A stretch of 64,000 bases of DNA from Candidatus Gastranaerophilales bacterium (lineage in GTDB: Bacteria > Cyanobacteriota > Vampirovibrionia > Gastranaerophilales > Gastranaerophilaceae). Position numbers and translations under genes: made by a program. The stretch covers positions 1-64,000 of the forward strand of contig UNSJ01000002.1 of the NCBI GenBank assembly GCA_900548405.1, in the 5' to 3' direction. The notes under the pieces are model-generated. The model saw nothing but the letters and a program-made list of their open reading frames with translations. It did no database searches and was not told the origin of the DNA. This document shows, piece after piece, positions 1 to 64,000 of the stretch. Every line of letters begins with the position of its first letter. Within the stretch, counting starts at the first letter, position 1.

Positions 1-17
1 CAAGCGATTTTAGAGGG

Positions 18-45
18 TTGTAAAAAGTATAAAATCTGTTATAAT
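18..45 (+). promoter_or_regulatory. Predicted promoter of the first pseudopilin gene
   Basis: A TTGTAA -35-like box at 18-23 is followed after 16 nt by TATAAT at 40-45 with an extended TG (37-38). The sequence around the -10 (CTGTTATAAT then GGTGAT) is nearly the same as that in front of the second pseudopilin gene (CTGTTATAAT then AGTGAT), so the two pilin genes may share promoter design. Confidence 0.6.
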
Positions 46-81
46 GGTGATATACTACATCACAATTATAATGGAGTTTTT

Positions 82-795
82 ATGAAAGGAATGAGAGCGT
101 TTACTCTTGCTGAAGGTGCTACGCACTTAGCCAAGTCGAACAGTCAAAGCAAATATGCGTTTACTCTTGCAGAAGTATTAATTACACTTGGTATAATAGG
201 CGTTGTTGCTGCTATGACTATGCCTGTTTTAATAGGTAACCACCAAAAGAGTGTTACTATTAATCGATTAAAAAAGGTTTATACTGTTTTAAATCAGGCT
301 TACAAGTTGTCTGAAAATGAAAACGGTGAATATGCTTATTGGGCTAAAAAGGATGAAATAGGTGCAACAAACTACTTCAATAAGTATTGGAAGCCATATT
401 TTAACGGCACAAGCGTTTGTACAACATATAAAGAGTGCGGTTATGCAGAGGAGTTTCCTTGGAAAACTCTTAAAGGTGACAGAAAAAATAGTGTTCAGGT
501 TGTAGATAGTGCATCTGACAACAGAATTAGTTTTTTCTTAAATGACGGAACATTTGTATCGTTATCTGGTGCTATATATGTGGACATAAACGGACCGCAA
601 AAGCCTAATATTTATGGAAAAGATTTTTTCGTATTTACGCATAATGAGCGCGGTGTACTTCCGGGACAATACAACAGTTCTGAAGAATTTATCAAGCAAA
701 GATGCAGTAAAAGCCACAACTATGATGCAGGTACTTGTTCTGCAAGATTAATAATGATTGATAACTGGCAGATGACTGACGATTATCCGTGGTAG
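82..795 (+). CDS. Type II secretion/type IV pilin-like prepilin with duplicated FTLAE leader motif
   Basis: This is a 237-residue pseudopilin. The class III signal region is FTLAEVLITLGIIGVVAAMT, with Phe after the processing site, Glu at +5 and a hydrophobic helix, followed by a globular domain with several Cys. In this family a prepilin peptidase cuts before the Phe and methylates it, and the product goes into a pilus or pseudopilus. The leader is odd: AFTLAE occurs twice, 20 residues apart, so the protein has about 26 residues before the functional motif. The start at 82 follows a GGAG site (73-77). No pilus assembly genes are adjacent. The exact role (surface pilin or minor pseudopilin) cannot be told from sequence. 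Confidence 0.85.
   Translation: MKGMRAFTLAEGATHLAKSNSQSKYAFTLAEVLITLGIIGVVAAMTMPVLIGNHQKSVTINRLKKVYTVLNQAYKLSENENGEYAYWAKKDEIGATNYFNKYWKPYFNGTSVCTTYKECGYAEEFPWKTLKGDRKNSVQVVDSASDNRISFFLNDGTFVSLSGAIYVDINGPQKPNIYGKDFFVFTHNERGVLPGQYNSSEEFIKQRCSKSHNYDAGTCSARLIMIDNWQMTDDYPW
97..175 (+). repeat. Direct repeat of the FTLAE-coding motif (period 60 nt)
   Basis: The 19-nt string coding AFTLAE plus flank occurs at 97-115 and 157-175 with one mismatch (T/A at position 15). The period is exactly 60 nt (20 codons), so the reading frame is preserved. The spacer contains a short palindrome (GTGC TAC GCAC, 116-126). It looks like a tandem duplication or in-frame insertion in the leader of the prepilin. Confidence 0.8.
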
Positions 796-890
796 TTTAG
801 TTAAATAATTTAATTAGTTTTTGTGTTATTGCGGTATTTCGGAATATCTGCATAAAATTTTGCTGCCTCAAAGTTTTCATATATTTTCTT

Positions 891-3800
891 CTATTCTTCT
901 ATCAATACCCTGTCGAGGCAAGCTTTCTGTGAGTACTGCCATTCTCGGAAGGTTATGCGTTTGACCTTGTAGCCTGAACGTTCCATTATTGCCTGCTTTT
1001 TCATATTAGATATGTGAGATTTAATCTTGTCCTCAACACCGTCAACTTCGATTACAAATTTATCGTCCACAACCAAATCTGCGCTTAAGCCTGCAATATC
1101 AGCACCTGCAACTACTTTGTGGTCAAGAGTTCTTATTTGTTCTGCAATTTCTCTTTCAAGCGGGTTTTTGTAGATGTTTTCATCGATTTCACCTGAAAGT
1201 AGTGCTTGTTTGCGGTTTTGATATTCCTGCATATAAGAAACGTAGTTTCTGAAATGTCCGTCAGGAAGCTCTCGAGGATTGCGTGAGATAAAGTTTATAA
1301 CCTTGTTTCTTCCGCGTGTAATTGCAACGTTAAACAGGTTAGGTTTTTGCAGGAAAGTTAAGCTTTGCATGTAGCTGTTATCTGCAAAAGCCCACGAAAT
1401 CAGCATAATATCGCGTTCATCACCCTGGAAGGTATGAGCTGTGCCGATTTCTATCTGGTGTTTTTTAATCATGTAATCTGATAGAACTTTTGAAACAGAA
1501 ACTTTCAACTGTTCAACCTGTGCTCTGAAAGGTGAGATTATACCGACAGTTACGGGATTGTCAGGATTAACCCTTTCATCTTCTATGATTATTTCATGGA
1601 GTTTTTTTACAACCGCTTCGATTTCGGGTAAGTTTCTTGTTGCATCAAAGTCAACTTTTCCGTCAAGGACTTCAACCAGCTCAAGAACTTTATCGTCTGA
1701 TTTGTCTTTTCTCATGACACGTATTCTGTCATTGTAAAATTCGTGATTTGAGAAGTTAATAATCGGCGGCAAGCTTCTGAAATGTTCGTCAAGCATAACA
1801 GAGTTCATAGAATAGTAGTCTGCAAGGTCGAACATTGAGTTTGTTCTGAAACGCCACATTAACTGGTATTTGTCAGGTATTCCATACTGGCTCAAAAAAG
1901 ATTGTTCTTTTGCTTTTTCGAGGAATGACAGGTGAGGAAGCTGTTTGTCGTCTCCTACGATTACGGCTTTTTTAGCGCGGAAAAGTATAGGGAAACAGCT
2001 TGCGATGTCGCATTGAGAAGCTTCATCAATGATTGCAACGTCAAACAAACCGGGTTTCAGCGGTAATGAGTCTGATACTGCATAAGTTGTCACGCACCAG
2101 CAAGGGAAAGCTTCCAGCAGCGGTTTGAAATCTTCTTCTTCCAAAATATTTGTTTGAAGTCGTTTTCTGTTTGTAACAAGTGATTTTGCGTGTACCTTTA
2201 ATCTTCTGCGTTTGTTTTCATCGCGCAAAAGACTTTTCAAAGCTTCACGGCGTTTGTTTTTCAGAATATTTGTCGCAAGAGTTTTTTGCTTGCGTTTCAT
2301 TGTGCGGATTTGTTCTGAGAGCATGTGAAGATTGCCTGTTTTTTGAATATCTGCTTCAATTTTTCTTAAAGACCATTCAAGGTTTGCAAAATCAAGCTCC
2401 TGTTTCAGTTTTCCTAAAGTTTCGTAATTTACATCAAATTCTTTCAGGTTTAGGATTTTTTTCAGTTGTCCTAAGCTTGTGAAATTTGCAATTTTTGAGA
2501 TAAATCCTGCTTTTTCCATGTTGCTTTCAAGAATTTTGATAATCCCTGCAACTATATCAATTTCGCCTTTTTTCAGACTTGTTTTGATAAATTCGCGTTT
2601 GCCGAGAAGTTTTTCCTGTTCTTCGACTTCAAGGAGCTTGTCGTGCCAGTCTTTTTCAAGCTTAATAATGGTTTCTGATTTGTTTTCCATATTTTTAAGC
2701 ATATCGAGGTGGTCTTTCATATCTTTTGTATCGACAAGAAGAATATCTTCCACATCGTCATCAAGTTCACTGCTTTGTGAAAGCAGATTGTTTAATTCTT
2801 CGCTCAACTGTCTTTGATAATTCAGACGTCCTGCGCGAAGTGCCATATGGCTTGCGCCTAAATCGTTCAGGCGTTCTGCAACAACATCAACGGCTTTGTC
2901 CATACGAGATGCCACAAGAACGGTTTTTCCGTTAGCAACAAGGTGGGCAACAAGGTTAACTATGGTTTGCGATTTACCTGTTCCCGGAGGCCCTTGCACT
3001 GCAACGAATTTGCTGTTATCAATATTTTTTACAACCTGCAATTGGCTGTCACTCAATGACAACGGTGTAATCGGATAGAAATCCGTAATTTTATTCATAT
3101 CTTTAAGCGGAACCGATTTTTCTTTGCTCTGTGCAAATTCTTCGTTAATAATGCTTAAAGCTGTTTCTCTGTAAATTCCTGACGGCTTTTCCGCGATTTG
3201 AGTAAGTTCATGGAGTACGCCTGCTGTGACAGATGGGCGTTTAGTCAGGATAATTGCGCTTTGATAAGTTACTGCAATTTTTTCAAGTTTAACCTTTTGT
3301 TTTTCCTGCTCAGCTTCTTCTTCCTCAATTATTTCATCAACGTTTTCAGCATCAATCTTTTCTTTGTAAAAATCTTTTGACTTGGAAACGTTATCGTCCT
3401 CTTTGTATTCCTCAATGTTTGAAGCAATTTCTATTTCAGGAACAAGTGATTTCAATGTTGTTAGGAAAATGTCGAGTTTTTCCTGCGTAATCGGTAAATC
3501 AGGAACTACGTCTAAAATTCCTTCAAGGAGCAAATCTACTTCGTCCTCATCATCGTTTTTGCGCATAAGTGCAGCAAGTGCGCCTGTATTCAGGGACAAT
3601 ACTTCATCAAGCGGAAAACAGTTGATATTAACCCCGTTTCGCTCAAGTTTACACGGCAGGTATAAAAGCGGGGTTAGAAATTCGTTCTGTTTTTTTGTTT
3701 TTGAACTTTTGCCGACAAGGAAAAGATAACCGTATATCAGGTATTTATCTTTCTGCCCCAAATCACTCTGTATCATCAACTCGGTAAGCTTTGGATTGCT

Positions 3801-4010
3801 TCCGTCAAGTGGAATGTATTCTGCGCCGGAAGAAAAAAGCTGTTCTTCCCCTTTTAAGAAAATCCATTTGTTATCTTTGTCCCCTTTCAGGTTTCTGAAA
3901 GTAGAGCTTTTAACCTCCTCACGCACGCAGTCGTGCAGATATTGGCTTAACTTTTTTATAAAACTGTTATTGAACGCTGAATTTATAGCTCTTGAAGCTT
4001 CTTGTAGCAT
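891..4010 (-). CDS. SF1 DNA/RNA helicase with C-terminal PD-(D/E)XK nuclease-like domain
   Basis: This is a 1039-residue protein. A non-helicase N-terminal third is followed by an SF1 (AAA_11/AAA_12, Upf1/Dna2-like) helicase. Walker A GPPGTGKS lies near residue 340, the Walker B motif IIDEASQCDI near 660, then VGDDKQLP, TAHTFQGDERD near 855 and FNVAITRGR near 900. The last about 85 residues (ADLVV...FVIEVDG) fit an REase-like fold of the type found at the end of this helicase class (MTES_1575/Vsr-like). Similar helicase-nuclease fusions are known or suspected anti-phage proteins, but here it stands alone between housekeeping genes, so DNA repair is equally possible. An AGGAG site supports the ATG at 4010. 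It diverges from the tRNA nucleotidyltransferase. Confidence 0.85.
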   Translation of the reverse strand: MLQEASRAINSAFNNSFIKKLSQYLHDCVREEVKSSTFRNLKGDKDNKWIFLKGEEQLFSSGAEYIPLDGSNPKLTELMIQSDLGQKDKYLIYGYLFLVGKSSKTKKQNEFLTPLLYLPCKLERNGVNINCFPLDEVLSLNTGALAALMRKNDDEDEVDLLLEGILDVVPDLPITQEKLDIFLTTLKSLVPEIEIASNIEEYKEDDNVSKSKDFYKEKIDAENVDEIIEEEEAEQEKQKVKLEKIAVTYQSAIILTKRPSVTAGVLHELTQIAEKPSGIYRETALSIINEEFAQSKEKSVPLKDMNKITDFYPITPLSLSDSQLQVVKNIDNSKFVAVQGPPGTGKSQTIVNLVAHLVANGKTVLVASRMDKAVDVVAERLNDLGASHMALRAGRLNYQRQLSEELNNLLSQSSELDDDVEDILLVDTKDMKDHLDMLKNMENKSETIIKLEKDWHDKLLEVEEQEKLLGKREFIKTSLKKGEIDIVAGIIKILESNMEKAGFISKIANFTSLGQLKKILNLKEFDVNYETLGKLKQELDFANLEWSLRKIEADIQKTGNLHMLSEQIRTMKRKQKTLATNILKNKRREALKSLLRDENKRRRLKVHAKSLVTNRKRLQTNILEEEDFKPLLEAFPCWCVTTYAVSDSLPLKPGLFDVAIIDEASQCDIASCFPILFRAKKAVIVGDDKQLPHLSFLEKAKEQSFLSQYGIPDKYQLMWRFRTNSMFDLADYYSMNSVMLDEHFRSLPPIINFSNHEFYNDRIRVMRKDKSDDKVLELVEVLDGKVDFDATRNLPEIEAVVKKLHEIIIEDERVNPDNPVTVGIISPFRAQVEQLKVSVSKVLSDYMIKKHQIEIGTAHTFQGDERDIMLISWAFADNSYMQSLTFLQKPNLFNVAITRGRNKVINFISRNPRELPDGHFRNYVSYMQEYQNRKQALLSGEIDENIYKNPLEREIAEQIRTLDHKVVAGADIAGLSADLVVDDKFVIEVDGVEDKIKSHISNMKKQAIMERSGYKVKRITFREWQYSQKACLDRVLIEE

Positions 4011-4059
4011 GTGTTTACTCCTATTCCATTTTTAACCATTTTACGCTAAAATGGCTGTA

Positions 4060-5145
4060 ATGAACATCATCAATATAAACGATACTTCTAACAAATTGTT
4101 TTACATCGGGGGCGTTGTCCGCGATGAACTTTTGGGAAGGAAATCTTTAGATATTGATATAACGTATGTTGGCAATGCGATTGAATATTGTGCGCGTTTT
4201 GGTAAAATTATACGTGAAAACCCTGACTTTGGAACTATTCGGGTTAACATAGGGGGACAGGAAGTTGATTTTGCATCAACACGTTCTGAAAGTTACCCGC
4301 GCAAAGGGCATCTTCCTGTGGTTGATAAAATCGGATGTTCGTTAAAAGAGGATGTTTTAAGGCGTGATTTTACGATAAACGCGCTTGCAAAATCAGTTAC
4401 AACAGGCGAAATTATTGATTATACAGGCGGATTGGAAGATTTGAAGAACAAGAAACTTCGCGTATTGCATGACGAAAGCTTTGTTGACGATCCGACACGT
4501 ATAATCAGAGGGCTGAAATTTTCAGTACGCTTTGGTTTTGAGCTTGACGAACACACAAGGATTTTGCAGGAAAAATATCTTTCAAACATAAATTATGACA
4601 TGAGCTTTAAACGTGTAAAAAAAGAGCTTATTGAAACATTTAGCCTTAATTCGCAAAAGGTGTTTGAAATATTCATTAATGACGGGATTTATAAACTTGT
4701 AACCCCAAATGAGGTTAAGCTGCCAAAAGTTAATATTGAGAAGCTTGTAAATGATTATGCGGTTGAGCTTCCATGGATTGTCTATGCAGGTGTTCTCAGC
4801 GACTTATCACGTTTGCCTTTGACAAAGACGGAGCAGAAAATCCTTGATGATGTGCCTGAAAACATTTTGAAAACAGATTTTGAGCTTTATAAGGCATTTG
4901 AGAATTCACGAACTGAAACGGTCTTGCTCTACGCGATTTTGAAAGATGAAACAGGTGCAAGACATTACCTTGATGAGCTGAGAAATATAAAGATTTCTGT
5001 GACAGGAAAAGACTTGCAAAAACTCGGTATTAAACCGTCGCCGAAGTACAACGAAATTCTTGATGAAGTGTTAAGACAAAAGCTTAAAAACCCTTGCTTA
5101 ACAATTGATGACGAGATTGCAGTTATTGCTGATTTATTTGCTTAA
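4060..5145 (+). CDS. cca: tRNA nucleotidyltransferase / poly(A) polymerase family protein
   Basis: Class II nucleotidyltransferase head with GGVVRD, the metal-binding DIDI motif, RRDFTINAL and DPTRIIRGLKFSVRFGFE, the canonical order in CCA-adding enzymes and their A-adding or CC-adding relatives. These add or repair the 3' CCA end of tRNAs. The only tRNA gene in this window lacks an encoded CCA, consistent with a need for it. There is no HD domain at the C terminus. The frame also has an ATG at 4051, but 4060 is preferred because TAAAAT (4047-4052) ends 7 nt before it and neither ATG has a Shine-Dalgarno site. Whether it adds CCA, CC or A only cannot be read from the motifs. Its 3' end overlaps the convergent TPR gene by 23 nt. 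Confidence 0.85.
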   Translation: MNIININDTSNKLFYIGGVVRDELLGRKSLDIDITYVGNAIEYCARFGKIIRENPDFGTIRVNIGGQEVDFASTRSESYPRKGHLPVVDKIGCSLKEDVLRRDFTINALAKSVTTGEIIDYTGGLEDLKNKKLRVLHDESFVDDPTRIIRGLKFSVRFGFELDEHTRILQEKYLSNINYDMSFKRVKKELIETFSLNSQKVFEIFINDGIYKLVTPNEVKLPKVNIEKLVNDYAVELPWIVYAGVLSDLSRLPLTKTEQKILDDVPENILKTDFELYKAFENSRTETVLLYAILKDETGARHYLDELRNIKISVTGKDLQKLGIKPSPKYNEILDEVLRQKLKNPCLTIDDEIAVIADLFA

Positions 5146-5683
5146 CTACCTGTTTTATATAAGGCTTAATTCCGCGTGTAATTATCAAGTCAGGCTCTGA
5201 CATTGTGAATTCATCCAAAACTATCACGCCTCTGCGTAAATCTCCGCTTTCAATATACAAAAGCCCGAGCATAACTTTGTTCAGCGGGTTTGTTTCGCTG
5301 CTGTATTCCTTAATCTTTGAAGAAACCAGTCCCAAAGCTTTGTAGCACTTGGCTAAGTCTTGATAATACTGGAAATTCAAACTGAATTGCTTTACTGCCT
5401 GTTCATAAGGATCACGCGCCCAATCAGGATAACCAATTTTCATATAAGCATCGCCGATGTTGTTATAGTAAGATGCTGTTGCCTGAGTGTCAGGGTTTAA
5501 GCTTATTGCAATTTTGAATTCCTGAATTGCTGCATAATAGCATCTTTCATTCATATAACGAAGACCTAAATTGTTGTGTATATATGCGTTTTTTGTTGCA
5601 TCAATAGTGTACACTTCAGGTTTTTTATAACCTGAAGTGATAAAACTCAAAAATATTAATGATATTAATAACGCCTTTTTCAT
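5123..5683 (-). CDS. Exported TPR-repeat protein
   Basis: This is a 186-residue protein with an N-terminal signal sequence and about three TPR-like helix pairs (for example YYAAIQEFKIAISLNPD and ASYYNNIGDAYMKIGY). It probably acts as a periplasmic scaffold; the partner is unknown. The signal ends ITSGYKK where a lipoprotein would have ITSGC, so a Tyr (TAT) occupies the place of the expected Cys (TGT). It may therefore be a former lipoprotein or simply cleaved by signal peptidase I. An 11-bp perfect inverted repeat lies inside this coding segment. Confidence 0.75.
   Translation of the reverse strand: MKKALLISLIFLSFITSGYKKPEVYTIDATKNAYIHNNLGLRYMNERCYYAAIQEFKIAISLNPDTQATASYYNNIGDAYMKIGYPDWARDPYEQAVKQFSLNFQYYQDLAKCYKALGLVSSKIKEYSSETNPLNKVMLGLLYIESGDLRRGVIVLDEFTMSEPDLIITRGIKPYIKQVVKQINQQ
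5612..5639. repeat. Perfect 11-bp inverted repeat inside the 5' end of the TPR gene
   Basis: CACTTCAGGTT (5612-5622) and AACCTGAAGTG (5629-5639) are exact reverse complements around a 6-nt TTTTAT loop. On the coding strand it covers codons about 15-24, just after the signal sequence. It could form an mRNA hairpin or be a dyad binding site. It is not a terminator position. Confidence 0.7.
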
Positions 5684-5705
5684 CTGTAAGTTATTTAATT
5701 AAAAA

Positions 5706-6629
5706 TTACATTAAATCAATTTCAAGCCCTTCGTATGCAAGCACTGCACTGTCGCCTAAATCTTTATAATGTTCTTTAATTATATTTAATTTTTCATCGT
5801 TGTATTCAGGGTCAAGGTGGAAGAATACAAGCTTTTCAGCACCAACCTGATTTTTACATTCTATTGCCATATCAAAAGTTGAATGACCGTAACCCTGTTT
5901 TGGAACAAAAGAATTTAAATAATCTTCTGTTGTATATTGTGAATCGTGGATTAATAAATTACATCCGCGAGCAAAGTTTGCAAGTTTTTTATCTCCGCCC
6001 AAATAGCTTTCTTTGTCTGTTGCGTAAACCATGACTTTATCTTTATAAGAAATTTTATAAACATAAACGCCTTCCTGCGGATGCGCGTATGAGCGGTAAC
6101 AGGTAATTAAAACGTCATCGCCCTCAGGTTTTTCATCATCGTTTTCAATTCTTTTTATAATTGGAGGTTCGCCGTGACGGAGTATTATTCCCTCAGTTTC
6201 ATTTAAATCTCTAATATTTAAATTGCCTGCAATATCGCCTAAATCAAGAGGAAAAGATTTTCCGAATAAAAGATTTGCAAGCTCATCGGATAATGTTTCG
6301 TTGTAATTAACGTTTCCGAAAACATTTATTTCTGATGACGGAATATGCAAAGGTCTGAAGAATGTGAACCCCTGAATATGGTCCTGATGAATATGTGAAA
6401 TCAATAAGGTAGCTTTAACAGGTGTTCTTTCCTGCTGAGTTAAACCCGATGCAATATATTTCTGCATAAGTTCGTTTCCGAGATTTATCAAACCTGTTCC
6501 TGCATCAAGAATTATAAGATGTCCGTTTACATTAACTTCTACGCAAGAGGTATTTCCCCCGTATTGTAAGAAATCTTTGTCAGCAATAGGATAACTTCCT
6601 CTTACGCCTCTGAATTTCACTTTAAACAT
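5706..6629 (-). CDS. MBL-fold metallo-hydrolase (RNase Z / phosphodiesterase-like)
   Basis: This is a 307-residue metallo-beta-lactamase-fold protein. The metal-binding HIHQDH signature (HxHxDH) is in the first third, followed by downstream ligands in ATDKES and a late GHSTF and FHLDPEY region. The opening KFRGVRGSYP and GGNTSCVE are typical of soluble phosphodiesterase/ribonuclease Z-like relatives that act on nucleic acids or cyclic nucleotides. There is no signal peptide, so it is cytoplasmic. Substrate not determinable. It is preceded by a GAGG site and lies 10 nt after the metallophosphoesterase gene in the same direction, in an apparent three- or four-gene operon. Confidence 0.8.
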   Translation of the reverse strand: MFKVKFRGVRGSYPIADKDFLQYGGNTSCVEVNVNGHLIILDAGTGLINLGNELMQKYIASGLTQQERTPVKATLLISHIHQDHIQGFTFFRPLHIPSSEINVFGNVNYNETLSDELANLLFGKSFPLDLGDIAGNLNIRDLNETEGIILRHGEPPIIKRIENDDEKPEGDDVLITCYRSYAHPQEGVYVYKISYKDKVMVYATDKESYLGGDKKLANFARGCNLLIHDSQYTTEDYLNSFVPKQGYGHSTFDMAIECKNQVGAEKLVFFHLDPEYNDEKLNIIKEHYKDLGDSAVLAYEGLEIDLM

Positions 6630-6639
6630 TTATTTATCC

Positions 6640-7617
6640 TCATTTTTTAAGTACAAAAGTGCCGTTTTGGTCTTTTTCTTCACCTGTATAAATTGTTGAA
6701 CCGAAAACAAGAAGTTTGGCAAGTTTTTGAATATCTTTTAATCTTGTTTCCTTGTTTTGTATATCAAATACAACCTTTGTTCTGTAATTTGTAACAGTAA
6801 TCATTCTGAACGCATTAGGATAAGATACTAATGCAGGACAGCTTACATATAATATGTTATCTCTTTGAGTAATTTTTGCACCGTGATAATGACCTTGAAA
6901 TACTGCAATAGGGTTTTTATATTTATTAAGGATTTCTTCCATTTTGTCAGCATCAAGAAGTCTGTGATTAGGGCTGTTGTATGGCTCTAAAACAGGTACG
7001 TGCATAAAAATTAAGATAACATCTTTTGATGAATTTTTTATTTCATTATCAAGCCACGCTAATTGTTGCTCACCCAGTCTGCCGTTTGAAGTCAGCCTGT
7101 CGCGGATAATTGTATCAAGCACAATAGCCTTGTATCCTTTTTGCGGCACAAATGAATAATATGATTTTTCAAATTTATGGTTTTTATTATATTCGTTAAC
7201 AAGCTGCATATATAATGCAGGGGTTAAATATCCGCCTATACAGGTATCATGGTTGCCGAATGCAAAATACCAGGGTGCATTTAATTTAGTTGTATGAGGT
7301 AAAAATGCGCTCAATTCTTTTTCAAATGACTTGTCAATCTGGTCGCCCGTAAACATTACAAATGAAACATTAGGGGTTGAATTTATTTGGTCGATTACAT
7401 CATCGAGTAGTTTTGGCGATTCTGCAATCATTTTAAATGTTGTATTATTTTGACCTGTATAAAAATGAACATCACTTACCTGTGCAAATTTCAGACTTGA
7501 AGCACTGTAACTTTGAAGTCCCCACAACATTGCCCCTGCAAGTAATATAGATACTGACCAGTTCTTAATTCTTGTCATTATAGTGTCCTTTTTGGTTATA
7601 TGTCTTTTTCTTTTCAT
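6640..7617 (-). CDS. Exported calcineurin-like metallophosphoesterase
   Basis: All blocks of the calcineurin-like phosphoesterase fold are present: SDVH, GDQID, GNHD, HVP and GHYHG, which bind two metals. An N-terminal hydrophobic segment indicates export or membrane anchoring, so it is a periplasmic phosphatase or phosphodiesterase of unknown substrate. Two starts are possible. The ATG at 7617 overlaps the upstream stop (ATGA coupling). The ATG at 7578 has an AAGGA site 8-9 nt upstream and begins right at the signal sequence; I slightly favour 7578. Confidence 0.85.
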   Translation of the reverse strand: MKRKRHITKKDTIMTRIKNWSVSILLAGAMLWGLQSYSASSLKFAQVSDVHFYTGQNNTTFKMIAESPKLLDDVIDQINSTPNVSFVMFTGDQIDKSFEKELSAFLPHTTKLNAPWYFAFGNHDTCIGGYLTPALYMQLVNEYNKNHKFEKSYYSFVPQKGYKAIVLDTIIRDRLTSNGRLGEQQLAWLDNEIKNSSKDVILIFMHVPVLEPYNSPNHRLLDADKMEEILNKYKNPIAVFQGHYHGAKITQRDNILYVSCPALVSYPNAFRMITVTNYRTKVVFDIQNKETRLKDIQKLAKLLVFGSTIYTGEEKDQNGTFVLKK

Positions 7618-8498
7618 TGATTATCCAACTTAGTTTTTATCTCATTGTACGTTGAATTTAATGTTTTGTCGTCATCAGAGAGGATGATTGCTTTATCGAG
7701 ATTCAACAGCGCGCTTGCGTAATTGTTCAATGCATAATCGCATAAACCCATGTATTTGTAAACTTCTGATGTCTGTATATTTCTTGAAAGAAGATTAAAC
7801 TTATCTCTTGCTTCATCATAAGAACCTTTATGGTAAAGTATTTTTGCCTCAAGAAGAAGATAAGTTATATTTTCTTCTATTTCAAGTGCTCTTTTAATAT
7901 TGCTTTCTGCATCGCTTATGCTGTTCATATTTAAATAAGCTTCAGCTTTTAAAGCGTAAGCTATATCGGATTCTTTGTTGTAAGTCTGATATTTGTTTAA
8001 TGTTTGAACAGCTCCTGTATAATCACTGTTTAGAAATTGCACCTGAGCAATTCCAAGGTAAGTCTGTGAGTAATTTGGTTTCAATTTAGAAGCTTTTTGG
8101 TAATAATTCATTGCATTTTTTAAATCATTGTTTTTTCGGTAATATTCTGCCAAAAAATAGCAAGACCAAAAACTGTCGGAATCAGATGATAATGTTGAAA
8201 GTTGTTTTTGTAAATTTCCCTGTTTTTTATAAGAAACTGCCTGCTGTATAGTTTTATCGGAAGCTGAAAGGTATGATTTTGTGTTACTGTTTGTTACTCT
8301 TGAAATTGTATTTTTTAATTCTTTTACGTCTGAATTGTTTGGTTCAATTTGCAAAATCCTGTCAAGATAAACATTAGCATCGGAATATTTTCCGTAAATG
8401 CAATAATTAGTTGCAATATCCAAATAGTCTTCCGTGATTTCATTAGCAGATACGGCAATGCAAGGAAATATCAAACTTAATAAAAGCAATTTCTTCAT
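7614..8498 (-). CDS. Exported TPR-repeat protein
   Basis: This is a 294-residue protein with a signal peptide (MKKLLLLSLIFPCIAVSA) followed by repeated TPR units such as NAMNYYQKASKLKPNY, GAVQTLNKYQTYNK and SALLNLDKAIILSDDD. It is likely a periplasmic protein-protein interaction scaffold with no catalytic motif. It heads the minus-strand run with the metallophosphoesterase and MBL genes. There is no Shine-Dalgarno site; TATAAT (8505-8510) ends exactly 6 nt before the ATG, suggesting a leaderless message. Confidence 0.8.
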   Translation of the reverse strand: MKKLLLLSLIFPCIAVSANEITEDYLDIATNYCIYGKYSDANVYLDRILQIEPNNSDVKELKNTISRVTNSNTKSYLSASDKTIQQAVSYKKQGNLQKQLSTLSSDSDSFWSCYFLAEYYRKNNDLKNAMNYYQKASKLKPNYSQTYLGIAQVQFLNSDYTGAVQTLNKYQTYNKESDIAYALKAEAYLNMNSISDAESNIKRALEIEENITYLLLEAKILYHKGSYDEARDKFNLLSRNIQTSEVYKYMGLCDYALNNYASALLNLDKAIILSDDDKTLNSTYNEIKTKLDNQ

Positions 8499-8575
8499 AA
8501 TTGAATTATATCATAATTTAGTCTAAATGTATGATAATATTAAAGCTGAAAAGAAATTATGCCGATATATTAATT

Positions 8576-9115
8576 ATGAACTTTTTTGTAAACCCGTTAG
8601 ATAAAGATAAAAATAATAAAAATATTGATGCTTTAGTCCCTACATACATAAAGCCTGATGGAACTAAGGTCATTGAAAAGCAAGAAGAATTAGGGCATTC
8701 TGTATACGAAATCAGCCCTGACGGCACTGTAATTATGCGGGGTTATAATAATCATGATATTATGATTTGCGATTATGTGCGCAGCAGAAACCTTGAAATA
8801 GGGCACCAATATGATAATACAGGTAAAATGTTTTATGAGTATAACAACTTATATGATGAACATAATGAACTTGCAAAAAAAATAGAAAAGAATTATACAT
8901 ATCACGACAACGGCAAAAAAAGTTCCGAAACTACAAATTTATCACCAAGCAATATTAAAACGATAATAAAATACGACATAAATGAAAATCGTATTGAAAA
9001 AACCGAACAGCGAGGCGCTGTCAAAACCTGGTTTGATATAAATGATAAGCCCATAAAACGCGAAATCGACAGAGGTTCAGGCGGAATTATAACGGAAGAT
9101 TTAACAGGTAAATAA
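8576..9115 (+). CDS. Hypothetical protein
   Basis: About 179 residues, hydrophilic, with no signal peptide or membrane segment. It contains several YD/YND-type strands (YDNTGKMFYEYNN, YHDNGKKSS, YDINENRIEK) faintly like the antitoxin/MORN or RHS-type sheet repeats, but no family can be assigned. The frame is open back to an ATG at 8531, but the TATGAT-like element there (8530-8535) and the poor N-terminal sequence favour the ATG at 8576. It stands alone, divergent from the TPR gene, and ends at a strong bidirectional terminator. Confidence 0.6.
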   Translation: MNFFVNPLDKDKNNKNIDALVPTYIKPDGTKVIEKQEELGHSVYEISPDGTVIMRGYNNHDIMICDYVRSRNLEIGHQYDNTGKMFYEYNNLYDEHNELAKKIEKNYTYHDNGKKSSETTNLSPSNIKTIIKYDINENRIEKTEQRGAVKTWFDINDKPIKREIDRGSGGIITEDLTGK

Positions 9116-9143
9116 AAAAAAGAGCCGATATCGGCTCTTTTTT
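9116..9143. terminator. Bidirectional rho-independent terminator
   Basis: A perfect 18-bp palindrome (AGAGCCGATATCGGCTCT, 9121-9138) is flanked by A-run and T-run. It sits between the convergent hypothetical gene and thrC, so it can serve both. Confidence 0.9.
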
Positions 9144-10194
9144 AAATGTTCATCACTTTCAAAATTTCTGTCATATCAGCTGATGTCTTTTTAACATCTG
9201 AATTAGAATACTTAATAGCGTTGTCAGGATCTTTTAAACCGTTTCCTGTTAAGATACAAACGATTTTTGAACCCTCTTTAACTTTATCCTTAAACTTAAT
9301 TAAGCCTGCTACTGATGCGGCACTTGCGGGTTCTGCAAGAACACCTTCTGAAGATGCAATAAGTTTGTATGCTTTTACGATTTCTTCATCAGTTACAAAG
9401 TTAATCATACCGTTGCTTTCATCGCGTGCTGCTTCTGCCTGTTTCCAGCTTGCAGGATTTCCGATACGGATTGCTGTTGCAAGTGTTTCAGGTTTGAAAA
9501 TTCTTTCGCCTTTTACAATTGCAGCTGCGCCTTCTGCTTCAAATCCCATCATCTTAGGCAGTGCAGGGATTTTTCCTGCCTGATACCATTCTTTGTAACC
9601 TTTCCAGTAAGCAGTAATATTTCCTGCGTTTCCAACAGGTATAAAGTGGTAATCAGGAGCTTGACCTAATGCGTTGCAAATTTCAAATGCACCTGTTTTT
9701 TGTCCTTCTATTCTGTAAGGGTTTACTGAATTTACAAGAGTAATCGGGTAGTTATCGGAAATTTTTCTAACCATTTCAAGTGCTTCGTCAAAGTTGCCTT
9801 GAATTGCAATAATTTCTGCGCCGTACATCATTGCTTGTGAAAGTTTTCCAAGTGCAATATAACCGTCAGGGATTAGAACAAAAGTTTTCATACCGGCTTT
9901 TGCACCGTATGCGGCTGCCGATGCTGACGTGTTTCCGGTAGAAGCGCAGATAATTGCGTTTGAACCCGCTTCTTTAGCTTTAGAAACTGCCATTGTCATA
10001 CCGCGGTCTTTAAAACTTCCTGTCGGGTTGCAGCCTTCAAATTTCAAATAAATCTCAGCATCTAAACCTATTTTTTTAGCTAAATTTTCTGCTTTAATCA
10101 AAGGTGTGTTACCTTCGTTCAAAGTTATAACCGGAGTTTTGTCAGATACCGGTAAATACTCTCTGAATGTGTTCATTAATCCTTGGTAGTACAT
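9142..10194 (-). CDS. thrC: Threonine synthase
   Basis: This is a 350-residue PLP enzyme that converts O-phosphohomoserine to threonine. The PLP lysine lies in [10 protein letters not shown] (about residue 62), followed by [13 protein letters not shown], the phosphate-binding loop, and a late GNGLKDPD. The length fits the short class of threonine synthases. It lies 10 nt downstream of hom in the same direction, so the two form a threonine operon, but homoserine kinase is not in this window. An AGGAT site supports the ATG at 10194. Confidence 0.95.
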
Positions 10195-10204
10195 AATATC
10201 CTTT

Positions 10205-11479
10205 CTATACTTGAACTCTGATTAGGCTGTTCACTTTATTTCCGTCCTGTTCAATCAATTTAATCGCATTTTGCATATTCTTTTCTTTTACAAGTTCAGT
10301 GATTACCGTAATATTTGCGGTGTTATCATCTGAAACACAGCGCTGTACAATACTTGCAAGGCTAATATCGTTATCTGCGCAAATCGTACCGATTTTTCCG
10401 ATTACACCTTTATTGTTTTTTGCATGGATTGACAGGTAATATTTGTTTGTTGTTTCTGAAATGTCTGTCATATTTGCGGTGGAGTTGTGTTTGCATCTCA
10501 TCATCGGTAAAATGTATTCAGATTTACCGAGTTCTGCAGCGATTGCAAGAATATCACCTACAACAGAGCTTGCAGTCGGAAATTCTCCTGCGCCCGGACC
10601 TGAAAGTGTTATGCTTCCCACAGGGTGACCGCTCAATGAAACAGCGTTTGTTACGTAATCAATATGTGCAAGAGTTGATTTTTTAGAAACCAGCATAGGG
10701 TGAACTCTTACATCTGCATTATCGTTTTCATCCAAATGCGCTGATGCGATTAGTTTGATTTTGTAACCCAAATCGTTAGCAGCTTCCATATCTTCCGCGC
10801 GAATTTTTGTTATACCTTCTCTGTAAACGTTTTCAATTTTTATACGTTTTTGGAAAGTAATTGATGCAAGGGTTGCGATTTTGTATGCCGCATCATAGCC
10901 TTCAACATCTCCTGTCGGATCAGCTTCTGCGTAACCAAGTTCCTGCGCTTCTTTCAAGACATCGTTGTATGAAGCTTTTTGGACATCCATTTTGGTTAAA
11001 ATATAGTTTGTGGTACCGTTTACGATTGCTTCAATATGGTTAATTTTATTACCTGCAAGAATTGTTTTTACAGGCATGATAATAGGAATACCGCCTGCTA
11101 TTGCAGCTTCATAAAGAATTACTTTGTTGTATTTTTCTGCAATGTTGAATAATTCTTCTCCGCGTTTTGCCAGCAGTTCTTTGTTTGCGGTAACTATATG
11201 TTTGCCGTTTTTGATTGCTGTTGCAATTAAGTCAAATGCAGGGTCCAAACCGCCTACAAGTTCTGCAACAATATCAATTTCAGAATCGTTAACAACTTCA
11301 TAAGCATTATCAGTAATGATAGAGTTATCAAGTCCTTCTATGTCACGTTTTTTGTTAATATTTCGCACTGCAATTTTTGTTATTTCTACGTTATCAAAAG
11401 ACTTTAAAGTCTTGAATACTCCTGAGCCAACAGTGCCTAAACCAATTAATCCGATTTTAATTTTTTTATTCTTTTCCAT
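10205..11479 (-). CDS. hom: Homoserine dehydrogenase with ACT domain
   Basis: The NAD(P)-binding [12 protein letters not shown] is at the N terminus, followed by the substrate/catalytic domain ([31 protein letters not shown]) and a C-terminal ACT domain ([18 protein letters not shown]...) that in this family mediates feedback inhibition by threonine. It makes homoserine from aspartate semialdehyde. The frame is open upstream to a TTG at 11527, but the ATG at 11479 starts right before the Rossmann fold and has TATCAT (11486-11491) ending exactly 6 nt upstream and no Shine-Dalgarno, suggesting a leaderless start. Upstream neighbour: thrC follows 10 nt later. Confidence 0.95.
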
Positions 11480-11516
11480 AGTGCAATGATAACATAAACA
11501 CTTATAAAAAACTATT

Positions 11517-12362
11517 TTATATCTCAAATCGTATTTGGTTAAACAGGATGTATTGTTTTTTGTGTTTAAAAATTTTAATTTTCAAAATTGTAAGCCCGAG
11601 AAATTTTATTTTTTTGATTTTTTCTGCATAATGTTCAAGGTTAATATTATTGAGTTTTAAAATTTTCATCATTTTTTCATTTGTATATTTGGCATCCTGA
11701 GTTTTTTTTGTTGATTTGCTTTTAACGATTGAATTCGGATTTGTCCAATAGTTATAATATGTGTCAGGCACAACCACAAGCCTTTTAAGCTTGGAGAGAG
11801 CCTCGCAGGTAAAGCACCTATCTTCAAAATATATTCCTGCTTCAAAATATAACGAAAATTGTTTAATTTTTTCCAGCCTGTATATTTTATTCCAAACATA
11901 GCATTTTTCAGGCACATCGCAAAGCACAAACTTCCTGTCAGTGTTTTCTGTAACCTCCTCCTCTTTTATTTTCAGATGATATTTCCATTTATAGCTTCTT
12001 ACACGTTTTATGCCTGCTGATGCTATATCCGCATCATAGTTTTTAGCAGCATTGTATAGTTTTTCGAAAAAATCCAAATCAATCCAGTCATCAGAATCAA
12101 CAAAGCCAATATATTCTCCCTTAGCATTATTAATGCCTGTATTTCTTGCACAGGAAAGTCCTGCATTTTTCTGGTTAATTATCTTAATACGACTGTCTTT
12201 TTCAGAGTAATCATTTAATATTGACATGCTGTTATCGGTAGAACCGTCGTTGATACAAATTATTTCAATATCTTTGAATGTTTGGTTAATTATACTCTCC
12301 AAACATTTTTCCAAAAATTTTTGAGTATTATATACGGGTACAATAACGCTAATTGCGGGCAT
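11517..12362 (-). CDS. Family 2 glycosyltransferase
   Basis: This is a 281-residue GT-A enzyme. It begins with ISVIVPVYNTQKFLEKCLESI, then INDGSTDNS, GLSCARNTGI and the DxD-type metal site VDSDDW. Such enzymes move a sugar from a nucleotide donor onto a polysaccharide or glycolipid acceptor at the inner face of the membrane. The C-terminal part is basic and hydrophobic, without clear transmembrane segments. A GGAGG site 9 nt before the ATG supports the start. It is a lone gene; donor and acceptor are unknown. Confidence 0.9.
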   Translation of the reverse strand: MPAISVIVPVYNTQKFLEKCLESIINQTFKDIEIICINDGSTDNSMSILNDYSEKDSRIKIINQKNAGLSCARNTGINNAKGEYIGFVDSDDWIDLDFFEKLYNAAKNYDADIASAGIKRVRSYKWKYHLKIKEEEVTENTDRKFVLCDVPEKCYVWNKIYRLEKIKQFSLYFEAGIYFEDRCFTCEALSKLKRLVVVPDTYYNYWTNPNSIVKSKSTKKTQDAKYTNEKMMKILKLNNINLEHYAEKIKKIKFLGLTILKIKIFKHKKQYILFNQIRFEI

Positions 12363-12511
12363 GTTTACTAACCTCCATGTTGAAAAATTAAACTTTATTT
12401 CTAAATTACAACATGAAATTCTATATATAAATTAGAAAATAGTCAAGTTAATTCGTAAAGTTAGTTAGTAATAAATTTAAATTTAATTAATAAACTGTAA
12501 ATGAGGATTAA

Positions 12512-12823
12512 ATGATTAAACAGAAATTTGCAAGTAACCTGAGAAAAATAAGAAAATCGCGCAAACTGACACAAGAACAGCTTGCTGAACTTGTAGGGGT
12601 TGATTTTCGTTATATTTCTTTTCTTGAAAATGCAAAAAGCTTTCCCTCATGCGAACTTATAGAAAAATTTTCTGAAGCGTTGCATGTTAATTATTCAGAC
12701 TTATTTTCGACTGAAGATGAACTATCAAAAAAGGAGCTTGAGAGTAGATTAATTGACATTATCAAGCTGCTTAACCAAAAAGACTTGAATACCCTTTATA
12801 AAATAGCGAAATACATAATATAA
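12512..12823 (+). CDS. XRE-family HTH transcriptional regulator
   Basis: This is a 103-residue protein with an N-terminal Cro/C1-type helix-turn-helix (LRKIRKSRKLTQEQLAELVGV-DFRYISFLENAKSFPS) and a short C-terminal helical tail with no recognisable sensor domain. A GAGGA site precedes the ATG. It is divergent from the GT2 gene, which it may control. It probably binds DNA as a dimer; target not known. Confidence 0.85.
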   Translation: MIKQKFASNLRKIRKSRKLTQEQLAELVGVDFRYISFLENAKSFPSCELIEKFSEALHVNYSDLFSTEDELSKKELESRLIDIIKLLNQKDLNTLYKIAKYII

Positions 12824-12825
12824 TT

Positions 12826-13107
12826 TTATTTTTTGCTAAATAAACTTTTAATTTTAAAAATTATTTCTGCAATAAATTTAGCTAAAGAGAATGGTTCATC
12901 GGGCATCACAGGTTCTTTATCAAAGCTGAAAATATCATTTTCATCTTTTTTAAGGAAGATGCTTTCTTCCAAATATTTTTTTTCTTTCTTTTCTTCTTTT
13001 TCTCCCTGAGCCATGTAACCTAAGTTACCTGCACCGCCGTCATTTTGCATAGATGCGGCTGCTTTGATAACAGGTTTTGTACTCAAAACGTTTACATCGA
13101 AACTCAT
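12826..13107 (-). CDS. Small hypothetical protein
   Basis: This is a 93-residue protein. The N terminus is small-residue-rich (KPVIKAAASMQNDGGAGNLGYMAQ), the middle is highly charged (EKEEKKEKKYLEESIF) and the C terminus amphipathic (FIAEIIFKIKSLFSKK). No family was recognised. An AAGGGA site 9-10 nt upstream of the ATG makes it likely to be a real gene. It converges on the XRE regulator with a 2-nt gap. Confidence 0.6.
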   Translation of the reverse strand: MSFDVNVLSTKPVIKAAASMQNDGGAGNLGYMAQGEKEEKKEKKYLEESIFLKKDENDIFSFDKEPVMPDEPFSLAKFIAEIIFKIKSLFSKK

Positions 13108-13207
13108 GACATTTTTCCCTTTATATTTTTCCCTTACTTATATAAAGTATTTTTCATGAAGAAATGTTACAAATTTAAGATGTTTGTAACAAAAAATTTA
13201 CAATCTG

Positions 13208-13795
13208 TTATTCGCTGAATTTAATAATGCTCTGGCATTTAAATCCAATTTCAAATAAATCCCGTTTTCTTACGGCAGATGAAATATCAGGTCTGAATTC
13301 AGGAGTATTAGGAGTTAGAATAAATTCTACAATATTGTTATCTTCATCAAAATTTATTTTTATTTTCTTTACAAGATTTAGGTGCCCTCTGTCCAGGCCG
13401 TCGCAAATTTTTAGTATTCCTGCAAGACGTTTAACTTTTTTTCGGTCTTTTTTTTCAAGTGTATTATAAAATTCATGTTCTTCTTTATCGGGCAGACCGC
13501 CTCTGTGATATCTGCAAATACATCCTATAATTTTTGCATCGTGTTCGTTAAATCCTTCAAGCCCGTTTTCAATAACCATTCGCATACTATGTTTGTTATG
13601 ACCTTTTGAATCAATATAATATCCTATATCATGCAATAAGGATGCTGCTTCCAGATATTTTCTATCTCTGTTTGACATTTCATATACTTTTTCGCTTACT
13701 TCATCAAAAACCATCATTGCAAGTCTTCTCACTTCTGTCGGGTGGGAAGTGATTTTGGAATACTTATTGAGCATTTGTTCAGCAGATAATTTCAT
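13208..13795 (-). CDS. HD-domain phosphohydrolase
   Basis: About 195 residues with a clear HD motif (EAASLLHDIGYYIDSKGHNKHSMRMV), followed by a second His cluster (CRYHRGGLP) and a C-terminal part like the HD half of Ppx/GppA proteins. It is predicted to be a metal-dependent phosphohydrolase, perhaps acting on nucleotides. The frame opens at 13837, but the ATG at 13795 (MKLSAEQML) is the natural domain start; TAATAT ends 7 nt upstream and no Shine-Dalgarno is visible. It is divergent from the GGDEF gene with 68 nt between starts. Confidence 0.75.
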   Translation of the reverse strand: MKLSAEQMLNKYSKITSHPTEVRRLAMMVFDEVSEKVYEMSNRDRKYLEAASLLHDIGYYIDSKGHNKHSMRMVIENGLEGFNEHDAKIIGCICRYHRGGLPDKEEHEFYNTLEKKDRKKVKRLAGILKICDGLDRGHLNLVKKIKINFDEDNNIVEFILTPNTPEFRPDISSAVRKRDLFEIGFKCQSIIKFSE

Positions 13796-13863
13796 AATTA
13801 ATATATTAACTTTAGCAAAAAAATGGATTGCGCACAATATTTTTGCTATGATATAAATCGGTT

Positions 13864-14523
13864 ATGGAAGATAAAAATACAAAAAATAATGAATTTAATA
13901 TACCCTCAGATGTTTTGGATGAAATTCAGCAAAATATTACGAACATCATTGAAAGTTTTGACATCCCCGATGATAACAAAAATGATGTTATAAAAAAGAT
14001 TAATTTTATGTACACTCAAACAAGGCAGTTATCAATTACTGACGGTTTGACAAACCTTTATAACAGAAGACATTTTGAGCTGACTTTTGATAGAGAATTC
14101 AAGCGTGCAAGACGTTATAAATCTGATTTAAGTATTGCGGTAATTGATATTGATTTGTTTAAATCATTTAATGATACATACGGTCATTCCTGCGGTGATT
14201 ATGTGCTGAAAGAGCTGGCATATCTTCTTGTTGAAAATTTCCGCCAAACAGATATTATATTCAGATACGGCGGAGAGGAATTCGTAATTTTATTGACTGA
14301 AACTCCTCTTGAAAACGCAATGATACCATTGGAAAGATTACGCAGAGAAGTTGAAAATAACAATTTCAGATATAAAGGTCAAAATCTCAAGGTTACAATC
14401 AGCGGAGGAATTTCCTCTAACAATGATATTGAAAATCTTTGGGATATGTTTGACCTTGCCGATAAAGCTCTTTATAGTGCAAAGGAAAGCGGCAGAAACA
14501 TGATTAAGCTGACAGGGCAATAG
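13864..14523 (+). CDS. Diguanylate cyclase (GGDEF domain)
   Basis: This is a 219-residue protein with a short N-terminal helix and a full GGDEF domain: DGLTNLYNRRHFE, DIDLFKSFND, YGHSCGD and the active-site loop RYGGEEF. The allosteric inhibitory I-site RxxD (RQTD) is in its normal place just upstream of GGEEF. It is therefore predicted to make cyclic-di-GMP and to be feedback-inhibited. There is no membrane or PAS sensor, so the input signal is unclear. There is no Shine-Dalgarno; TATAAA (13852-13857) ends 6 nt before the ATG. Confidence 0.92.
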   Translation: MEDKNTKNNEFNIPSDVLDEIQQNITNIIESFDIPDDNKNDVIKKINFMYTQTRQLSITDGLTNLYNRRHFELTFDREFKRARRYKSDLSIAVIDIDLFKSFNDTYGHSCGDYVLKELAYLLVENFRQTDIIFRYGGEEFVILLTETPLENAMIPLERLRREVENNNFRYKGQNLKVTISGGISSNNDIENLWDMFDLADKALYSAKESGRNMIKLTGQ

Positions 14524-14556
14524 AAAAATCAGGTACTTTTATATAGGATTATTATT

Positions 14557-14904
14557 ATGATAAAAAATGTTTTAAAATTATTTATGATGTTTATGTTACT
14601 TACAGGAGTTTGCTTTGCGCAGGATTTTGAAAAAGTTCATGCAGAACACATATTAGTAAAAACATCAGCAGAGGCAATTCAGATTAAAAAAGCAATTGAT
14701 GACGGCGGAAATTTTGAATATTATGCCAAAGCATATTCTATTTGTCCGTCAGGTCAAAACGGCGGCGATCTTGGATACTTCGGCCGCGGTCAAATGGTAA
14801 AAGAGTTTGAAAAAGCTGCATTTGCATTGCCTGTGGGAGAGGTTTCAGAACCTGTATATACACAGTTCGGATGGCATTTGATAAAAGTCTTGGATAAACA
14901 GTAA
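14557..14904 (+). CDS. Exported parvulin-type peptidyl-prolyl isomerase
   Basis: This is a 115-residue protein with a signal peptide (cut near CFAQ) followed by a single PpiC/parvulin domain: HAEHILVKTSAEA, YSICPSGQNGGDLGYFGRGQMV and the end QFGWHLIKV. It catalyses cis-trans isomerisation of proline bonds, here most likely in the periplasm. It is the minimal one-domain form, without a SurA- or PrsA-like chaperone part. It sits 33 nt after the diguanylate cyclase and ends at a terminator. Confidence 0.88.
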   Translation: MIKNVLKLFMMFMLLTGVCFAQDFEKVHAEHILVKTSAEAIQIKKAIDDGGNFEYYAKAYSICPSGQNGGDLGYFGRGQMVKEFEKAAFALPVGEVSEPVYTQFGWHLIKVLDKQ

Positions 14905-14912
14905 AAAAAGAA

Positions 14913-14962
14913 GGTTGACTAAAAAGTCAAAATTTTATGATTTTCTGACTTTTTAGACAACC
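14913..14962. terminator. Long hairpin between convergent genes
   Basis: GGTTGACTAAAAAGTCA (14913-14929) pairs with TGACTTTTTAGACAACC (14946-14962) with one mismatch around a 16-nt loop. It lies between the parvulin and the pseudopilin stop codons. It has no long terminal T-run on the plus side, so termination efficiency is uncertain. Confidence 0.6.
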
Positions 14963-14976
14963 ACTTAACTAAGCAT

Positions 14977-15687
14977 TTAAAATCTTACAGGATAATCTTT
15001 TGGAATTTTCCATCCATTTTTTTGTATTAATGCGGTACAGTATATTTTACTTCCTGTTTTGCTGCATCCATACGATGTTTCTGTCCAATCTATATCTTCG
15101 TTTGAACTATTTATCCATTTGTATGGTTCTATACCTTTATTTTTATGATATTTCCATTTTTTATCATCTGAATTGGGATAAAATGCAAACATAAAGTTAA
15201 TTTTACCATTTATTGTATTATTAGGATTATTTTGTTGGTTAAATATCTCATCTTTGTTTAATTTTTCGTAGTCTTTTCCATTCGGGAAAAAGTTATAAGT
15301 ACTTCCTCCGCGTCTGATTATAACAACACTTCCGTCACTAAAATATGCAACAACATAATTATCCTGATTCTTTTCTATTTTCGTTGTATTTAAATATTTT
15401 GCCAAATATTTATTGTACCATTCTAAATTGTCAGCAATATCGTTATTATCGCTATCAGTACCATGCTCAATCGTCCATGTGGATTTATCGCCATTTTCAA
15501 GCTCAGATTGAGTTATAGCTTGATTCATAACAGAATAAAATTTAGCAAGCCTTGTTTCAACAACATTTTTTCTATGATTAGCAATTAAAACAGGCATCGT
15601 CATTGCTGCCACCACACCAATAATGCCGAGAGTTATCAAGACCTCAGCCAGAGTAAATGCAGTTTTTCTTAAATCGCAGTGATGCAT
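14977..15687 (-). CDS. Type II secretion/type IV pilin-like prepilin
   Basis: This is a 236-residue pseudopilin with the leader MHHCDLRKTAFTLAEVLITLGIIGVVAAMTMPVL, the same core as the protein at the left end of the window, then a globular domain ending with a C-x7-C type pair. A prepilin peptidase should process it before Phe. The ATG at 15687 has no Shine-Dalgarno but a near-consensus promoter ends 9 nt upstream, so the message could be nearly leaderless. The frame is open upstream for 42 more codons to 15813, through a G10 tract and out of frame with an RBS-equipped ATG at 15821 (see findings). Confidence 0.85.
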   Translation of the reverse strand: MHHCDLRKTAFTLAEVLITLGIIGVVAAMTMPVLIANHRKNVVETRLAKFYSVMNQAITQSELENGDKSTWTIEHGTDSDNNDIADNLEWYNKYLAKYLNTTKIEKNQDNYVVAYFSDGSVVIIRRGGSTYNFFPNGKDYEKLNKDEIFNQQNNPNNTINGKINFMFAFYPNSDDKKWKYHKNKGIEPYKWINSSNEDIDWTETSYGCSKTGSKIYCTALIQKNGWKIPKDYPVRF

Positions 15688-15696
15688 AACATCACT

Positions 15697-15725
15697 ATTA
15701 TAACAGTATTTTTTACTTTTGTAAA
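15697..15725 (-). promoter_or_regulatory. Predicted promoter of the second pseudopilin gene
   Basis: On the minus strand TTTACA (15725-15720) is followed after 17 nt by TATAAT (15702-15697), preceded by CTGT. The predicted start of transcription falls about 2-3 nt before the pilin ATG, so this promoter would make an almost leaderless message. Confidence 0.6.
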
Positions 15726-15770
15726 GCCCTAAATCACTGAATAACCTAACCCCTCTTAATCCCTTGCAGT

Positions 15771-15821
15771 TTACGAGTTTTGCGGGGGGGGGGCAATCCT
15801 TAATGCTCTTGTATCAATCAT
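15771..15821 (-). other. Short upstream ORF with strong RBS, crossing a poly-G/C tract
   Basis: On the minus strand AGGAGG lies 6 nt before an ATG at 15821, and 16 codons follow (MIDTRALRIAPPPQNS) before a stop at 15771. Codons 11-15 cross the C10/G10 tract. One base more or two fewer in the tract would fuse this start to the pseudopilin frame, which is open from 15813 down. It could be a contingency leader or a chance ORF. Confidence 0.4.
15784..15793. repeat. Homopolymeric G10 tract (simple sequence repeat)
   Basis: Ten consecutive G on the plus strand (C10 on the pilin coding strand) in an otherwise AT-rich intergenic region. Such tracts are prone to slipped-strand length change. The flanks, C before and CAAT after, are identical to those of the G10 tract in the autotransporter gene. 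Confidence 0.85.
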
Positions 15822-15889
15822 TTTCATCCTCCTTTTTATAGCATGTTTGACATTTTTCGTGAAATTTTTTAATATCACCTCAGAAGCTT

Positions 15890-16264
15890 TTATTGACCGA
15901 TTCTTATTGGTTCAGACTGACCTTGTGATGGCGGGTTTTGTTTGTTTTCATCCATCTTTTTTTGTAGCTTTTCTTGTTTTTTAATGTCTGCCTGAAGTTT
16001 TTTATTAATAGTAACTTCCCCTATCGGTTTACTGTATTTTTCAGGATTGATAGTGTTCATTCTTTCCCAGCATCCCGGAATATTTGTTTTTTCGTTACAA
16101 ATGCAGTTTCTCCAGGTTACGCCTGTTTTCTTATCAAGTAATATTGTCATCATATTGCTTCCTGTGATAACTGCGTATCTGTCATTTGTGTTTTGATGTG
16201 CGAATTGAATCCACATTGATGCAAGCAGGATTACTCCAAGTGCGATTAAAATATTTTGTTTCAT
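15890..16264 (-). CDS. Membrane-anchored hypothetical protein
   Basis: About 124 residues. It begins with a single hydrophobic segment (KQNILIALGVILLASMWI), followed by a small domain with a CIC and C-W pair (TGVTWRNCICNEKTNIPGCWERM) and a charged, Pro/Gln-rich tail. The pattern YAVITGSNMMTILLDKKTGVTW resembles small exported proteins that end a beta-hairpin with TGxxW, but no family name can be given. The frame is open to 16321; the ATG at 16264 is chosen because a GAGAGGG site lies just upstream and it starts at the signal/anchor. Confidence 0.6.
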   Translation of the reverse strand: MKQNILIALGVILLASMWIQFAHQNTNDRYAVITGSNMMTILLDKKTGVTWRNCICNEKTNIPGCWERMNTINPEKYSKPIGEVTINKKLQADIKKQEKLQKKMDENKQNPPSQGQSEPIRIGQ

Positions 16265-16399
16265 AAAACCCTCTCTATTGTTTACGTGATTAATTATAAA
16301 CTTAAAGTCTAATATTATCAAGTTGTTTATTAGCTGTTTGAGTAATGAAAAACTTTTAGCAAAATTTTAAACTGGATATGTAGTAGAAAGGAATATGTT

Positions 16400-16747
16400 A
16401 TGATTTTACTTTTAAGATGGATATTATTTGCAATAGCAATAATATTTGTAGCATGGCTTGTACCGGGAATTGGAGTTGAAAATTTCCAAAGCGCTATGCT
16501 CGTTACTGTAATCATGGCTCTTATAAATATATTTATAAGACCTTTGCTGATTCTTATCACTTTGCCGATTAACATATTAACACTTGGTATTTTGGGACTT
16601 ATAATCAATGCATTGCTGTTTATGCTTGCGGGTTATATTGCACCGGGATTCTATGTGGACGGTTTTTTGGCAGCGTTTTTGGGGTCCATTGTTCTCTCGT
16701 TCTTAGGTTTAATTATAAACATGGTAACATTGAACAATGCAGATTAG
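16400..16747 (+). CDS. DUF360 / 'phage holin family 4' integral membrane protein
   Basis: This is a 115-residue protein with four hydrophobic segments and the family's central motif (IFIRPLLILITLPINILTLG...NALLFMLAGYI). Despite the domain name, chromosomal members are not phage lysis proteins; their role is unknown, possibly membrane integrity. No phage genes lie nearby. AAGGA precedes the ATG, and a hairpin terminator follows at once. Confidence 0.85.
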   Translation: MILLLRWILFAIAIIFVAWLVPGIGVENFQSAMLVTVIMALINIFIRPLLILITLPINILTLGILGLIINALLFMLAGYIAPGFYVDGFLAAFLGSIVLSFLGLIINMVTLNNAD

Positions 16748-16773
16748 AGAAAGCTCCTTTTTGGAGCTTTTTC
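16748..16773 (+). terminator. Rho-independent terminator
   Basis: AAAGCTCC (16750-16757) and GGAGCTTT (16763-16770) form an 8-bp stem with a T5 loop and a short T-run immediately after the membrane-protein stop codon. Confidence 0.8.
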
Positions 16774-16813
16774 TATTTATAAATTATATGTTATACTTGG
16801 CTTGGAGGTTTAT

Positions 16814-17860
16814 ATGACAGATTTTATGAAGGGCTTTGTATGGCACGATAACAAAACGGCTTCACTTGACAAAAGACCTGTCCCGCAGATTAAAGATAAA
16901 AGAGATGCAATTGTAAAAGTTACCATGTCTTCAATTTGTACAAGTGATTTGCATATAATACGAGGGTTTGTACCCAAAGCTGTTTCCGAAACAATATTGG
17001 GACATGAATTTGTCGGAGAAGTTGTGGATGTCGGAAGCGATATTAAAAATTTAAAAAAAGGTGACAGGGTTAGTGCCAACTGTGAAACTTTTTGCGGTCA
17101 GTGCTATTTTTGTAAGAGAGGTTTTATAAATAATTGTCTTTATGGAGGCTGGGAAATCGGCTGTACAATTGACGGCTGCCAGGCTGAATATGTAAGAGTG
17201 CCTTTTGCAGATACCGGACTTACAAAGCTTCCTGATAATGTGTCTTATGAAAATGCTTTATTTGTCGGTGATATTTTATCAAGCGGATATTGGGGCGCAG
17301 AGCTTTGTGAAATTCAAAAAGGTGATACTGTTGCAGTAATAGGTGCAGGACCGGTAGGATTATGCTCTATGATGAGTGCAAAACTTTTGGGCGCTGAAAA
17401 GATTATTGCGATTGATGTTGATGACACAAGATTAGAAATTGCAAAAAATCAAAATCTTGCAGATGTTGTTATTAATCCTTTAAATTCTGATGTAGAAAAA
17501 GAAGTTAAAGATTTAACCGAAAGACGGGGTGCGGATTCTGTAATAGAGGCTGCCGGAGGAAAAGATACATTCCAAACAGCGTGGAAAATAGCAAGAGCCA
17601 ATGCGATTGTGGCGCTTGTAGCAATGTATGAAGAAAATCAGACTTTACCGCTTCCTGATATGTACGGAAAAAATCTTACTTTTAAAACAGGCGGTGTTGA
17701 CGCTGTTAATTGTTCAAAACTTGTAGATTTAATATCAGAAAAGAAAATTAATACTGACTTTTTAATTACGCATAAATTTTCTCTTGATAATATTCAACAG
17801 GCATATAAATTATTTGAAAACAAATCGGATAATTGTTTAAAAATAGCAATTGTAAATTAA
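16814..17860 (+). CDS. Zinc-dependent alcohol dehydrogenase (MDR family)
   Basis: A medium-chain dehydrogenase of about 348 residues. The catalytic zinc site includes C (SSICTSD) and GHEFVGEV; the structural zinc loop is CETFCGQCYFCKRGFINNC with four Cys. The Rossmann motif is AVIGAGPVGLCS, and the following IDVDDTRLE favours NAD. It oxidises a secondary or primary alcohol or reduces the ketone/aldehyde; the overall style is close to isopropanol/threonine-type dehydrogenases. GGAGG at 16804-16808 fixes the ATG at 16814 rather than the upstream TTG. It stands alone, between two terminators. Confidence 0.9.
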   Translation: MTDFMKGFVWHDNKTASLDKRPVPQIKDKRDAIVKVTMSSICTSDLHIIRGFVPKAVSETILGHEFVGEVVDVGSDIKNLKKGDRVSANCETFCGQCYFCKRGFINNCLYGGWEIGCTIDGCQAEYVRVPFADTGLTKLPDNVSYENALFVGDILSSGYWGAELCEIQKGDTVAVIGAGPVGLCSMMSAKLLGAEKIIAIDVDDTRLEIAKNQNLADVVINPLNSDVEKEVKDLTERRGADSVIEAAGGKDTFQTAWKIARANAIVALVAMYEENQTLPLPDMYGKNLTFKTGGVDAVNCSKLVDLISEKKINTDFLITHKFSLDNIQQAYKLFENKSDNCLKIAIVN

Positions 17861-17888
17861 AAAAAGAGGGTAAATACCCTCTTTTTTT
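17861..17888. terminator. Bidirectional rho-independent terminator
   Basis: AGAGGGTA (17865-17872) and TACCCTCT (17875-17882) form a stem flanked by A-run and T-run between the convergent dehydrogenase and esterase genes. Confidence 0.88.
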
Positions 17889-18876
17889 ATCTCTTGAAAT
17901 TCTCGTTATATAAATGATGTTTTAAAAATTTGCATATAACTTTATAAGCAGTTTTAGTTGCTCTGCTTTCTCTTAAACCGTTTAAAAGTAAAAAATCATG
18001 ATGAATATTATTTATTCTAACGCAGACCGTTTCGACATCTGCTTCAATAAGTTTGCGTGCAAATGCTTCGCCCTCATCTCTGAGGACATCGTTTTCATCA
18101 GTGATAATTAATGTTGGAGGAAGATTTTCAAGATCTTCAATATCAGCTTTTAACGGTGAAGCGTAAATCTCTTTACGTTTGTGTTTATCAGGAATATATG
18201 CATCCCAGAACCACTCCATTGCTTTTTTAGTAAGCCATGGACCGTCTTTGAACAGGTCATAAGATTCTGTTTTCATTTCAGCATCTGTTACGGGGTAAAT
18301 AAGGGCTAAACATTTTAATTCCGGGCCGCCTTCTTTGGATGATTTAATAGCCGCAGCTGCAGCCATATTTCCGCCTGCGCTGTCTCCGACAAGTGCAATA
18401 TGGTCTGAATCAATATTGTATTCATCAGGGTTTTCTGACAAATATTTCAAGGCTCCGTAAATTTGATTAATCGCCGTAGGATACTGAGATTCAGGCGAAC
18501 GTGAATAATTTACAAATGCAACAACTGATTTAGTATGGTTTGCAATAGTTTTAATTGTCATATCAAAAGCATCTGCATCTCCCAAAATCCAACCACCTCC
18601 GTGAGAATAAATTATTAGAGGGAGTTTTTCATCTTTATGTTTTTCAGGTCTTACAAGCCTTAAACTTATTGTACCTGCAATTTCACTGAAAATTTCAATA
18701 TCCTGCAAATCAGCTTCAATACTCTGGTGGTATTTATATTGTAAATCCAATAAGAATTCTCTTGCTTCTTCAGGAGTCATTTCATATAAGGGCTTTCCTC
18801 CCTTTACTTCAAGTTCTTCATTAAACGTTTCTGTAACTTTATCTAAATATGGTTTTTTTGATGATGGTTCTTTCAT
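17887..18876 (-). CDS. Alpha/beta hydrolase, hormone-sensitive-lipase-like esterase
   Basis: About 329 residues. The oxyanion-hole HGGGW and the nucleophile elbow GDSAGGNMA mark the HSL family (acetyl-hydrolase/esterase), with the acid in the DENDVLRDEG region and the His in NIHHDF. There is no signal peptide, so it is a cytoplasmic carboxylesterase of unknown substrate. A strong AGGAGG site fixes the ATG at 18876 (the frame opens at 18912). Confidence 0.88.
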   Translation of the reverse strand: MKEPSSKKPYLDKVTETFNEELEVKGGKPLYEMTPEEAREFLLDLQYKYHQSIEADLQDIEIFSEIAGTISLRLVRPEKHKDEKLPLIIYSHGGGWILGDADAFDMTIKTIANHTKSVVAFVNYSRSPESQYPTAINQIYGALKYLSENPDEYNIDSDHIALVGDSAGGNMAAAAAIKSSKEGGPELKCLALIYPVTDAEMKTESYDLFKDGPWLTKKAMEWFWDAYIPDKHKRKEIYASPLKADIEDLENLPPTLIITDENDVLRDEGEAFARKLIEADVETVCVRINNIHHDFLLLNGLRESRATKTAYKVICKFLKHHLYNENFKR

Positions 18877-19050
18877 GTTTACCTCCTGTAAATAATTTTG
18901 AAGTAAAGTCACGATTTTACCATTACCTTGTCAGACTGATTGAGAAGTTAATAAATGGCTTTAAGGTTTTATAATTAATTTAAATAATCTTAATAAATAT
19001 GAAATGGTGCAATAGAAATTTTCCATAAACAGATAAATCATTGTTATGTT

Positions 19051-19773
19051 ATGAAAAGAATAATTACTTTATTATTAACATTGCTGGTAGGAGTGGCTGT
19101 ATACGCTTCTGATTGCGGGTGTGATGAACAGGTTATTGCACGTGAGCACATGTTCTGCGAAAAAGGTGCATTAACAGACAGTGTAACTGTAACTAATTTA
19201 AGAAATATAATCTGCAAAGGAAATGCCTTTAAAGTTGCATTTTCGTGCAAATTTTTATCAGAATGCTCAAAAGCAGGTGACAGAGTAAATTTTGATGTGC
19301 CCGAAGCAATTTATACACAGGAAGGCACTCTTTTAATTCCTGCCTGTTCAAAAGTTGTAGCAACTGTAATAAGGATAGAGAAACAGCGTGTTCCAAACAA
19401 AAATGCACGTGTTTATTTGAATTTTGAATGTTTGCTCCTCCCTGACGGTACAACAATTTCTATGTCTGCAAGACCTTTAACAAAAGATTCTTCGTTGAAA
19501 GAAGATGGCTGGCATACAGCAGGGAAATTAACTGCATATACATTAGGATTGGGTATAGTAGGTGCAGGCGCGGGTACAGGTTTTGCGTTTATCCCGAACC
19601 CTGCAAAGCTCGGAGTAGGCTATGCAATAGGTATTCCTGTCGGTACAACTGTTGGTTTAATTACAGGTTTAATAACTCCGGGTCTAAAATACCATGCAAA
19701 ATCCGGAGAAAGAATTACTATAATTCTTTGTGAAGATTTGTCAGTGTGTAAGCAATGCCGGACCTGTCCTTAG
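19051..19773 (+). CDS. Exported Cys-containing hypothetical protein
   Basis: This is a 240-residue protein with a signal peptide (MKRIITLLLTLLVGVAVYAS), a Cys-rich start (DCGCDEQV...), a beta-rich middle (GTLLIPACSKVVATVIRIEKQ, LLPDGTTISMSARPL) and two Gly-rich hydrophobic stretches near residues 160-210, ending CKQCRTCP. The middle resembles the 'pore' domain logic of TrbI/VirB10-type or surface-handling proteins, but I cannot assign a family. It lies 166 nt upstream of the giant autotransporter in the same direction, so a role in its export or folding is conceivable but unproven. Confidence 0.65.
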   Translation: MKRIITLLLTLLVGVAVYASDCGCDEQVIAREHMFCEKGALTDSVTVTNLRNIICKGNAFKVAFSCKFLSECSKAGDRVNFDVPEAIYTQEGTLLIPACSKVVATVIRIEKQRVPNKNARVYLNFECLLLPDGTTISMSARPLTKDSSLKEDGWHTAGKLTAYTLGLGIVGAGAGTGFAFIPNPAKLGVGYAIGIPVGTTVGLITGLITPGLKYHAKSGERITIILCEDLSVCKQCRTCP

Positions 19774-19784
19774 TAAAATTTTGA

Positions 19785-19811
19785 ATGTAAATAAATGTAA
19801 ATGGATGTAAA
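19785..19811 (+). promoter_or_regulatory. Three ATGTAA iterons at exact 10-bp period upstream of the autotransporter gene
   Basis: ATGTAAA/ATGTAAT-like units start at 19785, 19795 and 19805, each on the same face of the helix; a fourth ATGTAAATGA lies at 19907. The spacing of one helical turn is typical of tandem operators or direct-repeat activator sites (response-regulator style). The bound protein is unknown. Confidence 0.5.
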
Positions 19812-19939
19812 AAGTAGTAATTTGTACTAGAATTCCTGCTAAACCTGATGCTACGTTAAAATATTATTTTCTTAATATATTTTATTTTTTATTATTTTGT
19901 ATTAGTATGTAAATGAATTAAGAGTATATTGGATCTAAG

Positions 19940-22900
19940 TTGAGAAGAAATAAACTTAAAATTGCCGCTTTGGCTTATATTTGTTTATTATCTGCAGGTT
20001 TAAAAGTATCTGCGGCAGAAATTAATGTAAATGATTTTGATACACTTCAAAGCACAATTCAAAATGCTTCAAGCGGCTCCGTATTAAATATCACATTAAC
20101 AGACAATATTCAGTCTGCTTCCGAAATTGTTACCCAAAAAGATTCTGAAGTTTCTATTAGCGGAGGAAAAACTTATTTAATAAATTCCGATGCTCTCAAC
20201 CATAGAGGATTTAATGTAGTAAACGGTTCAACTCTTACAATTAGCAATACATCCATAAATAATTTTTTAATAAACCAAACTTCTGCATCACAAAGAGATA
20301 AAGGCGGTGCAATTTATGTAAGCGGTCAATTAGACATTAATAATACCGACTTTGTAAAAAATATTGCTTTAAACGGCGACCAGGCAAGCGGCACTGTTGT
20401 TATGGGCGGTGCTATATATGCTAAGCAGGGAACTGTAAATATAAACGGCGGACAATTCGATGAAAATGAAGCAAGACGAGGCGGTGCTATTGCAAGTGAA
20501 GATAATTCTTCTGCTATTTTCGTAATTGATAGTTCAGGATTTGTAGATAATAAAGCAGGATTTGCCGGAGGAGCTGTTTCAAACGGCGGTGTAATGTCAA
20601 TTACGAATTCAAACTTTAAAGGTAATATTGCTGACTTTTCTGCTGATACTTTTGAAAACGGCGGCGGTGCTATCTCAAATACGGGTTCGCTATATCTTCT
20701 TGGAGGGAATACTTTCCAGCAAAACATTTCAGGAAGAAACGGCGGCGCTGTCTTAAACAGATCTAATTCAGGAAGTAATATTATTATTACTGATTATGCA
20801 GAGTTTTTCGGTAACGAAGCCAACGTTGATACAACTAAATTCGAGAAGACTCTTAATGGCGGCGGTGCTGTGTTTAACGGTAATAAAATGACTATCGGCG
20901 ATAATGATTTGAATTCGAGAATTAATTTTACCTCTAACTCAACAACTGCAAGTGGTGGCGCTATATATAATAAAAAAGATATGGATATCAACGGTAAATT
21001 GTACTTCGCCACAAATTCAGCAGGATATAGCGGTGGGGCAATAGCTAATGCAGGTATATTAACATTAAACACCGGTACAAGTTTAGGTAAATTCCTGGAA
21101 AATACCTCAGGAGGTAACGGTGGCGCAATTGCCAATATTGGTACTCTTACTATTATCGGAGATACATCTTATGAAAGAAACTCAGCTGATATAAACGGCG
21201 GAGCGATTTATAATACTCAAAAATTAATAATTGACGGAACATCTAGTTTTGTTGATAACTCTAGTAATGGTAGCGGTGGCGCTATTTTCAATCAAGGTGA
21301 ATTGACAATTTCAGGAACTGCAACTTTCCAAAATAATTCGTCAAATGGAAGCAACAGTGCTATGGCAGGCCAACCGGGCGGCGGTGCAATTTATAATTCT
21401 TCTATTTTAAATATTTCAGGTACCCGTAATGGTGATGTTTCAAGCGCTGATGCATCTATTCGTTTTTTAAATAACTCTGTTGCTAATACAAATAAAAGCA
21501 GTACAGGCGGTGCAATTCACGTTGGTGCAAATATGTATCTTACTGGAGCTGACTTTATAGGCAACAGTGCAGTAAGAGGCGGTGCAATCAGAGGTGAAGG
21601 CGGCGGAGCTGGCGATGATTTAATATTAAATGATGCAAAATTTTTAAATAATGCTGCCGAAAGATATGGTGGTGCAATATCATCAGCAGGAACAGCAAAT
21701 ATATATGTTTCAAATTCTTATTTTGAGGGAAACAAAGTCACTGATAAAACAAACGGCGGAATGGGCGGTGCTATAACCAACGGCGGTAATCTTACTATTT
21801 TGAACTCAACTTTCAAAAACAATTCTGCTGCAAATCACGGCGGTGCTGTAAGTTTCAACGGTAATAAACTTTCAATTCTTGCAGACGGTGCGGATACTGT
21901 TTTTACCGGCAATAATAATACAAACGAAGGTCTTTATATATACTCTACAACAAAACCTGTTATTAACTTTAATGCCGGTAACGGTTCTAACATTAGATTT
22001 GACGATAAAATAGTTTCAAGTGTTACACAAAATATAGATTTAAATAAAGACAATATTTATTACAACCATTTTGAAGATTTGCTTGCAGGTTTGCCGGCAT
22101 CAACTTTAGCTCCTGTGAATGGCAATATTATTTTTAATAATAACTTAAAAAATGTTAATCTTACTTTGTATAACGGAACATTAAAAATTGGTGATGATTC
22201 AAGTATTTTAGCATCAGGTGAAAATTATTTTACAAATTCTTCATTAACTTTGAACGGCGGTACGCTTGATTTGGCTAACGGAAATATTGAATCAGGAGAT
22301 AAATTAAAGTTAAATAATTTTGTTGTAAATGATGATTCTAATCTTCAGTTGGATGTTAACCTGAGCGCTAACGGCGGCAGCGGTGAAATTGATTACATCA
22401 ATTCCGATATTACAGGAAGCGGAACTCTAACAATTGATAAAATTAATTTTGAAGGCGGTTTATCAGGTGACTTGGGTGTAAGTAAAGAACTTCAGTTTGC
22501 TAAAAGTAATTCTGTATCAACTTCATTATTAAACAGTTTACAAACTGTAATTACAAGTGATGCAGGATACGGTCTGGACTTAACAACCACTAACAGCGGT
22601 AAAGATACTCTTTCCGTAACAAAAGTTGTTAACAAAGGCGGTCTGCCAATTGCTGTTTCAATAGGTGACAAATTCGGTTCAGGCTCTAGTACGTATGTTT
22701 ATTCCGCTACCAGTGATGAAACAATTGATGACTGGGCTATTGAATATTCGTATATTGATAACTCAGGAATTGTTCAAAGCACCACTGCATCAAATATATT
22801 AATGGGTAATGAACTTGTAATCAACGGAAACAGTTACAGTGTTATTACTACTGCCAGTGATTTAGCAGGTATAGTTTTGAACAACGGCCAAACATTATCT

Positions 22901-25900
22901 GTAAATAATGTTATGGGTTGGGAAGGTTTTGCCTCTGCAGTAATAAATAACGGCGGAACTGTTAATATTCAAAATTCTACATTTTCAAATAACGTATCTG
23001 CTTCCGGAAACGGTGGTGCTGTACAAAACCTTGCAAACGGAATTTTAAATATTAATAATTCAACATTTGAAAATAATTCTGCTGTACAAGGCGGTGCTAT
23101 TTATAACGAGGGAACGGTTAATATTTCTGCTGACAATTCAACAGCAGTAGTGTTTTCAGGCAATTCTACCGATGTTCATAATGAAGGCGGTACATTAAAT
23201 TTAACTGCCGATAAAACAAGTTCAATAACATTTAATGATAAGATTACAGGTAATAACGGTACTATAAATATTACCGCCTCAAATTTCGGAAGCATTATAT
23301 TTAACAATACTGTATCAAATTCACTGCTGTCCTTGAACAGTGGAACTATGCAAATAGGAAAAGACACATCTCAACTGTCAGCAGGTGATAAATATTTTGA
23401 TAACGTTGCATTAACCGTAAACGGCGGTACTTTAAGTCTTCAAAACGGTCAGATTGATACAATTGATGTCACTGATTTTATCGTGAATAATTCTTCTCAA
23501 TTCCTTTTGGATATTAATTTAACAGCAAATCAACAATCAGATAAAATTAATGCAAATACAGCCGGCGGAAGCGGTACAATATGGATTGGACCGGTTAATA
23601 TTACAGAGAAAATGGCTGATGGAACAACTTCTATTTATGCTGACTTTATAAACCAAAATGTAAGCACTGCAATTGAAGATGTAAATAAAACAATAACAGT
23701 TGACGGAGCTATTTATTCTGTTGATGTTGCAGGAAACAGAATTACTGTTGCAAAAGAAGGTGAATCAGGAGGTTTTGCTTATGAAGTTATAAATCCTGAG
23801 CCGATAGAAAGAACCTTTATTATAGGCTCCAATGATGTAACAGTAAACTCTTGGATTAACGGAGATAATAATCTTGCAGGTACGAGATTCCAAATAACAG
23901 GCGGCAGCAACGGAAATTCTCTTATCGGTTCTGATATAGAAGGTATAATTGTTAAAGCCGGTCAACAGCTTGATATTACAAGTGTATCATCTTATGAAGG
24001 TTTTAAAAGTGCTGCTGTAAATAATGGCGGTGTTGTTAACATATCAAGTACAAAATTCCAAAACAATAGCGGAGCGGAAAATGGCGGTGTAATTCGAAAT
24101 AACAGCGGAACTGTTTCAATTGACGGCGGAAGTTCATTTATAAATAACAGTGCTGATGAAAACGGCGGCGCTATTTATAATAACGGAACACTTAATATCA
24201 ATACTTTTGCCACTGCAGGAACTTTTGTAGGAGATATTGTTTTTGAAAATAATACTGCAAAACAAGGTTCTGATATTTATCAAACAGCATCAGGCATTAC
24301 CAATATAACAGGAGATAATGGCGGCAAACTTACTCTAAACGGCGGCATAGCAGGTTTAGGTGTAATCAATAAAAGCGGAAACGGAACTCTGGTTCTTAAC
24401 GGTGATAATTCAGCTTATAATGGAAAATTTATTCAGACAGGAGCTGTCAATGATGAGGGTGAAGCTGTCACAGGCGGTAAAACAACCGTAAACAGCGGAG
24501 CAAAATTCTTTAACGGTCAAACTACCATTACCGACAGTACTCTTGAATGGTTAACATCAGAAGATTTAGATTATACTCAAGCTCAAAAGCCAAAGTTAAC
24601 AATAAACAGCGGTAATTTAATCGTAGGAAATTCAGCTAAACTTACAATTGATAACGGCGGCTCAATTGCTGACAGCGTTGCTGTTGAATTAAACGGAGAT
24701 TTAATCTTAAAAGAAGATATGTCTGTTAGCGGTAATATTTCAGGCACCGGTAATCTTACAGCTGATAATATAGCTCTTATAGTTGAGGGCGACAATTCAG
24801 GATTTGACGGTAATTTTATACAAAATAAAGGTACAACTGATGTGAATGACGGAGGAACATTATTCAGTAATGTATCTTTAACAAGCAGTGTGCTTAACTT
24901 TAATGAAGGCTCAAAAGCTTCTTCAACATCTGTATTTAAATCAACTGATTCAACCGTATCTCTAATTTCAAATTCTGCAAATTCCGACACAATTTTGAAT
25001 GCGGTTAAAAACGGAACAAACAGTAATTTAAATATCGTGATTGATAATACTGACACTGCTGAGGATTTGAATATCGACGGAACAAGCATTGCAGGGCTGA
25101 CTTTCAAAAATACTTCTGAATACAGTGGAATTATCACAGGTGCAGGAAACATTAAAAACGAAGGTACTTTATCCGTAAAAGGTGATGAATCAGGGTTTAC
25201 GGGTAAATTTACACAAACAGGAGCTTCTACAACTGTTGATAAAACAGGTAAAGTCTTTGGGGGCGATAAAAATATTCAGGCAGGAAGTTTGAATATTACA
25301 AGTTCTGATGTAATTGATTATACAAATGTACATTTATCAAGCGGAACCAAATTAAATCATACAACTGAAACAACAGCGCAAAATACTGTTTCTTCAAGTG
25401 TTGTGGATTTTGTTTCTGATGCACAGGGGGCTTCTGCTAACTTCTCTGCATCAGGTGTTACGGGTAATTATTTGATTACTGAAAATATTGATAACGGAAA
25501 GTCTAATACAATATCATTTTCAAACAGCAATGTAACTCTTGGAACTACGGATTTTACGGGTAATACTAATTATAACTTGACTGATTCTACTCTGGATTTA
25601 TCTTCGGATAGTTCTCTTGATAACTATGAGTTTTCAAGTTTTACAACTTCAGGTACAAATAAACTAAACTTTAACGCTAATTTTGTGGATACTGCAGATC
25701 CGAATGTTAAAGCTCTTGAAACAGATACTTTGCATGTTGCATCAGGCAATGCGGAATTTGAAGTAGGAAAAGTTTTTATTTCAGGACAGGAAAACGGACA
25801 AGCTGAATATAATACAACTCAAAACGTGCTTTCAGGAAATGCTCATTTTTCTGATGACAAGCCTGGAGAAGTTGTTATTTCAACCGGAGCTACTACATCT

Positions 25901-28900
25901 TATGAATACGAAGTTACAGTTACTGATGATAAACAATCAATTCAGCTAAGTGCTACAGGTATTACTGACGAGAATTCATTGAATGATATGAATATACTTG
26001 AAGGTAACAGATTTTTCCAATTCTCTATAGGTGATACTTCCGAATATCATATAGGACAGTCATTAGATGCTACTGCAGAAGGTGACTTTTATATTTCAGG
26101 ACGTTCTGAGAATGCGGCAGACAGTGTCCTTTCCGGAGCAATCATAGACAGCACAGGGGCTTTGACAGGTGATAACGGCAGTTTATTTAATATAGCAGAC
26201 AGTGTTAAAGCAAATCTTGAATTTTCCGATTTAACAATTCAGGATGCATATAAAAACGGCAACGGGTCTGTTATAGAAAATAACAGTAAAGATGCAGTTA
26301 TAACTTTGGATAATACAATTATCAAAAACAACTCATCAACAGGCAGCGGCGGTGCAATTTATAATGACGGCGGAAAAATTATTATAACTGATACAACTTT
26401 TACAAATAACAAAGCCGATGTCGGGGGGGGGGCAATATTTAATGCTTCGGGTGAATTATCACTTAATAACGTTACTTTCAATGCCGCAAATCAAACAACG
26501 GGTGCTAAAAATGATATTTATAATGCAGGAAGCATTGTAACATCAGGGAAAAATACATTTGCAAGTGATATTACCAATGACGGAAGCTTGAGTTTTGCAG
26601 GAACAAACAACGTATCAGGAAATATTATCGGTGCTGACACAGGTAATATTACAAATACAGGAATACTAAATCTTAAAGGTGATAATTCAGGATATAAAGG
26701 TACGTTTACTCAAACTGCGGGTACAACTACAGTTAATGATAAATTCTTTAGCGGAACCAGCACAATAAGTAACGGAACTTTAAACTGGTATACATCAAAA
26801 GATTTGCCTTCTGACGGAACATTAATTGTTCAAAACGGAAGATTTAATATAGGAAAAGACGGCTTAATGGCTGTTCTTACATTGAAAGCAGGAAGCTCAT
26901 TAGCCGATAAGTCAGCAGTAACATTAAACAAAGATGCAAAATTAAATATTGAAGGTGCTGATGTTTCATTAAATAATAATGATAACTGGGCAGGTAAGAT
27001 TACTTTATCTGACGGAAATTTAACATTAAACGGTTTAAGCTCAAACGGTATTATTACGGCAGAAGGCGGAAACCTTAATTTAAATTCAGGCAATTTGTAT
27101 ATCGCATCCAAAAGCTTGATAGCAGGTGACGGAAATAATCCTGCAGTAACAATTGCCGATAATGCTAATTTAAATATTGCAGGCGGAAATGTTACTTTGA
27201 ATTCTAACGATACCTGGAAGGGTAACGTTAATATGGTTTCAGGTGAATTAAATATTGATAATATCTCTGAAAACGGTAAAATTCAGGCTGTCGGCGGTGA
27301 TTTAAATATTAATAACGGAACGCTGACTGTTGAAAACGGTTCATTTATTACATCAGAAGTAAATGCATATATTGACAGTAATTCAACAATAGATATTAAA
27401 GATAAAGGTATCGTAAATATTAATGACGGTGATTCATGGAACGGTACTATAGCTTTAAATGGCGGTGTCTTGAATTACGGCACAACAAACAGCGGAACTC
27501 TTGCTGCTTCAACAGGTGATTTAAACTTATTAAGCGGTTCAATTTTAAATATCCAAACTCCAAGTCAGGTTGCCAATGAAGTTAATGTTGATATCCAAAA
27601 AGGTGCAACGGTAAATTTAATTAATAACAGCATATTCAACCTTGACAGTAAAGATAAATGGAACGGTATGATTAACAATGACGGCGGAAAATTGTTAACT
27701 GACGGACTTGTTAACCAAGGCGGCGGAGGCTTACAGCAAATAAGCGGAGAATCTGTATTTGATAACAATTCACACATTTCAATTACAGATGCTGACAGCT
27801 ACATTCAGGGCGGAAAAGTTTCCATATTAAATAATTCAAGCTTGTATATGGGGCCTAATGTTGAATATGAACTTCAAACTAATGAATTATTAATGAGCAA
27901 TAATTCCTCATTATATCTTATCAATAACGTATTGGAAGAGCCTGAAACCGATATTATGACAGTCAACGGGCTAAACAATGTTACGATTGATATTGCACCG
28001 AGAGGATGGGATAACGATAAATTTATTATTGACAGCCTAAAATCAGACAGTTCAGGTATATTAAATATTTCAGACTTCAACTTTATCGGTCTTGCACCGA
28101 TTGACAGGCATATAATGCTTCAAGTGTTTGATGCAGACAGCATTAAGGATGTAAATTTCACAGCAACGGATAAAGAAATATTTACGCCAATCGGCTGGTA
28201 TAATTTAAGACCGGCAGGCGGCGGTTATTATACATCAAATCTTACACGTTATAATCCTCAAGTATTTAGAGGTCAGGTTGCAACATTGGCAATGTATAAC
28301 AACCAGCTTGTAATTGATGATATGCTGCTTAATCACGTAAGTCTTCAAAGCGAGAGATTTTTGGCGCAGGGACAAGATGTAAACAAATATGCCGCAGTGC
28401 TTCCTCAGTTCGCTCCTTATCAGTATAAAAAAGAAGACGGAGGTCTGTGGTTCAAATCATATGCAACATTTGAAACTCTGTCTATGACACATAACCTTAA
28501 TGTCGGAAACAATGCTTACGGATACTTAATGGGTGCCGACTTCCCGGCAGTTGATTTGAAAAACGGCTGGAAATTCCTCCCTACGGCATATATAGCATAT
28601 AACGGCGGTCATCAGTATTTCAATCAGGTAAGTATGTATCAAAACGGCGGACAGGGCGGTTTTATGGGAACATTTATGAAAAATGATTTCATAGGTTCAA
28701 TACTTGCTTACGGCGGTGGATATTTTAATGAAATGAACGTTGCAGGTTACACTGATAATACTGGAAACTGGTTTGCAGGTACTGCTGCAAAACTTGCTTA
28801 CAATATACATGCAACAAAACATTTTACAATTCAGCCGACAGCATTTGTTTCTTATAACATATTCGGGAAACAAAACTGGGGTACTGACTTTGGTGCTATG

Positions 28901-29284
28901 AGTATGAATTCCGGTTACTTAAACGGCGTAAACGTAGCACCGGGATTGAACCTTATTTATGCAAGAGAAACCTGGAGCTTGTATGGAACTCTTCAATATA
29001 TATTTAATATAAATGATCAGATAGTAGGACGCGCAGGTAATGTAAATTTAAGTAATATTGAAATGCGTCACGGATATCTACAATACGGTATAGGTGCCAC
29101 TAAAACTTGGAAAGACAGATTGAATGCTTATCTTCAAATAACAATAAGAAATGGCGGAAGAACAGGTATCGGATTCCAGTTAGGAGCACAATACTTATTT
29201 GACTGGTACAATCCTAAATCAAACAAAAATTCTCAAAAAAATTCTCAAACTCCTGCCAAAAAGGTTCTTAAAACAATGAGATAA
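19940..29284 (+). CDS. Giant Pmp-like autotransporter adhesin (3114 residues) with poly-G tract
   Basis: A signal peptide (MRRNKLKIAALAYICLLSAG) leads a very long beta-helix passenger. Residues about 100-700, 990-1080, 1400-1490 and 2140-2210 are rich in GGAI and FxxN motifs (for example SFVDNKAGFAGGAVSN), the signature of chlamydial polymorphic membrane proteins. Passenger-associated repeats (GNGTLVLNGDNSAYNGKF) occur in the middle, and four Asp-x-Trp-x-Gly modules near 2348-2640. Residues about 2833-3090 look like an outer-membrane beta-barrel (LWFKSYATFE...FQLGAQYLF), followed by a 24-residue polar basic tail. A G10 tract codes VGGGAI at residues 2162-2165. The start is TTG with a weak GGA site; no better start exists after the stop at 19919. 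Likely a surface adhesin. Confidence 0.85.
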   Translation: MRRNKLKIAALAYICLLSAGLKVSAAEINVNDFDTLQSTIQNASSGSVLNITLTDNIQSASEIVTQKDSEVSISGGKTYLINSDALNHRGFNVVNGSTLTISNTSINNFLINQTSASQRDKGGAIYVSGQLDINNTDFVKNIALNGDQASGTVVMGGAIYAKQGTVNINGGQFDENEARRGGAIASEDNSSAIFVIDSSGFVDNKAGFAGGAVSNGGVMSITNSNFKGNIADFSADTFENGGGAISNTGSLYLLGGNTFQQNISGRNGGAVLNRSNSGSNIIITDYAEFFGNEANVDTTKFEKTLNGGGAVFNGNKMTIGDNDLNSRINFTSNSTTASGGAIYNKKDMDINGKLYFATNSAGYSGGAIANAGILTLNTGTSLGKFLENTSGGNGGAIANIGTLTIIGDTSYERNSADINGGAIYNTQKLIIDGTSSFVDNSSNGSGGAIFNQGELTISGTATFQNNSSNGSNSAMAGQPGGGAIYNSSILNISGTRNGDVSSADASIRFLNNSVANTNKSSTGGAIHVGANMYLTGADFIGNSAVRGGAIRGEGGGAGDDLILNDAKFLNNAAERYGGAISSAGTANIYVSNSYFEGNKVTDKTNGGMGGAITNGGNLTILNSTFKNNSAANHGGAVSFNGNKLSILADGADTVFTGNNNTNEGLYIYSTTKPVINFNAGNGSNIRFDDKIVSSVTQNIDLNKDNIYYNHFEDLLAGLPASTLAPVNGNIIFNNNLKNVNLTLYNGTLKIGDDSSILASGENYFTNSSLTLNGGTLDLANGNIESGDKLKLNNFVVNDDSNLQLDVNLSANGGSGEIDYINSDITGSGTLTIDKINFEGGLSGDLGVSKELQFAKSNSVSTSLLNSLQTVITSDAGYGLDLTTTNSGKDTLSVTKVVNKGGLPIAVSIGDKFGSGSSTYVYSATSDETIDDWAIEYSYIDNSGIVQSTTASNILMGNELVINGNSYSVITTASDLAGIVLNNGQTLSVNNVMGWEGFASAVINNGGTVNIQNSTFSNNVSASGNGGAVQNLANGILNINNSTFENNSAVQGGAIYNEGTVNISADNSTAVVFSGNSTDVHNEGGTLNLTADKTSSITFNDKITGNNGTINITASNFGSIIFNNTVSNSLLSLNSGTMQIGKDTSQLSAGDKYFDNVALTVNGGTLSLQNGQIDTIDVTDFIVNNSSQFLLDINLTANQQSDKINANTAGGSGTIWIGPVNITEKMADGTTSIYADFINQNVSTAIEDVNKTITVDGAIYSVDVAGNRITVAKEGESGGFAYEVINPEPIERTFIIGSNDVTVNSWINGDNNLAGTRFQITGGSNGNSLIGSDIEGIIVKAGQQLDITSVSSYEGFKSAAVNNGGVVNISSTKFQNNSGAENGGVIRNNSGTVSIDGGSSFINNSADENGGAIYNNGTLNINTFATAGTFVGDIVFENNTAKQGSDIYQTASGITNITGDNGGKLTLNGGIAGLGVINKSGNGTLVLNGDNSAYNGKFIQTGAVNDEGEAVTGGKTTVNSGAKFFNGQTTITDSTLEWLTSEDLDYTQAQKPKLTINSGNLIVGNSAKLTIDNGGSIADSVAVELNGDLILKEDMSVSGNISGTGNLTADNIALIVEGDNSGFDGNFIQNKGTTDVNDGGTLFSNVSLTSSVLNFNEGSKASSTSVFKSTDSTVSLISNSANSDTILNAVKNGTNSNLNIVIDNTDTAEDLNIDGTSIAGLTFKNTSEYSGIITGAGNIKNEGTLSVKGDESGFTGKFTQTGASTTVDKTGKVFGGDKNIQAGSLNITSSDVIDYTNVHLSSGTKLNHTTETTAQNTVSSSVVDFVSDAQGASANFSASGVTGNYLITENIDNGKSNTISFSNSNVTLGTTDFTGNTNYNLTDSTLDLSSDSSLDNYEFSSFTTSGTNKLNFNANFVDTADPNVKALETDTLHVASGNAEFEVGKVFISGQENGQAEYNTTQNVLSGNAHFSDDKPGEVVISTGATTSYEYEVTVTDDKQSIQLSATGITDENSLNDMNILEGNRFFQFSIGDTSEYHIGQSLDATAEGDFYISGRSENAADSVLSGAIIDSTGALTGDNGSLFNIADSVKANLEFSDLTIQDAYKNGNGSVIENNSKDAVITLDNTIIKNNSSTGSGGAIYNDGGKIIITDTTFTNNKADVGGGAIFNASGELSLNNVTFNAANQTTGAKNDIYNAGSIVTSGKNTFASDITNDGSLSFAGTNNVSGNIIGADTGNITNTGILNLKGDNSGYKGTFTQTAGTTTVNDKFFSGTSTISNGTLNWYTSKDLPSDGTLIVQNGRFNIGKDGLMAVLTLKAGSSLADKSAVTLNKDAKLNIEGADVSLNNNDNWAGKITLSDGNLTLNGLSSNGIITAEGGNLNLNSGNLYIASKSLIAGDGNNPAVTIADNANLNIAGGNVTLNSNDTWKGNVNMVSGELNIDNISENGKIQAVGGDLNINNGTLTVENGSFITSEVNAYIDSNSTIDIKDKGIVNINDGDSWNGTIALNGGVLNYGTTNSGTLAASTGDLNLLSGSILNIQTPSQVANEVNVDIQKGATVNLINNSIFNLDSKDKWNGMINNDGGKLLTDGLVNQGGGGLQQISGESVFDNNSHISITDADSYIQGGKVSILNNSSLYMGPNVEYELQTNELLMSNNSSLYLINNVLEEPETDIMTVNGLNNVTIDIAPRGWDNDKFIIDSLKSDSSGILNISDFNFIGLAPIDRHIMLQVFDADSIKDVNFTATDKEIFTPIGWYNLRPAGGGYYTSNLTRYNPQVFRGQVATLAMYNNQLVIDDMLLNHVSLQSERFLAQGQDVNKYAAVLPQFAPYQYKKEDGGLWFKSYATFETLSMTHNLNVGNNAYGYLMGADFPAVDLKNGWKFLPTAYIAYNGGHQYFNQVSMYQNGGQGGFMGTFMKNDFIGSILAYGGGYFNEMNVAGYTDNTGNWFAGTAAKLAYNIHATKHFTIQPTAFVSYNIFGKQNWGTDFGAMSMNSGYLNGVNVAPGLNLIYARETWSLYGTLQYIFNINDQIVGRAGNVNLSNIEMRHGYLQYGIGATKTWKDRLNAYLQITIRNGGRTGIGFQLGAQYLFDWYNPKSNKNSQKNSQTPAKKVLKTMR
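26423..26432. repeat. In-frame G10 tract inside the autotransporter gene
   Basis: Ten G, starting exactly at codon 2162, code Gly-Gly-Gly plus the first base of Ala in a GGAI motif. Elsewhere in the gene the same motif uses mixed GGC/GGT codons, so the pure tract is not forced by protein sequence. Gain or loss of one base would shift the frame and remove the C-terminal barrel. Confidence 0.9.
26981..27880 (+). repeat. Four tandem about 75-residue passenger modules (Asp-x-Trp-x-Gly)
   Basis: The motifs NDNWAGKI, NDTWKGNV, GDSWNGTI and KDKWNGMI start with Asp at residues about 2348, 2424, 2498 and 2572, a spacing of 74-76. Each is followed by LxLNGG/LNI strands and a GxLxAxxGDLNL element. These are diverged tandem repeats of the beta-helix passenger. 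Confidence 0.65.
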
Positions 29285-29436
29285 ATAAAATCCTTTTTCT
29301 AGTCATCAGTATTCATTTGTACCATTAAATATATTAATGATTATTTATTTAATACCTCAAATGGTAATGAAAAATATGCTGATAATATTTATATTTAAAA
29401 TTATGCTAAAAGCAGCAAAATATTAAGGAGAAAATT

Positions 29437-30969
29437 ATGAATATGTTTTGTTTTCAATGTGAGCAAACAGCAAAAGGCGAAGCATGTACAGTTCAGGGTG
29501 TGTGTGGTAAAAAAGCAGACATTGCCAATCTTCAGGATGAACTTACTAGCAGCTTGATAGAACTTGCCAATTGCGGTGAAAAAAATGATAAGAATACTGA
29601 ATTACTTATTGACGGATTGTTTATAACAATTACCAATGTTAATTTTGATAATGAATCAATTAAAAACTTTTTAAATGAAGTAAAGAGTCAAAAAAAATGT
29701 AATAATGATTTTAGCATACAAAGTGTATGGGATTGCGATGAAGATATCAGAAGTTTAAAATCACTTGTACTTTTCGGCTTGAAAGGTATGGCTGCGTATG
29801 CTCACCATGCAAGAGTTTTAGGCTATAAAGACGAGGATGTTGATAACTTCTTATACGAAGCGCTTCAAGCAATTGCTAATAAAAATACAGTTGATGAGCT
29901 TCTGCCTCTTGTTTTAAAAACAGGCGAAATTAACTTAAAATGTATGGAACTCTTGGATAGAGCAAATACAGAAACTTATGGTAATCCTGTGCCTGTAAAA
30001 GTAACAACAAATATTGAAAAAGGTCCGTTTATTGTTGTAACGGGACACGACCTTCATGACCTGGCGCTTCTGCTGGAACAAACAAAAGACAAGGGGATTA
30101 ACATATATACTCATGGAGAAATGCTCCCTTGTCATGCTTATCCCGAACTTAAAAAATATCCTCATCTGAAAGGAAATTTTGGTACAGCATGGCAAAACCA
30201 GCAGGTTGAATTTGATAATATTCCTGCGCCGATTCTTTTTACGACTAATTGTATAATGCCTGTCAAAGACAGTTACAAAGACCGTGTATTTACAACATCG
30301 GTAGTTGCTTATCCCGAATGTTCGCACATTGGAGAAAGCAAAGATTTTACTCCCGTAATTGAAAAAGCTTTAGAACTTGGGGGTTACAGTGAAGACAGAC
30401 ATATGACCGGAATCAACGGCGGCGATGTTTTAACTGTCGGATTTGGACATAATACTGTGCTGTCTGTGGCTGACAAAGTTATTAATGCCGTAAATTCAGG
30501 TGATTTGAAACATATTTTTCTTGTAGGCGGATGCGATGGCGCAAAGCCGGGAAGAAATTATTATACCGAATTTGTAAAACAAACTCCTAAAGATACGCTT
30601 GTATTGACATTAGCTTGCGGAAAATTCAGGTTCAATGATATTGATTTGGGAAATATAGGTGATATACCGAGGCTTCTCGATATGGGACAATGCAATGATG
30701 CATACAGCGCAATTAAAGTCGCAATTGAACTTTCAAAGGCTTTTAATTGTTCTGTAAATGAACTTCCGCTTTCACTTGTCTTATCATGGTATGAACAAAA
30801 AGCTGTCTGTATATTGCTTACTCTGCTTTATTTGGGTATAGAAAATATACGTTTAGGACCAACTTTGCCGGCATTTGTGTCACCAAATGTTTTAAATATA
30901 CTTGTAGATAAATTTAAAATAAAACCAATAACTTCGCCTGATGAAGATTTAAAGTCAATAATAGGTTAA
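29437..30969 (+). CDS. hcp: Hydroxylamine reductase / hybrid-cluster protein
   Basis: This is a 510-residue hybrid-cluster protein. The N-terminal Cys motif (MFCFQCEQTAKGEACTVQGVCG) holds the cubane cluster, and the hybrid cluster ligands lie in HGEMLPCHAYPEL, FTTNCIMP, YPECSHIG, GGCDGAKPGR and ACGKFRFN. In anaerobes Hcp removes nitric oxide or hydroxylamine, protecting iron-sulfur proteins. An AAGGAG site precedes the ATG. It is a single gene ending in a terminator; no Hcr reductase partner is next to it. The upstream 150 nt hold no clear FNR/HcpR dyad. Confidence 0.95.
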   Translation: MNMFCFQCEQTAKGEACTVQGVCGKKADIANLQDELTSSLIELANCGEKNDKNTELLIDGLFITITNVNFDNESIKNFLNEVKSQKKCNNDFSIQSVWDCDEDIRSLKSLVLFGLKGMAAYAHHARVLGYKDEDVDNFLYEALQAIANKNTVDELLPLVLKTGEINLKCMELLDRANTETYGNPVPVKVTTNIEKGPFIVVTGHDLHDLALLLEQTKDKGINIYTHGEMLPCHAYPELKKYPHLKGNFGTAWQNQQVEFDNIPAPILFTTNCIMPVKDSYKDRVFTTSVVAYPECSHIGESKDFTPVIEKALELGGYSEDRHMTGINGGDVLTVGFGHNTVLSVADKVINAVNSGDLKHIFLVGGCDGAKPGRNYYTEFVKQTPKDTLVLTLACGKFRFNDIDLGNIGDIPRLLDMGQCNDAYSAIKVAIELSKAFNCSVNELPLSLVLSWYEQKAVCILLTLLYLGIENIRLGPTLPAFVSPNVLNILVDKFKIKPITSPDEDLKSIIG

Positions 30970-30994
30970 AAAAAGAGGCTGTATAGCCTCTTTT
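30970..30994 (+). terminator. Rho-independent terminator after hcp
   Basis: AGAGGCT (30974-30980) and AGCCTCT (30985-30991) pair around GTAT, with A-run before and T-run after. Confidence 0.85.
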
Positions 30995-31075
30995 AAAATA
31001 TACAATAAAGTTATTGACTGATAGCTGCTATCAAGTAGTAAAATAATAATATTATAAAAATCAAGGAGAATAATA

Positions 31076-31312
31076 ATGAAAAGCTCATTATTTAAAATTT
31101 TTTTGGCATTATTGTTAGTTGGAGGAAATGTAACTATGGCACAAGATTTTAACCAGCCTTTTAACGAAGGAGAAATCACCCCTTACAGTAAATATTTTAC
31201 CGGTGAAACTCATTTGAATATGCTGTGTTTAAAAGATGATATTTGGAATTTATCAATGTGCACCGTTTATTGGATTTCCAAAGACTTAGAATGCATTGGT
31301 CATATTAAATGA
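31076..31312 (+). pseudogene. Remnant of an exported cupin-domain protein
   Basis: A good RBS (AAGGAG) and signal peptide (FLALLLVGGNVTMAQ) lead into NQPFNEGEITPYSKYFTGETHLNMLCLKDDIW, which matches the start of exported cupins that usually continue with a NVTFEPG..WHxH metal site. Here the sequence degenerates (MCTVYWISKDLECIGHIK) and stops after 78 residues, so the cupin barrel is missing. It sits immediately before a decayed carboxymuconolactone-decarboxylase gene, the usual partner of this cupin. It could in principle be expressed as a short secreted peptide. Confidence 0.6.
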
Positions 31313-31339
31313 AACATTTAAATAAAGAGGTGACAAAAC

Positions 31340-31732
31340 GCCGTTAAAGTCAACTGCAACTGTTGAAGAAAATGAGCGTTATGAAAAAGGTTTTGCTATT
31401 CAAAATCCATTTGTATGGAGATGAAATAGAAAAAGCTCTATCGGGATTACCTGATGATATGGGAAAAGACGTATCCGGATTTTTGACTGAAGTATGTTTC
31501 GGGGATTTTTATACCAGAGGCGGTCTTGATATAAAAACAAGAGAACTGTTAGTAATAAGTATATTGGTTACAACAGGAAATACAAACACTTTGAAAAGCC
31601 ATATAGAAGGTAATCTTAAAGTCGGTAACACTAAATAAGATATAACCGCTGCATTTACAGTGGATGCTGTATGAAGTTTTCCCGAACACGATAAGCGCTT
31701 TAAAGGCTGCAAAAGAAGTATTTTCAAAATAA
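31340..31732 (+). pseudogene. Decayed carboxymuconolactone decarboxylase-family gene
   Basis: Pieces of one CMD/AhpD-like protein are spread over frames. First TATVEENERYEKGFAIQN, then after a frameshift near 31402-31420 GDEIEKALSGLPDDM...FGDFYTRGGLDIKTRELLVISIL...GNLKVGNTK, a TAA stop at 31636, then DITAAFT in the same frame, and after a second frameshift near 31660 WMLYEVFPNTISALKAAKEVFSK to a stop at 31732. At least three lesions make this a pseudogene. The longest intact piece is 31363-31638. Confidence 0.85.
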
Positions 31733-31761
31733 TGAGAAATTTAAAATAATTTTTGGTGACT

Positions 31762-31798
31762 AAAAAAAGAGGATTAGGAAAAATCCTATCCTCTTTTT
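31762..31798. terminator. Terminator downstream of tRNA-Arg (minus) and of the decayed locus (plus)
   Basis: GAGGATTAGGA and TCCTATCCTC pair with a single bulge, flanked by A-run and T-run on the two sides. It starts 4 nt beyond the 3' end of the tRNA. Confidence 0.85.
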
Positions 31799-31801
31799 AT
31801 T

Positions 31802-31875
<74 letters not shown>

Positions 31876-31989
31876 TTGGATCCAGAGGGTTTAGACAAGC
31901 GTTTGGTTTTTGGGGTACCTGTATAATCCCTCATACGTTTTATGCTATCATAAAAAAAATTTTTGGCAAGAAGTTTTTTACAATTTATT

Positions 31990-32811
31990 TTATAATATAA
32001 CTTCTTCTTTTTTGTCATATTCTTTTGTAAATGCATATTTATAAAGCATTATAAAGAACAAAATAAACATTATTACAATAAAGACATTCACGGATATTGG
32101 AAAGACTTTAAAATCTTGAAAAATATTTGCCCAATCATTTTTTTCTGGCCAAATATATGCGATTACAAATGGCAGTGCACTGATTTGCCAGAATAGTTTT
32201 GGCAGAATCCTTTTGCCGAATGTTATTCCTGTTAAAAATATTATTGAGTATATATAACAAAGGATTGTTAAAATATCCCAGCTTGTAGTGCCTTCAAAAT
32301 CAGTGAATGCTTCATAAAGGTTAGCTATAAAATATGGAATATAAAAACAAATTAATGAAAATAATGCAAATATGTTGAAAAAACGGTTGTTGGCTTCAGT
32401 GTAGAAGCTGTAATTTTTGTACAATCTATAAAAAGCAAAATATACAGGTGAAAGAACAATAAAGAATAAGATTGTACAAATTATAAATGTTAAAAGAGCA
32501 GCTATTTGTTCTGTTGTAGTGTTTCTTACTGAATCATTATTAAGCATTATAGCCATAGGAGTTAATATGTTTGTTAGAACTAATGCAGCGAGCGATATAT
32601 TTATGAATTTTTTTGAGCAGGTTTTTAGTTTAGCAGCAAGCGTATAAAACAGTGCGAATACGCTAAACCCGAAAATAAATACACCTATTGTTATTAATCC
32701 TAACGTTTCGGAAATATTTAGTGATGAATTTGTACTTTCACCCATTGCAAATTTAAAATTTATTCCAAACAAGGCAAGTGAGTACAATGCAAAAACAAAT
32801 TTCCAAAACAT
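31990..32811 (-). CDS. Multi-pass membrane protein, unknown function
   Basis: This is a 273-residue protein with about eight hydrophobic segments and short polar loops, ending in a charged tail (YKYAFTKEYDKKEEVIL). The N-terminal hydrophobic region could act as a signal anchor. No conserved family was recognised; the layout does not point to a named transporter. AGGAG precedes the ATG. It is divergent from alaS. Confidence 0.7.
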   Translation of the reverse strand: MFWKFVFALYSLALFGINFKFAMGESTNSSLNISETLGLITIGVFIFGFSVFALFYTLAAKLKTCSKKFINISLAALVLTNILTPMAIMLNNDSVRNTTTEQIAALLTFIICTILFFIVLSPVYFAFYRLYKNYSFYTEANNRFFNIFALFSLICFYIPYFIANLYEAFTDFEGTTSWDILTILCYIYSIIFLTGITFGKRILPKLFWQISALPFVIAYIWPEKNDWANIFQDFKVFPISVNVFIVIMFILFFIMLYKYAFTKEYDKKEEVIL

Positions 32812-32954
32812 AATATTTCTCCTAAATTCGAATAAATTTTATCATTTTAATTCATATTAAGCAATCCACTTAAAAAATGATATTATTTTTTACAACTGTT
32901 TTTGTTTAATATATAATTTTCTTATAACGTATTAAATAAAAGGAAATATAGATT

Positions 32955-35561
32955 ATGCTAACCGGAAACCAAGTAAGAAAATTATATCTTGACTATTTTA
33001 AAGATAAACATCAACATACAATTGTAGAAAGTTCAAGTCTTGTACCTGATAATCCGACTGTATTGTTAACAACTGCGGGAATGCTTCAATTTTTACCTAT
33101 ATTTTTGGGTATTACAAAATCGCCTTACAATCCTGCCCGTGCAACTTCTTGCCAAAAATGCGCAAGAGCGGGCGGTAAAGACAGTGATATTGAAAACGTA
33201 GGAAGAACACCTCGCCACCACACATTCTTTGAAATGCTGGGTAATTTCTCATTTGGCGACTATTATAAAAAAGAAATCATTCCCTGGGCTTGGGAATTTG
33301 TTACGGAAGTTTTGAAGCTTGATAAGGACAGACTTTGGATTACAATTTTTGAAACAGATGATGAAGCTTACGAAATTTGGAGAAGCGTAGGAGTTCCTGC
33401 AGAGCGTATTAAGCGCAAAGGCAAAAAAGATAACTTCTGGGGACCTCCGGGAGCATCAGGATCTTGCGGACCTTGTTCTGAAATCCATTATGATTTAGGC
33501 GAAGACTTAAAATGTTCTGACGATTGCGGAATTGATACCTGTGAATGCGACAGATGGGTTGAGATTTGGAACCTTGTATTTACAGAGTTGTATCAGGACG
33601 AAGAGGGCAACCAATCTCCGCTTGAAAGCAAAAATGTTGATACAGGTATGGGCTTGGAACGTATTACAATGGTTTGTCAGGGTGTTCGTTCAACTTTTGA
33701 AACAGACCTGTTAAAGCCAATTATGGATAAAGTTTCCGAGATGAGCGGAGTTCCTTATAAAAAATCTGAAAAAACAGACGTTTCTTTAAGAATTATCACA
33801 GACCATGCAAGATGTGTTTCTTTCTTGATTTCTGACGGTGTAATTCCGGGTAACGAAGGAAGAAGTTATGTTTTGAGAATGATTTTAAGACGTGCGTTAC
33901 GTCACGGAAAAATTCTCGGAATGGATTTGCCGTTCTTGTATAAGCTTGTTGATACTGTTGTTGAACATTACGGCGAAGCTTATCCTGATTTGGTTAAGAA
34001 TAAGGCAAAAATTATTGATACGATTAAAAAAGAAGAAGAACGTTTTGCAAAAACTCTTGACAGAGGCTACAAAATGCTTGACGAATTCATTGCAGATAAA
34101 AAAGATATTGACGGTGAAAGTGCGTTTAGACTGTATGATACCTTTGGCTTCCCGTTTGAATTGACACGTGAAATCGCTGAAGAAAACGGTTTGAAAGTCG
34201 ATGAAGAAGGCTATAAAACTGCAATGCAGGAGCAAAAAGACAGAGCAAAAGCTGCAACTGCAAAAATCAGTGTTACAGGTGATATTAAATATGCTAAAGT
34301 TGAAGATGAAGTAGGTTCTACTGAGTTTGTCGGATACACCGAAAACGAATGTGATGCAAAAATTCTTGCAACAATAGAGGGTGACGGATACGTTGATATT
34401 GTATTGGATAAAACACCTTTCTATGCAGAATGCGGTGGTCAGACAGGTGACAGCGGATATATTGAAAATGAAAGTTTGAAAGCTGAAGTTTTGACAACTT
34501 TCAAGGTTAATAAGCTTTTTGTTCACCGTTCAAAAGTTATTAACGGCGAGATTACTATCGGAGAAAAAGTTCACGCTAAAATTGATGTTGAAAGACGTGA
34601 AGAAATAAGACTTCACCACTCATCAGCCCACCTGTTACAGGCAGCTTTGACAAAAGTTTTGGGTGATGAAGTGCATCAGGCTGGTTCTCAGGTTGAAGAA
34701 AACAGAATGCGTTTTGACTTTACGTTTTCACGAGCAATGACACCTGATGAGATTTTCAAAGCAGAAGATATTGTTAACTCATGGATTTCTCAAGGTTTGG
34801 ATGTTACAACTCAGGAGATGGACATTGAACAGGCAAAACTTACAGGAGCTGTTGCGCTGTTTGGTGAAAAATACGAAGATGTTGTAAGAGTTGTTTCTAT
34901 GGGAACACCAACACAGTGTATTTCAAAAGAATTTTGTGCAGGTACACATGCGAGAAATACGAGAGATTTGCGTTTGTTTAAAATAGTTTCTGAAGGTGCG
35001 ATTTCAGCAGGTACAAGACGTATTGAAGTCGTTGTTTCAAAAGCTGCATTTGAATTTATGAATGCGAAAGTTAAAGAAATGGACAAATTGTCATTGATGT
35101 TTAAGGTTCATTATGATGAAGTAATGGAGCGTATTGAAAAGTTACAGGAAGAAAACAAAGAGCTTCAAAAACATCTTGCAAACGCTCAGGAAGAAAATGC
35201 AAGAGCGAAATTCTCAACATTCTTGTCGCGTGCAGAGGATATTGATGGCGGTAAATTGTTTATTTCTAAGATAGAAGAATTTGACTCTAAGGCTGTAAAA
35301 GCAGGTGTTGAACTTCTTGCTAAGAAGCTTGGTGAAAGCATCATTGTTCTTGTTTCAGGCAATATGGTAATCGCGAGCGTAACCGACGGATTTATCAAAA
35401 AGGGTTACAATGCGGGAAAAATCGTCGGTGAAATCGCAAGAGCAACCGGCGCAAACGGCGGCGGACGTCCAAACTTTGCACAGGGCGGAGTTAAGGACAA
35501 ATCACAACTGACAGAAATACTTGCAAAAGTAGAAGAAGAATTAAAGTCAGTGAAAGTTTAA
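32955..35561 (+). CDS. alaS: Alanyl-tRNA synthetase
   Basis: This is an 868-residue class II synthetase. The catalytic domain has PARATSCQKCARAGGKDSDIENVG, TFFEMLGNFSFGDYYK and GLERITMV. The editing domain has the HHSSAHLL metal site and C...GTHARNT. The C-terminal oligomerisation domain ends with the characteristic GxxGGGRPNFAQGG segment. It charges tRNA-Ala. The length is normal. AAGGA precedes the ATG, and a strong terminator follows. Confidence 0.97.
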   Translation: MLTGNQVRKLYLDYFKDKHQHTIVESSSLVPDNPTVLLTTAGMLQFLPIFLGITKSPYNPARATSCQKCARAGGKDSDIENVGRTPRHHTFFEMLGNFSFGDYYKKEIIPWAWEFVTEVLKLDKDRLWITIFETDDEAYEIWRSVGVPAERIKRKGKKDNFWGPPGASGSCGPCSEIHYDLGEDLKCSDDCGIDTCECDRWVEIWNLVFTELYQDEEGNQSPLESKNVDTGMGLERITMVCQGVRSTFETDLLKPIMDKVSEMSGVPYKKSEKTDVSLRIITDHARCVSFLISDGVIPGNEGRSYVLRMILRRALRHGKILGMDLPFLYKLVDTVVEHYGEAYPDLVKNKAKIIDTIKKEEERFAKTLDRGYKMLDEFIADKKDIDGESAFRLYDTFGFPFELTREIAEENGLKVDEEGYKTAMQEQKDRAKAATAKISVTGDIKYAKVEDEVGSTEFVGYTENECDAKILATIEGDGYVDIVLDKTPFYAECGGQTGDSGYIENESLKAEVLTTFKVNKLFVHRSKVINGEITIGEKVHAKIDVERREEIRLHHSSAHLLQAALTKVLGDEVHQAGSQVEENRMRFDFTFSRAMTPDEIFKAEDIVNSWISQGLDVTTQEMDIEQAKLTGAVALFGEKYEDVVRVVSMGTPTQCISKEFCAGTHARNTRDLRLFKIVSEGAISAGTRRIEVVVSKAAFEFMNAKVKEMDKLSLMFKVHYDEVMERIEKLQEENKELQKHLANAQEENARAKFSTFLSRAEDIDGGKLFISKIEEFDSKAVKAGVELLAKKLGESIIVLVSGNMVIASVTDGFIKKGYNAGKIVGEIARATGANGGGRPNFAQGGVKDKSQLTEILAKVEEELKSVKV

Positions 35562-35592
35562 AAAAGCGGGGATTTAACCCCCGTTTTTTTTA
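35562..35592. terminator. Rho-independent terminator after alaS
   Basis: CGGGG (35567-35571) pairs with CCCCG (35579-35583), extended by flanking A and T runs. It overlaps the 3' end of the convergent small gene. Confidence 0.8.
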
Positions 35593-35825
35593 TTTTCGTA
35601 CTCAATGTTAACAACTTCACATGTATCAAGTTCACAGTATAACTTATCAGACAGTTGTAAAATATGTTTTATAACAATTAATATTTTATCCATATCTCCC
35701 TCCGAATAATATTTATCACAAAATGTTTTTAATACTACAATGAAGCAGTTTAGCTGGTGCATTAACAGCTGTGCATTTTTTTTGTTGAACTGATGTTCTT
35801 CTTCAAAAGATTTTGTTTCATTCAT
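35574..35825 (-). CDS. Small hypothetical helical protein
   Basis: This is an 83-residue, all-helical, hydrophilic protein (NETKSFEEEHQFNKKNAQLLMHQLNCF...) with no signal or membrane segment and no recognised family. GGAG precedes the ATG. It is divergent from the XRE regulator just to the right (99 nt between starts), so it may be a target of that regulator. Confidence 0.55.
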   Translation of the reverse strand: MNETKSFEEEHQFNKKNAQLLMHQLNCFIVVLKTFCDKYYSEGDMDKILIVIKHILQLSDKLYCELDTCEVVNIEYENKKNGG

Positions 35826-35924
35826 AATAAATTCTCCAATTGACTAATGGTCGTTAATAGTTGACTTTTATTCAATTATAAATTATTGATTATAGTTTGT
35901 CAATAGTCTATTATATTTGGTATA

Positions 35925-36161
35925 ATGACAGATGAAACAAATAAAATACATATTAAAATAGGTCTTAAAATAAAACTGGAAAGGGCAAAGAGAAAACTTT
36001 CACAGGAAAAACTTGCAGAGCTGGCTGATTTGAGTAAAACACATGTAGGAGATATTGAACGGGGAACTACTATCCCAACAATTGAAACTCTTAATAGAAT
36101 TGCAAATGCTTTAGATATTACACTTGTTGAATTAGTTGATGTCTCAAAAGTTGATTTATAG
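35925..36161 (+). CDS. XRE-family HTH regulator (short)
   Basis: This is a 78-residue protein consisting of one Cro/C1-type HTH ([50 protein letters not shown]) and a short tail, so it is a minimal DNA-binding dimer. There is no Shine-Dalgarno. TTGATT-N17-TATTAT (35886-35914) ends 10 nt before the ATG, and a perfect TATAAT also overlaps the ATG itself, so the true transcription start is ambiguous. It is followed 38 nt later by dut. Confidence 0.85.
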
Positions 36162-36199
36162 GAAATAAGCCGGATTGCTCACCAACGATAGGAGAAATT

Positions 36200-36637
36200 A
36201 TGACAGTATTGAAAATAGAACGATTAGCGCACAACAAATTTCTTCCCGAATATAAAACCGAAGGCGCGGCAGGAATGGATTTGTGCGCGGCTATATCAGA
36301 ACCTGTTACATTAAAGCCGCTTGAAAGAGCGTTAATTCCAACAGGATTAAAAATCGAACTTGAACACGGATATGAAGCTCAAATCAGACCGCGCTCGGGA
36401 TTGTCAATTAAACATGGTATTACTCTTATAAACTGTGTCGGCACAATCGATGAGGATTACAGGGGCGAGGTTTGCGTGCCTGTTGTTAATCTTTCTAATG
36501 AAACTTATTCAATTCAGCCTGATGAAAGAATTGCGCAAATGATTATTGCAAGAGTTGAACAGGCTGAAATTAAAGTTGCTGTCGAGCTTACTGAAACTTC
36601 TCGCGGAGATGGCGGATTCGGTTCTACCGGAAAATGA
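36200..36637 (+). CDS. dut: dUTP diphosphatase
   Basis: This is a 145-residue trimeric dUTPase with all five motifs: [38 protein letters not shown] and the C-terminal [10 protein letters not shown]. It hydrolyses dUTP to dUMP, keeping uracil out of DNA and feeding dTMP synthesis. AGGAG precedes the ATG. It overlaps the following membrane-protein gene by 4 nt (ATGA coupling). Confidence 0.97.
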
Positions 36638-36897
36638 AATACTTAAAATATTCTCTGCCTTTATTGTTTATTCTTGCTGTTGAACTTTTGGTAAGGTTCA
36701 GCCATAATTCGATTTGCTTGTGGAAAATTTTTACAGGACATGAATGCTGGGGATGCGGAATTACAAGAGCATTCGATGCATTGTTTCATTTGCAGTTTCA
36801 AAAAGCTTTTGAGCTTAACCATTTTATAATTCTTGTTGCACCTTTAATGTTATATTTATGGTTCAAACTAATATTATTAGACGATACGAAATCATAA
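36634..36897 (+). CDS. DUF2752 family membrane protein
   Basis: This is an 87-residue protein with two hydrophobic segments separated by the family motif [27 protein letters not shown]. The CxxCG(I/L)TRA block is diagnostic of DUF2752; no function is known. Start overlaps the dut stop, so the two are translationally coupled. Confidence 0.85.
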
Positions 36898-36943
36898 AGA
36901 CTTTGGTAATATTTTGGTGTTAACAAAATGAAAGGATGATTAT

Positions 36944-37282
36944 ATGTCAAATGAAGGAACAGGAATGGTTGGTAACAAATCCTATACCGCTGCTTTATTA
37001 TTGTCGTTTTTCTTAGGCGGTTTTGGTATTCACAGATTTTACACAGGCTATATCGGATTAGGTATTTTGCAGCTTTTAACAGCAGGCGGATGCGGAATCT
37101 GGGCATTAATTGACTTTGTAAGCATTTGTTTTGGCAAATATAAAGATGCACAAGGCAATGAATTGGCTGATTACAATCCTCAGCTTGGAAAAATTATGTT
37201 TGGTGTATGGGTAGTATTATTTATATTAGGTGTTATTTATAATATCAGTGTTACATCAGCTATTTTAAATTCTGCACATTAA
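36944..37282 (+). CDS. TM2-domain membrane protein
   Basis: This is a 112-residue protein with two TM2-type membrane segments (AALLLSFFLGGFGIHRFYTGYIGLGILQLLTAGGCGIWALIDF), the classic motif including the short DxF/G-RFY turn, and a further hydrophobic segment near the C terminus. Function unknown in bacteria. AAGGA precedes the ATG; a terminator follows. Confidence 0.88.
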   Translation: MSNEGTGMVGNKSYTAALLLSFFLGGFGIHRFYTGYIGLGILQLLTAGGCGIWALIDFVSICFGKYKDAQGNELADYNPQLGKIMFGVWVVLFILGVIYNISVTSAILNSAH

Positions 37283-37294
37283 TATAAATTCTTA

Positions 37295-37330
37295 TAAAAA
37301 AAAGAACCTTAGAAATAAGGTTCTTTTTTT
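37295..37330. terminator. Bidirectional rho-independent terminator
   Basis: AAAGAACCTTA (37301-37311) and TAAGGTTCTTT (37316-37326) form a perfect 11-bp stem with a GAAA tetraloop, flanked by A-run and T-run. Confidence 0.92.
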
Positions 37331-37381
37331 ACACTTTTTTTTTAATTAACATTCACGAGAAAAAGAGAGGAAAATAATATT

Positions 37382-37552
37382 TTATTTTTTGCCTTTGAAA
37401 ACTGATATATCTGATAAATCTTTTAAGGCAAAATTGGTATTTACATCGAAAATTGCGTTAGGATTTTGATTTTCTGCATTTTTAAGTTTTGTCCAATAGT
37501 CAGGATCCAGCTGCGGGCGTCCTTTAGGTAATTCACTATTAAATTCAACCAT
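37382..37552 (-). CDS. Small hypothetical protein
   Basis: This is a 56-residue soluble protein (MVEFNSELPKGRPQLDPDYW...), Asp/Asn/Lys-rich, with no recognised family. The frame opens at 37591, but AAAGGA just upstream of 37552 supports the later ATG. It lies 82 nt downstream of the GH57 gene on the same strand. Confidence 0.5.
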   Translation of the reverse strand: MVEFNSELPKGRPQLDPDYWTKLKNAENQNPNAIFDVNTNFALKDLSDISVFKGKK

Positions 37553-37633
37553 ACATATATTCCTTTGCTTATTATTCTTAACGTCAAACAAGAAAAAAAA
37601 CTTTAGGATTTCTCTGTTTTTATTAAGAATTTG

Positions 37634-39865
37634 TTACACTCGTTTTATTGTTAATAACATATCATTAGGTATATAAAAATCTTTTACTCCGTAATTTGCA
37701 TTAATGAATAAAAATTCCAAAACTTCTCCTGGTTCAACACCAAGATTTTCAAAAGGAATGCTTATATCTACAACCTTGTCATACACAGCTTTAATTTCTT
37801 TTGATGAAGTAACTGCCCACAGATTATTAGGAATTGCTTTTACCAATCTTACAAGATTAATTTCACCGTCATAAATTGAAATTTGCATTTCATTATGGAA
37901 TTTTTCTTTTGAAATCGGCAAAAGGCTTTCAGTTTTTTGAATAATTCTTATTGGAGAAAGCGACTGCTTACGGCTTTGATTTCTCATATAAACGTACATC
38001 TGATTTACTCTTTTGGACATAGAAGGAGTATCTTTCAGATATTCGTTTATATAAAATCTCAAGTATAAATTGTCTTTGTCATATCCAAAGCAGATTTTGT
38101 CGTAAAATTTGTCTTCTTTAAGCACAGGTCCGTCAGGGATTTTGATGCAGCCTGCATTCAACCAGTTTTCATCATCTTTTTCTTTTCCGTCCATAACAGG
38201 TGTAAATTCGCCTTTAGGATATCTGGAAGGTTTTGTAATAGCTGAAAGTAAAGGCGTGTCAAGATATTGCGGCACTTCAAGCCCTAAGAATAAATAAATA
38301 TTTTTCAAATGTTCTCTAAATATATAATCAAAAATATTATCCCGGCCTGAATCGTTTGGCTCACCGTACCACCAGAACCAGTCGCTGCCTTCACATATAA
38401 ACAGCTCTCGTCTTGCTGCTTCAATGTTAGGGTTTAGCGGATTTTGTTTTACGTAAGCCGAAAAATCATCGCGGACCTGTTTTAAATATGTCCAGGCAAG
38501 GTTTTTTAAAGGTTCGTCAATCCACAACTTAAAGTTTCTATTAACCCAGGAACCTGAACTGATTTTATTCAATGGTTTTTGTATGTCTTTATCAAGATAA
38601 TCACTGATAAGAACAGTTTCCAAGCTCGGGTCATTTTCGATTAACGAATAAATTGTTGATAAGAAAGTTGAGCCGTCAGCTGTGTAATTTTCCCAACAGT
38701 TTTCACCATCCATAGCAATCGTAATTAAATGGTTTTCATCGGGTGAAGAAAGCAGTTTGCTTTGTGCAACTTTAATTCTGTCATACAAGTCGTTTGCAGC
38801 ACTTTCTGCAGGGTGGTTCGGGTATTCAAAACCGATAAGGTTAGGAATAACTGAATCTCTAAATATTATATTTACTCCGTCGTCTTTGTATTTATAAGAT
38901 TTTAACAGGTGATACGGATCTTCAAGGTAGCCTCTGAAATCTCTTACAAATTCAAAATTTATTGAATTGGATAAAATACCCTCATCGGAAATAGTCCAGT
39001 CAACACCGAGTTCTTTAAGCAGTCCCAATTCTTTGCTGCTTATGCAATGTTCGGAAGGCCAGATGCCTCTTGGACGTTTTCCAAAAATATTTTCCATTCT
39101 GTCAAGTGCCATTTCAGTCTGCATTCTGGCATCAAGTTCCATTTTTAGATTTGTAGGCAAATCATTTTCAGAAGATTTTTTAATACTTTTAATGTCGAGT
39201 AAAATAGGTAAAATAGGATGATAGTAAGGACTGGTTGTAATTTCAATTCTTCCTTCATCAGAGAATTTTTTGTATGTAGGTATAATTTTTCTTATTATAT
39301 CTCTTTGGATATCAATAATTTTTATTCTGTCTTCTGTTGTATAATCTTTTCCTTTTTTAATAAGTTTTTTAAGTTCAGGATAGATGTTTTTGTAAATAGG
39401 ATCAAACCAGGCAAGGTTAAACAAAGCCATTAAGTCAGAATATTCCTGATTTGAAAACATATTAATATCGTTTTCGGGATTCAGCTGGTATTTTTGATAA
39501 AGCCTGTTGTATTCTTCAGAGGGAAGAATCATCGAATGAAAATTTGCATCAAAAAAATTGTTGATAATAAATTCTTTATCATCAGCAGTTAAATCTTCAA
39601 CATCGGTTATGGTTAATCTGGAATGAATGTCGTGCAAATCGTTTTCACCATAATCTATTAACGAATCCAATAGAACCGGAACAAGATTAAAGTTTAATTT
39701 AATCTTAGGAAATTTTTCCAAAATTAAAACCATATCAAGATAATCTTTTACGGCATGCAGTCTGACCCAAGGCATTAAATAATCACCTGTGGGTGTTAAT
39801 TGGTAAACAGGCTGGTGCATGTGCCAGTAGAATGCTATTGATAGTTTTTTTGTTTGGCTCATCAT
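37634..39865 (-). CDS. Glycoside hydrolase family 57 protein (alpha-amylase/4-alpha-glucanotransferase type)
   Basis: This is a 743-residue protein. The GH57 catalytic barrel shows region 1 HMHQP, the nucleophile region GIWPSEH and the acid region MDGENCWE. Members cleave or transfer alpha-1,4-glucans, and a few act as branching enzymes. The C-terminal about 250 residues are a beta-rich domain of the kind seen in long GH57 amylases. There is no signal peptide, so it is cytoplasmic and probably works on glycogen-like storage or imported maltodextrin. TATAAA (39871-39876) ends 5 nt before the ATG and no Shine-Dalgarno is visible. It is divergent from a GT4 gene, which could act in the same glucan pathway. 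Confidence 0.9.
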   Translation of the reverse strand: MMSQTKKLSIAFYWHMHQPVYQLTPTGDYLMPWVRLHAVKDYLDMVLILEKFPKIKLNFNLVPVLLDSLIDYGENDLHDIHSRLTITDVEDLTADDKEFIINNFFDANFHSMILPSEEYNRLYQKYQLNPENDINMFSNQEYSDLMALFNLAWFDPIYKNIYPELKKLIKKGKDYTTEDRIKIIDIQRDIIRKIIPTYKKFSDEGRIEITTSPYYHPILPILLDIKSIKKSSENDLPTNLKMELDARMQTEMALDRMENIFGKRPRGIWPSEHCISSKELGLLKELGVDWTISDEGILSNSINFEFVRDFRGYLEDPYHLLKSYKYKDDGVNIIFRDSVIPNLIGFEYPNHPAESAANDLYDRIKVAQSKLLSSPDENHLITIAMDGENCWENYTADGSTFLSTIYSLIENDPSLETVLISDYLDKDIQKPLNKISSGSWVNRNFKLWIDEPLKNLAWTYLKQVRDDFSAYVKQNPLNPNIEAARRELFICEGSDWFWWYGEPNDSGRDNIFDYIFREHLKNIYLFLGLEVPQYLDTPLLSAITKPSRYPKGEFTPVMDGKEKDDENWLNAGCIKIPDGPVLKEDKFYDKICFGYDKDNLYLRFYINEYLKDTPSMSKRVNQMYVYMRNQSRKQSLSPIRIIQKTESLLPISKEKFHNEMQISIYDGEINLVRLVKAIPNNLWAVTSSKEIKAVYDKVVDISIPFENLGVEPGEVLEFLFINANYGVKDFYIPNDMLLTIKRV

Positions 39866-39964
39866 AAATTTTTATACCACACTGCTATTCCTAAAATTAT
39901 TATATCATTGAAATTCCAAAAATGGAAACAATTTACATATGCAAATTTATGTTATAATCCTTTT

Positions 39965-41032
39965 ATGAAAATATTATTCATAACAGATTTGTATCCTGTT
40001 AAGGAAGATGAAAAAACAACTCCAAGAACTCTTTATGATTTTGTTCAGGGTTTCAGAAAATCAGGACATGAAGTTAAGGTTTTAAAACCTAATTTTATTT
40101 TGAATTCTTTTCTTCGCGGTAAACCCTTTTATAAAACAGGTCAATACAATGATGTTTATAACGTGAATTATTTTCTGCCTTTTATAAATGTAAAACTGCC
40201 CGAACAATTGCAGAATTTCAACCCTGATATTGTATTGGCTCATATGCCCTCAGGAATTTTGTTTGCAGAAAAATTGGGGCTTGTATTTGCAGCGGGAATC
40301 CATAATTCTGATTTGGAGGTTTTGACAAATCCTTTATATTCAGTTTATTTTAAAAACAGGCTAAAAACTGCATTGTATAAGGCAAAAGCAATTGCCTGCC
40401 GTTCTGAAGTTATCAGGCAAAAACTTATAAAGCTTTTTCCTGATTTAGAAGAAAAAACTTTTTCTGCCCCTTCAGGTATTGACAAAAGTTTAATTGCAGA
40501 TTTTAATAATGCTCCTTTACATTCGCCCGTCAAAGTTTTGACGTGTGCAAATTTCAAAAAAAGAAAAAATATTGATAAAGTCATTGAGGCTTGCAAGGGG
40601 CTTGAAAGCTTTGAGCTGACTGTGATAGGTGATGGCAGAGAAGATAAAAATTTAAAAAAAATTGATAAAAGTGTAAAATTTACGGGAAGACTTACTAATG
40701 ATAAAGTTCTTGAAAAAATGCGTGATAGTGATGTTTTTGTCCTGCCGAGTGTTAATGAAACCTTTGGTATGGTTTATTTAGAAGCTATGTCACAAGGCTG
40801 TATTACAATCTGCACAAAAGATGACGGAATTTCAGGTATTATAAAAGACGGAGAAAACGGTTTTTTGACACTTCCTATTTCAACAGAAATCAGAAAAATA
40901 CTCCTTAATATAAAAAACATGGATGATGACACCTTGAATACATTGCGCTACAATAGTTTCCATACTATTAAAAAGTTCACTTCAGAGGTTTGTTGTGAGC
41001 AGTATTTGCAACAATTGCTTAAGATTTTGTAA
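39965..41032 (+). CDS. Family 4 glycosyltransferase
   Basis: This is a 355-residue GT-B enzyme. It begins MKILFITDLYPVKEDEKTTPRT and its second Rossmann half has SGIDKSLI, TVIGDGRE, VKFTGRL, SDVFVLPSVNETFGMVYLEAMSQG, with the nucleotide-sugar binding ExFGMVYLEAM motif. It transfers a sugar to a lipid or polysaccharide acceptor. The frame is open back to 39854, but homology begins at the ATG at 39965, and TATAAT (39953-39958) ends exactly 6 nt before it with no Shine-Dalgarno. Confidence 0.9.
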   Translation: MKILFITDLYPVKEDEKTTPRTLYDFVQGFRKSGHEVKVLKPNFILNSFLRGKPFYKTGQYNDVYNVNYFLPFINVKLPEQLQNFNPDIVLAHMPSGILFAEKLGLVFAAGIHNSDLEVLTNPLYSVYFKNRLKTALYKAKAIACRSEVIRQKLIKLFPDLEEKTFSAPSGIDKSLIADFNNAPLHSPVKVLTCANFKKRKNIDKVIEACKGLESFELTVIGDGREDKNLKKIDKSVKFTGRLTNDKVLEKMRDSDVFVLPSVNETFGMVYLEAMSQGCITICTKDDGISGIIKDGENGFLTLPISTEIRKILLNIKNMDDDTLNTLRYNSFHTIKKFTSEVCCEQYLQQLLKIL

Positions 41033-41113
41033 TGATTTGACAACATTGGAGCATGTTTTTGGTAGTATTAATGAGTTGGTTTTTACCCTCAATATATAAG
41101 AAGGAAATATTTA

Positions 41114-42691
41114 ATGAACAAATTTTTAATCGTACTTTTGACACTTTTATTTAACATTCAGCAGGCTCAGGCATTTAGTATAGATACTTTTATGGACAAA
41201 AAGGTTGCACCTGTTTCCGATGCTATTGCAGCTGTTATTTTTCACCCGATAAATGTGTTTGGTACGGATGTTCCGATTATTATTTTCTGGATTTTATTTG
41301 CAGGTTTATTCTTTACTTTTTATTTAAGAGGTATTGCTGTATGGGGGTTTAAGCACGCTGTTGATTTAGTATTCAAACCTAAAAAAACAGAAGACGGTTC
41401 AGGTGAAGTTTCATCTTTTCAAGCTTTGATGACAGCTTTGTCAGGTACAATCGGTCTTGGAAGTATTGCTGGTGTAGCAATTGCTATTTCAATGGGCGGA
41501 CCGGGTGCTGCATTTTGGATTATCGTAGGTGCATTGTTAGGTATGTCGCTGAAATTCGTAGAAGCTGCACTTGCAGTAAAATACAGAAGATTTAACCTTG
41601 ACGGTACAATTTCAGGCGGACCGATGCACTATATGGCACACGGTTTAACAAGAAAAAAATTAAGATGGTTAGGACAGCCTCTTTCTGTTATGTTTGCAAT
41701 CCTTTGTATTTGCGGAGGTATTACAGGCGGTAATATGATTCAAATCAATCAGGCTGCAAACCAGTTTGTTAATGTAGCAGGCGGTGTTGACGGACCTTTG
41801 CATAACTTTCACTGGGTTATAGGTCTGGTTATGGCTGTTGTTGTGGGTATGATTGTTATCGGCGGTATTAAAAGTATCGTAAAAGTTACTGAAAAAATTG
41901 TTCCTCTAAAAATATTTGTATATTTATTTTCAGCATTGGCTGTTATTGTTTGTAATTTTAAATTAATTCCTCATGCCGCTTGGGTAATAGTAAAAGAAGC
42001 TTTTCAGCCCGAATCTATTTATGGCGGTATGTTTGTTGCAATGATTATGGGTTTTAGACGGTTAGGTTAAATAAATGAAGCAGGTACAGGTTCTGCTCCT
42101 ATTGCTTATGCAACAGTAAAAACAGATGAACCCCTTTCACAAGGTTTTGTTTCTTTGTTGGAACCGTTTTTAACAGGCTTTATGTGTACTTTAACAGCAT
42201 TTGCTATCGTAATTACAGGTGTATATAAAGACCACATAGGACATACATCAGGTATTGAAATGACATCTGAAGCTATTTCTTCAGTAATGCCTTTCTTCCC
42301 TAAATTATTGGCTTGTATTGTTCTTTTATATGCTTTATCAACATTAATTTCCTGGGCATATTACGGTCAAAAATCCTGGAACTTCCTGTTCGGTGAAGGA
42401 AAGAAAAGAACACTGACATTCCAGTTTATATACTGTTCATTTATTGTAATCGGTTCTGTTTTAAACGTAACATCAGTTATTAATATTACAGATGCTATGA
42501 TGATTGCAATGTCTATCCCAAACATTATTGCGATGTATATTTTGGCTCCTGAAATCAAAAAAGATTTGGCTGATTACTGCAGATTGCATCAGTTGGGCAA
42601 ATGGGTTAATCGTGATTGGTTAAAACCTGTTCCTGTAAAAGCAGAAACAGAGGAAGATGAGGTTTTATGTCAGATCAACAAATTATCATAA
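41114..42691 (+). pseudogene. Sodium:alanine symporter (AGCS family) interrupted by an in-frame TAA
   Basis: A signal/first membrane segment and about ten further membrane helices match the AGCS family (SGTIGLGSIAGVAIAISMGGPGAAFW, GGPMHYMAHG, GGIKSIVKVTEKIVP). The conserved block RGxFSNEAGxGSAP reads RRLG-stop-INEAGTGSAPIAYA. The stop is at 42068-42070 and the reading frame continues unchanged to 42691. So the lesion is a local substitution with a nonsense codon, not a frameshift. Without readthrough the transporter is truncated at 318 of about 525 residues, losing the core of the family signature. It could be a real pseudogene, a recoding site or a sequence error. Confidence 0.8.
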
Positions 42692-42945
42692 CAGTTTCAG
42701 GTGTCGATAAAGTAGGAATTGTATCTAAAGTTTCAACGGTTCTGGCAGAATACGGCGTTAATATTGAAGATATAAAACAAACTTTGATGCAGGGACATTT
42801 TGTAATGTTTATGCTTGGCAATATTGAAAAATCAAAATACACTTTCAAAGAAATTAAAGAAGCTTTAACCAATACAGGTGAAGAACTCGGAATGGAAATC
42901 TGGGTTCAAAGAAAAGATATTTTTGATAAAATGCATAATGTGTAA
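42667..42945 (+). CDS. ACT-domain protein (UPF0237 family)
   Basis: This is a 92-residue single ACT domain (IIITVSGVDKVGIVSKVSTVLAEYGVNIEDIKQTLMQGHFVMFML), which binds small ligands such as amino acids and often regulates neighbouring genes or enzymes. GAGGATGAGG precedes the ATG. It overlaps the end of the broken amino-acid symporter by 25 nt and would be coupled to it, suggesting an amino-acid-sensing role. Its usual neighbour, a DUF711/PFL-like protein, is absent. Confidence 0.85.
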   Translation: MSDQQIIITVSGVDKVGIVSKVSTVLAEYGVNIEDIKQTLMQGHFVMFMLGNIEKSKYTFKEIKEALTNTGEELGMEIWVQRKDIFDKMHNV

Positions 42946-43911
42946 TTACAGAATAAATTTTTCTTTGAGTTCAATAATTTTTTCGTAAGATTTTTCGATA
43001 TTTTCTTTTAATTCATTGTCAGTTTGAGCTTTTTTTGCCAGAGTTTCAATTATATTAACTGTTTCGGGTTTTGAATCTCTGTATATAAACATATTAAGAC
43101 CTGCTCTTATTCCCATTTCACAAGCATCAACAGGACCGAATTTTGCAACTCCCTTCATTATCATATCATCAGAAATTGCAACTCCTTTAAAACCGAGTAT
43201 ATTTCTTAAATATGAGATTGCATTTTTGCTTAATGATGTAGGAATAACGTCTTTTTCAAAGCAGGTGCAGTGAAGATGCGCAACCATAACTGTTTCAATA
43301 TTTGCAGCGCAGGAAGCAAAAGGTTTAATATGAATTTTTTCCATTTCTCCAAGCGGCAAATTGATTTGAGGTAACGTTAAATGACTGTCAGCATTGGCAT
43401 CTCCGTGTCCGGGAAAATGTTTTACACATGGTATAATTCCATTTTCACGGTAAGTTTGAGATACAATCTTTTCACCCGTAATTACATCTTCTGCGTTATT
43501 TGAAAAAGCCCGCTCGCCTATAATAGGGTTGTCAGGGTTAGTGTTAACATCAATGCACGGTGCAAAGTTCATATTTATTCCGTAACTTTTTAACTCGCAA
43601 GCAATTTCTTTAGTTTGATTGAGAAGAAATTCTTCGCCTTTTTCATAAGCGTATTTTGCCGATAAATATTTTTTTCCGTTATGAATATTTTCTGTGCGTT
43701 CAACTCTGCCGCCTTCCTGATCAATTGAAAGAAACGGCGTAATTATAGATACTTGCTTAATATCACTGATAAGCTGTTTAAACTGTCCCGGAGTGTGAAT
43801 ATCTTTTGAAAAAAATATCATTCCGCCAAGCCCGTTTTTAAGAGCATTTTTATAGCAGTCCCCGTCAGTTCCGAGAATAAACATTTGATACAATTTTGTT
43901 TTGATATCCAT
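42946..43911 (-). CDS. nagZ: Glycoside hydrolase family 3, beta-N-acetylhexosaminidase-like (NagZ)
   Basis: This is a 321-residue GH3 single-domain enzyme. The substrate motif KHFPGHGDANADSH contains the NagZ His general acid/base loop, and SDDMIM holds the Asp nucleophile. NagZ removes GlcNAc from anhydro-muropeptides in peptidoglycan recycling, in the cytoplasm. SIDQEGGRVER is also typical. There is no signal peptide, consistent with recycling. The ATG overlaps the upstream stop (TAATG). Confidence 0.9.
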   Translation of the reverse strand: MDIKTKLYQMFILGTDGDCYKNALKNGLGGMIFFSKDIHTPGQFKQLISDIKQVSIITPFLSIDQEGGRVERTENIHNGKKYLSAKYAYEKGEEFLLNQTKEIACELKSYGINMNFAPCIDVNTNPDNPIIGERAFSNNAEDVITGEKIVSQTYRENGIIPCVKHFPGHGDANADSHLTLPQINLPLGEMEKIHIKPFASCAANIETVMVAHLHCTCFEKDVIPTSLSKNAISYLRNILGFKGVAISDDMIMKGVAKFGPVDACEMGIRAGLNMFIYRDSKPETVNIIETLAKKAQTDNELKENIEKSYEKIIELKEKFIL

Positions 43912-44498
43912 TACAAAACCTTTTCAGCAAGCGGGTATAAATCTTTTAATCTTCCGCTTTCAATAACTTCTTCAATTTTTTTCAACACTTCTTGTGAATC
44001 TTTTTCGCTTAATGCTTTAAATGATTTTGGAATAACAATATCATTTGTTGTTTTAGCTTCAACAAAACCTTTGTTTTCTTTTAAGAATACTCTGTATGCA
44101 TCAAGAATATTTGTGCTTGCGGTATCAATAGAGAAATTCTGCCCTGTATAGTATTTAACATCTTTTTTAAGCTGTTCAATATAATTTGTTATAAAATCAA
44201 CTTCTGATAGGGTTTCATCTTCCGTATATTCTCCGCCGTAGCAGATGTTATTTAAAATTTCTTTGTTATCAAACTTTTTTATACACATAGCCCATAGAAT
44301 ACATCCGAGATAAAATCCCAGATAGTTTTCTAAAAGGCTTAAAATTTTCGGATAAAACATTTTAAACTGCTGTTTTTTTTGAGCAAAATTTTTATATCTA
44401 CCAAGAGTATTGTAAACATATTCTATGTTTGGTGTAAAAGCAGAAATATGTTGTATAAAACCCGGATCAAATTGTACGCCGTCTGTGAAATCTGTCAT
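43911..44498 (-). CDS. Hypothetical protein, coupled to the NagZ-like gene
   Basis: This is a 195-residue protein, mainly helical, with no signal peptide and one mildly hydrophobic stretch (NYLGFYLGCILWAMCI). No family recognised. The stop codon overlaps the start of the GH3 gene and a good GGAG site precedes its own ATG, so it is probably expressed with it. Confidence 0.6.
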   Translation of the reverse strand: MTDFTDGVQFDPGFIQHISAFTPNIEYVYNTLGRYKNFAQKKQQFKMFYPKILSLLENYLGFYLGCILWAMCIKKFDNKEILNNICYGGEYTEDETLSEVDFITNYIEQLKKDVKYYTGQNFSIDTASTNILDAYRVFLKENKGFVEAKTTNDIVIPKSFKALSEKDSQEVLKKIEEVIESGRLKDLYPLAEKVL

Positions 44499-44513
44499 TT
44501 TTTCTCCTTTTTA

Positions 44514-45707
44514 TTAAAGCATTTCATATTTGATTTTTTTCTTATTGCTCTTTAAGACTTTTTCCTGAAATTCTTTATCATACTGCAACCTGTATCCGTT
44601 GGCAAAAGCTTTTACAACAGCATTCGAAAAAGTTCTTTTTGTGCTCCAGTAAGCTGTGTGTGCAACAAAACAAGGTCGTTTGCTCCAAACACTGGAATTA
44701 TCATAAATAAATCCTTTCGGATCTTTTATTTCAATATCGGCAAGCTTTTCCATTTCATCAATGGTCAGATTTCTGGTTGAAGGGAAGCCGAGCGGATCTT
44801 CACGGTAATTAACCGTAATAAAGAAAAGTCCTTTTTCAATAATATACTTCATCATTAATTTGTTATAGTAATTAAGCTCATATTCAGGATCAGCAAGATC
44901 TGAATAGAATAATACAAGAGGACTTGCAAAATTCACAACACCTTTTAAGGAATCAGCAGGGGCGCAAGCTGTTTTTGTAGCTTCTTTAAGCTTTAAATAA
45001 CTATCCTCCAATGAGTCGTCTACATTTCTGAACACAAGATGACCGCTTTGAGAAACTATTCCGACCTCTGCTTTTGATAAAGCTGAAATACAAGTGTTAT
45101 CCAAAGGATGCTCTTTGACAAACTGACGCATATTGCTGCTTACATTAATAGTATTAAAAAGATTTTCCAAATTTATATATGGAAGTTTATTAAACATGTA
45201 TTCATAAGTTATAAAGCTTCCGGCAGAATAGCCGTATAGTATTGTTTTATTACCTTTGGAAGCTTCAGTTTTAACAACCTCATTAAGTTCATCCAATATA
45301 GGAAGCATATTATGTTGTTTTTGCACCCAAATTGCATCGTGTAAATATGAAGCTAATACAGAGCGGACTTCATAAGCAATTGTAGGACTGAAAGCTTTTG
45401 TTAAGTCAAGCTGGCTGTGAACAAATTCCAAATCTCTCTGGCTTTTATCTCCCCAAAAGAAGATAACGGGTTCTTTATTAATTCTGTATTGTTCTCTATC
45501 CATAAAGACTTTTTTTATTTGTCTGTTTCTTTCAAACTTTTTTTTCATTACAGGGTGTAATTTTTGGACTCCGTCAAGAAACCAGTTTCGCATTTTAGCA
45601 TCGTTGTTGTTTGAACCGTTAATATATACAAAACTTACGCCTGAATCAGCTAAGCAGGCATTTTGTAATAGGATTGCACTGAATAATAACAAAATAATCT
45701 TTTTCAT
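44514..45707 (-). CDS. Exported alpha/beta-hydrolase-like protein
   Basis: This is a 397-residue protein with a signal peptide (MKKIILLLFSAILLQNACLA). The strand-elbow motif TILYGYSAGSFITYEYMF has a GYSAGS nucleophile serine, and later HTAYW may provide the His, as in lipases/esterases. It is predicted to act in the periplasm or outside; substrate unknown. It is the first of a three-gene run with the hypothetical and NagZ-like genes. There is no Shine-Dalgarno; TATCAT (45714-45719) ends 6 nt before the ATG. Confidence 0.72.
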   Translation of the reverse strand: MKKIILLLFSAILLQNACLADSGVSFVYINGSNNNDAKMRNWFLDGVQKLHPVMKKKFERNRQIKKVFMDREQYRINKEPVIFFWGDKSQRDLEFVHSQLDLTKAFSPTIAYEVRSVLASYLHDAIWVQKQHNMLPILDELNEVVKTEASKGNKTILYGYSAGSFITYEYMFNKLPYINLENLFNTINVSSNMRQFVKEHPLDNTCISALSKAEVGIVSQSGHLVFRNVDDSLEDSYLKLKEATKTACAPADSLKGVVNFASPLVLFYSDLADPEYELNYYNKLMMKYIIEKGLFFITVNYREDPLGFPSTRNLTIDEMEKLADIEIKDPKGFIYDNSSVWSKRPCFVAHTAYWSTKRTFSNAVVKAFANGYRLQYDKEFQEKVLKSNKKKIKYEML

Positions 45708-45794
45708 AGGAATATGATAGCATAAATTATACTCATGGGCTATTTTATTTTCTTTATTTTTTTTGGTAAAATGTGAGCGAAAAGGAGTAATTAT

Positions 45795-46013
45795 ATGAAA
45801 AAGATTTTGGTCATCTTATGCTTAACTGCATTTGTAGTTTTTCTGGGTTACACTTATGCATCTGCTAAATGCCTTATAGCAGGCAGGGGATGCTGTTCTA
45901 GCCACGGCGGTGTATGCGGCTGCGCTGGTGGGCGTTCGAAATGCTGTGACGGAACTTTAAGTCCGTCTTGTCAATGTTTTAAAGATGATGTTAAAGGCTG
46001 TTTAGAATTATAA
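45795..46013 (+). CDS. Small secreted Cys-rich protein
   Basis: This is a 72-residue protein with a signal peptide (MKKILVILCLTAFVVFLGYTYASA) and a mature part of about 48 residues with ten Cys (CLIAGRGCCSSHGGVCGC...CCDGTLSPSCQCF). The pattern GCCSxHGGVCGC...CCDG is a widespread short bacterial secreted motif of unknown function, probably disulfide-knotted or metal-binding. AAGGAG precedes the ATG and a terminator follows. Confidence 0.75.
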   Translation: MKKILVILCLTAFVVFLGYTYASAKCLIAGRGCCSSHGGVCGCAGGRSKCCDGTLSPSCQCFKDDVKGCLEL

Positions 46014-46015
46014 AG

Positions 46016-46047
46016 CAAAAAAGCCGATTATATTAATCGGCTTTTTT
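46016..46047. terminator. Bidirectional rho-independent terminator
   Basis: GCCGATTA (46023-46030) and TAATCGGC (46034-46041) pair around TAT, with A-run and T-run. It lies between the convergent Cys-rich and aquaporin genes. Confidence 0.9.
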
Positions 46048-46066
46048 AAATATTTATTTAGTTTAA

Positions 46067-46708
46067 TTAATCGTGTTCTGCTGCTATAAATTTGTAAGCA
46101 TAAGCTGCAATTGCTCCTCCAGCAAGGTTTGCAAGAATAGTAATCCAAACAAGATTAAATTTTGCTGCTTTCATAATAAGAAGTCCTAATGCAACAGCAG
46201 GGTTAAATGCTCCAAGACAAGTTCCTAATGTTGCAAAGATAGCAGTTGCAAGTGTGCCTCCGATTGCAAGTCCGTAAAAAGAATTACCTTCAGTAGATTT
46301 TGATGTTGCAGTACTCAGAACAACAAAACATAATGCAAACGTGAATAATAATTCACATATAATCATTGCAGGAATACTGAAATTAATTTCATCCGAATAC
46401 GGTGGTACTGCTACTAAATAGAGCACAACTCCGGCTGCTGCCGCTGCACCTAAGATTTGTGCTATGGCATAAGGGATAAACTGTTTCCAGCTTAAAGCTC
46501 CTTTAATACAAGCTGCAAAAGAAACAGCAGGGTTGTAATGACCTCCTGAAATTCTTCCGCCTGCATAAACCATTACCATAAGTGCCAACCCTATTGCTAT
46601 TGGAGGGATTGAGCCTCGTCCGTTAGGAAATATTGAACATCCGATTGTTAAGAATAAAAAGAATGTTCCGATAAATTCCATAAGGTATTTTCTAAATAGT
46701 TCTTTCAT
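46067..46708 (-). CDS. Aquaporin / MIP-family channel
   Basis: About 213 residues with six hydrophobic segments and both NPA half-helix motifs (GGHYNPAVSF and GAFNPAVALG), plus the first-helix Glu (EFIGTFFLFL). It conducts water or small neutral solutes such as glycerol across the inner membrane; the selectivity cannot be fixed here. The frame opens at 46771; AAAGGAG places the ATG at 46708. No glycerol-use genes are adjacent. Confidence 0.92.
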   Translation of the reverse strand: MKELFRKYLMEFIGTFFLFLTIGCSIFPNGRGSIPPIAIGLALMVMVYAGGRISGGHYNPAVSFAACIKGALSWKQFIPYAIAQILGAAAAAGVVLYLVAVPPYSDEINFSIPAMIICELLFTFALCFVVLSTATSKSTEGNSFYGLAIGGTLATAIFATLGTCLGAFNPAVALGLLIMKAAKFNLVWITILANLAGGAIAAYAYKFIAAEHD

Positions 46709-46805
46709 ATAAATCTCCTTTTTCGGTAAAAATTCTAACATATATAAAAAGTTTATGCAATTAATCTTCATACTAATATCAAATATTTTATGGTATAAAT
46801 ATTTT

Positions 46806-47546
46806 ATGTTTTATTTTAGCGAAATTAACGGAAAAAGAATTTTAAAAAGCAGTCTGCTTGATGGTTTGAACCACTTTTTTACAACGAGAGAAAGCGTTAT
46901 AAAAACAAAAGAACCTGATTTTGAAAAGGTTGTTCTTGAAAATAAAAAAGACATTTGTAAATTTTTAGGAATTGAAGAGGTGAATTTAATTCATCCGTCA
47001 CAAACTCATACATCAAATGTTGATGTTGCAAAAGCATGTATGTCGTCTTATCCTGATACCGACGGTCTTATTTTAACCAATAAACAGCAGGCGGTGTTTT
47101 TGAACTTTGCTGACTGTACGCCTGTAATAATTTATGACAGCAAAAATCACATCGGGGCGGTTTCGCATGCAGGGTGGAGAGGAACTGCGGGCATGATTGC
47201 GTCCAAGACCGTTCAAAAAATGGTTGATGAATACGCCTCAAACCCGAAGGATTTGAAAGCTGCAATCGGACCTGCAATATCTTTCTGTTGTTACAATGTA
47301 GGAGAAGATGTGTACAGAAAGCTTTCTGCATCCGTGAAAGATTTTGAAGGATTGTCAGAGATACGTCAGGGTGATATTTTTGTCGACTTAAAAGGTATTA
47401 ATAAAAGACAGCTCGTTGAAGCGGGGCTTGATGAAAATAATATTGATGTCTGTCCTTATTGTACTGTTTGCAATAACAATTTGTTCTTTTCTTACAGGAA
47501 AGAGAATGCAACTACAAACAGACACAGCGCGGTTATAAAGTTATAA
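46806..47546 (+). CDS. Laccase-domain (YfiH/YlmD-type) purine nucleoside phosphorylase
   Basis: This is a 246-residue protein with the family motifs HPSQTHTSNV, NFADCTPVIIYD, VSHAGWRGTA, IGPAISFCCYNVG and CTVCNNNLFFSYRKE. These once-named polyphenol oxidases act on purine nucleosides (phosphorolysis and deamination). The frame opens at 46755, but the domain begins at the ATG at 46806; TATAAA (46794-46799) ends 6 nt before it and no Shine-Dalgarno is present. It overlaps the convergent pabA by 14 nt. Confidence 0.9.
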   Translation: MFYFSEINGKRILKSSLLDGLNHFFTTRESVIKTKEPDFEKVVLENKKDICKFLGIEEVNLIHPSQTHTSNVDVAKACMSSYPDTDGLILTNKQQAVFLNFADCTPVIIYDSKNHIGAVSHAGWRGTAGMIASKTVQKMVDEYASNPKDLKAAIGPAISFCCYNVGEDVYRKLSASVKDFEGLSEIRQGDIFVDLKGINKRQLVEAGLDENNIDVCPYCTVCNNNLFFSYRKENATTNRHSAVIKL

Positions 47547-48090
47547 AATTTCTGAGTATTTCATGACCGTATTCCGTAAGAATAGCTTCAGGATGAAATT
47601 GTACGCCGTAAACGGGAAAGGTTTTATGCTCTATTGCCATAATGGTTTTGTCTTTTGTGCGCGCAGTAACCTTTAATTCATCGGTTAAACCTTCAACAAC
47701 AAGAGAATGATATCTGGTTGCATTAAAGCCTTGTTTTAAACCTTTAAATATTTTACAGGTGTCGTCAAAATAAATTTCAGAGGTTTTTCCATGTGTCGGA
47801 GCTTGTGATTTTGTGACTTTGCCGCCGAAAAACTGTGCTATGCATTGATGTCCCAGACAAATCCCTAAAATTTTTTTTGTTTTATAAAATTCTTTTATAA
47901 CATCCATAGAAATTCCAGCAGTGTCGGGATTACCAGCTCCGGGTGAAATGATAATCCTTTGAAAATCAATGTTTTTTAATTCGTTGATTGTAATCTTGTC
48001 GTTTTCAAATACTTTAGGCTCCACACCGAGTTCTTTAAGATATTGAACTATGTTGTAGGTAAATGAATCGTAATTATCTATCAAAATCAT
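47533..48090 (-). CDS. pabA: Aminodeoxychorismate/anthranilate synthase glutamine amidotransferase
   Basis: This is a 185-residue class I glutamine amidotransferase: the glycine loop SPGAGNPDTAG, the nucleophile Cys in LGICLGHQ and the HPEA catalytic His/Glu. It hydrolyses Gln to supply NH3 to the partner synthase. As it overlaps (ATGA) the PabB-PabC fusion gene upstream, its partner is that enzyme and the route is PABA for folate, rather than tryptophan. Confidence 0.93.
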   Translation of the reverse strand: MILIDNYDSFTYNIVQYLKELGVEPKVFENDKITINELKNIDFQRIIISPGAGNPDTAGISMDVIKEFYKTKKILGICLGHQCIAQFFGGKVTKSQAPTHGKTSEIYFDDTCKIFKGLKQGFNATRYHSLVVEGLTDELKVTARTKDKTIMAIEHKTFPVYGVQFHPEAILTEYGHEILRNFITL

Positions 48091-49700
48091 AATTTTACCT
48101 CAACAATCTTTCGCACTGAGTTTATGCAGAAAATTTTTTCTGCTTTATCAAGGTCGGATTTGTATAGAATTTTTTCGGTGACATTTTTCATTGATTGCCT
48201 GAAAATCCCGTTTAGTAAACCGCATTTTACTGGCGGCGTAAAAAGTTTTCCGTTAATTTCCAAAACTATATTGCTTCTTGAACCTTCCGTGAGTTCGCCT
48301 TTTTCGTTGAAAAATATTTCGTCAAAAACTTCTCCTCTTGCTATTTTTTGCATGCTGTCAAAATAGTATGGGCGGTAAGTTGTTTTGTGGTATAAAAAAT
48401 CGTTTTTGCTGTTTACAATAATAGAAGAAATTGTTATTTTGTTTGTTTTGCAGGGATGTAGTTCTTTATACTCCTGCTTTATTGTGCCATCTTTGCTCAA
48501 CAACAATCTTACTATTCCGTCATTTTCAGGTTTAAGACGTGGCTTTGTAAAGTTAAACCCGTAATGTTTTGCGGAATTTTCCATCCTTTTAAAATGTTCT
48601 GCTTCTAATAAAAGTTTGCCGTTTTCTACAAGTATGGTTTCGATTATTTGAAATTCTTCGTTAAGAAATTTTGTTTTGGTTAAAGTTTCTTCCCACTCGT
48701 CTTGAATGTCGGAATCCCAAACGATTGCACCGCCTGCTCTGTATCTGAAATTTGTTTCGTTGTCGGATTTCTGCAAAATTCTAATCGGCACGCTGAAAAT
48801 AGTTTCTTTTGGTGAAATTATTCCGATAGCTCCGCAGTAGATATCGCGCGAACCTTTTTCTACTCTATCAATAATCCTCATAGTGCTTATTTTCGGTGCA
48901 CCTGTAATCGAGCCGCAGGGAAATATTGCTTTGAAAATTTCATAAAGCGTCACATCTTCCTTCAAGTCTGCTTCTATTTGCGAAGTCATTTGGTGAAGTG
49001 TTTTGTGAGTTTCAATTTCAAAGAGTTTTGAAACTTTTATGGAACCTGTTTTTGCAATTCTTCCTAAATCGTTTCGCAAAAGGTCTACAATCATAACATT
49101 TTCGGCGCGGTTTTTTTCATCGTTTTGCAAGAATTTTTTAAGTCTTTCATCCTCATCTTTGGACTTTCCGCGCTTAATTGTTCCCTTCATAGGTTTTGTA
49201 ACGATGTGCTTATTTTTTAGAGTAAAAAACAACTCGGGCGAAAATGAAAGCACGGTATCAAATTCATTTTTCAGATAAAAATTATACGGAGTTTTTTGTT
49301 TTTTCAAAAGATACTGGTAAAGTTCAAAATCATCTCCGTCAAACGGAATTTCAAACTCGTAAGTGTAATTAACCTCATAGGTGTTGCCTTGAGAAATTTC
49401 GTCTTTAATCTCTGTAATCGCTTTTGAATATTCATCAAAACTTACACAGGGCTTAGGGTTCAGTATAAAACTTTTTTCTGATTTCGGCAGGAATTCTTCG
49501 TAATTTTCAAACACTTCAAAATATAAAAGAGGCAGGTCTGAATTTTGTTTTGAGAACGCTTCATATCTCAAATAACCTGCCAGATAATATTTTTTTCCGA
49601 GTTCTTCTATCTCGCAAAAAGCTTTTTGCAATTCATCTTTTGAAAACGCTTTTATTGTCTTTATTGAATTTGTAAATAATTTATCTGAAAATATTATCAT
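48087..49700 (-). CDS. pabB: Aminodeoxychorismate synthase-lyase fusion (PabB-PabC)
   Basis: This is a 537-residue protein. The N-terminal PabB chorismate-binding domain has the catalytic Lys motif TKPMKGT and the MIVDLLRNDLGR, FPCGSITGAPK and CGAIGI blocks. From about residue 330 a fold-type IV PLP enzyme (aminodeoxychorismate lyase) follows, with EGSRSNIVLEINGKLFTPP. The fusion makes and then cleaves ADC to 4-aminobenzoate and pyruvate. TATACT (49707-49712) ends 6 nt before the ATG, so the message is probably leaderless. With pabA it is next to the aryl-polyene-like cluster. Confidence 0.92.
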   Translation of the reverse strand: MIIFSDKLFTNSIKTIKAFSKDELQKAFCEIEELGKKYYLAGYLRYEAFSKQNSDLPLLYFEVFENYEEFLPKSEKSFILNPKPCVSFDEYSKAITEIKDEISQGNTYEVNYTYEFEIPFDGDDFELYQYLLKKQKTPYNFYLKNEFDTVLSFSPELFFTLKNKHIVTKPMKGTIKRGKSKDEDERLKKFLQNDEKNRAENVMIVDLLRNDLGRIAKTGSIKVSKLFEIETHKTLHQMTSQIEADLKEDVTLYEIFKAIFPCGSITGAPKISTMRIIDRVEKGSRDIYCGAIGIISPKETIFSVPIRILQKSDNETNFRYRAGGAIVWDSDIQDEWEETLTKTKFLNEEFQIIETILVENGKLLLEAEHFKRMENSAKHYGFNFTKPRLKPENDGIVRLLLSKDGTIKQEYKELHPCKTNKITISSIIVNSKNDFLYHKTTYRPYYFDSMQKIARGEVFDEIFFNEKGELTEGSRSNIVLEINGKLFTPPVKCGLLNGIFRQSMKNVTEKILYKSDLDKAEKIFCINSVRKIVEVKL

Positions 49701-49744
49701 AACTTGAGTATAACAAAATTTTTGTTATAATTAAACAGGAGGTT

Positions 49745-50056
49745 ATGATGAAAAAACAAATTATTTTAGGAATGCTTTTATCATTTATTGTTCTTCCTGC
49801 ATTTGCGGAGGAAGAAATCCATATAAATCAAAACTCAATGAAAAGTTTTTCGGGAACATACCAAACCGCGCGTCCAAAATATCCTCCATTATCTGCTGCT
49901 GATGAAGTTATGAAAAATGAAATGAGCGCTGAGTCTGATTCAAAGGTAGACAAGGCAAAAATGCCAATGCAGATGAACGCTTTTACTCAAAACTATGACA
50001 GCTCAAACAGTATGATGATGATGCAGAATGTTATGCCTAATATGATGGGATATTAA
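49745..50056 (+). CDS. Exported Met-rich hypothetical protein
   Basis: This is a 103-residue protein with a signal peptide (QIILGMLLSFIVLPAFAEE) and a mature chain with a Met-rich end (NSMMMMQNVMPNMMGY) and Pro/Tyr patches. Met-rich tails often bind copper or act as oxidant sinks, but that is only a guess. AGGAGG precedes the ATG/ATG pair at 49745/49748. It overlaps the convergent nucleotidyltransferase by 4 nt. Confidence 0.6.
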   Translation: MMKKQIILGMLLSFIVLPAFAEEEIHINQNSMKSFSGTYQTARPKYPPLSAADEVMKNEMSAESDSKVDKAKMPMQMNAFTQNYDSSNSMMMMQNVMPNMMGY

Positions 50057-50718
50057 TATCGGGTCAGATTTTTTTTAGTCCAGTTTAAAAGTTTTTCAAA
50101 ATAAAAATCAGGGTTAACACTGAAATCGAGTGACTTCATGTTTATGCATATAGTCAGCATTTCTCTGTCTTCACCTTGCAAAAGCTCAAGTAATTCCTGT
50201 TTTGTTTCTATGTATTTGTAATTGTCTATATAGTACTCGGTTTGAAGAATGTAAAAGACGTTTTTATATCCCTGTTTTAAAGTTTCAATCAAATTGTTTT
50301 CAAATAAATAACTGTGGCTGAGCATGTGATAAAGGTTAGCAATATTTGTTTGAACGGCCGGAATTGCATCGGTTCGTTTAATCAGCGGCACAAAATCTTT
50401 AAATTCTCCGTATAATGAAACGGTATCATTAAACAGCTGGAAAAGTTCGTATTTAGGCCAATGATAAATTTCATCCAAACCTGATACAAAACCGCATGCT
50501 TTTTCTTTAAACGGCATTGACAGAATTATCTTGTGATAGCTTTGCAAATCGTTTAACTGTATTTTATCTAATATAACAATTACGTCTACATCGCTGGTAT
50601 CAGTAGCTTCATTACGTTTGTAGCTTCCTTGCAGACCAATAAATTTGATTCTTCCCTCAAAAGTATCAAACAATTTTTTTGTTAGTTCGCCAAGCCATTC
50701 TTCAAGATTAAATTCCAT
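50053..50718 (-). CDS. Nucleotidyltransferase-domain protein
   Basis: About 221 residues with a pol-beta-type nucleotidyltransferase start (GLQGSYKRNEATDTSDVDVIVIL) with the GS and DxD metal residues, then an all-helical C-terminal half (HxLSHSYLFENNL...). The layout is like minimal MNT/HEPN or aminoglycoside-type nucleotidyltransferases; substrate unknown. The frame opens at 50799; AGAGG fixes the ATG at 50718. It lies 16 nt after the LpxL-like gene on the same strand, so it is transcribed with the aryl-polyene arm, but a biosynthetic role is not evident. Confidence 0.75.
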   Translation of the reverse strand: MEFNLEEWLGELTKKLFDTFEGRIKFIGLQGSYKRNEATDTSDVDVIVILDKIQLNDLQSYHKIILSMPFKEKACGFVSGLDEIYHWPKYELFQLFNDTVSLYGEFKDFVPLIKRTDAIPAVQTNIANLYHMLSHSYLFENNLIETLKQGYKNVFYILQTEYYIDNYKYIETKQELLELLQGEDREMLTICINMKSLDFSVNPDFYFEKLLNWTKKNLTRY

Positions 50719-50734
50719 AAACACCTCTTTTGGA

Positions 50735-51637
50735 TTATACATTAAAGAAATCATAAAAATGATAAAATTGGTATGGGTATTTTGATGTAAGTTTTTCAAG
50801 AAATTTTACATACTGCCGTTCTAATTCCTCAAGCTTTTCTTGACGTTTTCCGATAAATTCGAATTTTTGAATATGAATAGCATATTTGTCATGTTTTTCT
50901 TTGGTGCAGGCAATAAAATATATTGGTGCTCCCATTAACATACCAAACTTAAATGCTCCTATCGGAAAATTAACTTTTCTGCCGAGAAAATCTGTTTGAA
51001 ATACAGCATTGTCATTGTTCGGTGCAATCCTGTCGCCTGCCATAAAAATAATTTCACCGCTATCAAGTTTATCTTTTAGTTCAATTGAGGTTGTCAAATC
51101 AATTTCTTCAACAGGGTAAGTTACAATTGGATTGTCAGAAGAAATTTTGTCAATAAAGCTTTTGAAAATTTTGCACTGTTTTGCTTCCAGAAACAAATTA
51201 ACTTTTATATCTTCAATAACAGTGCCTGACCTGAAAAAAGTACGCATTGCGTTGATATTTCCAAGATGCGAACAGAGAAAATATATCCCTTTTTTATCAA
51301 GCAAATCTTTATATAACATTTCTCTTTGAGCTTCATCAGCAAAGTAAATATTTTTGAACGGAAAGTTATCCGTAAACATTTCCATTTTATCAACCAGAGC
51401 GTAAGCGTAGCTTAAGAAATGCTTGAATGTATCTTTTGCTGCAGCTTTGCCTGCTGCAACTTTAAGATATTTTTCGGAACATTTTCTGATTTTTGGTGCT
51501 CCTAAAAATGCAAAAAGGGTTACAAAAAAAACAATAAACTTAACGGCATTTTTCCCCGCGAGTTTATAAATATACCACAGGAGCATTAATCTTTTGTGTC
51601 CTGCCGCCTGTTCTTTAACTTCATACCATTTTAACAT
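50735..51637 (-). CDS. LpxL/HtrB-like lipid acyltransferase of the polyene cluster
   Basis: About 300 residues with an N-terminal membrane anchor and the acyltransferase core (GIYFLCSHLGNINAMRTFF, EIIFMAGDRIAPNN, FPIGAFKFGMLMGAPIYFIAC). The HLGN His is the expected catalytic site of lipid A secondary acyltransferases. In aryl-polyene clusters such enzymes are thought to attach the polyene acid to a lipid. An in-frame TTG at 51646 could also start it; the ATG at 51637 overlaps the methyltransferase stop. Confidence 0.8.
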   Translation of the reverse strand: MLKWYEVKEQAAGHKRLMLLWYIYKLAGKNAVKFIVFFVTLFAFLGAPKIRKCSEKYLKVAAGKAAAKDTFKHFLSYAYALVDKMEMFTDNFPFKNIYFADEAQREMLYKDLLDKKGIYFLCSHLGNINAMRTFFRSGTVIEDIKVNLFLEAKQCKIFKSFIDKISSDNPIVTYPVEEIDLTTSIELKDKLDSGEIIFMAGDRIAPNNDNAVFQTDFLGRKVNFPIGAFKFGMLMGAPIYFIACTKEKHDKYAIHIQKFEFIGKRQEKLEELERQYVKFLEKLTSKYPYQFYHFYDFFNV

Positions 51638-52695
51638 TTTGTGCAAGCAACCTCTAAAAGTGTATAATCGTGAACGCCGACATTTTCATATTTTTCCTGA
51701 AGTTTCAGCCCTGCTTTTTCGATGAGTTCAAGCATTCTTTTTTCCGAGTACATTTTGCTTTTACCGTTTGCCATGCAGGTAAAATAGAGTGAAATATGTA
51801 CAAGTGAATACGTTGCACCGTCAAAAATCTGCTTGTCCGTAAACGGCTCAAGAATATAAATCCTTGTGTCATCAGACATTGAATTTTTAATGTTTGATAA
51901 AATTGTTATAATCTGTTCTTCCGAGAAACAATCCAAAAACTGGCTCATAAATACAGCGCCTGAAATTTTCGGAAACCTTGATGATTTATCAAGTACATCT
52001 ATTCCGTAAAAATTCAGCCTGTCATTTTTAAGATTTTTCTTTGCTGCTTCTATATTTTCAGGCAAATCTATCATATTTACTTTACATTCAGGATTGAACT
52101 CAAGGCAGGCACGTTCGAATTTTCCTGTGTTACCGCCGATATCAAAGATTTGAGGTGTTGGTTTTTGGAAAATAATTTTCAAAGCTTCCTCAAAACATCT
52201 ATCGGAATAAAAATGGTCAAATTCAAACCAGCTTTTTTTCATTTTTTCAGGCAGAATTTGAAGTATATTATAGATTGTTTGATGCTCCCCGATAAATTTC
52301 TTCAATCCTTTGGGTTCTTCGTCTTTAAATGATTGCGTAAGCTCTGATGCGCCTAAATAGCATACATCTTTTACAAAATTGAAATTCACCCTTGTCATTT
52401 CGTTATTCAAAAAAGCATCGGCAACGGCTGTGTTCGTGTATATATTATCGTTTTTGGAGATTACACCTGCACACAATGCTGTTTCCAAAAGCGTTTCAGC
52501 CGTATATTTTGATATTTTGCAGTGTTCAATAATTCTTTCCAAACTTGACGGATTATCTTGCAGATAACTTAAAATTCCTAATTCCAGCATTGATGCCACA
52601 GCCTGAAATGTGAAAGGTGCAAAGGCTATTTTTTGAGCATCGGCAAGTGCTTTAACCTGCGGTGATACGTTTCTTTTAATTCTTCTATACTTCAT
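51631..52695 (-). CDS. SAM-dependent methyltransferase (O-methyltransferase family 2 type)
   Basis: This is a 354-residue protein. The N-terminal winged-helix dimerisation region (ALADAQKIAFAPFTFQAVASMLELGILSYL) and the SAM fold (FDIGGNTGKFERACLEFNP, VNMIDLPENIEAAKK) match acetylserotonin-type methyltransferases. In aryl-polyene clusters a methyltransferase decorates the aryl head group, the likely role here. TATAAT (52702-52707) with TTGTAT 17 nt upstream ends 6 nt before the ATG, so it may also have its own promoter inside the operon. Confidence 0.82.
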   Translation of the reverse strand: MKYRRIKRNVSPQVKALADAQKIAFAPFTFQAVASMLELGILSYLQDNPSSLERIIEHCKISKYTAETLLETALCAGVISKNDNIYTNTAVADAFLNNEMTRVNFNFVKDVCYLGASELTQSFKDEEPKGLKKFIGEHQTIYNILQILPEKMKKSWFEFDHFYSDRCFEEALKIIFQKPTPQIFDIGGNTGKFERACLEFNPECKVNMIDLPENIEAAKKNLKNDRLNFYGIDVLDKSSRFPKISGAVFMSQFLDCFSEEQIITILSNIKNSMSDDTRIYILEPFTDKQIFDGATYSLVHISLYFTCMANGKSKMYSEKRMLELIEKAGLKLQEKYENVGVHDYTLLEVACTKC

Positions 52696-52701
52696 AAAAA
52701 G

Positions 52702-52730
52702 ATTATATCATCTATCTTTTATGCATACAA
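52702..52730 (-). promoter_or_regulatory. Predicted internal promoter before the methyltransferase gene
   Basis: On the minus strand TTGTAT (52730-52725), 17-nt spacer, TATAAT (52707-52702), then 6 nt to the ATG. It lies at the end of the MMPL exporter gene, so the last three genes of the arm may be transcribed separately. Confidence 0.5.
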
Positions 52731-54855
52731 GGCTGAAAATATAAGAGAACAAAAGCCCTGTTGCAAGAATAATTCCAAGTGAACTGATTAGCTTGAAGCC
52801 TGTCAATGCAAGCAGTGTGAATGAGAAAACACTTGTCAGGCATGAAATTAATACTGCATCTGCGGATTTTTTAGCTCCGCCGAATCTGAAAACAGAGTAA
52901 TCCAAACCGAAACCTATAATTAAGAACACTGCTATGATGTGGAAAAGATTTACCGGTTGGTTAAAAATTCCTAAAAGTCCCAGTGAAACTCCCCCTGCAA
53001 GTATTGAAGGGAGAACAATTTTACCCGCTGATTTGAAATTATATATTTTAGCCAGCAGCAGATAAAGTATCGCAAAAATCGGAAGTAAAAGACTTAAACA
53101 AATTATTCTGCATTTTTTTATTTGAGAAGAGATGTCTTTTTGGAAATTTATTACTCTGCTTCCGTTAATTTCTCCTCCTTCATATCCGAATGCTGCAACT
53201 ATTGACGTGTTTTCATTAATTAAAAAATTATTTTTTAAAGCTTCAAATTTGATATTGTAATTAAGAGGGTAAGGAGTTAAAGCTTCATCAATAACTTCTC
53301 TGCGTTTATCAGACGGCAAAAATACTGCATAATCGTTAAGTCTTTTCAGGTATAATTCTTTTTTCAGATTTTGGACTGATTTTTGTCTTTTTAAAGAAGG
53401 AAGATATTTGCTTAATGATTGAAATTCAACATTATTTTTGCTTAATTCGTAAGTAATACTTTCTTCTTTTTCCAGAAGTTCTTGAAGATTTTTGCCTTCG
53501 ATAACAAAAATTGACATCATTTCATTTGATTTTATCAATTCGCTTTGAAGTTTTTCTGCATTTAAAAGATGTTTCGGCGGTACATACATGTTTTTAATAT
53601 TGTCATCAAAATGAATTCTAAATAAGCCGACAGCAATTATAATTCCTGCTGCAATCAGGATTGGTTTAGTAAATTTTTCAGGGATAGAAAAATGTTTTAT
53701 ATGCGCAGGATTATATATATTTGTACAGAATAGAGGATAAAACAGGATTACAAAAAGATAAACCGTTGCTAATCCGGTAACCGTGAATACTGCAATTTGT
53801 TTCAATAAAATAAAGTTGGAAAACAGCATTACAATAAATGCGCTTGCAGTTGTCAAAAGACTTACGCTTAAACTTTTAAATATTTCTTTTATGACTTCAT
53901 CGCAAGATGTATCCTTTTCATGTGAAACAAAAAAGTGCAGTGTGTAATCAACGCAAATACCGATTAATGTTGTTGAAAATACAAATGTTAAAATATGAAC
54001 TGTCGGAAATATTAATGAGGTTACAAGAAAACCTGCCCATATACCTGCCCCGATTGTTACGGCTATTGGAAGAAGCGGTTTTAATGACCTGAAATAAAAA
54101 TAAATAAGTCCGATTATAAAAAGTGAGGATAAAATACAAATTAAATTTATTTCTCCGGCAGATTTAGTGCTTGCATAATACGAATGCACAGGAGTTCCTG
54201 TCAAATAAATTTTGACATCTTTTGTGCTCAACTCTTTTTGGAGAATAACAAGCCGTTTCACCTCTTCATTCATAATGCTTGGCGAAAGCGCAGTGTCACC
54301 GTCAACATTCAGCATTATAAGGCTGTAATACTTATCATTTAACTGTATAGGTGTAAAATTTGAGATATCATGCGTTGTGCTCAATGACATTACGTAATCT
54401 GTTAACAGAAGAAACGGATCGTCATCAATAGAACCAATAGGCTGCATTATCGGATTGTATAGCAGCTCTAACGCGTTGTGCTCAATTTGTTCGTAATTCT
54501 TTTCTCTTAAAAGTTTTTCGCTTTTAGTTGACAGCAATCCGTAATGATGCCTTTCATAATTTTCTATTATCCCTTTTATATCGGCATCAGATGTTTTCAT
54601 TTTTGTTTGGTCTATTTGTCCGTAATAATTTTTAGCTGTTGTTTCTGCAGTTTCTGCGCTGTCACTTTCCACAATTACATTAATTTTAGCGGAAAACTTT
54701 GTACTTAAATCTACAATTACTTTTTCGTTATTTGAAAAAATAGCTTTTAAAATATTTGTTTCGGTTTTAGGACGATGAAATATAATCAGCATTGAAAGAA
54801 ATGCCAATATAACAACAAAAAATATTCTTGATATTTTGGTTAATTTGTTCCGCAT
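52708..54855 (-). CDS. apeM: MMPL/RND-family exporter of the polyene cluster (ApeM-like)
   Basis: This is a 715-residue protein with about 12 membrane helices in the RND/MMPL arrangement: a first helix, a periplasmic loop of about 180 residues, a block of five helices (SSLFIIGLIYFYFRSLKPLLPIAVTIGAGIWAGF...), a second loop and a second block. The Asp in GICVDYTLHFF and the repeat GFGLDYSVFRFG are the usual proton-relay sites. It should move the lipidated product across the envelope using proton motive force. It overlaps the LolA-like gene by 16 nt. Confidence 0.88.
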   Translation of the reverse strand: MRNKLTKISRIFFVVILAFLSMLIIFHRPKTETNILKAIFSNNEKVIVDLSTKFSAKINVIVESDSAETAETTAKNYYGQIDQTKMKTSDADIKGIIENYERHHYGLLSTKSEKLLREKNYEQIEHNALELLYNPIMQPIGSIDDDPFLLLTDYVMSLSTTHDISNFTPIQLNDKYYSLIMLNVDGDTALSPSIMNEEVKRLVILQKELSTKDVKIYLTGTPVHSYYASTKSAGEINLICILSSLFIIGLIYFYFRSLKPLLPIAVTIGAGIWAGFLVTSLIFPTVHILTFVFSTTLIGICVDYTLHFFVSHEKDTSCDEVIKEIFKSLSVSLLTTASAFIVMLFSNFILLKQIAVFTVTGLATVYLFVILFYPLFCTNIYNPAHIKHFSIPEKFTKPILIAAGIIIAVGLFRIHFDDNIKNMYVPPKHLLNAEKLQSELIKSNEMMSIFVIEGKNLQELLEKEESITYELSKNNVEFQSLSKYLPSLKRQKSVQNLKKELYLKRLNDYAVFLPSDKRREVIDEALTPYPLNYNIKFEALKNNFLINENTSIVAAFGYEGGEINGSRVINFQKDISSQIKKCRIICLSLLLPIFAILYLLLAKIYNFKSAGKIVLPSILAGGVSLGLLGIFNQPVNLFHIIAVFLIIGFGLDYSVFRFGGAKKSADAVLISCLTSVFSFTLLALTGFKLISSLGIILATGLLFSYIFSLVCIKDR

Positions 54856-55367
54856 TTAAAGGAAATATCCGTAGTTCCGTTCTTTACTGTGGAAATTTTT
54901 ATCTGCTTAATATCGACCTGACCGTTTACAATTATGGTATTTATCTGTGTAGAAGCAGGAGAATTTTCTTTAGGTTTTAATCCTACTGTCCAGATATTAT
55001 TCTTCTTCATATAATATAAATCGAAATTTTTATCAAGGTATGAGTAATTTTTATTGGAAATCGCCATTATCACTTCATTCATCTGTTTGTTTTGGGCAGA
55101 TGTGTAAGAAACAGTTGATTTTATAGGGTATTCTGTTTCAAAGATTGCCCCTTTGCTTTTGATGAATTTAAAATTCCCGCCTGATTTTAAAGATGTTGAG
55201 CCGATAGTTTTTTCCTGAGTGAAAGTACAGACTGCATCTTTCAGTGAAGGCATATTTTTTGCTATGTTTTTACTTGTTTCGGGGTGTGAAAAAACGTTTT
55301 CCATTGCAAAACATATATTCGCACAAAGTATTACTATTAAAGTTAATATCCAAATTTTAAACTTCAT
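54840..55367 (-). CDS. apeL: LolA-like outer-membrane lipoprotein carrier (ApeL-like)
   Basis: This is a 175-residue protein with a signal peptide (WILTLIVILCANICFA), then the LolA-type start MPSLKDAVCTFTQEKTIGSTSLKSGGNFKFI and beta strands. It would shuttle the hydrophobic product through the periplasm to the outer membrane, together with the MMPL exporter. The start overlaps the thioesterase gene by 11 nt and the end overlaps apeM by 16 nt. Confidence 0.85.
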   Translation of the reverse strand: MKFKIWILTLIVILCANICFAMENVFSHPETSKNIAKNMPSLKDAVCTFTQEKTIGSTSLKSGGNFKFIKSKGAIFETEYPIKSTVSYTSAQNKQMNEVIMAISNKNYSYLDKNFDLYYMKKNNIWTVGLKPKENSPASTQINTIIVNGQVDIKQIKISTVKNGTTDISFKCGTN

Positions 55368-55773
55368 ATTCCCTCAATTTTTCGATAAATCTTTCAGGAG
55401 CTGCGTAAGCACTTTCGCGTGTTTTTATGTCAACGCAGATTTGCATACTTTTAGCCTTAAAAATTTTTTCGTTTGTTTCTGCATCAAAAATTTCATACTT
55501 AATATTTAAAGCAGGTTCGACTTCTTGAATTTCCGTTACAATTTTAAGTTTTTGCGCAAAAGTCGAAGGCTTAATGAATTTCAAATCCATCGTTGCAACC
55601 GGATAGGCAAAACCATCTGATTTCATATCGTCGTAAGTGTAACCGATTTTTGAAAGCAAATCGCATCTTGATACTTCAAGGTATTTGATGTAATTGCCGT
55701 GCCAGACAACATTCATCGGATCTAAATCGTAAAAAGGCACTTCTATAAAAGTTTCTGCACTAATTTTTTTCAT
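55357..55773 (-). CDS. apeK: Hotdog (4HBT) acyl-ACP thioesterase (ApeK-like)
   Basis: This is a 138-residue YbgC-type thioesterase with PFYDLDPMNVVWHGNYIKYLEVSRCDLL, including the Asp of the 4HBT active site. In this cluster it should release or edit acyl chains on the ACPs. The frame opens with TTG at 55791; the ATG at 55773 is preferred. TATAAT (55780-55785) ends 6 nt before that ATG, across the end of the ligase gene. Confidence 0.85.
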   Translation of the reverse strand: MKKISAETFIEVPFYDLDPMNVVWHGNYIKYLEVSRCDLLSKIGYTYDDMKSDGFAYPVATMDLKFIKPSTFAQKLKIVTEIQEVEPALNIKYEIFDAETNEKIFKAKSMQICVDIKTRESAYAAPERFIEKLREYEV

Positions 55774-55780
55774 AGCACTA

Positions 55781-57022
55781 TTATAAAACAAAAGAGCCTG
55801 AAGAAAAAGTTATATCACCGTTTGTAAACATAAAATCTATTGATTTTTCTTTGCGTTTTAAAGTCAAAGCTACCTGTGTGTCGGGTTTTATGACAGATGA
55901 GAACTTAATTTTTTTAACGGTTTCAGATACAAAGTCTAAATTGAAAGCATCTTTTATAAATTCTTTTGCAAAGAAAAGCTGAACAACACCTGGTAAAATC
56001 GGAAAATCCGTAAAATGACCTTTAAAAAAGTTGCTTGATAAAGGAAATACCAGCTTAAATTGGGCAAAATCGCTGTTTATCGAAAAATCAATTATATTGG
56101 GATATGTAATATTTGTGTTAAATATTTCCGTAATTCTATCTCTGTTTATCTTACCGCGTTCGGTTACAGGCAAATCATGTAAAAATCTCCACTTCTTACA
56201 AAGTGAGGCTTTACCTGACATTTTTAATAATTTAATTAATTCAAGTTTTCCTTTTTCTTCTAAAAATTTTTGTCCTTTGGCAGTGAGAACAGCAGCCGCG
56301 CAAAGTTTGTTATCAAGCTTTAGGCAGTAAGATTTTTCTACAAATTCTGATGCATTTAGAATGTTTTCCACCTCTGAAAGTGACACACGTTTCTCCTGAA
56401 TTTTTACAATTCTGTCATTGCGTTTTTTTACAACAAAACCGTTTTGCAAAAATTCAATTTCATCGTTTAAAGTTAATTCCGCCTCATCAAAATATGGTGA
56501 TTTAATAGTGTTATTTTTATACGTTACGTTTTCAAAAAACTTTAAATTATCACGCGCACACTGCCTGTAAGCAATAACGCCTGCTTCGGTGCTTCCGTAA
56601 ATTTCTGTTACGCCAAGTGAAATTTTTTCTAAATATTCAAAAACATCATCAGCAAGCTTTGCCCCTGCACTTATTATCATCTGCGGTTTATGTTTGAAAG
56701 TAAAATTGTATTTGGCAAGCTTTTCTAAAAATGAAGGGGTGGAAACAAACACATATTTCTCATAATCTTTTATGTCCTCGGGATACAAAACTCTTTCCTC
56801 ATCAACCTTGCACCCCAATACTTTAGGAAGCATTACGGTAAAAGTTGTTCCGTACATAAAATCAGGTGTTACTGTTGATACAAATACCGTATCAGGCGAA
56901 AATTTGAAAAATTCAGCCAAATCTTGTCCTTCAGCAAGCACACACTCGTAGCTCTTTTTTATGATTTTAGGCTCACCGGAAGAACCCGATGTATGAAAGG
57001 TATATTGTTTATTTTCTGACAT
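55781..57022 (-). CDS. apeH: AMP-dependent acyl/aryl-ACP ligase fused to a hotdog dehydratase (ApeH-ApeI)
   Basis: This is a 413-residue protein. The N-terminal adenylation domain opens almost at once with the P-loop FHTSGSSGEPKIIKK, then YGSTEAG and the C-terminal Lys in RGKINRDRI. It should activate an aryl acid and load an ACP. From about residue 300 a hotdog domain follows (PLSSNFFKGHFTDFPILPGVVQLFF), which in E. coli-type clusters is a separate 3-hydroxyacyl-ACP dehydratase. The fusion of the two is notable. It overlaps the small membrane protein by 14 nt. Confidence 0.88.
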   Translation of the reverse strand: MSENKQYTFHTSGSSGEPKIIKKSYECVLAEGQDLAEFFKFSPDTVFVSTVTPDFMYGTTFTVMLPKVLGCKVDEERVLYPEDIKDYEKYVFVSTPSFLEKLAKYNFTFKHKPQMIISAGAKLADDVFEYLEKISLGVTEIYGSTEAGVIAYRQCARDNLKFFENVTYKNNTIKSPYFDEAELTLNDEIEFLQNGFVVKKRNDRIVKIQEKRVSLSEVENILNASEFVEKSYCLKLDNKLCAAAVLTAKGQKFLEEKGKLELIKLLKMSGKASLCKKWRFLHDLPVTERGKINRDRITEIFNTNITYPNIIDFSINSDFAQFKLVFPLSSNFFKGHFTDFPILPGVVQLFFAKEFIKDAFNLDFVSETVKKIKFSSVIKPDTQVALTLKRKEKSIDFMFTNGDITFSSGSFVL

Positions 57023-57428
57023 GTTTTGCTCTCAAAGTAATTCTTACGATATATTCTACCCCGAACAGCAAACCGATTGCAATATATGAAATACAGCCGT
57101 TATATAGTATCCAGATTTTTGCAGGCAAAAATACGGTTAAAATCGAAATTGAAAGGTTTATAAATAAAAATATGCACCAGACGTATGTAAGGTTTCGTGT
57201 GTAATTCCTTGAAAAATCCGTTAATTCGCCATCCATTTTTTTTGCAATTTTTTGTATCACGGTTTCTTTGCAAAATAAAGATGAAAAAAACACTATAAAA
57301 ATAAAAGAATTTGTAATAACAGGATAGAATTTTAGAACATAAATACGGCTGTAATGAAAAAATACAATAACAAATATTGTAATTAAAAAAGGAATTAAAC
57401 GTTTAAGCTTTTTTAATTTTTCAATCAT
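57009..57428 (-). CDS. apeG: Small membrane protein of the polyene cluster (COG4648/ApeG-like)
   Basis: This is a 139-residue protein with about four membrane helices and a polar middle (GELTDFSRNYTRNLTYVWCIFLFINLSISI). Its place between the ACPs and the ligase is where COG4648 membrane proteins sit in aryl-polyene clusters; function unknown. The start overlaps the ACP stop (ATGA). Confidence 0.78.
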   Translation of the reverse strand: MIEKLKKLKRLIPFLITIFVIVFFHYSRIYVLKFYPVITNSFIFIVFFSSLFCKETVIQKIAKKMDGELTDFSRNYTRNLTYVWCIFLFINLSISILTVFLPAKIWILYNGCISYIAIGLLFGVEYIVRITLRAKHVRK

Positions 57429-57673
57429 AACAATTCTTCAACAGCAAGAACTACATCATTAATGGTTCTAATTTGTTTGAAGTTTTCCGGAGGGATTTTC
57501 TTTTGTGTAAATCCTTGCAATTTTACAGCCAAATCAACAGCATCAATGCTGTCGAGTTCCAAATCCTCAAACAAGTTTGTTTCTGCCTGAATTTTTTCTT
57601 CTTCTATTTCAAAGTCTTCAACCAGAATGCTTTTTAATTTATCAAAAATTTCATCACGTGTATATTTTTTCAC
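57425..57673 (-). CDS. apeF: Acyl carrier protein 2 (ApeF-like)
   Basis: About 82 residues, a four-helix ACP with the phosphopantetheine site LELDSIDAVDLAVKL. It carries the growing chain. The frame is open to 57703, overlapping the other ACP, but a GTG at 57673 with AAGGA upstream gives the normal ACP length and is preferred. Having two ACPs in a row is a hallmark of aryl-polyene clusters. Confidence 0.88.
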   Translation of the reverse strand: MKKYTRDEIFDKLKSILVEDFEIEEEKIQAETNLFEDLELDSIDAVDLAVKLQGFTQKKIPPENFKQIRTINDVVLAVEELL

Positions 57674-57677
57674 TGTA

Positions 57678-57935
57678 TTAATCCTTATTGCGGCTTCGAA
57701 CATAGTCGGCTATTGTTTTTACGGAATAAAAATGTTTTTTGTTTTCTTCTTTGTTTTCGCTCAAATCAATGTGGTATTTTTTCTTTAACGCCATACCAAG
57801 TTCAAGTGCATCAATAGAGTCAAGTCCCAGTCCGCTGATGAAAAGCGGTTCTTCATCCTTAATATCATCGATGGTTATATCCTCTAATTCGAGGGACTCA
57901 ATAATTAGAGTTTTTATTTCTTTTTCCAAGCACAT
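57678..57935 (-). CDS. apeE: Acyl carrier protein 1 (ApeE-like)
   Basis: About 85 residues with the phosphopantetheine serine in GLGLDSIDALELGMAL. It serves as chain or starter carrier. AAGGTG sits 8 nt before the ATG at 57935 (an upstream TTG at 57941 is less likely). It lies 33 nt after the acyltransferase. Confidence 0.9.
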   Translation of the reverse strand: MCLEKEIKTLIIESLELEDITIDDIKDEEPLFISGLGLDSIDALELGMALKKKYHIDLSENKEENKKHFYSVKTIADYVRSRNKD

Positions 57936-57968
57936 TCTCAATCACCTTTTAATAATTTTATAACCCAA

Positions 57969-58682
57969 TCAGGTAGTAAAGTCAAATTTGATGCGCTCTG
58001 AAATTACTTTTCTTAACTTAATTTCAGATGTCTCAAAGAACTGCTCCTGCTTGATTTCAGGCTTAACCTCAATAGTGTAATTAATAATTTTTTTACCTGC
58101 ATCATATATCGGTTTATTTTTTTGCAAAAACGGATAATCGCATTCTATTTTTACAGGAAGAATATCAGCGCCCGATGCTATCTGCAAAAGGGCAGGACCT
58201 TTGTGCAGGCTTACATTTTTAATGTCTGTTGTTCTTGTGCCTGTCGGGAAAATGATTATGTTATATTCGTCTTTTAAAGCTGATACGCATTCCTCTTTAA
58301 ACGTATCAATATCAATGTTGTTGGGTATATAAACATTTTTTAGGAATATGTTATTTAGCAGTTCCTTTTTAGCAAGGCACAATGAGTTTTCAAACAATCC
58401 GATTAAAATAACAATATCAATCAGGCTCGGATGAGTTGCAACAATTATTTTCCCTTTTACATTTTTAAAATTTTCAACTTTTATGTTAATAATTCTTATA
58501 AAAATTAAAAATCCGGTAAAAAATTTCCATAATTTATGTATAATTCTGCAAAAAAACTCTCTTTTTTTGTTATTTTTCAAAAAAATACACCCGATAGGCA
58601 AAAATACAAAACTAAGTATTAGAGAACCGATACCAAAAATAAAAAAAGCCATTACAACAAGAAAACCGCGTAAAACTCTCAT
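57969..58682 (-). CDS. apeD: PlsC-type acyltransferase of the polyene cluster (ApeD-like)
   Basis: This is a 237-residue protein with an N-terminal membrane helix, then the lysophospholipid acyltransferase motifs ATHPSLIDIVI (the HPSLID H-x4-D pair), and FPTGTRTT in place of FPEGTRS, then LHKGPALLQIASGADILPVKI. It may acylate a glycerol- or lipid-type acceptor in the membrane. The start overlaps the CLF stop (TAATG). Confidence 0.83.
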   Translation of the reverse strand: MRVLRGFLVVMAFFIFGIGSLILSFVFLPIGCIFLKNNKKREFFCRIIHKLWKFFTGFLIFIRIINIKVENFKNVKGKIIVATHPSLIDIVILIGLFENSLCLAKKELLNNIFLKNVYIPNNIDIDTFKEECVSALKDEYNIIIFPTGTRTTDIKNVSLHKGPALLQIASGADILPVKIECDYPFLQKNKPIYDAGKKIINYTIEVKPEIKQEQFFETSEIKLRKVISERIKFDFTT

Positions 58683-59266
58683 TATTCAGCCCTCGTCATA
58701 ATATATAGAGGACAGATGTAGTCAGCGCCTTTTAAAAAATCGGAAAAACTGTTTGCAGGCAGCTTTTTATAATTAGGAATGATTTTTACTTTTGTTGAAC
58801 TTTCAACCCTTTCAGGTCCGATTAAAAGTGAAACACTTTCGTATCTGTCAACGGATTCGGCATAGCAGAAAAGAGTTTTGGTTTTGTTTAATACAGCATC
58901 CAAAAGCCCTGATGAAAAAGAGTTTTCGCCCGCAGCAACAGAGTTGTATTTGTTGTGAATGTTTTCAAGAAGCGAAAAAAGTCCGATTGTGGAATTGTGC
59001 ACGGAAAAACTAAAACCTGTGGGTGAAATTTCGTTTTCTTCAATCTGTTGTTTAATGAGTTTTACAACACGTTCAAGCTCACCATAGCGTGAAGCATACA
59101 CAAGGTCTGTATTTTTGTCGCCGTCGTAAACTTCAAGCATTGTGCTCATTGCGATTTTCCCCGCAGGAGAAAGCTTGCGTCTTGTCATCATTGGAATAGA
59201 GGACAAATCTATATTTTCGCCTTGAGAAAAGGCGTGTTTGTAAATAAAAAATTCCACACTATTCAT
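58682..59266 (-). CDS. apeC: Ketosynthase chain-length factor (ApeC-like)
   Basis: This is a 194-residue protein resembling only the N-terminal half of a ketosynthase (PMMTRRKLSPAGKIAMSTMLE, FSFSVHNSTIGLFSLL). No active-site Cys is present, as expected for chain-length-factor subunits of aryl-polyene systems that pair with the ApeO ketosynthase. It is the first gene of the minus arm and diverges from its predicted partner across 14 bp. TAATAT (59273-59278) ends 6 nt before its ATG. Confidence 0.85.
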   Translation of the reverse strand: MNSVEFFIYKHAFSQGENIDLSSIPMMTRRKLSPAGKIAMSTMLEVYDGDKNTDLVYASRYGELERVVKLIKQQIEENEISPTGFSFSVHNSTIGLFSLLENIHNKYNSVAAGENSFSSGLLDAVLNKTKTLFCYAESVDRYESVSLLIGPERVESSTKVKIIPNYKKLPANSFSDFLKGADYICPLYIMTRAE

Positions 59267-59280
59267 GTTAATATATTATC
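59267..59280. promoter_or_regulatory. 14-bp divergent spacer with two overlapping -10 hexamers
   Basis: The spacer GTTAATATATTATC contains TAATAT on the plus strand (59269-59274) and TAATAT on the minus strand (59278-59273), each ending exactly 6 nt before the ATG it would serve. The -35 regions would lie inside the opposite coding sequences. It probably fires both arms of the polyene cluster from leaderless starts. Confidence 0.5.
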
Positions 59281-60336
59281 ATGGACGTGATTGTAATTAC
59301 AAATGCTGTTGGAATATACGCTGAAGGACTCTCTGAAGATAATAGTATTGTCGGGGGAAAATCGTTTTATTTTGGCAAAATTGATAAAGAATTTCCTGAA
59401 ATTGATGATGAAAGATACAATCTGCGCTGTAACAGGATTTTGAAATATTTAGCTGATAAACTGGATTTGTCGGGATATGAAAAAGATGACATAGCTGTTG
59501 TAATCGGTACTACAAACTCGGGGATTGAAGAATTTGAAACCTCTGATAACAAGCATCATGCAGAACTTGGAAATCCTGCTGAATTTTTGCAAAAATATTT
59601 GGGGTTGAATAACTATGCTGCAAGCGTTTCTACTGCCTGTACATCAGGGATAAAGGCGTTTGCTGCTGCGCGCAGACTTCTTGAAAACGATGTTTGTAAA
59701 GCAGTAATCGCAGGCGGCATTGATACTCTTGCAAGTATGCCGATTTACGGATTTGATGCATTAGAGGTTTTATCACACGAAAAAACTAACCCGTTTTCTA
59801 AAAACCGTTCAGGAATAAGTATTGGCGAAGCAGGTGCTTTGTTTCTGCTTGAAAAAAACAAAGATGGAATAAAGATTATGGGTATAGGCGAAACCTCCGA
59901 TGCATACCATTCTGCAACACCTGATCCTGAGGGTGTTCAGGCTGCAAAAGCAATTCAAATTGCGCTGGAGGATGCAGGTTTGATGCCAAAAGACATTGAC
60001 TACATAAACCTGCATGGAACAGGTACAATCTCAAATGATTTAATGGAAGCAAATGCGGTGTATAAAGTTTTTGGCTCAAGTGTTCCTGCAAGTTCGACAA
60101 AGCCTGTTACGGGGCACTGTCTGGGAGCTGCTGCAAGCATTGAAACTTTTTTCTGTTATGAAATTTTAAAGGGGTTGAGAGGTATTCCCGAACATATTTA
60201 TGACGGCGAATACGACGAAAGCCTGCCAAAAATTAATCTTGCAGGTAAAAATCTTCCTTCAAATGATGTGAAGGTGTGTATGTGTAACGCGTTTGGCTTT
60301 GGCGGAACAAACGCAGTTTTGGTTTTGGGGAAATGA
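59281..60336 (+). CDS. apeO: Beta-ketoacyl-ACP synthase (ApeO-like)
   Basis: This is a 351-residue KAS I/II-type enzyme. The Cys nucleophile is in VSTACTSGIKAFA (residue 120), with catalytic His in NLHGTGTISND and TGHCLGAAASIE, so it is a complete active enzyme. With the CLF protein it should form the KS-CLF pair that elongates the polyene with malonyl units. The N terminus is slightly short. It is the first gene of the plus arm. Confidence 0.9.
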   Translation: MDVIVITNAVGIYAEGLSEDNSIVGGKSFYFGKIDKEFPEIDDERYNLRCNRILKYLADKLDLSGYEKDDIAVVIGTTNSGIEEFETSDNKHHAELGNPAEFLQKYLGLNNYAASVSTACTSGIKAFAAARRLLENDVCKAVIAGGIDTLASMPIYGFDALEVLSHEKTNPFSKNRSGISIGEAGALFLLEKNKDGIKIMGIGETSDAYHSATPDPEGVQAAKAIQIALEDAGLMPKDIDYINLHGTGTISNDLMEANAVYKVFGSSVPASSTKPVTGHCLGAAASIETFFCYEILKGLRGIPEHIYDGEYDESLPKINLAGKNLPSNDVKVCMCNAFGFGGTNAVLVLGK

Positions 60337-60337
60337 T

Positions 60338-60778
60338 ATGGAAAAAGATTTGTCAAAAATTTTACCGCACGATAAACCGATGATTTTGATTGACGAACTT
60401 CTTGAAGTTAGTCTTGAAAGTCACTACGCAAAGGCATCCGTTACAATAAATGAAGATAAAATATTTTTTAATAAAGAGATTAACGGGATTTCTCCTCTTG
60501 CGGGAATAGAGTTTATGGCGCAGACAATCGGGTGTTACGCCTATTTCAAAGCAGGAGAAAATATTCCTAAAATAGGCTTTCTTCTCGGCACAAGGCTTTA
60601 TGAAAACAGTCTTGAAAAATTTGAAAACGGCAAAACTTATACTATAACCGCTAAAGAAATATATGATGATAACGAACTTGTCTCGTTTGAGTGTTTAATT
60701 TATAATGGAAATGAGGAAGCTGCAAGAGCAGTAGTCAATGCGTTTCAGCCTCAGAATGCAAAGGATTTTATCAGATGA
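60338..60778 (+). CDS. apeP: 3-hydroxyacyl-ACP dehydratase, hotdog fold (ApeP-like)
   Basis: About 146 residues. The hotdog dehydratase starts MEKDLSKILPHDKPMILIDELLEV with the catalytic His in PHDKPM and the second site in GIEFMAQTIG. It removes water to leave a trans double bond in each cycle. The frame opens inside the preceding KS; the ATG at 60338 is 1 nt after the KS stop. Confidence 0.88.
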   Translation: MEKDLSKILPHDKPMILIDELLEVSLESHYAKASVTINEDKIFFNKEINGISPLAGIEFMAQTIGCYAYFKAGENIPKIGFLLGTRLYENSLEKFENGKTYTITAKEIYDDNELVSFECLIYNGNEEAARAVVNAFQPQNAKDFIR

Positions 60779-61485
60779 AAAAAATACTTGTTACAGGTTC
60801 AAGCAGAGGTATAGGAAAGGAAATTGCGCTTTATCTTGCCAAAAGCGGGTATGATATTGACGTTCATTATGCGCATAACGAGCAAAAAGCAATTGAAACC
60901 GCTGATGAAATCAGGGCGCTCGGGCGTGATACGCAAATTCTTAAATTTGATATTAAAAACAGGGAAGAATGTGCGAAAGTTCTTGCCGATAAATTATATT
61001 ACGGTGTTGTGCTTAACGCAGGAATTGCTAGAGATAATGTTTTTCCAGCGCTTGAAGATGATGAGTGGGATGATGTTATTGATACTAATTTGACAGGGTT
61101 TTATAATGTTTTGAAACCACTTGTAATGCCTATGATTTCAAACAGAGTTAAAGGAAGAATAATCACAATGTCATCTGTTTCGGGTATTTCCGGTAACAGA
61201 GGGCAGGTTAACTATTCTGCTTCAAAGGCAGGTATTATCGGTGCAACAAAATCTCTTGCTCTAGAGCTTGCAAAACGCGGGATTACAGTAAACTGTATTG
61301 CTCCGGGGGTTATTGATACCGAGATGATAAAAGATGTTCCGCTTGATGAGGTTAAGAAATTAATCCCGATGAAGCGTGTCGGACAGGCAAATGAGGTTGC
61401 AAGCCTTGCAAACTACTTAATGAGTGAGGATGCATCTTATATTACGGGGCAGGTAATTTCTGTAAACGGAGGGCTTTATCTGTGA
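60775..61485 (+). CDS. apeQ: 3-ketoacyl-ACP reductase, FabG-type SDR (ApeQ-like)
   Basis: This is a 236-residue short-chain dehydrogenase. The NADP motif is TGSSRGIGKEIA, the catalytic triad lies in ITMSSVSG and YSASKAG, and it ends with the usual SYITGQVISVNGGLYL. It reduces the 3-keto group. The start overlaps the dehydratase stop by 4 nt. Confidence 0.92.
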   Translation: MKKILVTGSSRGIGKEIALYLAKSGYDIDVHYAHNEQKAIETADEIRALGRDTQILKFDIKNREECAKVLADKLYYGVVLNAGIARDNVFPALEDDEWDDVIDTNLTGFYNVLKPLVMPMISNRVKGRIITMSSVSGISGNRGQVNYSASKAGIIGATKSLALELAKRGITVNCIAPGVIDTEMIKDVPLDEVKKLIPMKRVGQANEVASLANYLMSEDASYITGQVISVNGGLYL

Positions 61486-62705
61486 AGCGTGTAGTTGTTA
61501 CGGGTATGTCGCTTGCAAGTCCGCTGGGCTGTAATGCTCAAACTGTTTTTGATAATATGCAAAAACTCAAAAACTGTGTTGAATATGATAAATCGCTTGA
61601 TGAATACGATAAATTAAACACTCGTCTATGTGCACGCGTAAAGGGTTTTGAAATTCCCTCAACTTATAACAGAAAAGTTTTAAGAACAATGGGACCTGTT
61701 TCAGTAATGTCTGTTCGTACATCGGAACTCGCTTTAGAAGATGCGGGACTTTTGGGGGATGATATTATCACAGGCGGAGATTGCGGTGTAAGCTACGGTT
61801 CATCATCAGGTTCGCTTGATGCAATCATTGACTTTTACGGAATGCAGGTGGATAAAGAGGTTAAGGGCTTAAATTCAGGCTCTTATATAAAAATGATGCC
61901 TCAAACAACTGTCGTAAATATTTCTTTGTATTTTAAGACAACAGGCAGACTAATTCCGACATCTACTGCCTGTACATCAGGCGCTATGGGTATAGGCTAT
62001 GCTTATGAAGCTATAAAAAACGGTTATCAAACAGTAATGATAGCAGGCGGAGCAGAAGAACTCCACCCGACACAGATTGCGATTTTTGATACGCTTTACG
62101 CTACAAGTTTAAAAAATAATACACCTGAACTTACACCTTCGCCTTTTGACAAAAATCGTGACGGCTTGGTAATAGGTGAGGGCGCAGGAACACTGGTTTT
62201 GGAAGAATATGAACATGCGAAAAAACGCGGTGCGAAAATTTACGCGGAAATCATAGGATTTGGAACAAGCACTGACGGAACACATATTACAAACCCGAAT
62301 TACAAAACAATGGGAAAAGCTCTTGAACTTTCATTAAAGGATGCAAATATTTCTCCTGATGAAATCGGCTACGTAAGCGCTCACGGTACGGGAACTTATG
62401 CAGGTGACATCGCGGAAACTAAAGCAACAGAAGAAATATTCAAACGTCCTGTTCCAGTAAGTTCGTTAAAAAGCTACACAGGACATACACTCGGCGCTTG
62501 CGGTTCGATTGAGGCGATTGCTGCAATTGATATGATGCATAGAAAATGGTTTAACCCTACATTAAACCTTAATGAAGTTGACAATGAATGCGGAAAGCTT
62601 GATTATATAAAAAATCAGGGACGTGAAATTGATACAAACATTGTTATGTCAAACAACTTTGCTTTTGGCGGAATAAATACTTCTATAATTTTTAAAAAGA
62701 TTTAG
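61482..62705 (+). CDS. apeR: Beta-ketoacyl-ACP synthase II type (ApeR-like)
   Basis: This is a 407-residue KAS. The Cys is in PTSTACTSGAMGIG (residue 164), with His in VSAHGTGTYAGD and SYTGHTLGACGSIEA. The GTG start overlaps the KR stop (GTGA). Probably starts or extends the chain as the second ketosynthase. No enoyl reductase follows, so double bonds should persist. Confidence 0.92.
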   Translation: MKRVVVTGMSLASPLGCNAQTVFDNMQKLKNCVEYDKSLDEYDKLNTRLCARVKGFEIPSTYNRKVLRTMGPVSVMSVRTSELALEDAGLLGDDIITGGDCGVSYGSSSGSLDAIIDFYGMQVDKEVKGLNSGSYIKMMPQTTVVNISLYFKTTGRLIPTSTACTSGAMGIGYAYEAIKNGYQTVMIAGGAEELHPTQIAIFDTLYATSLKNNTPELTPSPFDKNRDGLVIGEGAGTLVLEEYEHAKKRGAKIYAEIIGFGTSTDGTHITNPNYKTMGKALELSLKDANISPDEIGYVSAHGTGTYAGDIAETKATEEIFKRPVPVSSLKSYTGHTLGACGSIEAIAAIDMMHRKWFNPTLNLNEVDNECGKLDYIKNQGREIDTNIVMSNNFAFGGINTSIIFKKI

Positions 62706-63999
62706 TTTTTGGCTTTTTGATGAACACAAGCATCGGGATAAGCAGGAATATTGCAAATGCAAACCACCTGAAAGTATCTATATATGCCCACAGATGTGAC
62801 TGCTGTACGAGCTGTGAATAAATTTGACTTTGTGCCATAGCATGAGAGGTTGCGGCATCTGTCATTGTAGAAAAAGTGCTTGCCATAGCTCCTACTCTTT
62901 CTACAAAAATACTGTTTGTTTCATGCAGGTGATTAGTCATCATATTCTGGTGAACCTGTGCATACCTTGCAACCATTGTAGTTGCAACAGATGTGCCGAT
63001 AGCGCCGCCTATGTTTTTTAGCAGGTTTTGCAAGCCTGTGGCATTTGTCATATTTTCGTTTTTGGTTGTTGAGCAGGACAACGGGATTAACGGTGTCAAA
63101 GCCATAAATAATCCCGAACCGTATAAAATGTTCGGCAAGGCAATTGTCGAAAGATTTATTTGAAGATTTATCATTCCGAAAAATACGCTTCCTAACCCGA
63201 GGAGGATTAACCCAATCATAACAATACGTCTGTCACCGAGTTTTTTAGATAATGTAAGGTATAACGCAACGCCGATGAAACTTCCCACCCCGCGTGATCC
63301 CATTGAAAGTCCGCTCAAATACGCTGTATATCCGAGAAGTTTTTGAAGCATAGACGGCAAAAGCGCCGCAGAGGATAAAAATACTCCCATTAATATTACC
63401 TGTACCAGGGTGCCGAAAAAGTATGTTCTGTCTTTTAAAACACTCAAGTCAATAAGTGCTTCCTTGTTTTTTGACTGGGAAATAAAGAACATAATTGCGC
63501 ATACAACAGATATTGCCGTCATCCAGCAAATCCATGTTGAACCAAACCAATCGGCATCGTTTCCTTTATCAAGCACAATCTGTAATGTTACAAGCCAGCC
63601 TGATAATAGTGCCATACCTTTATAATCGAATTTAACATTCTTTTGTTTTTTTGCATAAGGCGGATCTTGCAGAAGATTTTTTGCAAGATATACACATAAA
63701 AATCCGAGCGGAATATTTATTAAATAAATCCATGGCCAAGACCAGTTTTCAGTAATCCATCCTCCTAAAACAGGACCGATTAACGGGGCAAAAATAACAG
63801 CTATACCGAATATTGCCATAGATTTTGGTCTGTCTTGCGGCGGAAAACTTTCCAACATAATAGATTGCCCTAAAGGCAAAAGCCCTCCTCCTCCAAGACC
63901 TTGCAAAAATCTTGAAAGCACTATCATAACCATTGAATTTGATACTGCACACAAAAATGATGAAAATGTGAAAATAATCGTACAGATTATAAAGTAATT
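62692..63999 (-). CDS. MFS drug-efflux transporter (DHA2/EmrB family), partial at window edge
   Basis: At least 435 residues are visible and the frame is open to the right edge, so the N terminus (first two or three of about 14 helices) lies outside. Family motifs include FLQGLGGGGLLPLGQSI, GPVLGGWITENWSWPWIYLINIPLG and a long run of helices. The last helices end LLIPMLVFIKKP. It exports drugs, detergent-like molecules or own products by proton antiport. It converges on apeR with a 14-nt overlap; a link to the polyene cluster is possible but not shown. Confidence 0.88.
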   Translation of the reverse strand, partial: NYFIICTIIFTFSSFLCAVSNSMVMIVLSRFLQGLGGGGLLPLGQSIMLESFPPQDRPKSMAIFGIAVIFAPLIGPVLGGWITENWSWPWIYLINIPLGFLCVYLAKNLLQDPPYAKKQKNVKFDYKGMALLSGWLVTLQIVLDKGNDADWFGSTWICWMTAISVVCAIMFFISQSKNKEALIDLSVLKDRTYFFGTLVQVILMGVFLSSAALLPSMLQKLLGYTAYLSGLSMGSRGVGSFIGVALYLTLSKKLGDRRIVMIGLILLGLGSVFFGMINLQINLSTIALPNILYGSGLFMALTPLIPLSCSTTKNENMTNATGLQNLLKNIGGAIGTSVATTMVARYAQVHQNMMTNHLHETNSIFVERVGAMASTFSTMTDAATSHAMAQSQIYSQLVQQSHLWAYIDTFRWFAFAIFLLIPMLVFIKKPKTKSF

Positions 64000-64000
64000 T

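Follow-up and report, generated by a model that had tools for sequence, protein, structure and literature searches.

The G10 run at positions 26423-26432 of the window, as we call the whole 64,000-nt stretch of DNA analyzed here, is apparently one of many error-prone G tracts by which gut relatives of the cyanobacteria turn surface genes, chiefly those of pilus subunits, on and off. We consider it likely that each of the window's two long G runs is a contingency locus, subject to phase variation of a simple sequence repeat. On balance, we also favour a broader reading, according to which Gastranaerophilales-like gut bacteria maintain an antigenic archive of prepilin genes (ten or more in several genomes) with hypermutable G/C runs in their leaders, most of them OFF, with one or a few shown and randomly swapped, beside tract-bearing flagellins, glycan genes and autotransporters. 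The better case for switching is the tract in a prepilin leader, not the tract in an autotransporter gene.

The window contains no runs of six to nine G and two runs of ten, one in an autotransporter gene (26423-26432) and one at a prepilin locus whose gene lies on the minus strand (15784-15793). The second was missing from the initial annotation, which had been made from the sequence alone. Dinucleotide shuffling gave a mean of 0.05 G10 matches, and two were reached in 1/100 shuffles; the gap between run lengths 5 and 10 is the appearance of expanded repeats. Read on the G strand, both runs are preceded by a C, and the same base precedes 14/18, 13/14 and 5/12 tracts in the genomes G002, G004 and G001, respectively.

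In order to place these runs within the lineage, we used 191 genomes of the family, presumably Gastranaerophilaceae, sampled evenly from a larger set. Tracts of at least nine G were present in 159/191 of them, with a maximum of 132 per genome over both strands; plus-strand tracts numbered 2211 (median of 4 per genome), and 39 genomes had 20 or more. The arrangement GGAG-N3-12-ATG-N18-40-G9, a run placed closely behind a start codon, was matched in 79/191 genomes. On the plus strand, it gave 771 matches in 67 genomes, compared to 38 for the same pattern reversed. Within the fetched DNA, which is enriched for such loci, the pattern was found at 131/240 distinct tracts (double counts 0/131), and when one pattern locus was taken per genome, 16/30 were prepilin-like, 11 by the strict motif and five as near variants recognized by eye. 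Across a phylum sample (n = 194), 98 smaller genomes gave 663 plus-strand matches (control 23), whereas 96 genomes of at least 2.5 Mb gave 11 (control 12). Since the large genomes remain at the control level, the leader-tract architecture is not a feature of cyanobacteria in general, although 181/194 phylum genomes do contain G9+ tracts. Campylobacter is known for the loss of mutS. Here, unlike in that genus, MutS scored above the cut-off in 153/191 family genomes, and mutS loss was therefore rejected as the cause of the tracts.

The three genomes closest to the window carry 12 (G001), 18 (G002) and 14 (G004) tracts, of which four, 13 and ten, respectively, lie in prepilin leaders; this classification lists rows without a long frame as intergenic, and two more prepilin loci of G004 were overlooked by it. 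Prepilin leaders also account for nine of the 20 listed tracts of G127, where one further tract precedes a prepilin. None was found among the classified tracts of G083 (0/19) and G188 (0/17), in which the runs are intergenic or lie within genes for glycans and other functions.

The prepilin-like gene of the window (DUF6613; minus strand, 14977..15687 from an internal ATG) carries the motif FTLAEVLITLG, and its frame is open up to 15813, through the tract. Read along the minus strand, GGAGG (15832-15828) is followed after 6 nt by an ATG (15821), a 28-nt leader (15794..15821, MIDTRALRI...), the C10 tract (15784..15793, G10 on the plus strand) and the open prepilin frame; an earlier ATG at 15827 shares the frame of the leader ATG. 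Reading from the leader ATG ends shortly after the C10 run, and the prepilin lies in another frame, which is the OFF state. A second prepilin gene of the window (82..795, plus strand) has no tract. Residues F11-G21 of the motif are invariant in the alignment except for the nearly invariant A14, and the structure model shows a long N-terminal helix (residues 13-65). With PF07963, the protein reached 20.1 bits, just under the cut-off of 21.2; the NCBIfam pilin models were also below cut-off, and the model had no match in the PDB at E 0.001 or better. Based on the cleavage/methylation motif and the modelled long helix, we assign the protein a predicted N-terminus of the type IV prepilin/pseudopilin kind. 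Because the run precedes the cleavage motif, it probably encodes a part that is removed from the mature subunit, so that changes in its length could leave the pilin unaltered.

When proteins were searched with the window prepilin frame, P0002 was retrieved, a protein of 278 residues from another sample that matches 97% of the query at 97% identity, represents 15 member sequences and shows the same leader start, a Pro run and then the prepilin. Since P0002 carries the same leader joined to the prepilin, the same locus occurs in frame elsewhere at the protein level, and the frame state would thus differ between copies, in frame in P0002 versus out of frame in the window. Among homologous prepilins, 21/240 read M, 4-16 residues, GGG or PPP and then the motif. 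Two further candidates for support at the protein level were set aside: P0053, because its start, as inferred, probably lies outside the leader frame, and the M-PPP starts (9/240 prepilin proteins), which are probably choices of the gene callers.

Between the run and the internal ATG of the window prepilin lies a promoter-like TTTACA-17-TATAAT (15725-15697, minus strand, 11/12 positions, with TG before it), and a GTGATG/CATCAC dyad is found at the internal ATG (15679-15695), within the same 15679..15725 element. With up to one mismatch allowed, the sequence TATAATNGTGAT is found in the interval from run to motif at 14/70 loci, 12 of them from G066/G090 and the others from G031 and the window. 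The stretch contains four promoter-like sites, which does not exceed chance (shuffles 2.7, sd 1.8), and the internal ATG has no Shine-Dalgarno sequence. Together, the internal element and ATG may give some tract-independent prepilin expression, and given such an element between run and motif, OFF may not be silent at loci of this kind. The ON form of the window prepilin would have an unusually long leader.

The run at 26423..26432 (plus strand) lies in a Chlam_PMP GGAI repeat of a 3114-aa Pmp-like autotransporter gene (19940..29284, plus strand), which is open through the tract and starts at a TTG (19940) without a clear Shine-Dalgarno sequence. The position and frame reported in the initial annotation proved exact, codons 2162-2164 being GGG and the tenth G opening the GCA of codon 2165, and the tract is indeed abnormal as the sole pure-G instance among 23 listed GG(G)A[IVL]-type motifs of the gene. 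The protein matched PF02415 (6.5e-16) and, in NCBIfam, POMP_repeat (TIGR01376, 5.8e-10), and the best stretch of Chlamydia PMP repeats by Pfam, residues 2151-2168, is the tract itself. Its last 415 residues (28037..29281, plus strand), aligned with 19 relatives, were modelled as a beta-barrel with a plug helix (pLDDT 79.1). All top 18 Foldseek matches of this model were autotransporter translocators, with EspP as the best (1.3e-13) and Hbp, AIDA-I, EstA, BrkA and NalP also among the matches. By sequence, the barrel region had no match in the PDB and none in NCBIfam, and the barrel was recognized by its fold. The earlier description as a Pmp-like autotransporter is thus borne out by Pfam and NCBIfam for the repeats and by the model and Foldseek for the barrel. 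The GGA(I/L/V) and FxxN repeats (PF02415/TIGR01376) and the C-terminal barrel are traits of chlamydial Pmps. That family is also characterized by a Pmp middle domain, which was not found beside the repeats, PF02415 being the sole Pfam family at E 1e-3, and we therefore refrain from assigning the protein to it.

As the barrel lies 3' of the G10 tract, a frameshift at the tract removes it. The other two frames stop after 2 or 35 residues, in agreement with the earlier estimate that a one-G slip costs about 950 residues including the barrel, and the predicted product would have about 2167 or 2199 residues and no barrel. The relatives include Candidatus Scatousia and Candidatus Gastranaerophilales entries, and some are labelled uncultured bacterium or Heliobacteriaceae. 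Comparing synteny with the nearest loci, a good match was obtained for the autotransporter only, those for the prepilin and a dehydrogenase being weak (30-45%). Four short autotransporter alleles (P0122, P0123, P0126 and P0128; 2147-2175 aa) are without some 900 N-terminal passenger residues of the window protein (19940-29284) and have the remainder in common with it, which makes the passengers mosaic.

We lean towards the view that the autotransporter tract at 26423-26432 truly switches, as the initial annotation had proposed. What makes this plausible is the lineage's habit of forming G runs, together with runs arising in orthologues, and not the record of this tract itself. The lineage-wide distribution and the predicted truncation strengthen the proposal, and mixed codons in relatives and the lack of enrichment weaken it. 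The initial annotation had itself regarded mixed codons at this place in relatives as evidence against switching, and these were found in four aligned relatives, reading GGC GGT in L001, L002 and L003 and GGC GGA in L006. At the protein level, P0122, P0124 and P0126 have GGGAIFN at the site (VGGGAIFN, in frame, in P0122 and P0124), P0123 has IEGGAIF and P0127 has LSGGAIY.

The main competing explanation, which we regard as possible but somewhat doubtful, is that the autotransporter tract arose incidentally: in a lineage that readily forms G runs, the codons of a Gly-Gly-Gly in the GGAI repeat would have drifted to pure G, with no maintenance for switching, an account that can leave the prepilin tracts free to be switches. 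It fits the density of tracts. A barrel relative of the autotransporter is present in 151/191 family genomes, and from the upper part of this list we took 40 regions, one per genome (8/40 frames leave the contig at the 5' end). Five of the 40 loci had a tract, compared to 4.28 expected from the genome-wide density (P 0.43), so that autotransporter-gene tracts stand at background level and the idea of an enrichment was rejected. The absence of the tract site in relatives, P0123 and P0127 included, points in the same direction, as does the lack of an OFF form: no truncated homologue ending at the tract was found among 120 listed of the 185 homologues (search with residues 2000-2400), where clustering at 90% could hide a truncated form. 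A split autotransporter, with a run just upstream of the barrel frame, occurred in 0/40 loci, and codon 2162 of 3114 is a late position for a switch, which counts against switching. On the other hand, GGG is a rare Gly codon in the gene (15/381), making three in succession unlikely without slippage or selection; VGGG is retained in P0122 and P0124; and in-frame coding-strand G runs occur elsewhere in the autotransporters of G002, G024, G041 and L003.

In the five tract-bearing loci, the run lies in the passenger (G002, G024 and G041) or at the start codon (G083 and G188), and L003, which is outside the 40-locus set, has one tract in the passenger and another upstream. In all of these tracts, the coding strand is the G strand. 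Those in the passenger are in frame, with the proviso that "inside" was here defined by the barrel frame. The G002 orthologue has its own in-frame G10 at a different passenger position. A search for DNA orthologues of that tract in 13 genomes of its genus gave two matching genomes, including G002 itself; the G001 match (97%) covers query bases 1-447 and ends before the tract. At L246:2140 (G083) and L148:9713 (G188), a G9 run directly precedes the TTG start of the autotransporter, where it may act as a Shine-Dalgarno sequence.

For the prepilins, the state was counted over all fetched DNA at distinct loci that combine a Shine-Dalgarno ATG and the prepilin motif with a run of 8 or more; tracts lacking such an ATG or the motif were left out, including those of 7/11 fetched G129 regions. 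The resulting 83 leader-tract-prepilin loci, with tract lengths of 9-13, comprised nine ON and 74 OFF loci, the latter divided into 35 and 39 between the two wrong frames. Against an expectation of one third, this deficit of ON has a binomial probability of 3e-6, with the loci of one genome not being independent. By genome, the ON loci were 2/13 in G002, 0/11 in G004, 0/3 in G001, 0/10 in G127, 1/10 in G066, 0/7 in G090, 3/10 in G031, 0/4 in G129, 0/1 in the window and 3/14 among single loci of other genomes. Within a subset of 70 loci, assembled before G031 and G129 joined, 124/140 wrong-frame readings stopped within 12 codons; in 30/63 OFF loci, the interval from run to motif held no in-frame start codon (ATG, GTG or TTG), and in 6/63 it held one preceded by a Shine-Dalgarno sequence. 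Tract lengths also vary between close copies. Among 190 distinct tracts, length differed in 19/27 pairs with alike flanks on both sides; two G083 paralogues have C9 in frame versus C10 out of frame, and G066 and G090 have G11 against G9, their upstream flanks being 94% alike over 400 nt. The deficit of ON suggests either that producing many pilins simultaneously is selected against or that an archive is used a few genes at a time, and assemblies, which show majority alleles, are compatible with both accounts.

It is unlikely, in our assessment, that leader and run instead form a recombination cassette, in which 5' ends are exchanged between prepilin genes and length change is secondary. This would account for P0242, which is 99% identical to the G002 prepilin at L183:1186-2061 and has another leader before the run, and for the likeness between loci in G002, G004 and G127, which is higher beside the run (0.41-0.86, ungapped) than in the gene bodies (0.29). 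However, P0242 is the one clear case and comes from a 1214-base contig that could be chimeric, and ordinary paralogy accounts for the likeness of the leaders. We give slightly less credence still to programmed frameshifting or transcriptional slippage, by which a fixed full-length fraction would be made from an OFF prepilin with the run as a decoding signal. The 74/83 leaders out of frame in assemblies do exceed the two thirds expected at random, but a programmed signal should fix both frame and length, whereas the two wrong frames are used about equally and lengths range from 9 to 13, and nine prepilin loci are in frame. Sequencing or assembly artefacts, for example the poly-G of two-colour sequencing, are a very improbable source of the runs: some do lie at or near contig ends, including one G22 (L299), but both window runs are embedded in coherent flanks, many others lie within long contigs, placement after GGAG-ATG is 20 times over the reversed control, and the same runs of Gly or Pro recur in homologous proteins of other samples.

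We thus return to phase variation at contingency loci. Slipped-strand mispairing is the established cause of length changes in simple repeats. We infer that DNA polymerase would slip on the run and shift its length by one or a few bases, whereby the downstream reading frame would be lost or, reversibly, regained, and populations would be mixtures of cells differing in their surface phenotype. The prepilin run would act from within the N-terminal leader, ahead of the cleavage motif. With mismatched lengths, the assembled state of the window, translation from the Shine-Dalgarno ATG would halt just past the run (OFF); with matching lengths, the state of P0002, the full prepilin would be made (ON). 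The autotransporter, with its run in a late part of the passenger, would now be ON, and a slip would yield a protein without the barrel.

Beyond pilins and autotransporters, we ran Pfam on 20 proteins at tracts that were picked by eye, a descriptive set that carries no enrichment measure; 4/20 had no Pfam family. Tract-bearing genes of the surface-glycan type included glycosyltransferases, capsule synthesis genes, WbqC, an FkbM methyltransferase, a GDP-mannose dehydratase and a hexapeptide acyltransferase. In two genomes, AlgX-like acetyltransferase genes are split about 100 codons in (L066:1497, G13; L175:1502, G11). Among the flagellins at tracts, those of L056 and L062 have the run ahead of the gene. 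In L068:1-1985 and L069:1005-3009, a G run parts Flagellin_N from a large GLUG-bearing remainder in another frame, and, judged from this arrangement, switching of giant flagellins is possible. A housekeeping gene was also affected: at L257:7558 (G188), G10 splits a phosphoribosylglycinamide-synthetase-like gene of purine synthesis (PF01071). The leaders of the G129 loci L291-L301 are nearly identical over about 50 nt, four of these contigs end 36-150 nt past the run, and L299 has a G22 near the contig end; the likeness suggests that these loci may carry a repeated 5' cassette.

Several known systems invite comparison. In Neisseria, pili vary through the poly-G tract of pilC and through pilE/pilS recombination. 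The two are alike in that G-run switching or a silent repertoire would bring variation to pilus biogenesis or structure; unlike in Neisseria, the run here lies within the prepilin genes, and the repertoire is mostly OFF by frame and not by lack of a promoter. For the Campylobacter poly-G/C phasome, the relevant sections of the PhasomeIt study describe runs that peak at 9-10 G and lie mostly in ORFs and on the coding strand, with 5-81 variable genes per strain at a cut-off of 7 G (PMC6321876). As far as that description goes, our lineage shares the 9-10 G peak, the preference for ORFs and the coding strand, the many tracts per genome and the targeting of surface-glycan genes. It differs in belonging to an unrelated phylum, with 0-132 G9+ tracts per genome, and in that the commonest target in the three closest relatives is the prepilin repertoire, with the run in the leader.

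Poly-G phase variation is also associated with pmp10 of Chlamydia pneumoniae. Like pmp10, the window gene combines a G run with GGA(I) Pmp repeats and encodes an autotransporter barrel; unlike in pmp10, the run comes very late (codon 2162/3114), the gene is not a chlamydial Pmp, and the run is in frame in every copy seen to bear it. The initial annotation had called poly-G Pmp switching established in C. pneumoniae, which was too strong, since the passage on this point in PMC4514472 describes homopolymer phase variation of these Pmps as "only hypothesized". The same source, in its part on C. trachomatis CT166, reports that the length of a 5'-end poly-G sets ON/OFF and shows mixtures in reads (PMC4514472). 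Going by that account, the prepilin-leader runs resemble CT166 in that G-run length near the 5' end would set ON/OFF; they differ from this single gene with its read mixtures in forming a repertoire known from assemblies and protein records. For a termite relative, type IV pilus genes are reported in the pertinent section of PMC5877343, and PMC7018530, in the portion concerned, names Gastranaerophilales/Melainabacteria and phase variation in separate contexts. The literature searched, which was limited, yielded no description of poly-G phase variation in Gastranaerophilales/Melainabacteria.

To our knowledge, poly-G phase variation has been described chiefly in pathogens and in Epsilonproteobacteria. 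Our results indicate that a largely uncultured commensal relative of the cyanobacteria appears to carry poly-G switches as well, aimed at pilus subunits in many species, and that tract numbers in its richest genomes are like or above those reported for Campylobacter, at different cut-offs. If this is true, prepilin starts would be misplaced by gene callers, the bulk genomes of these species would systematically hide the expressed surface, and switching in the gut would be directly checkable in existing metagenome reads.
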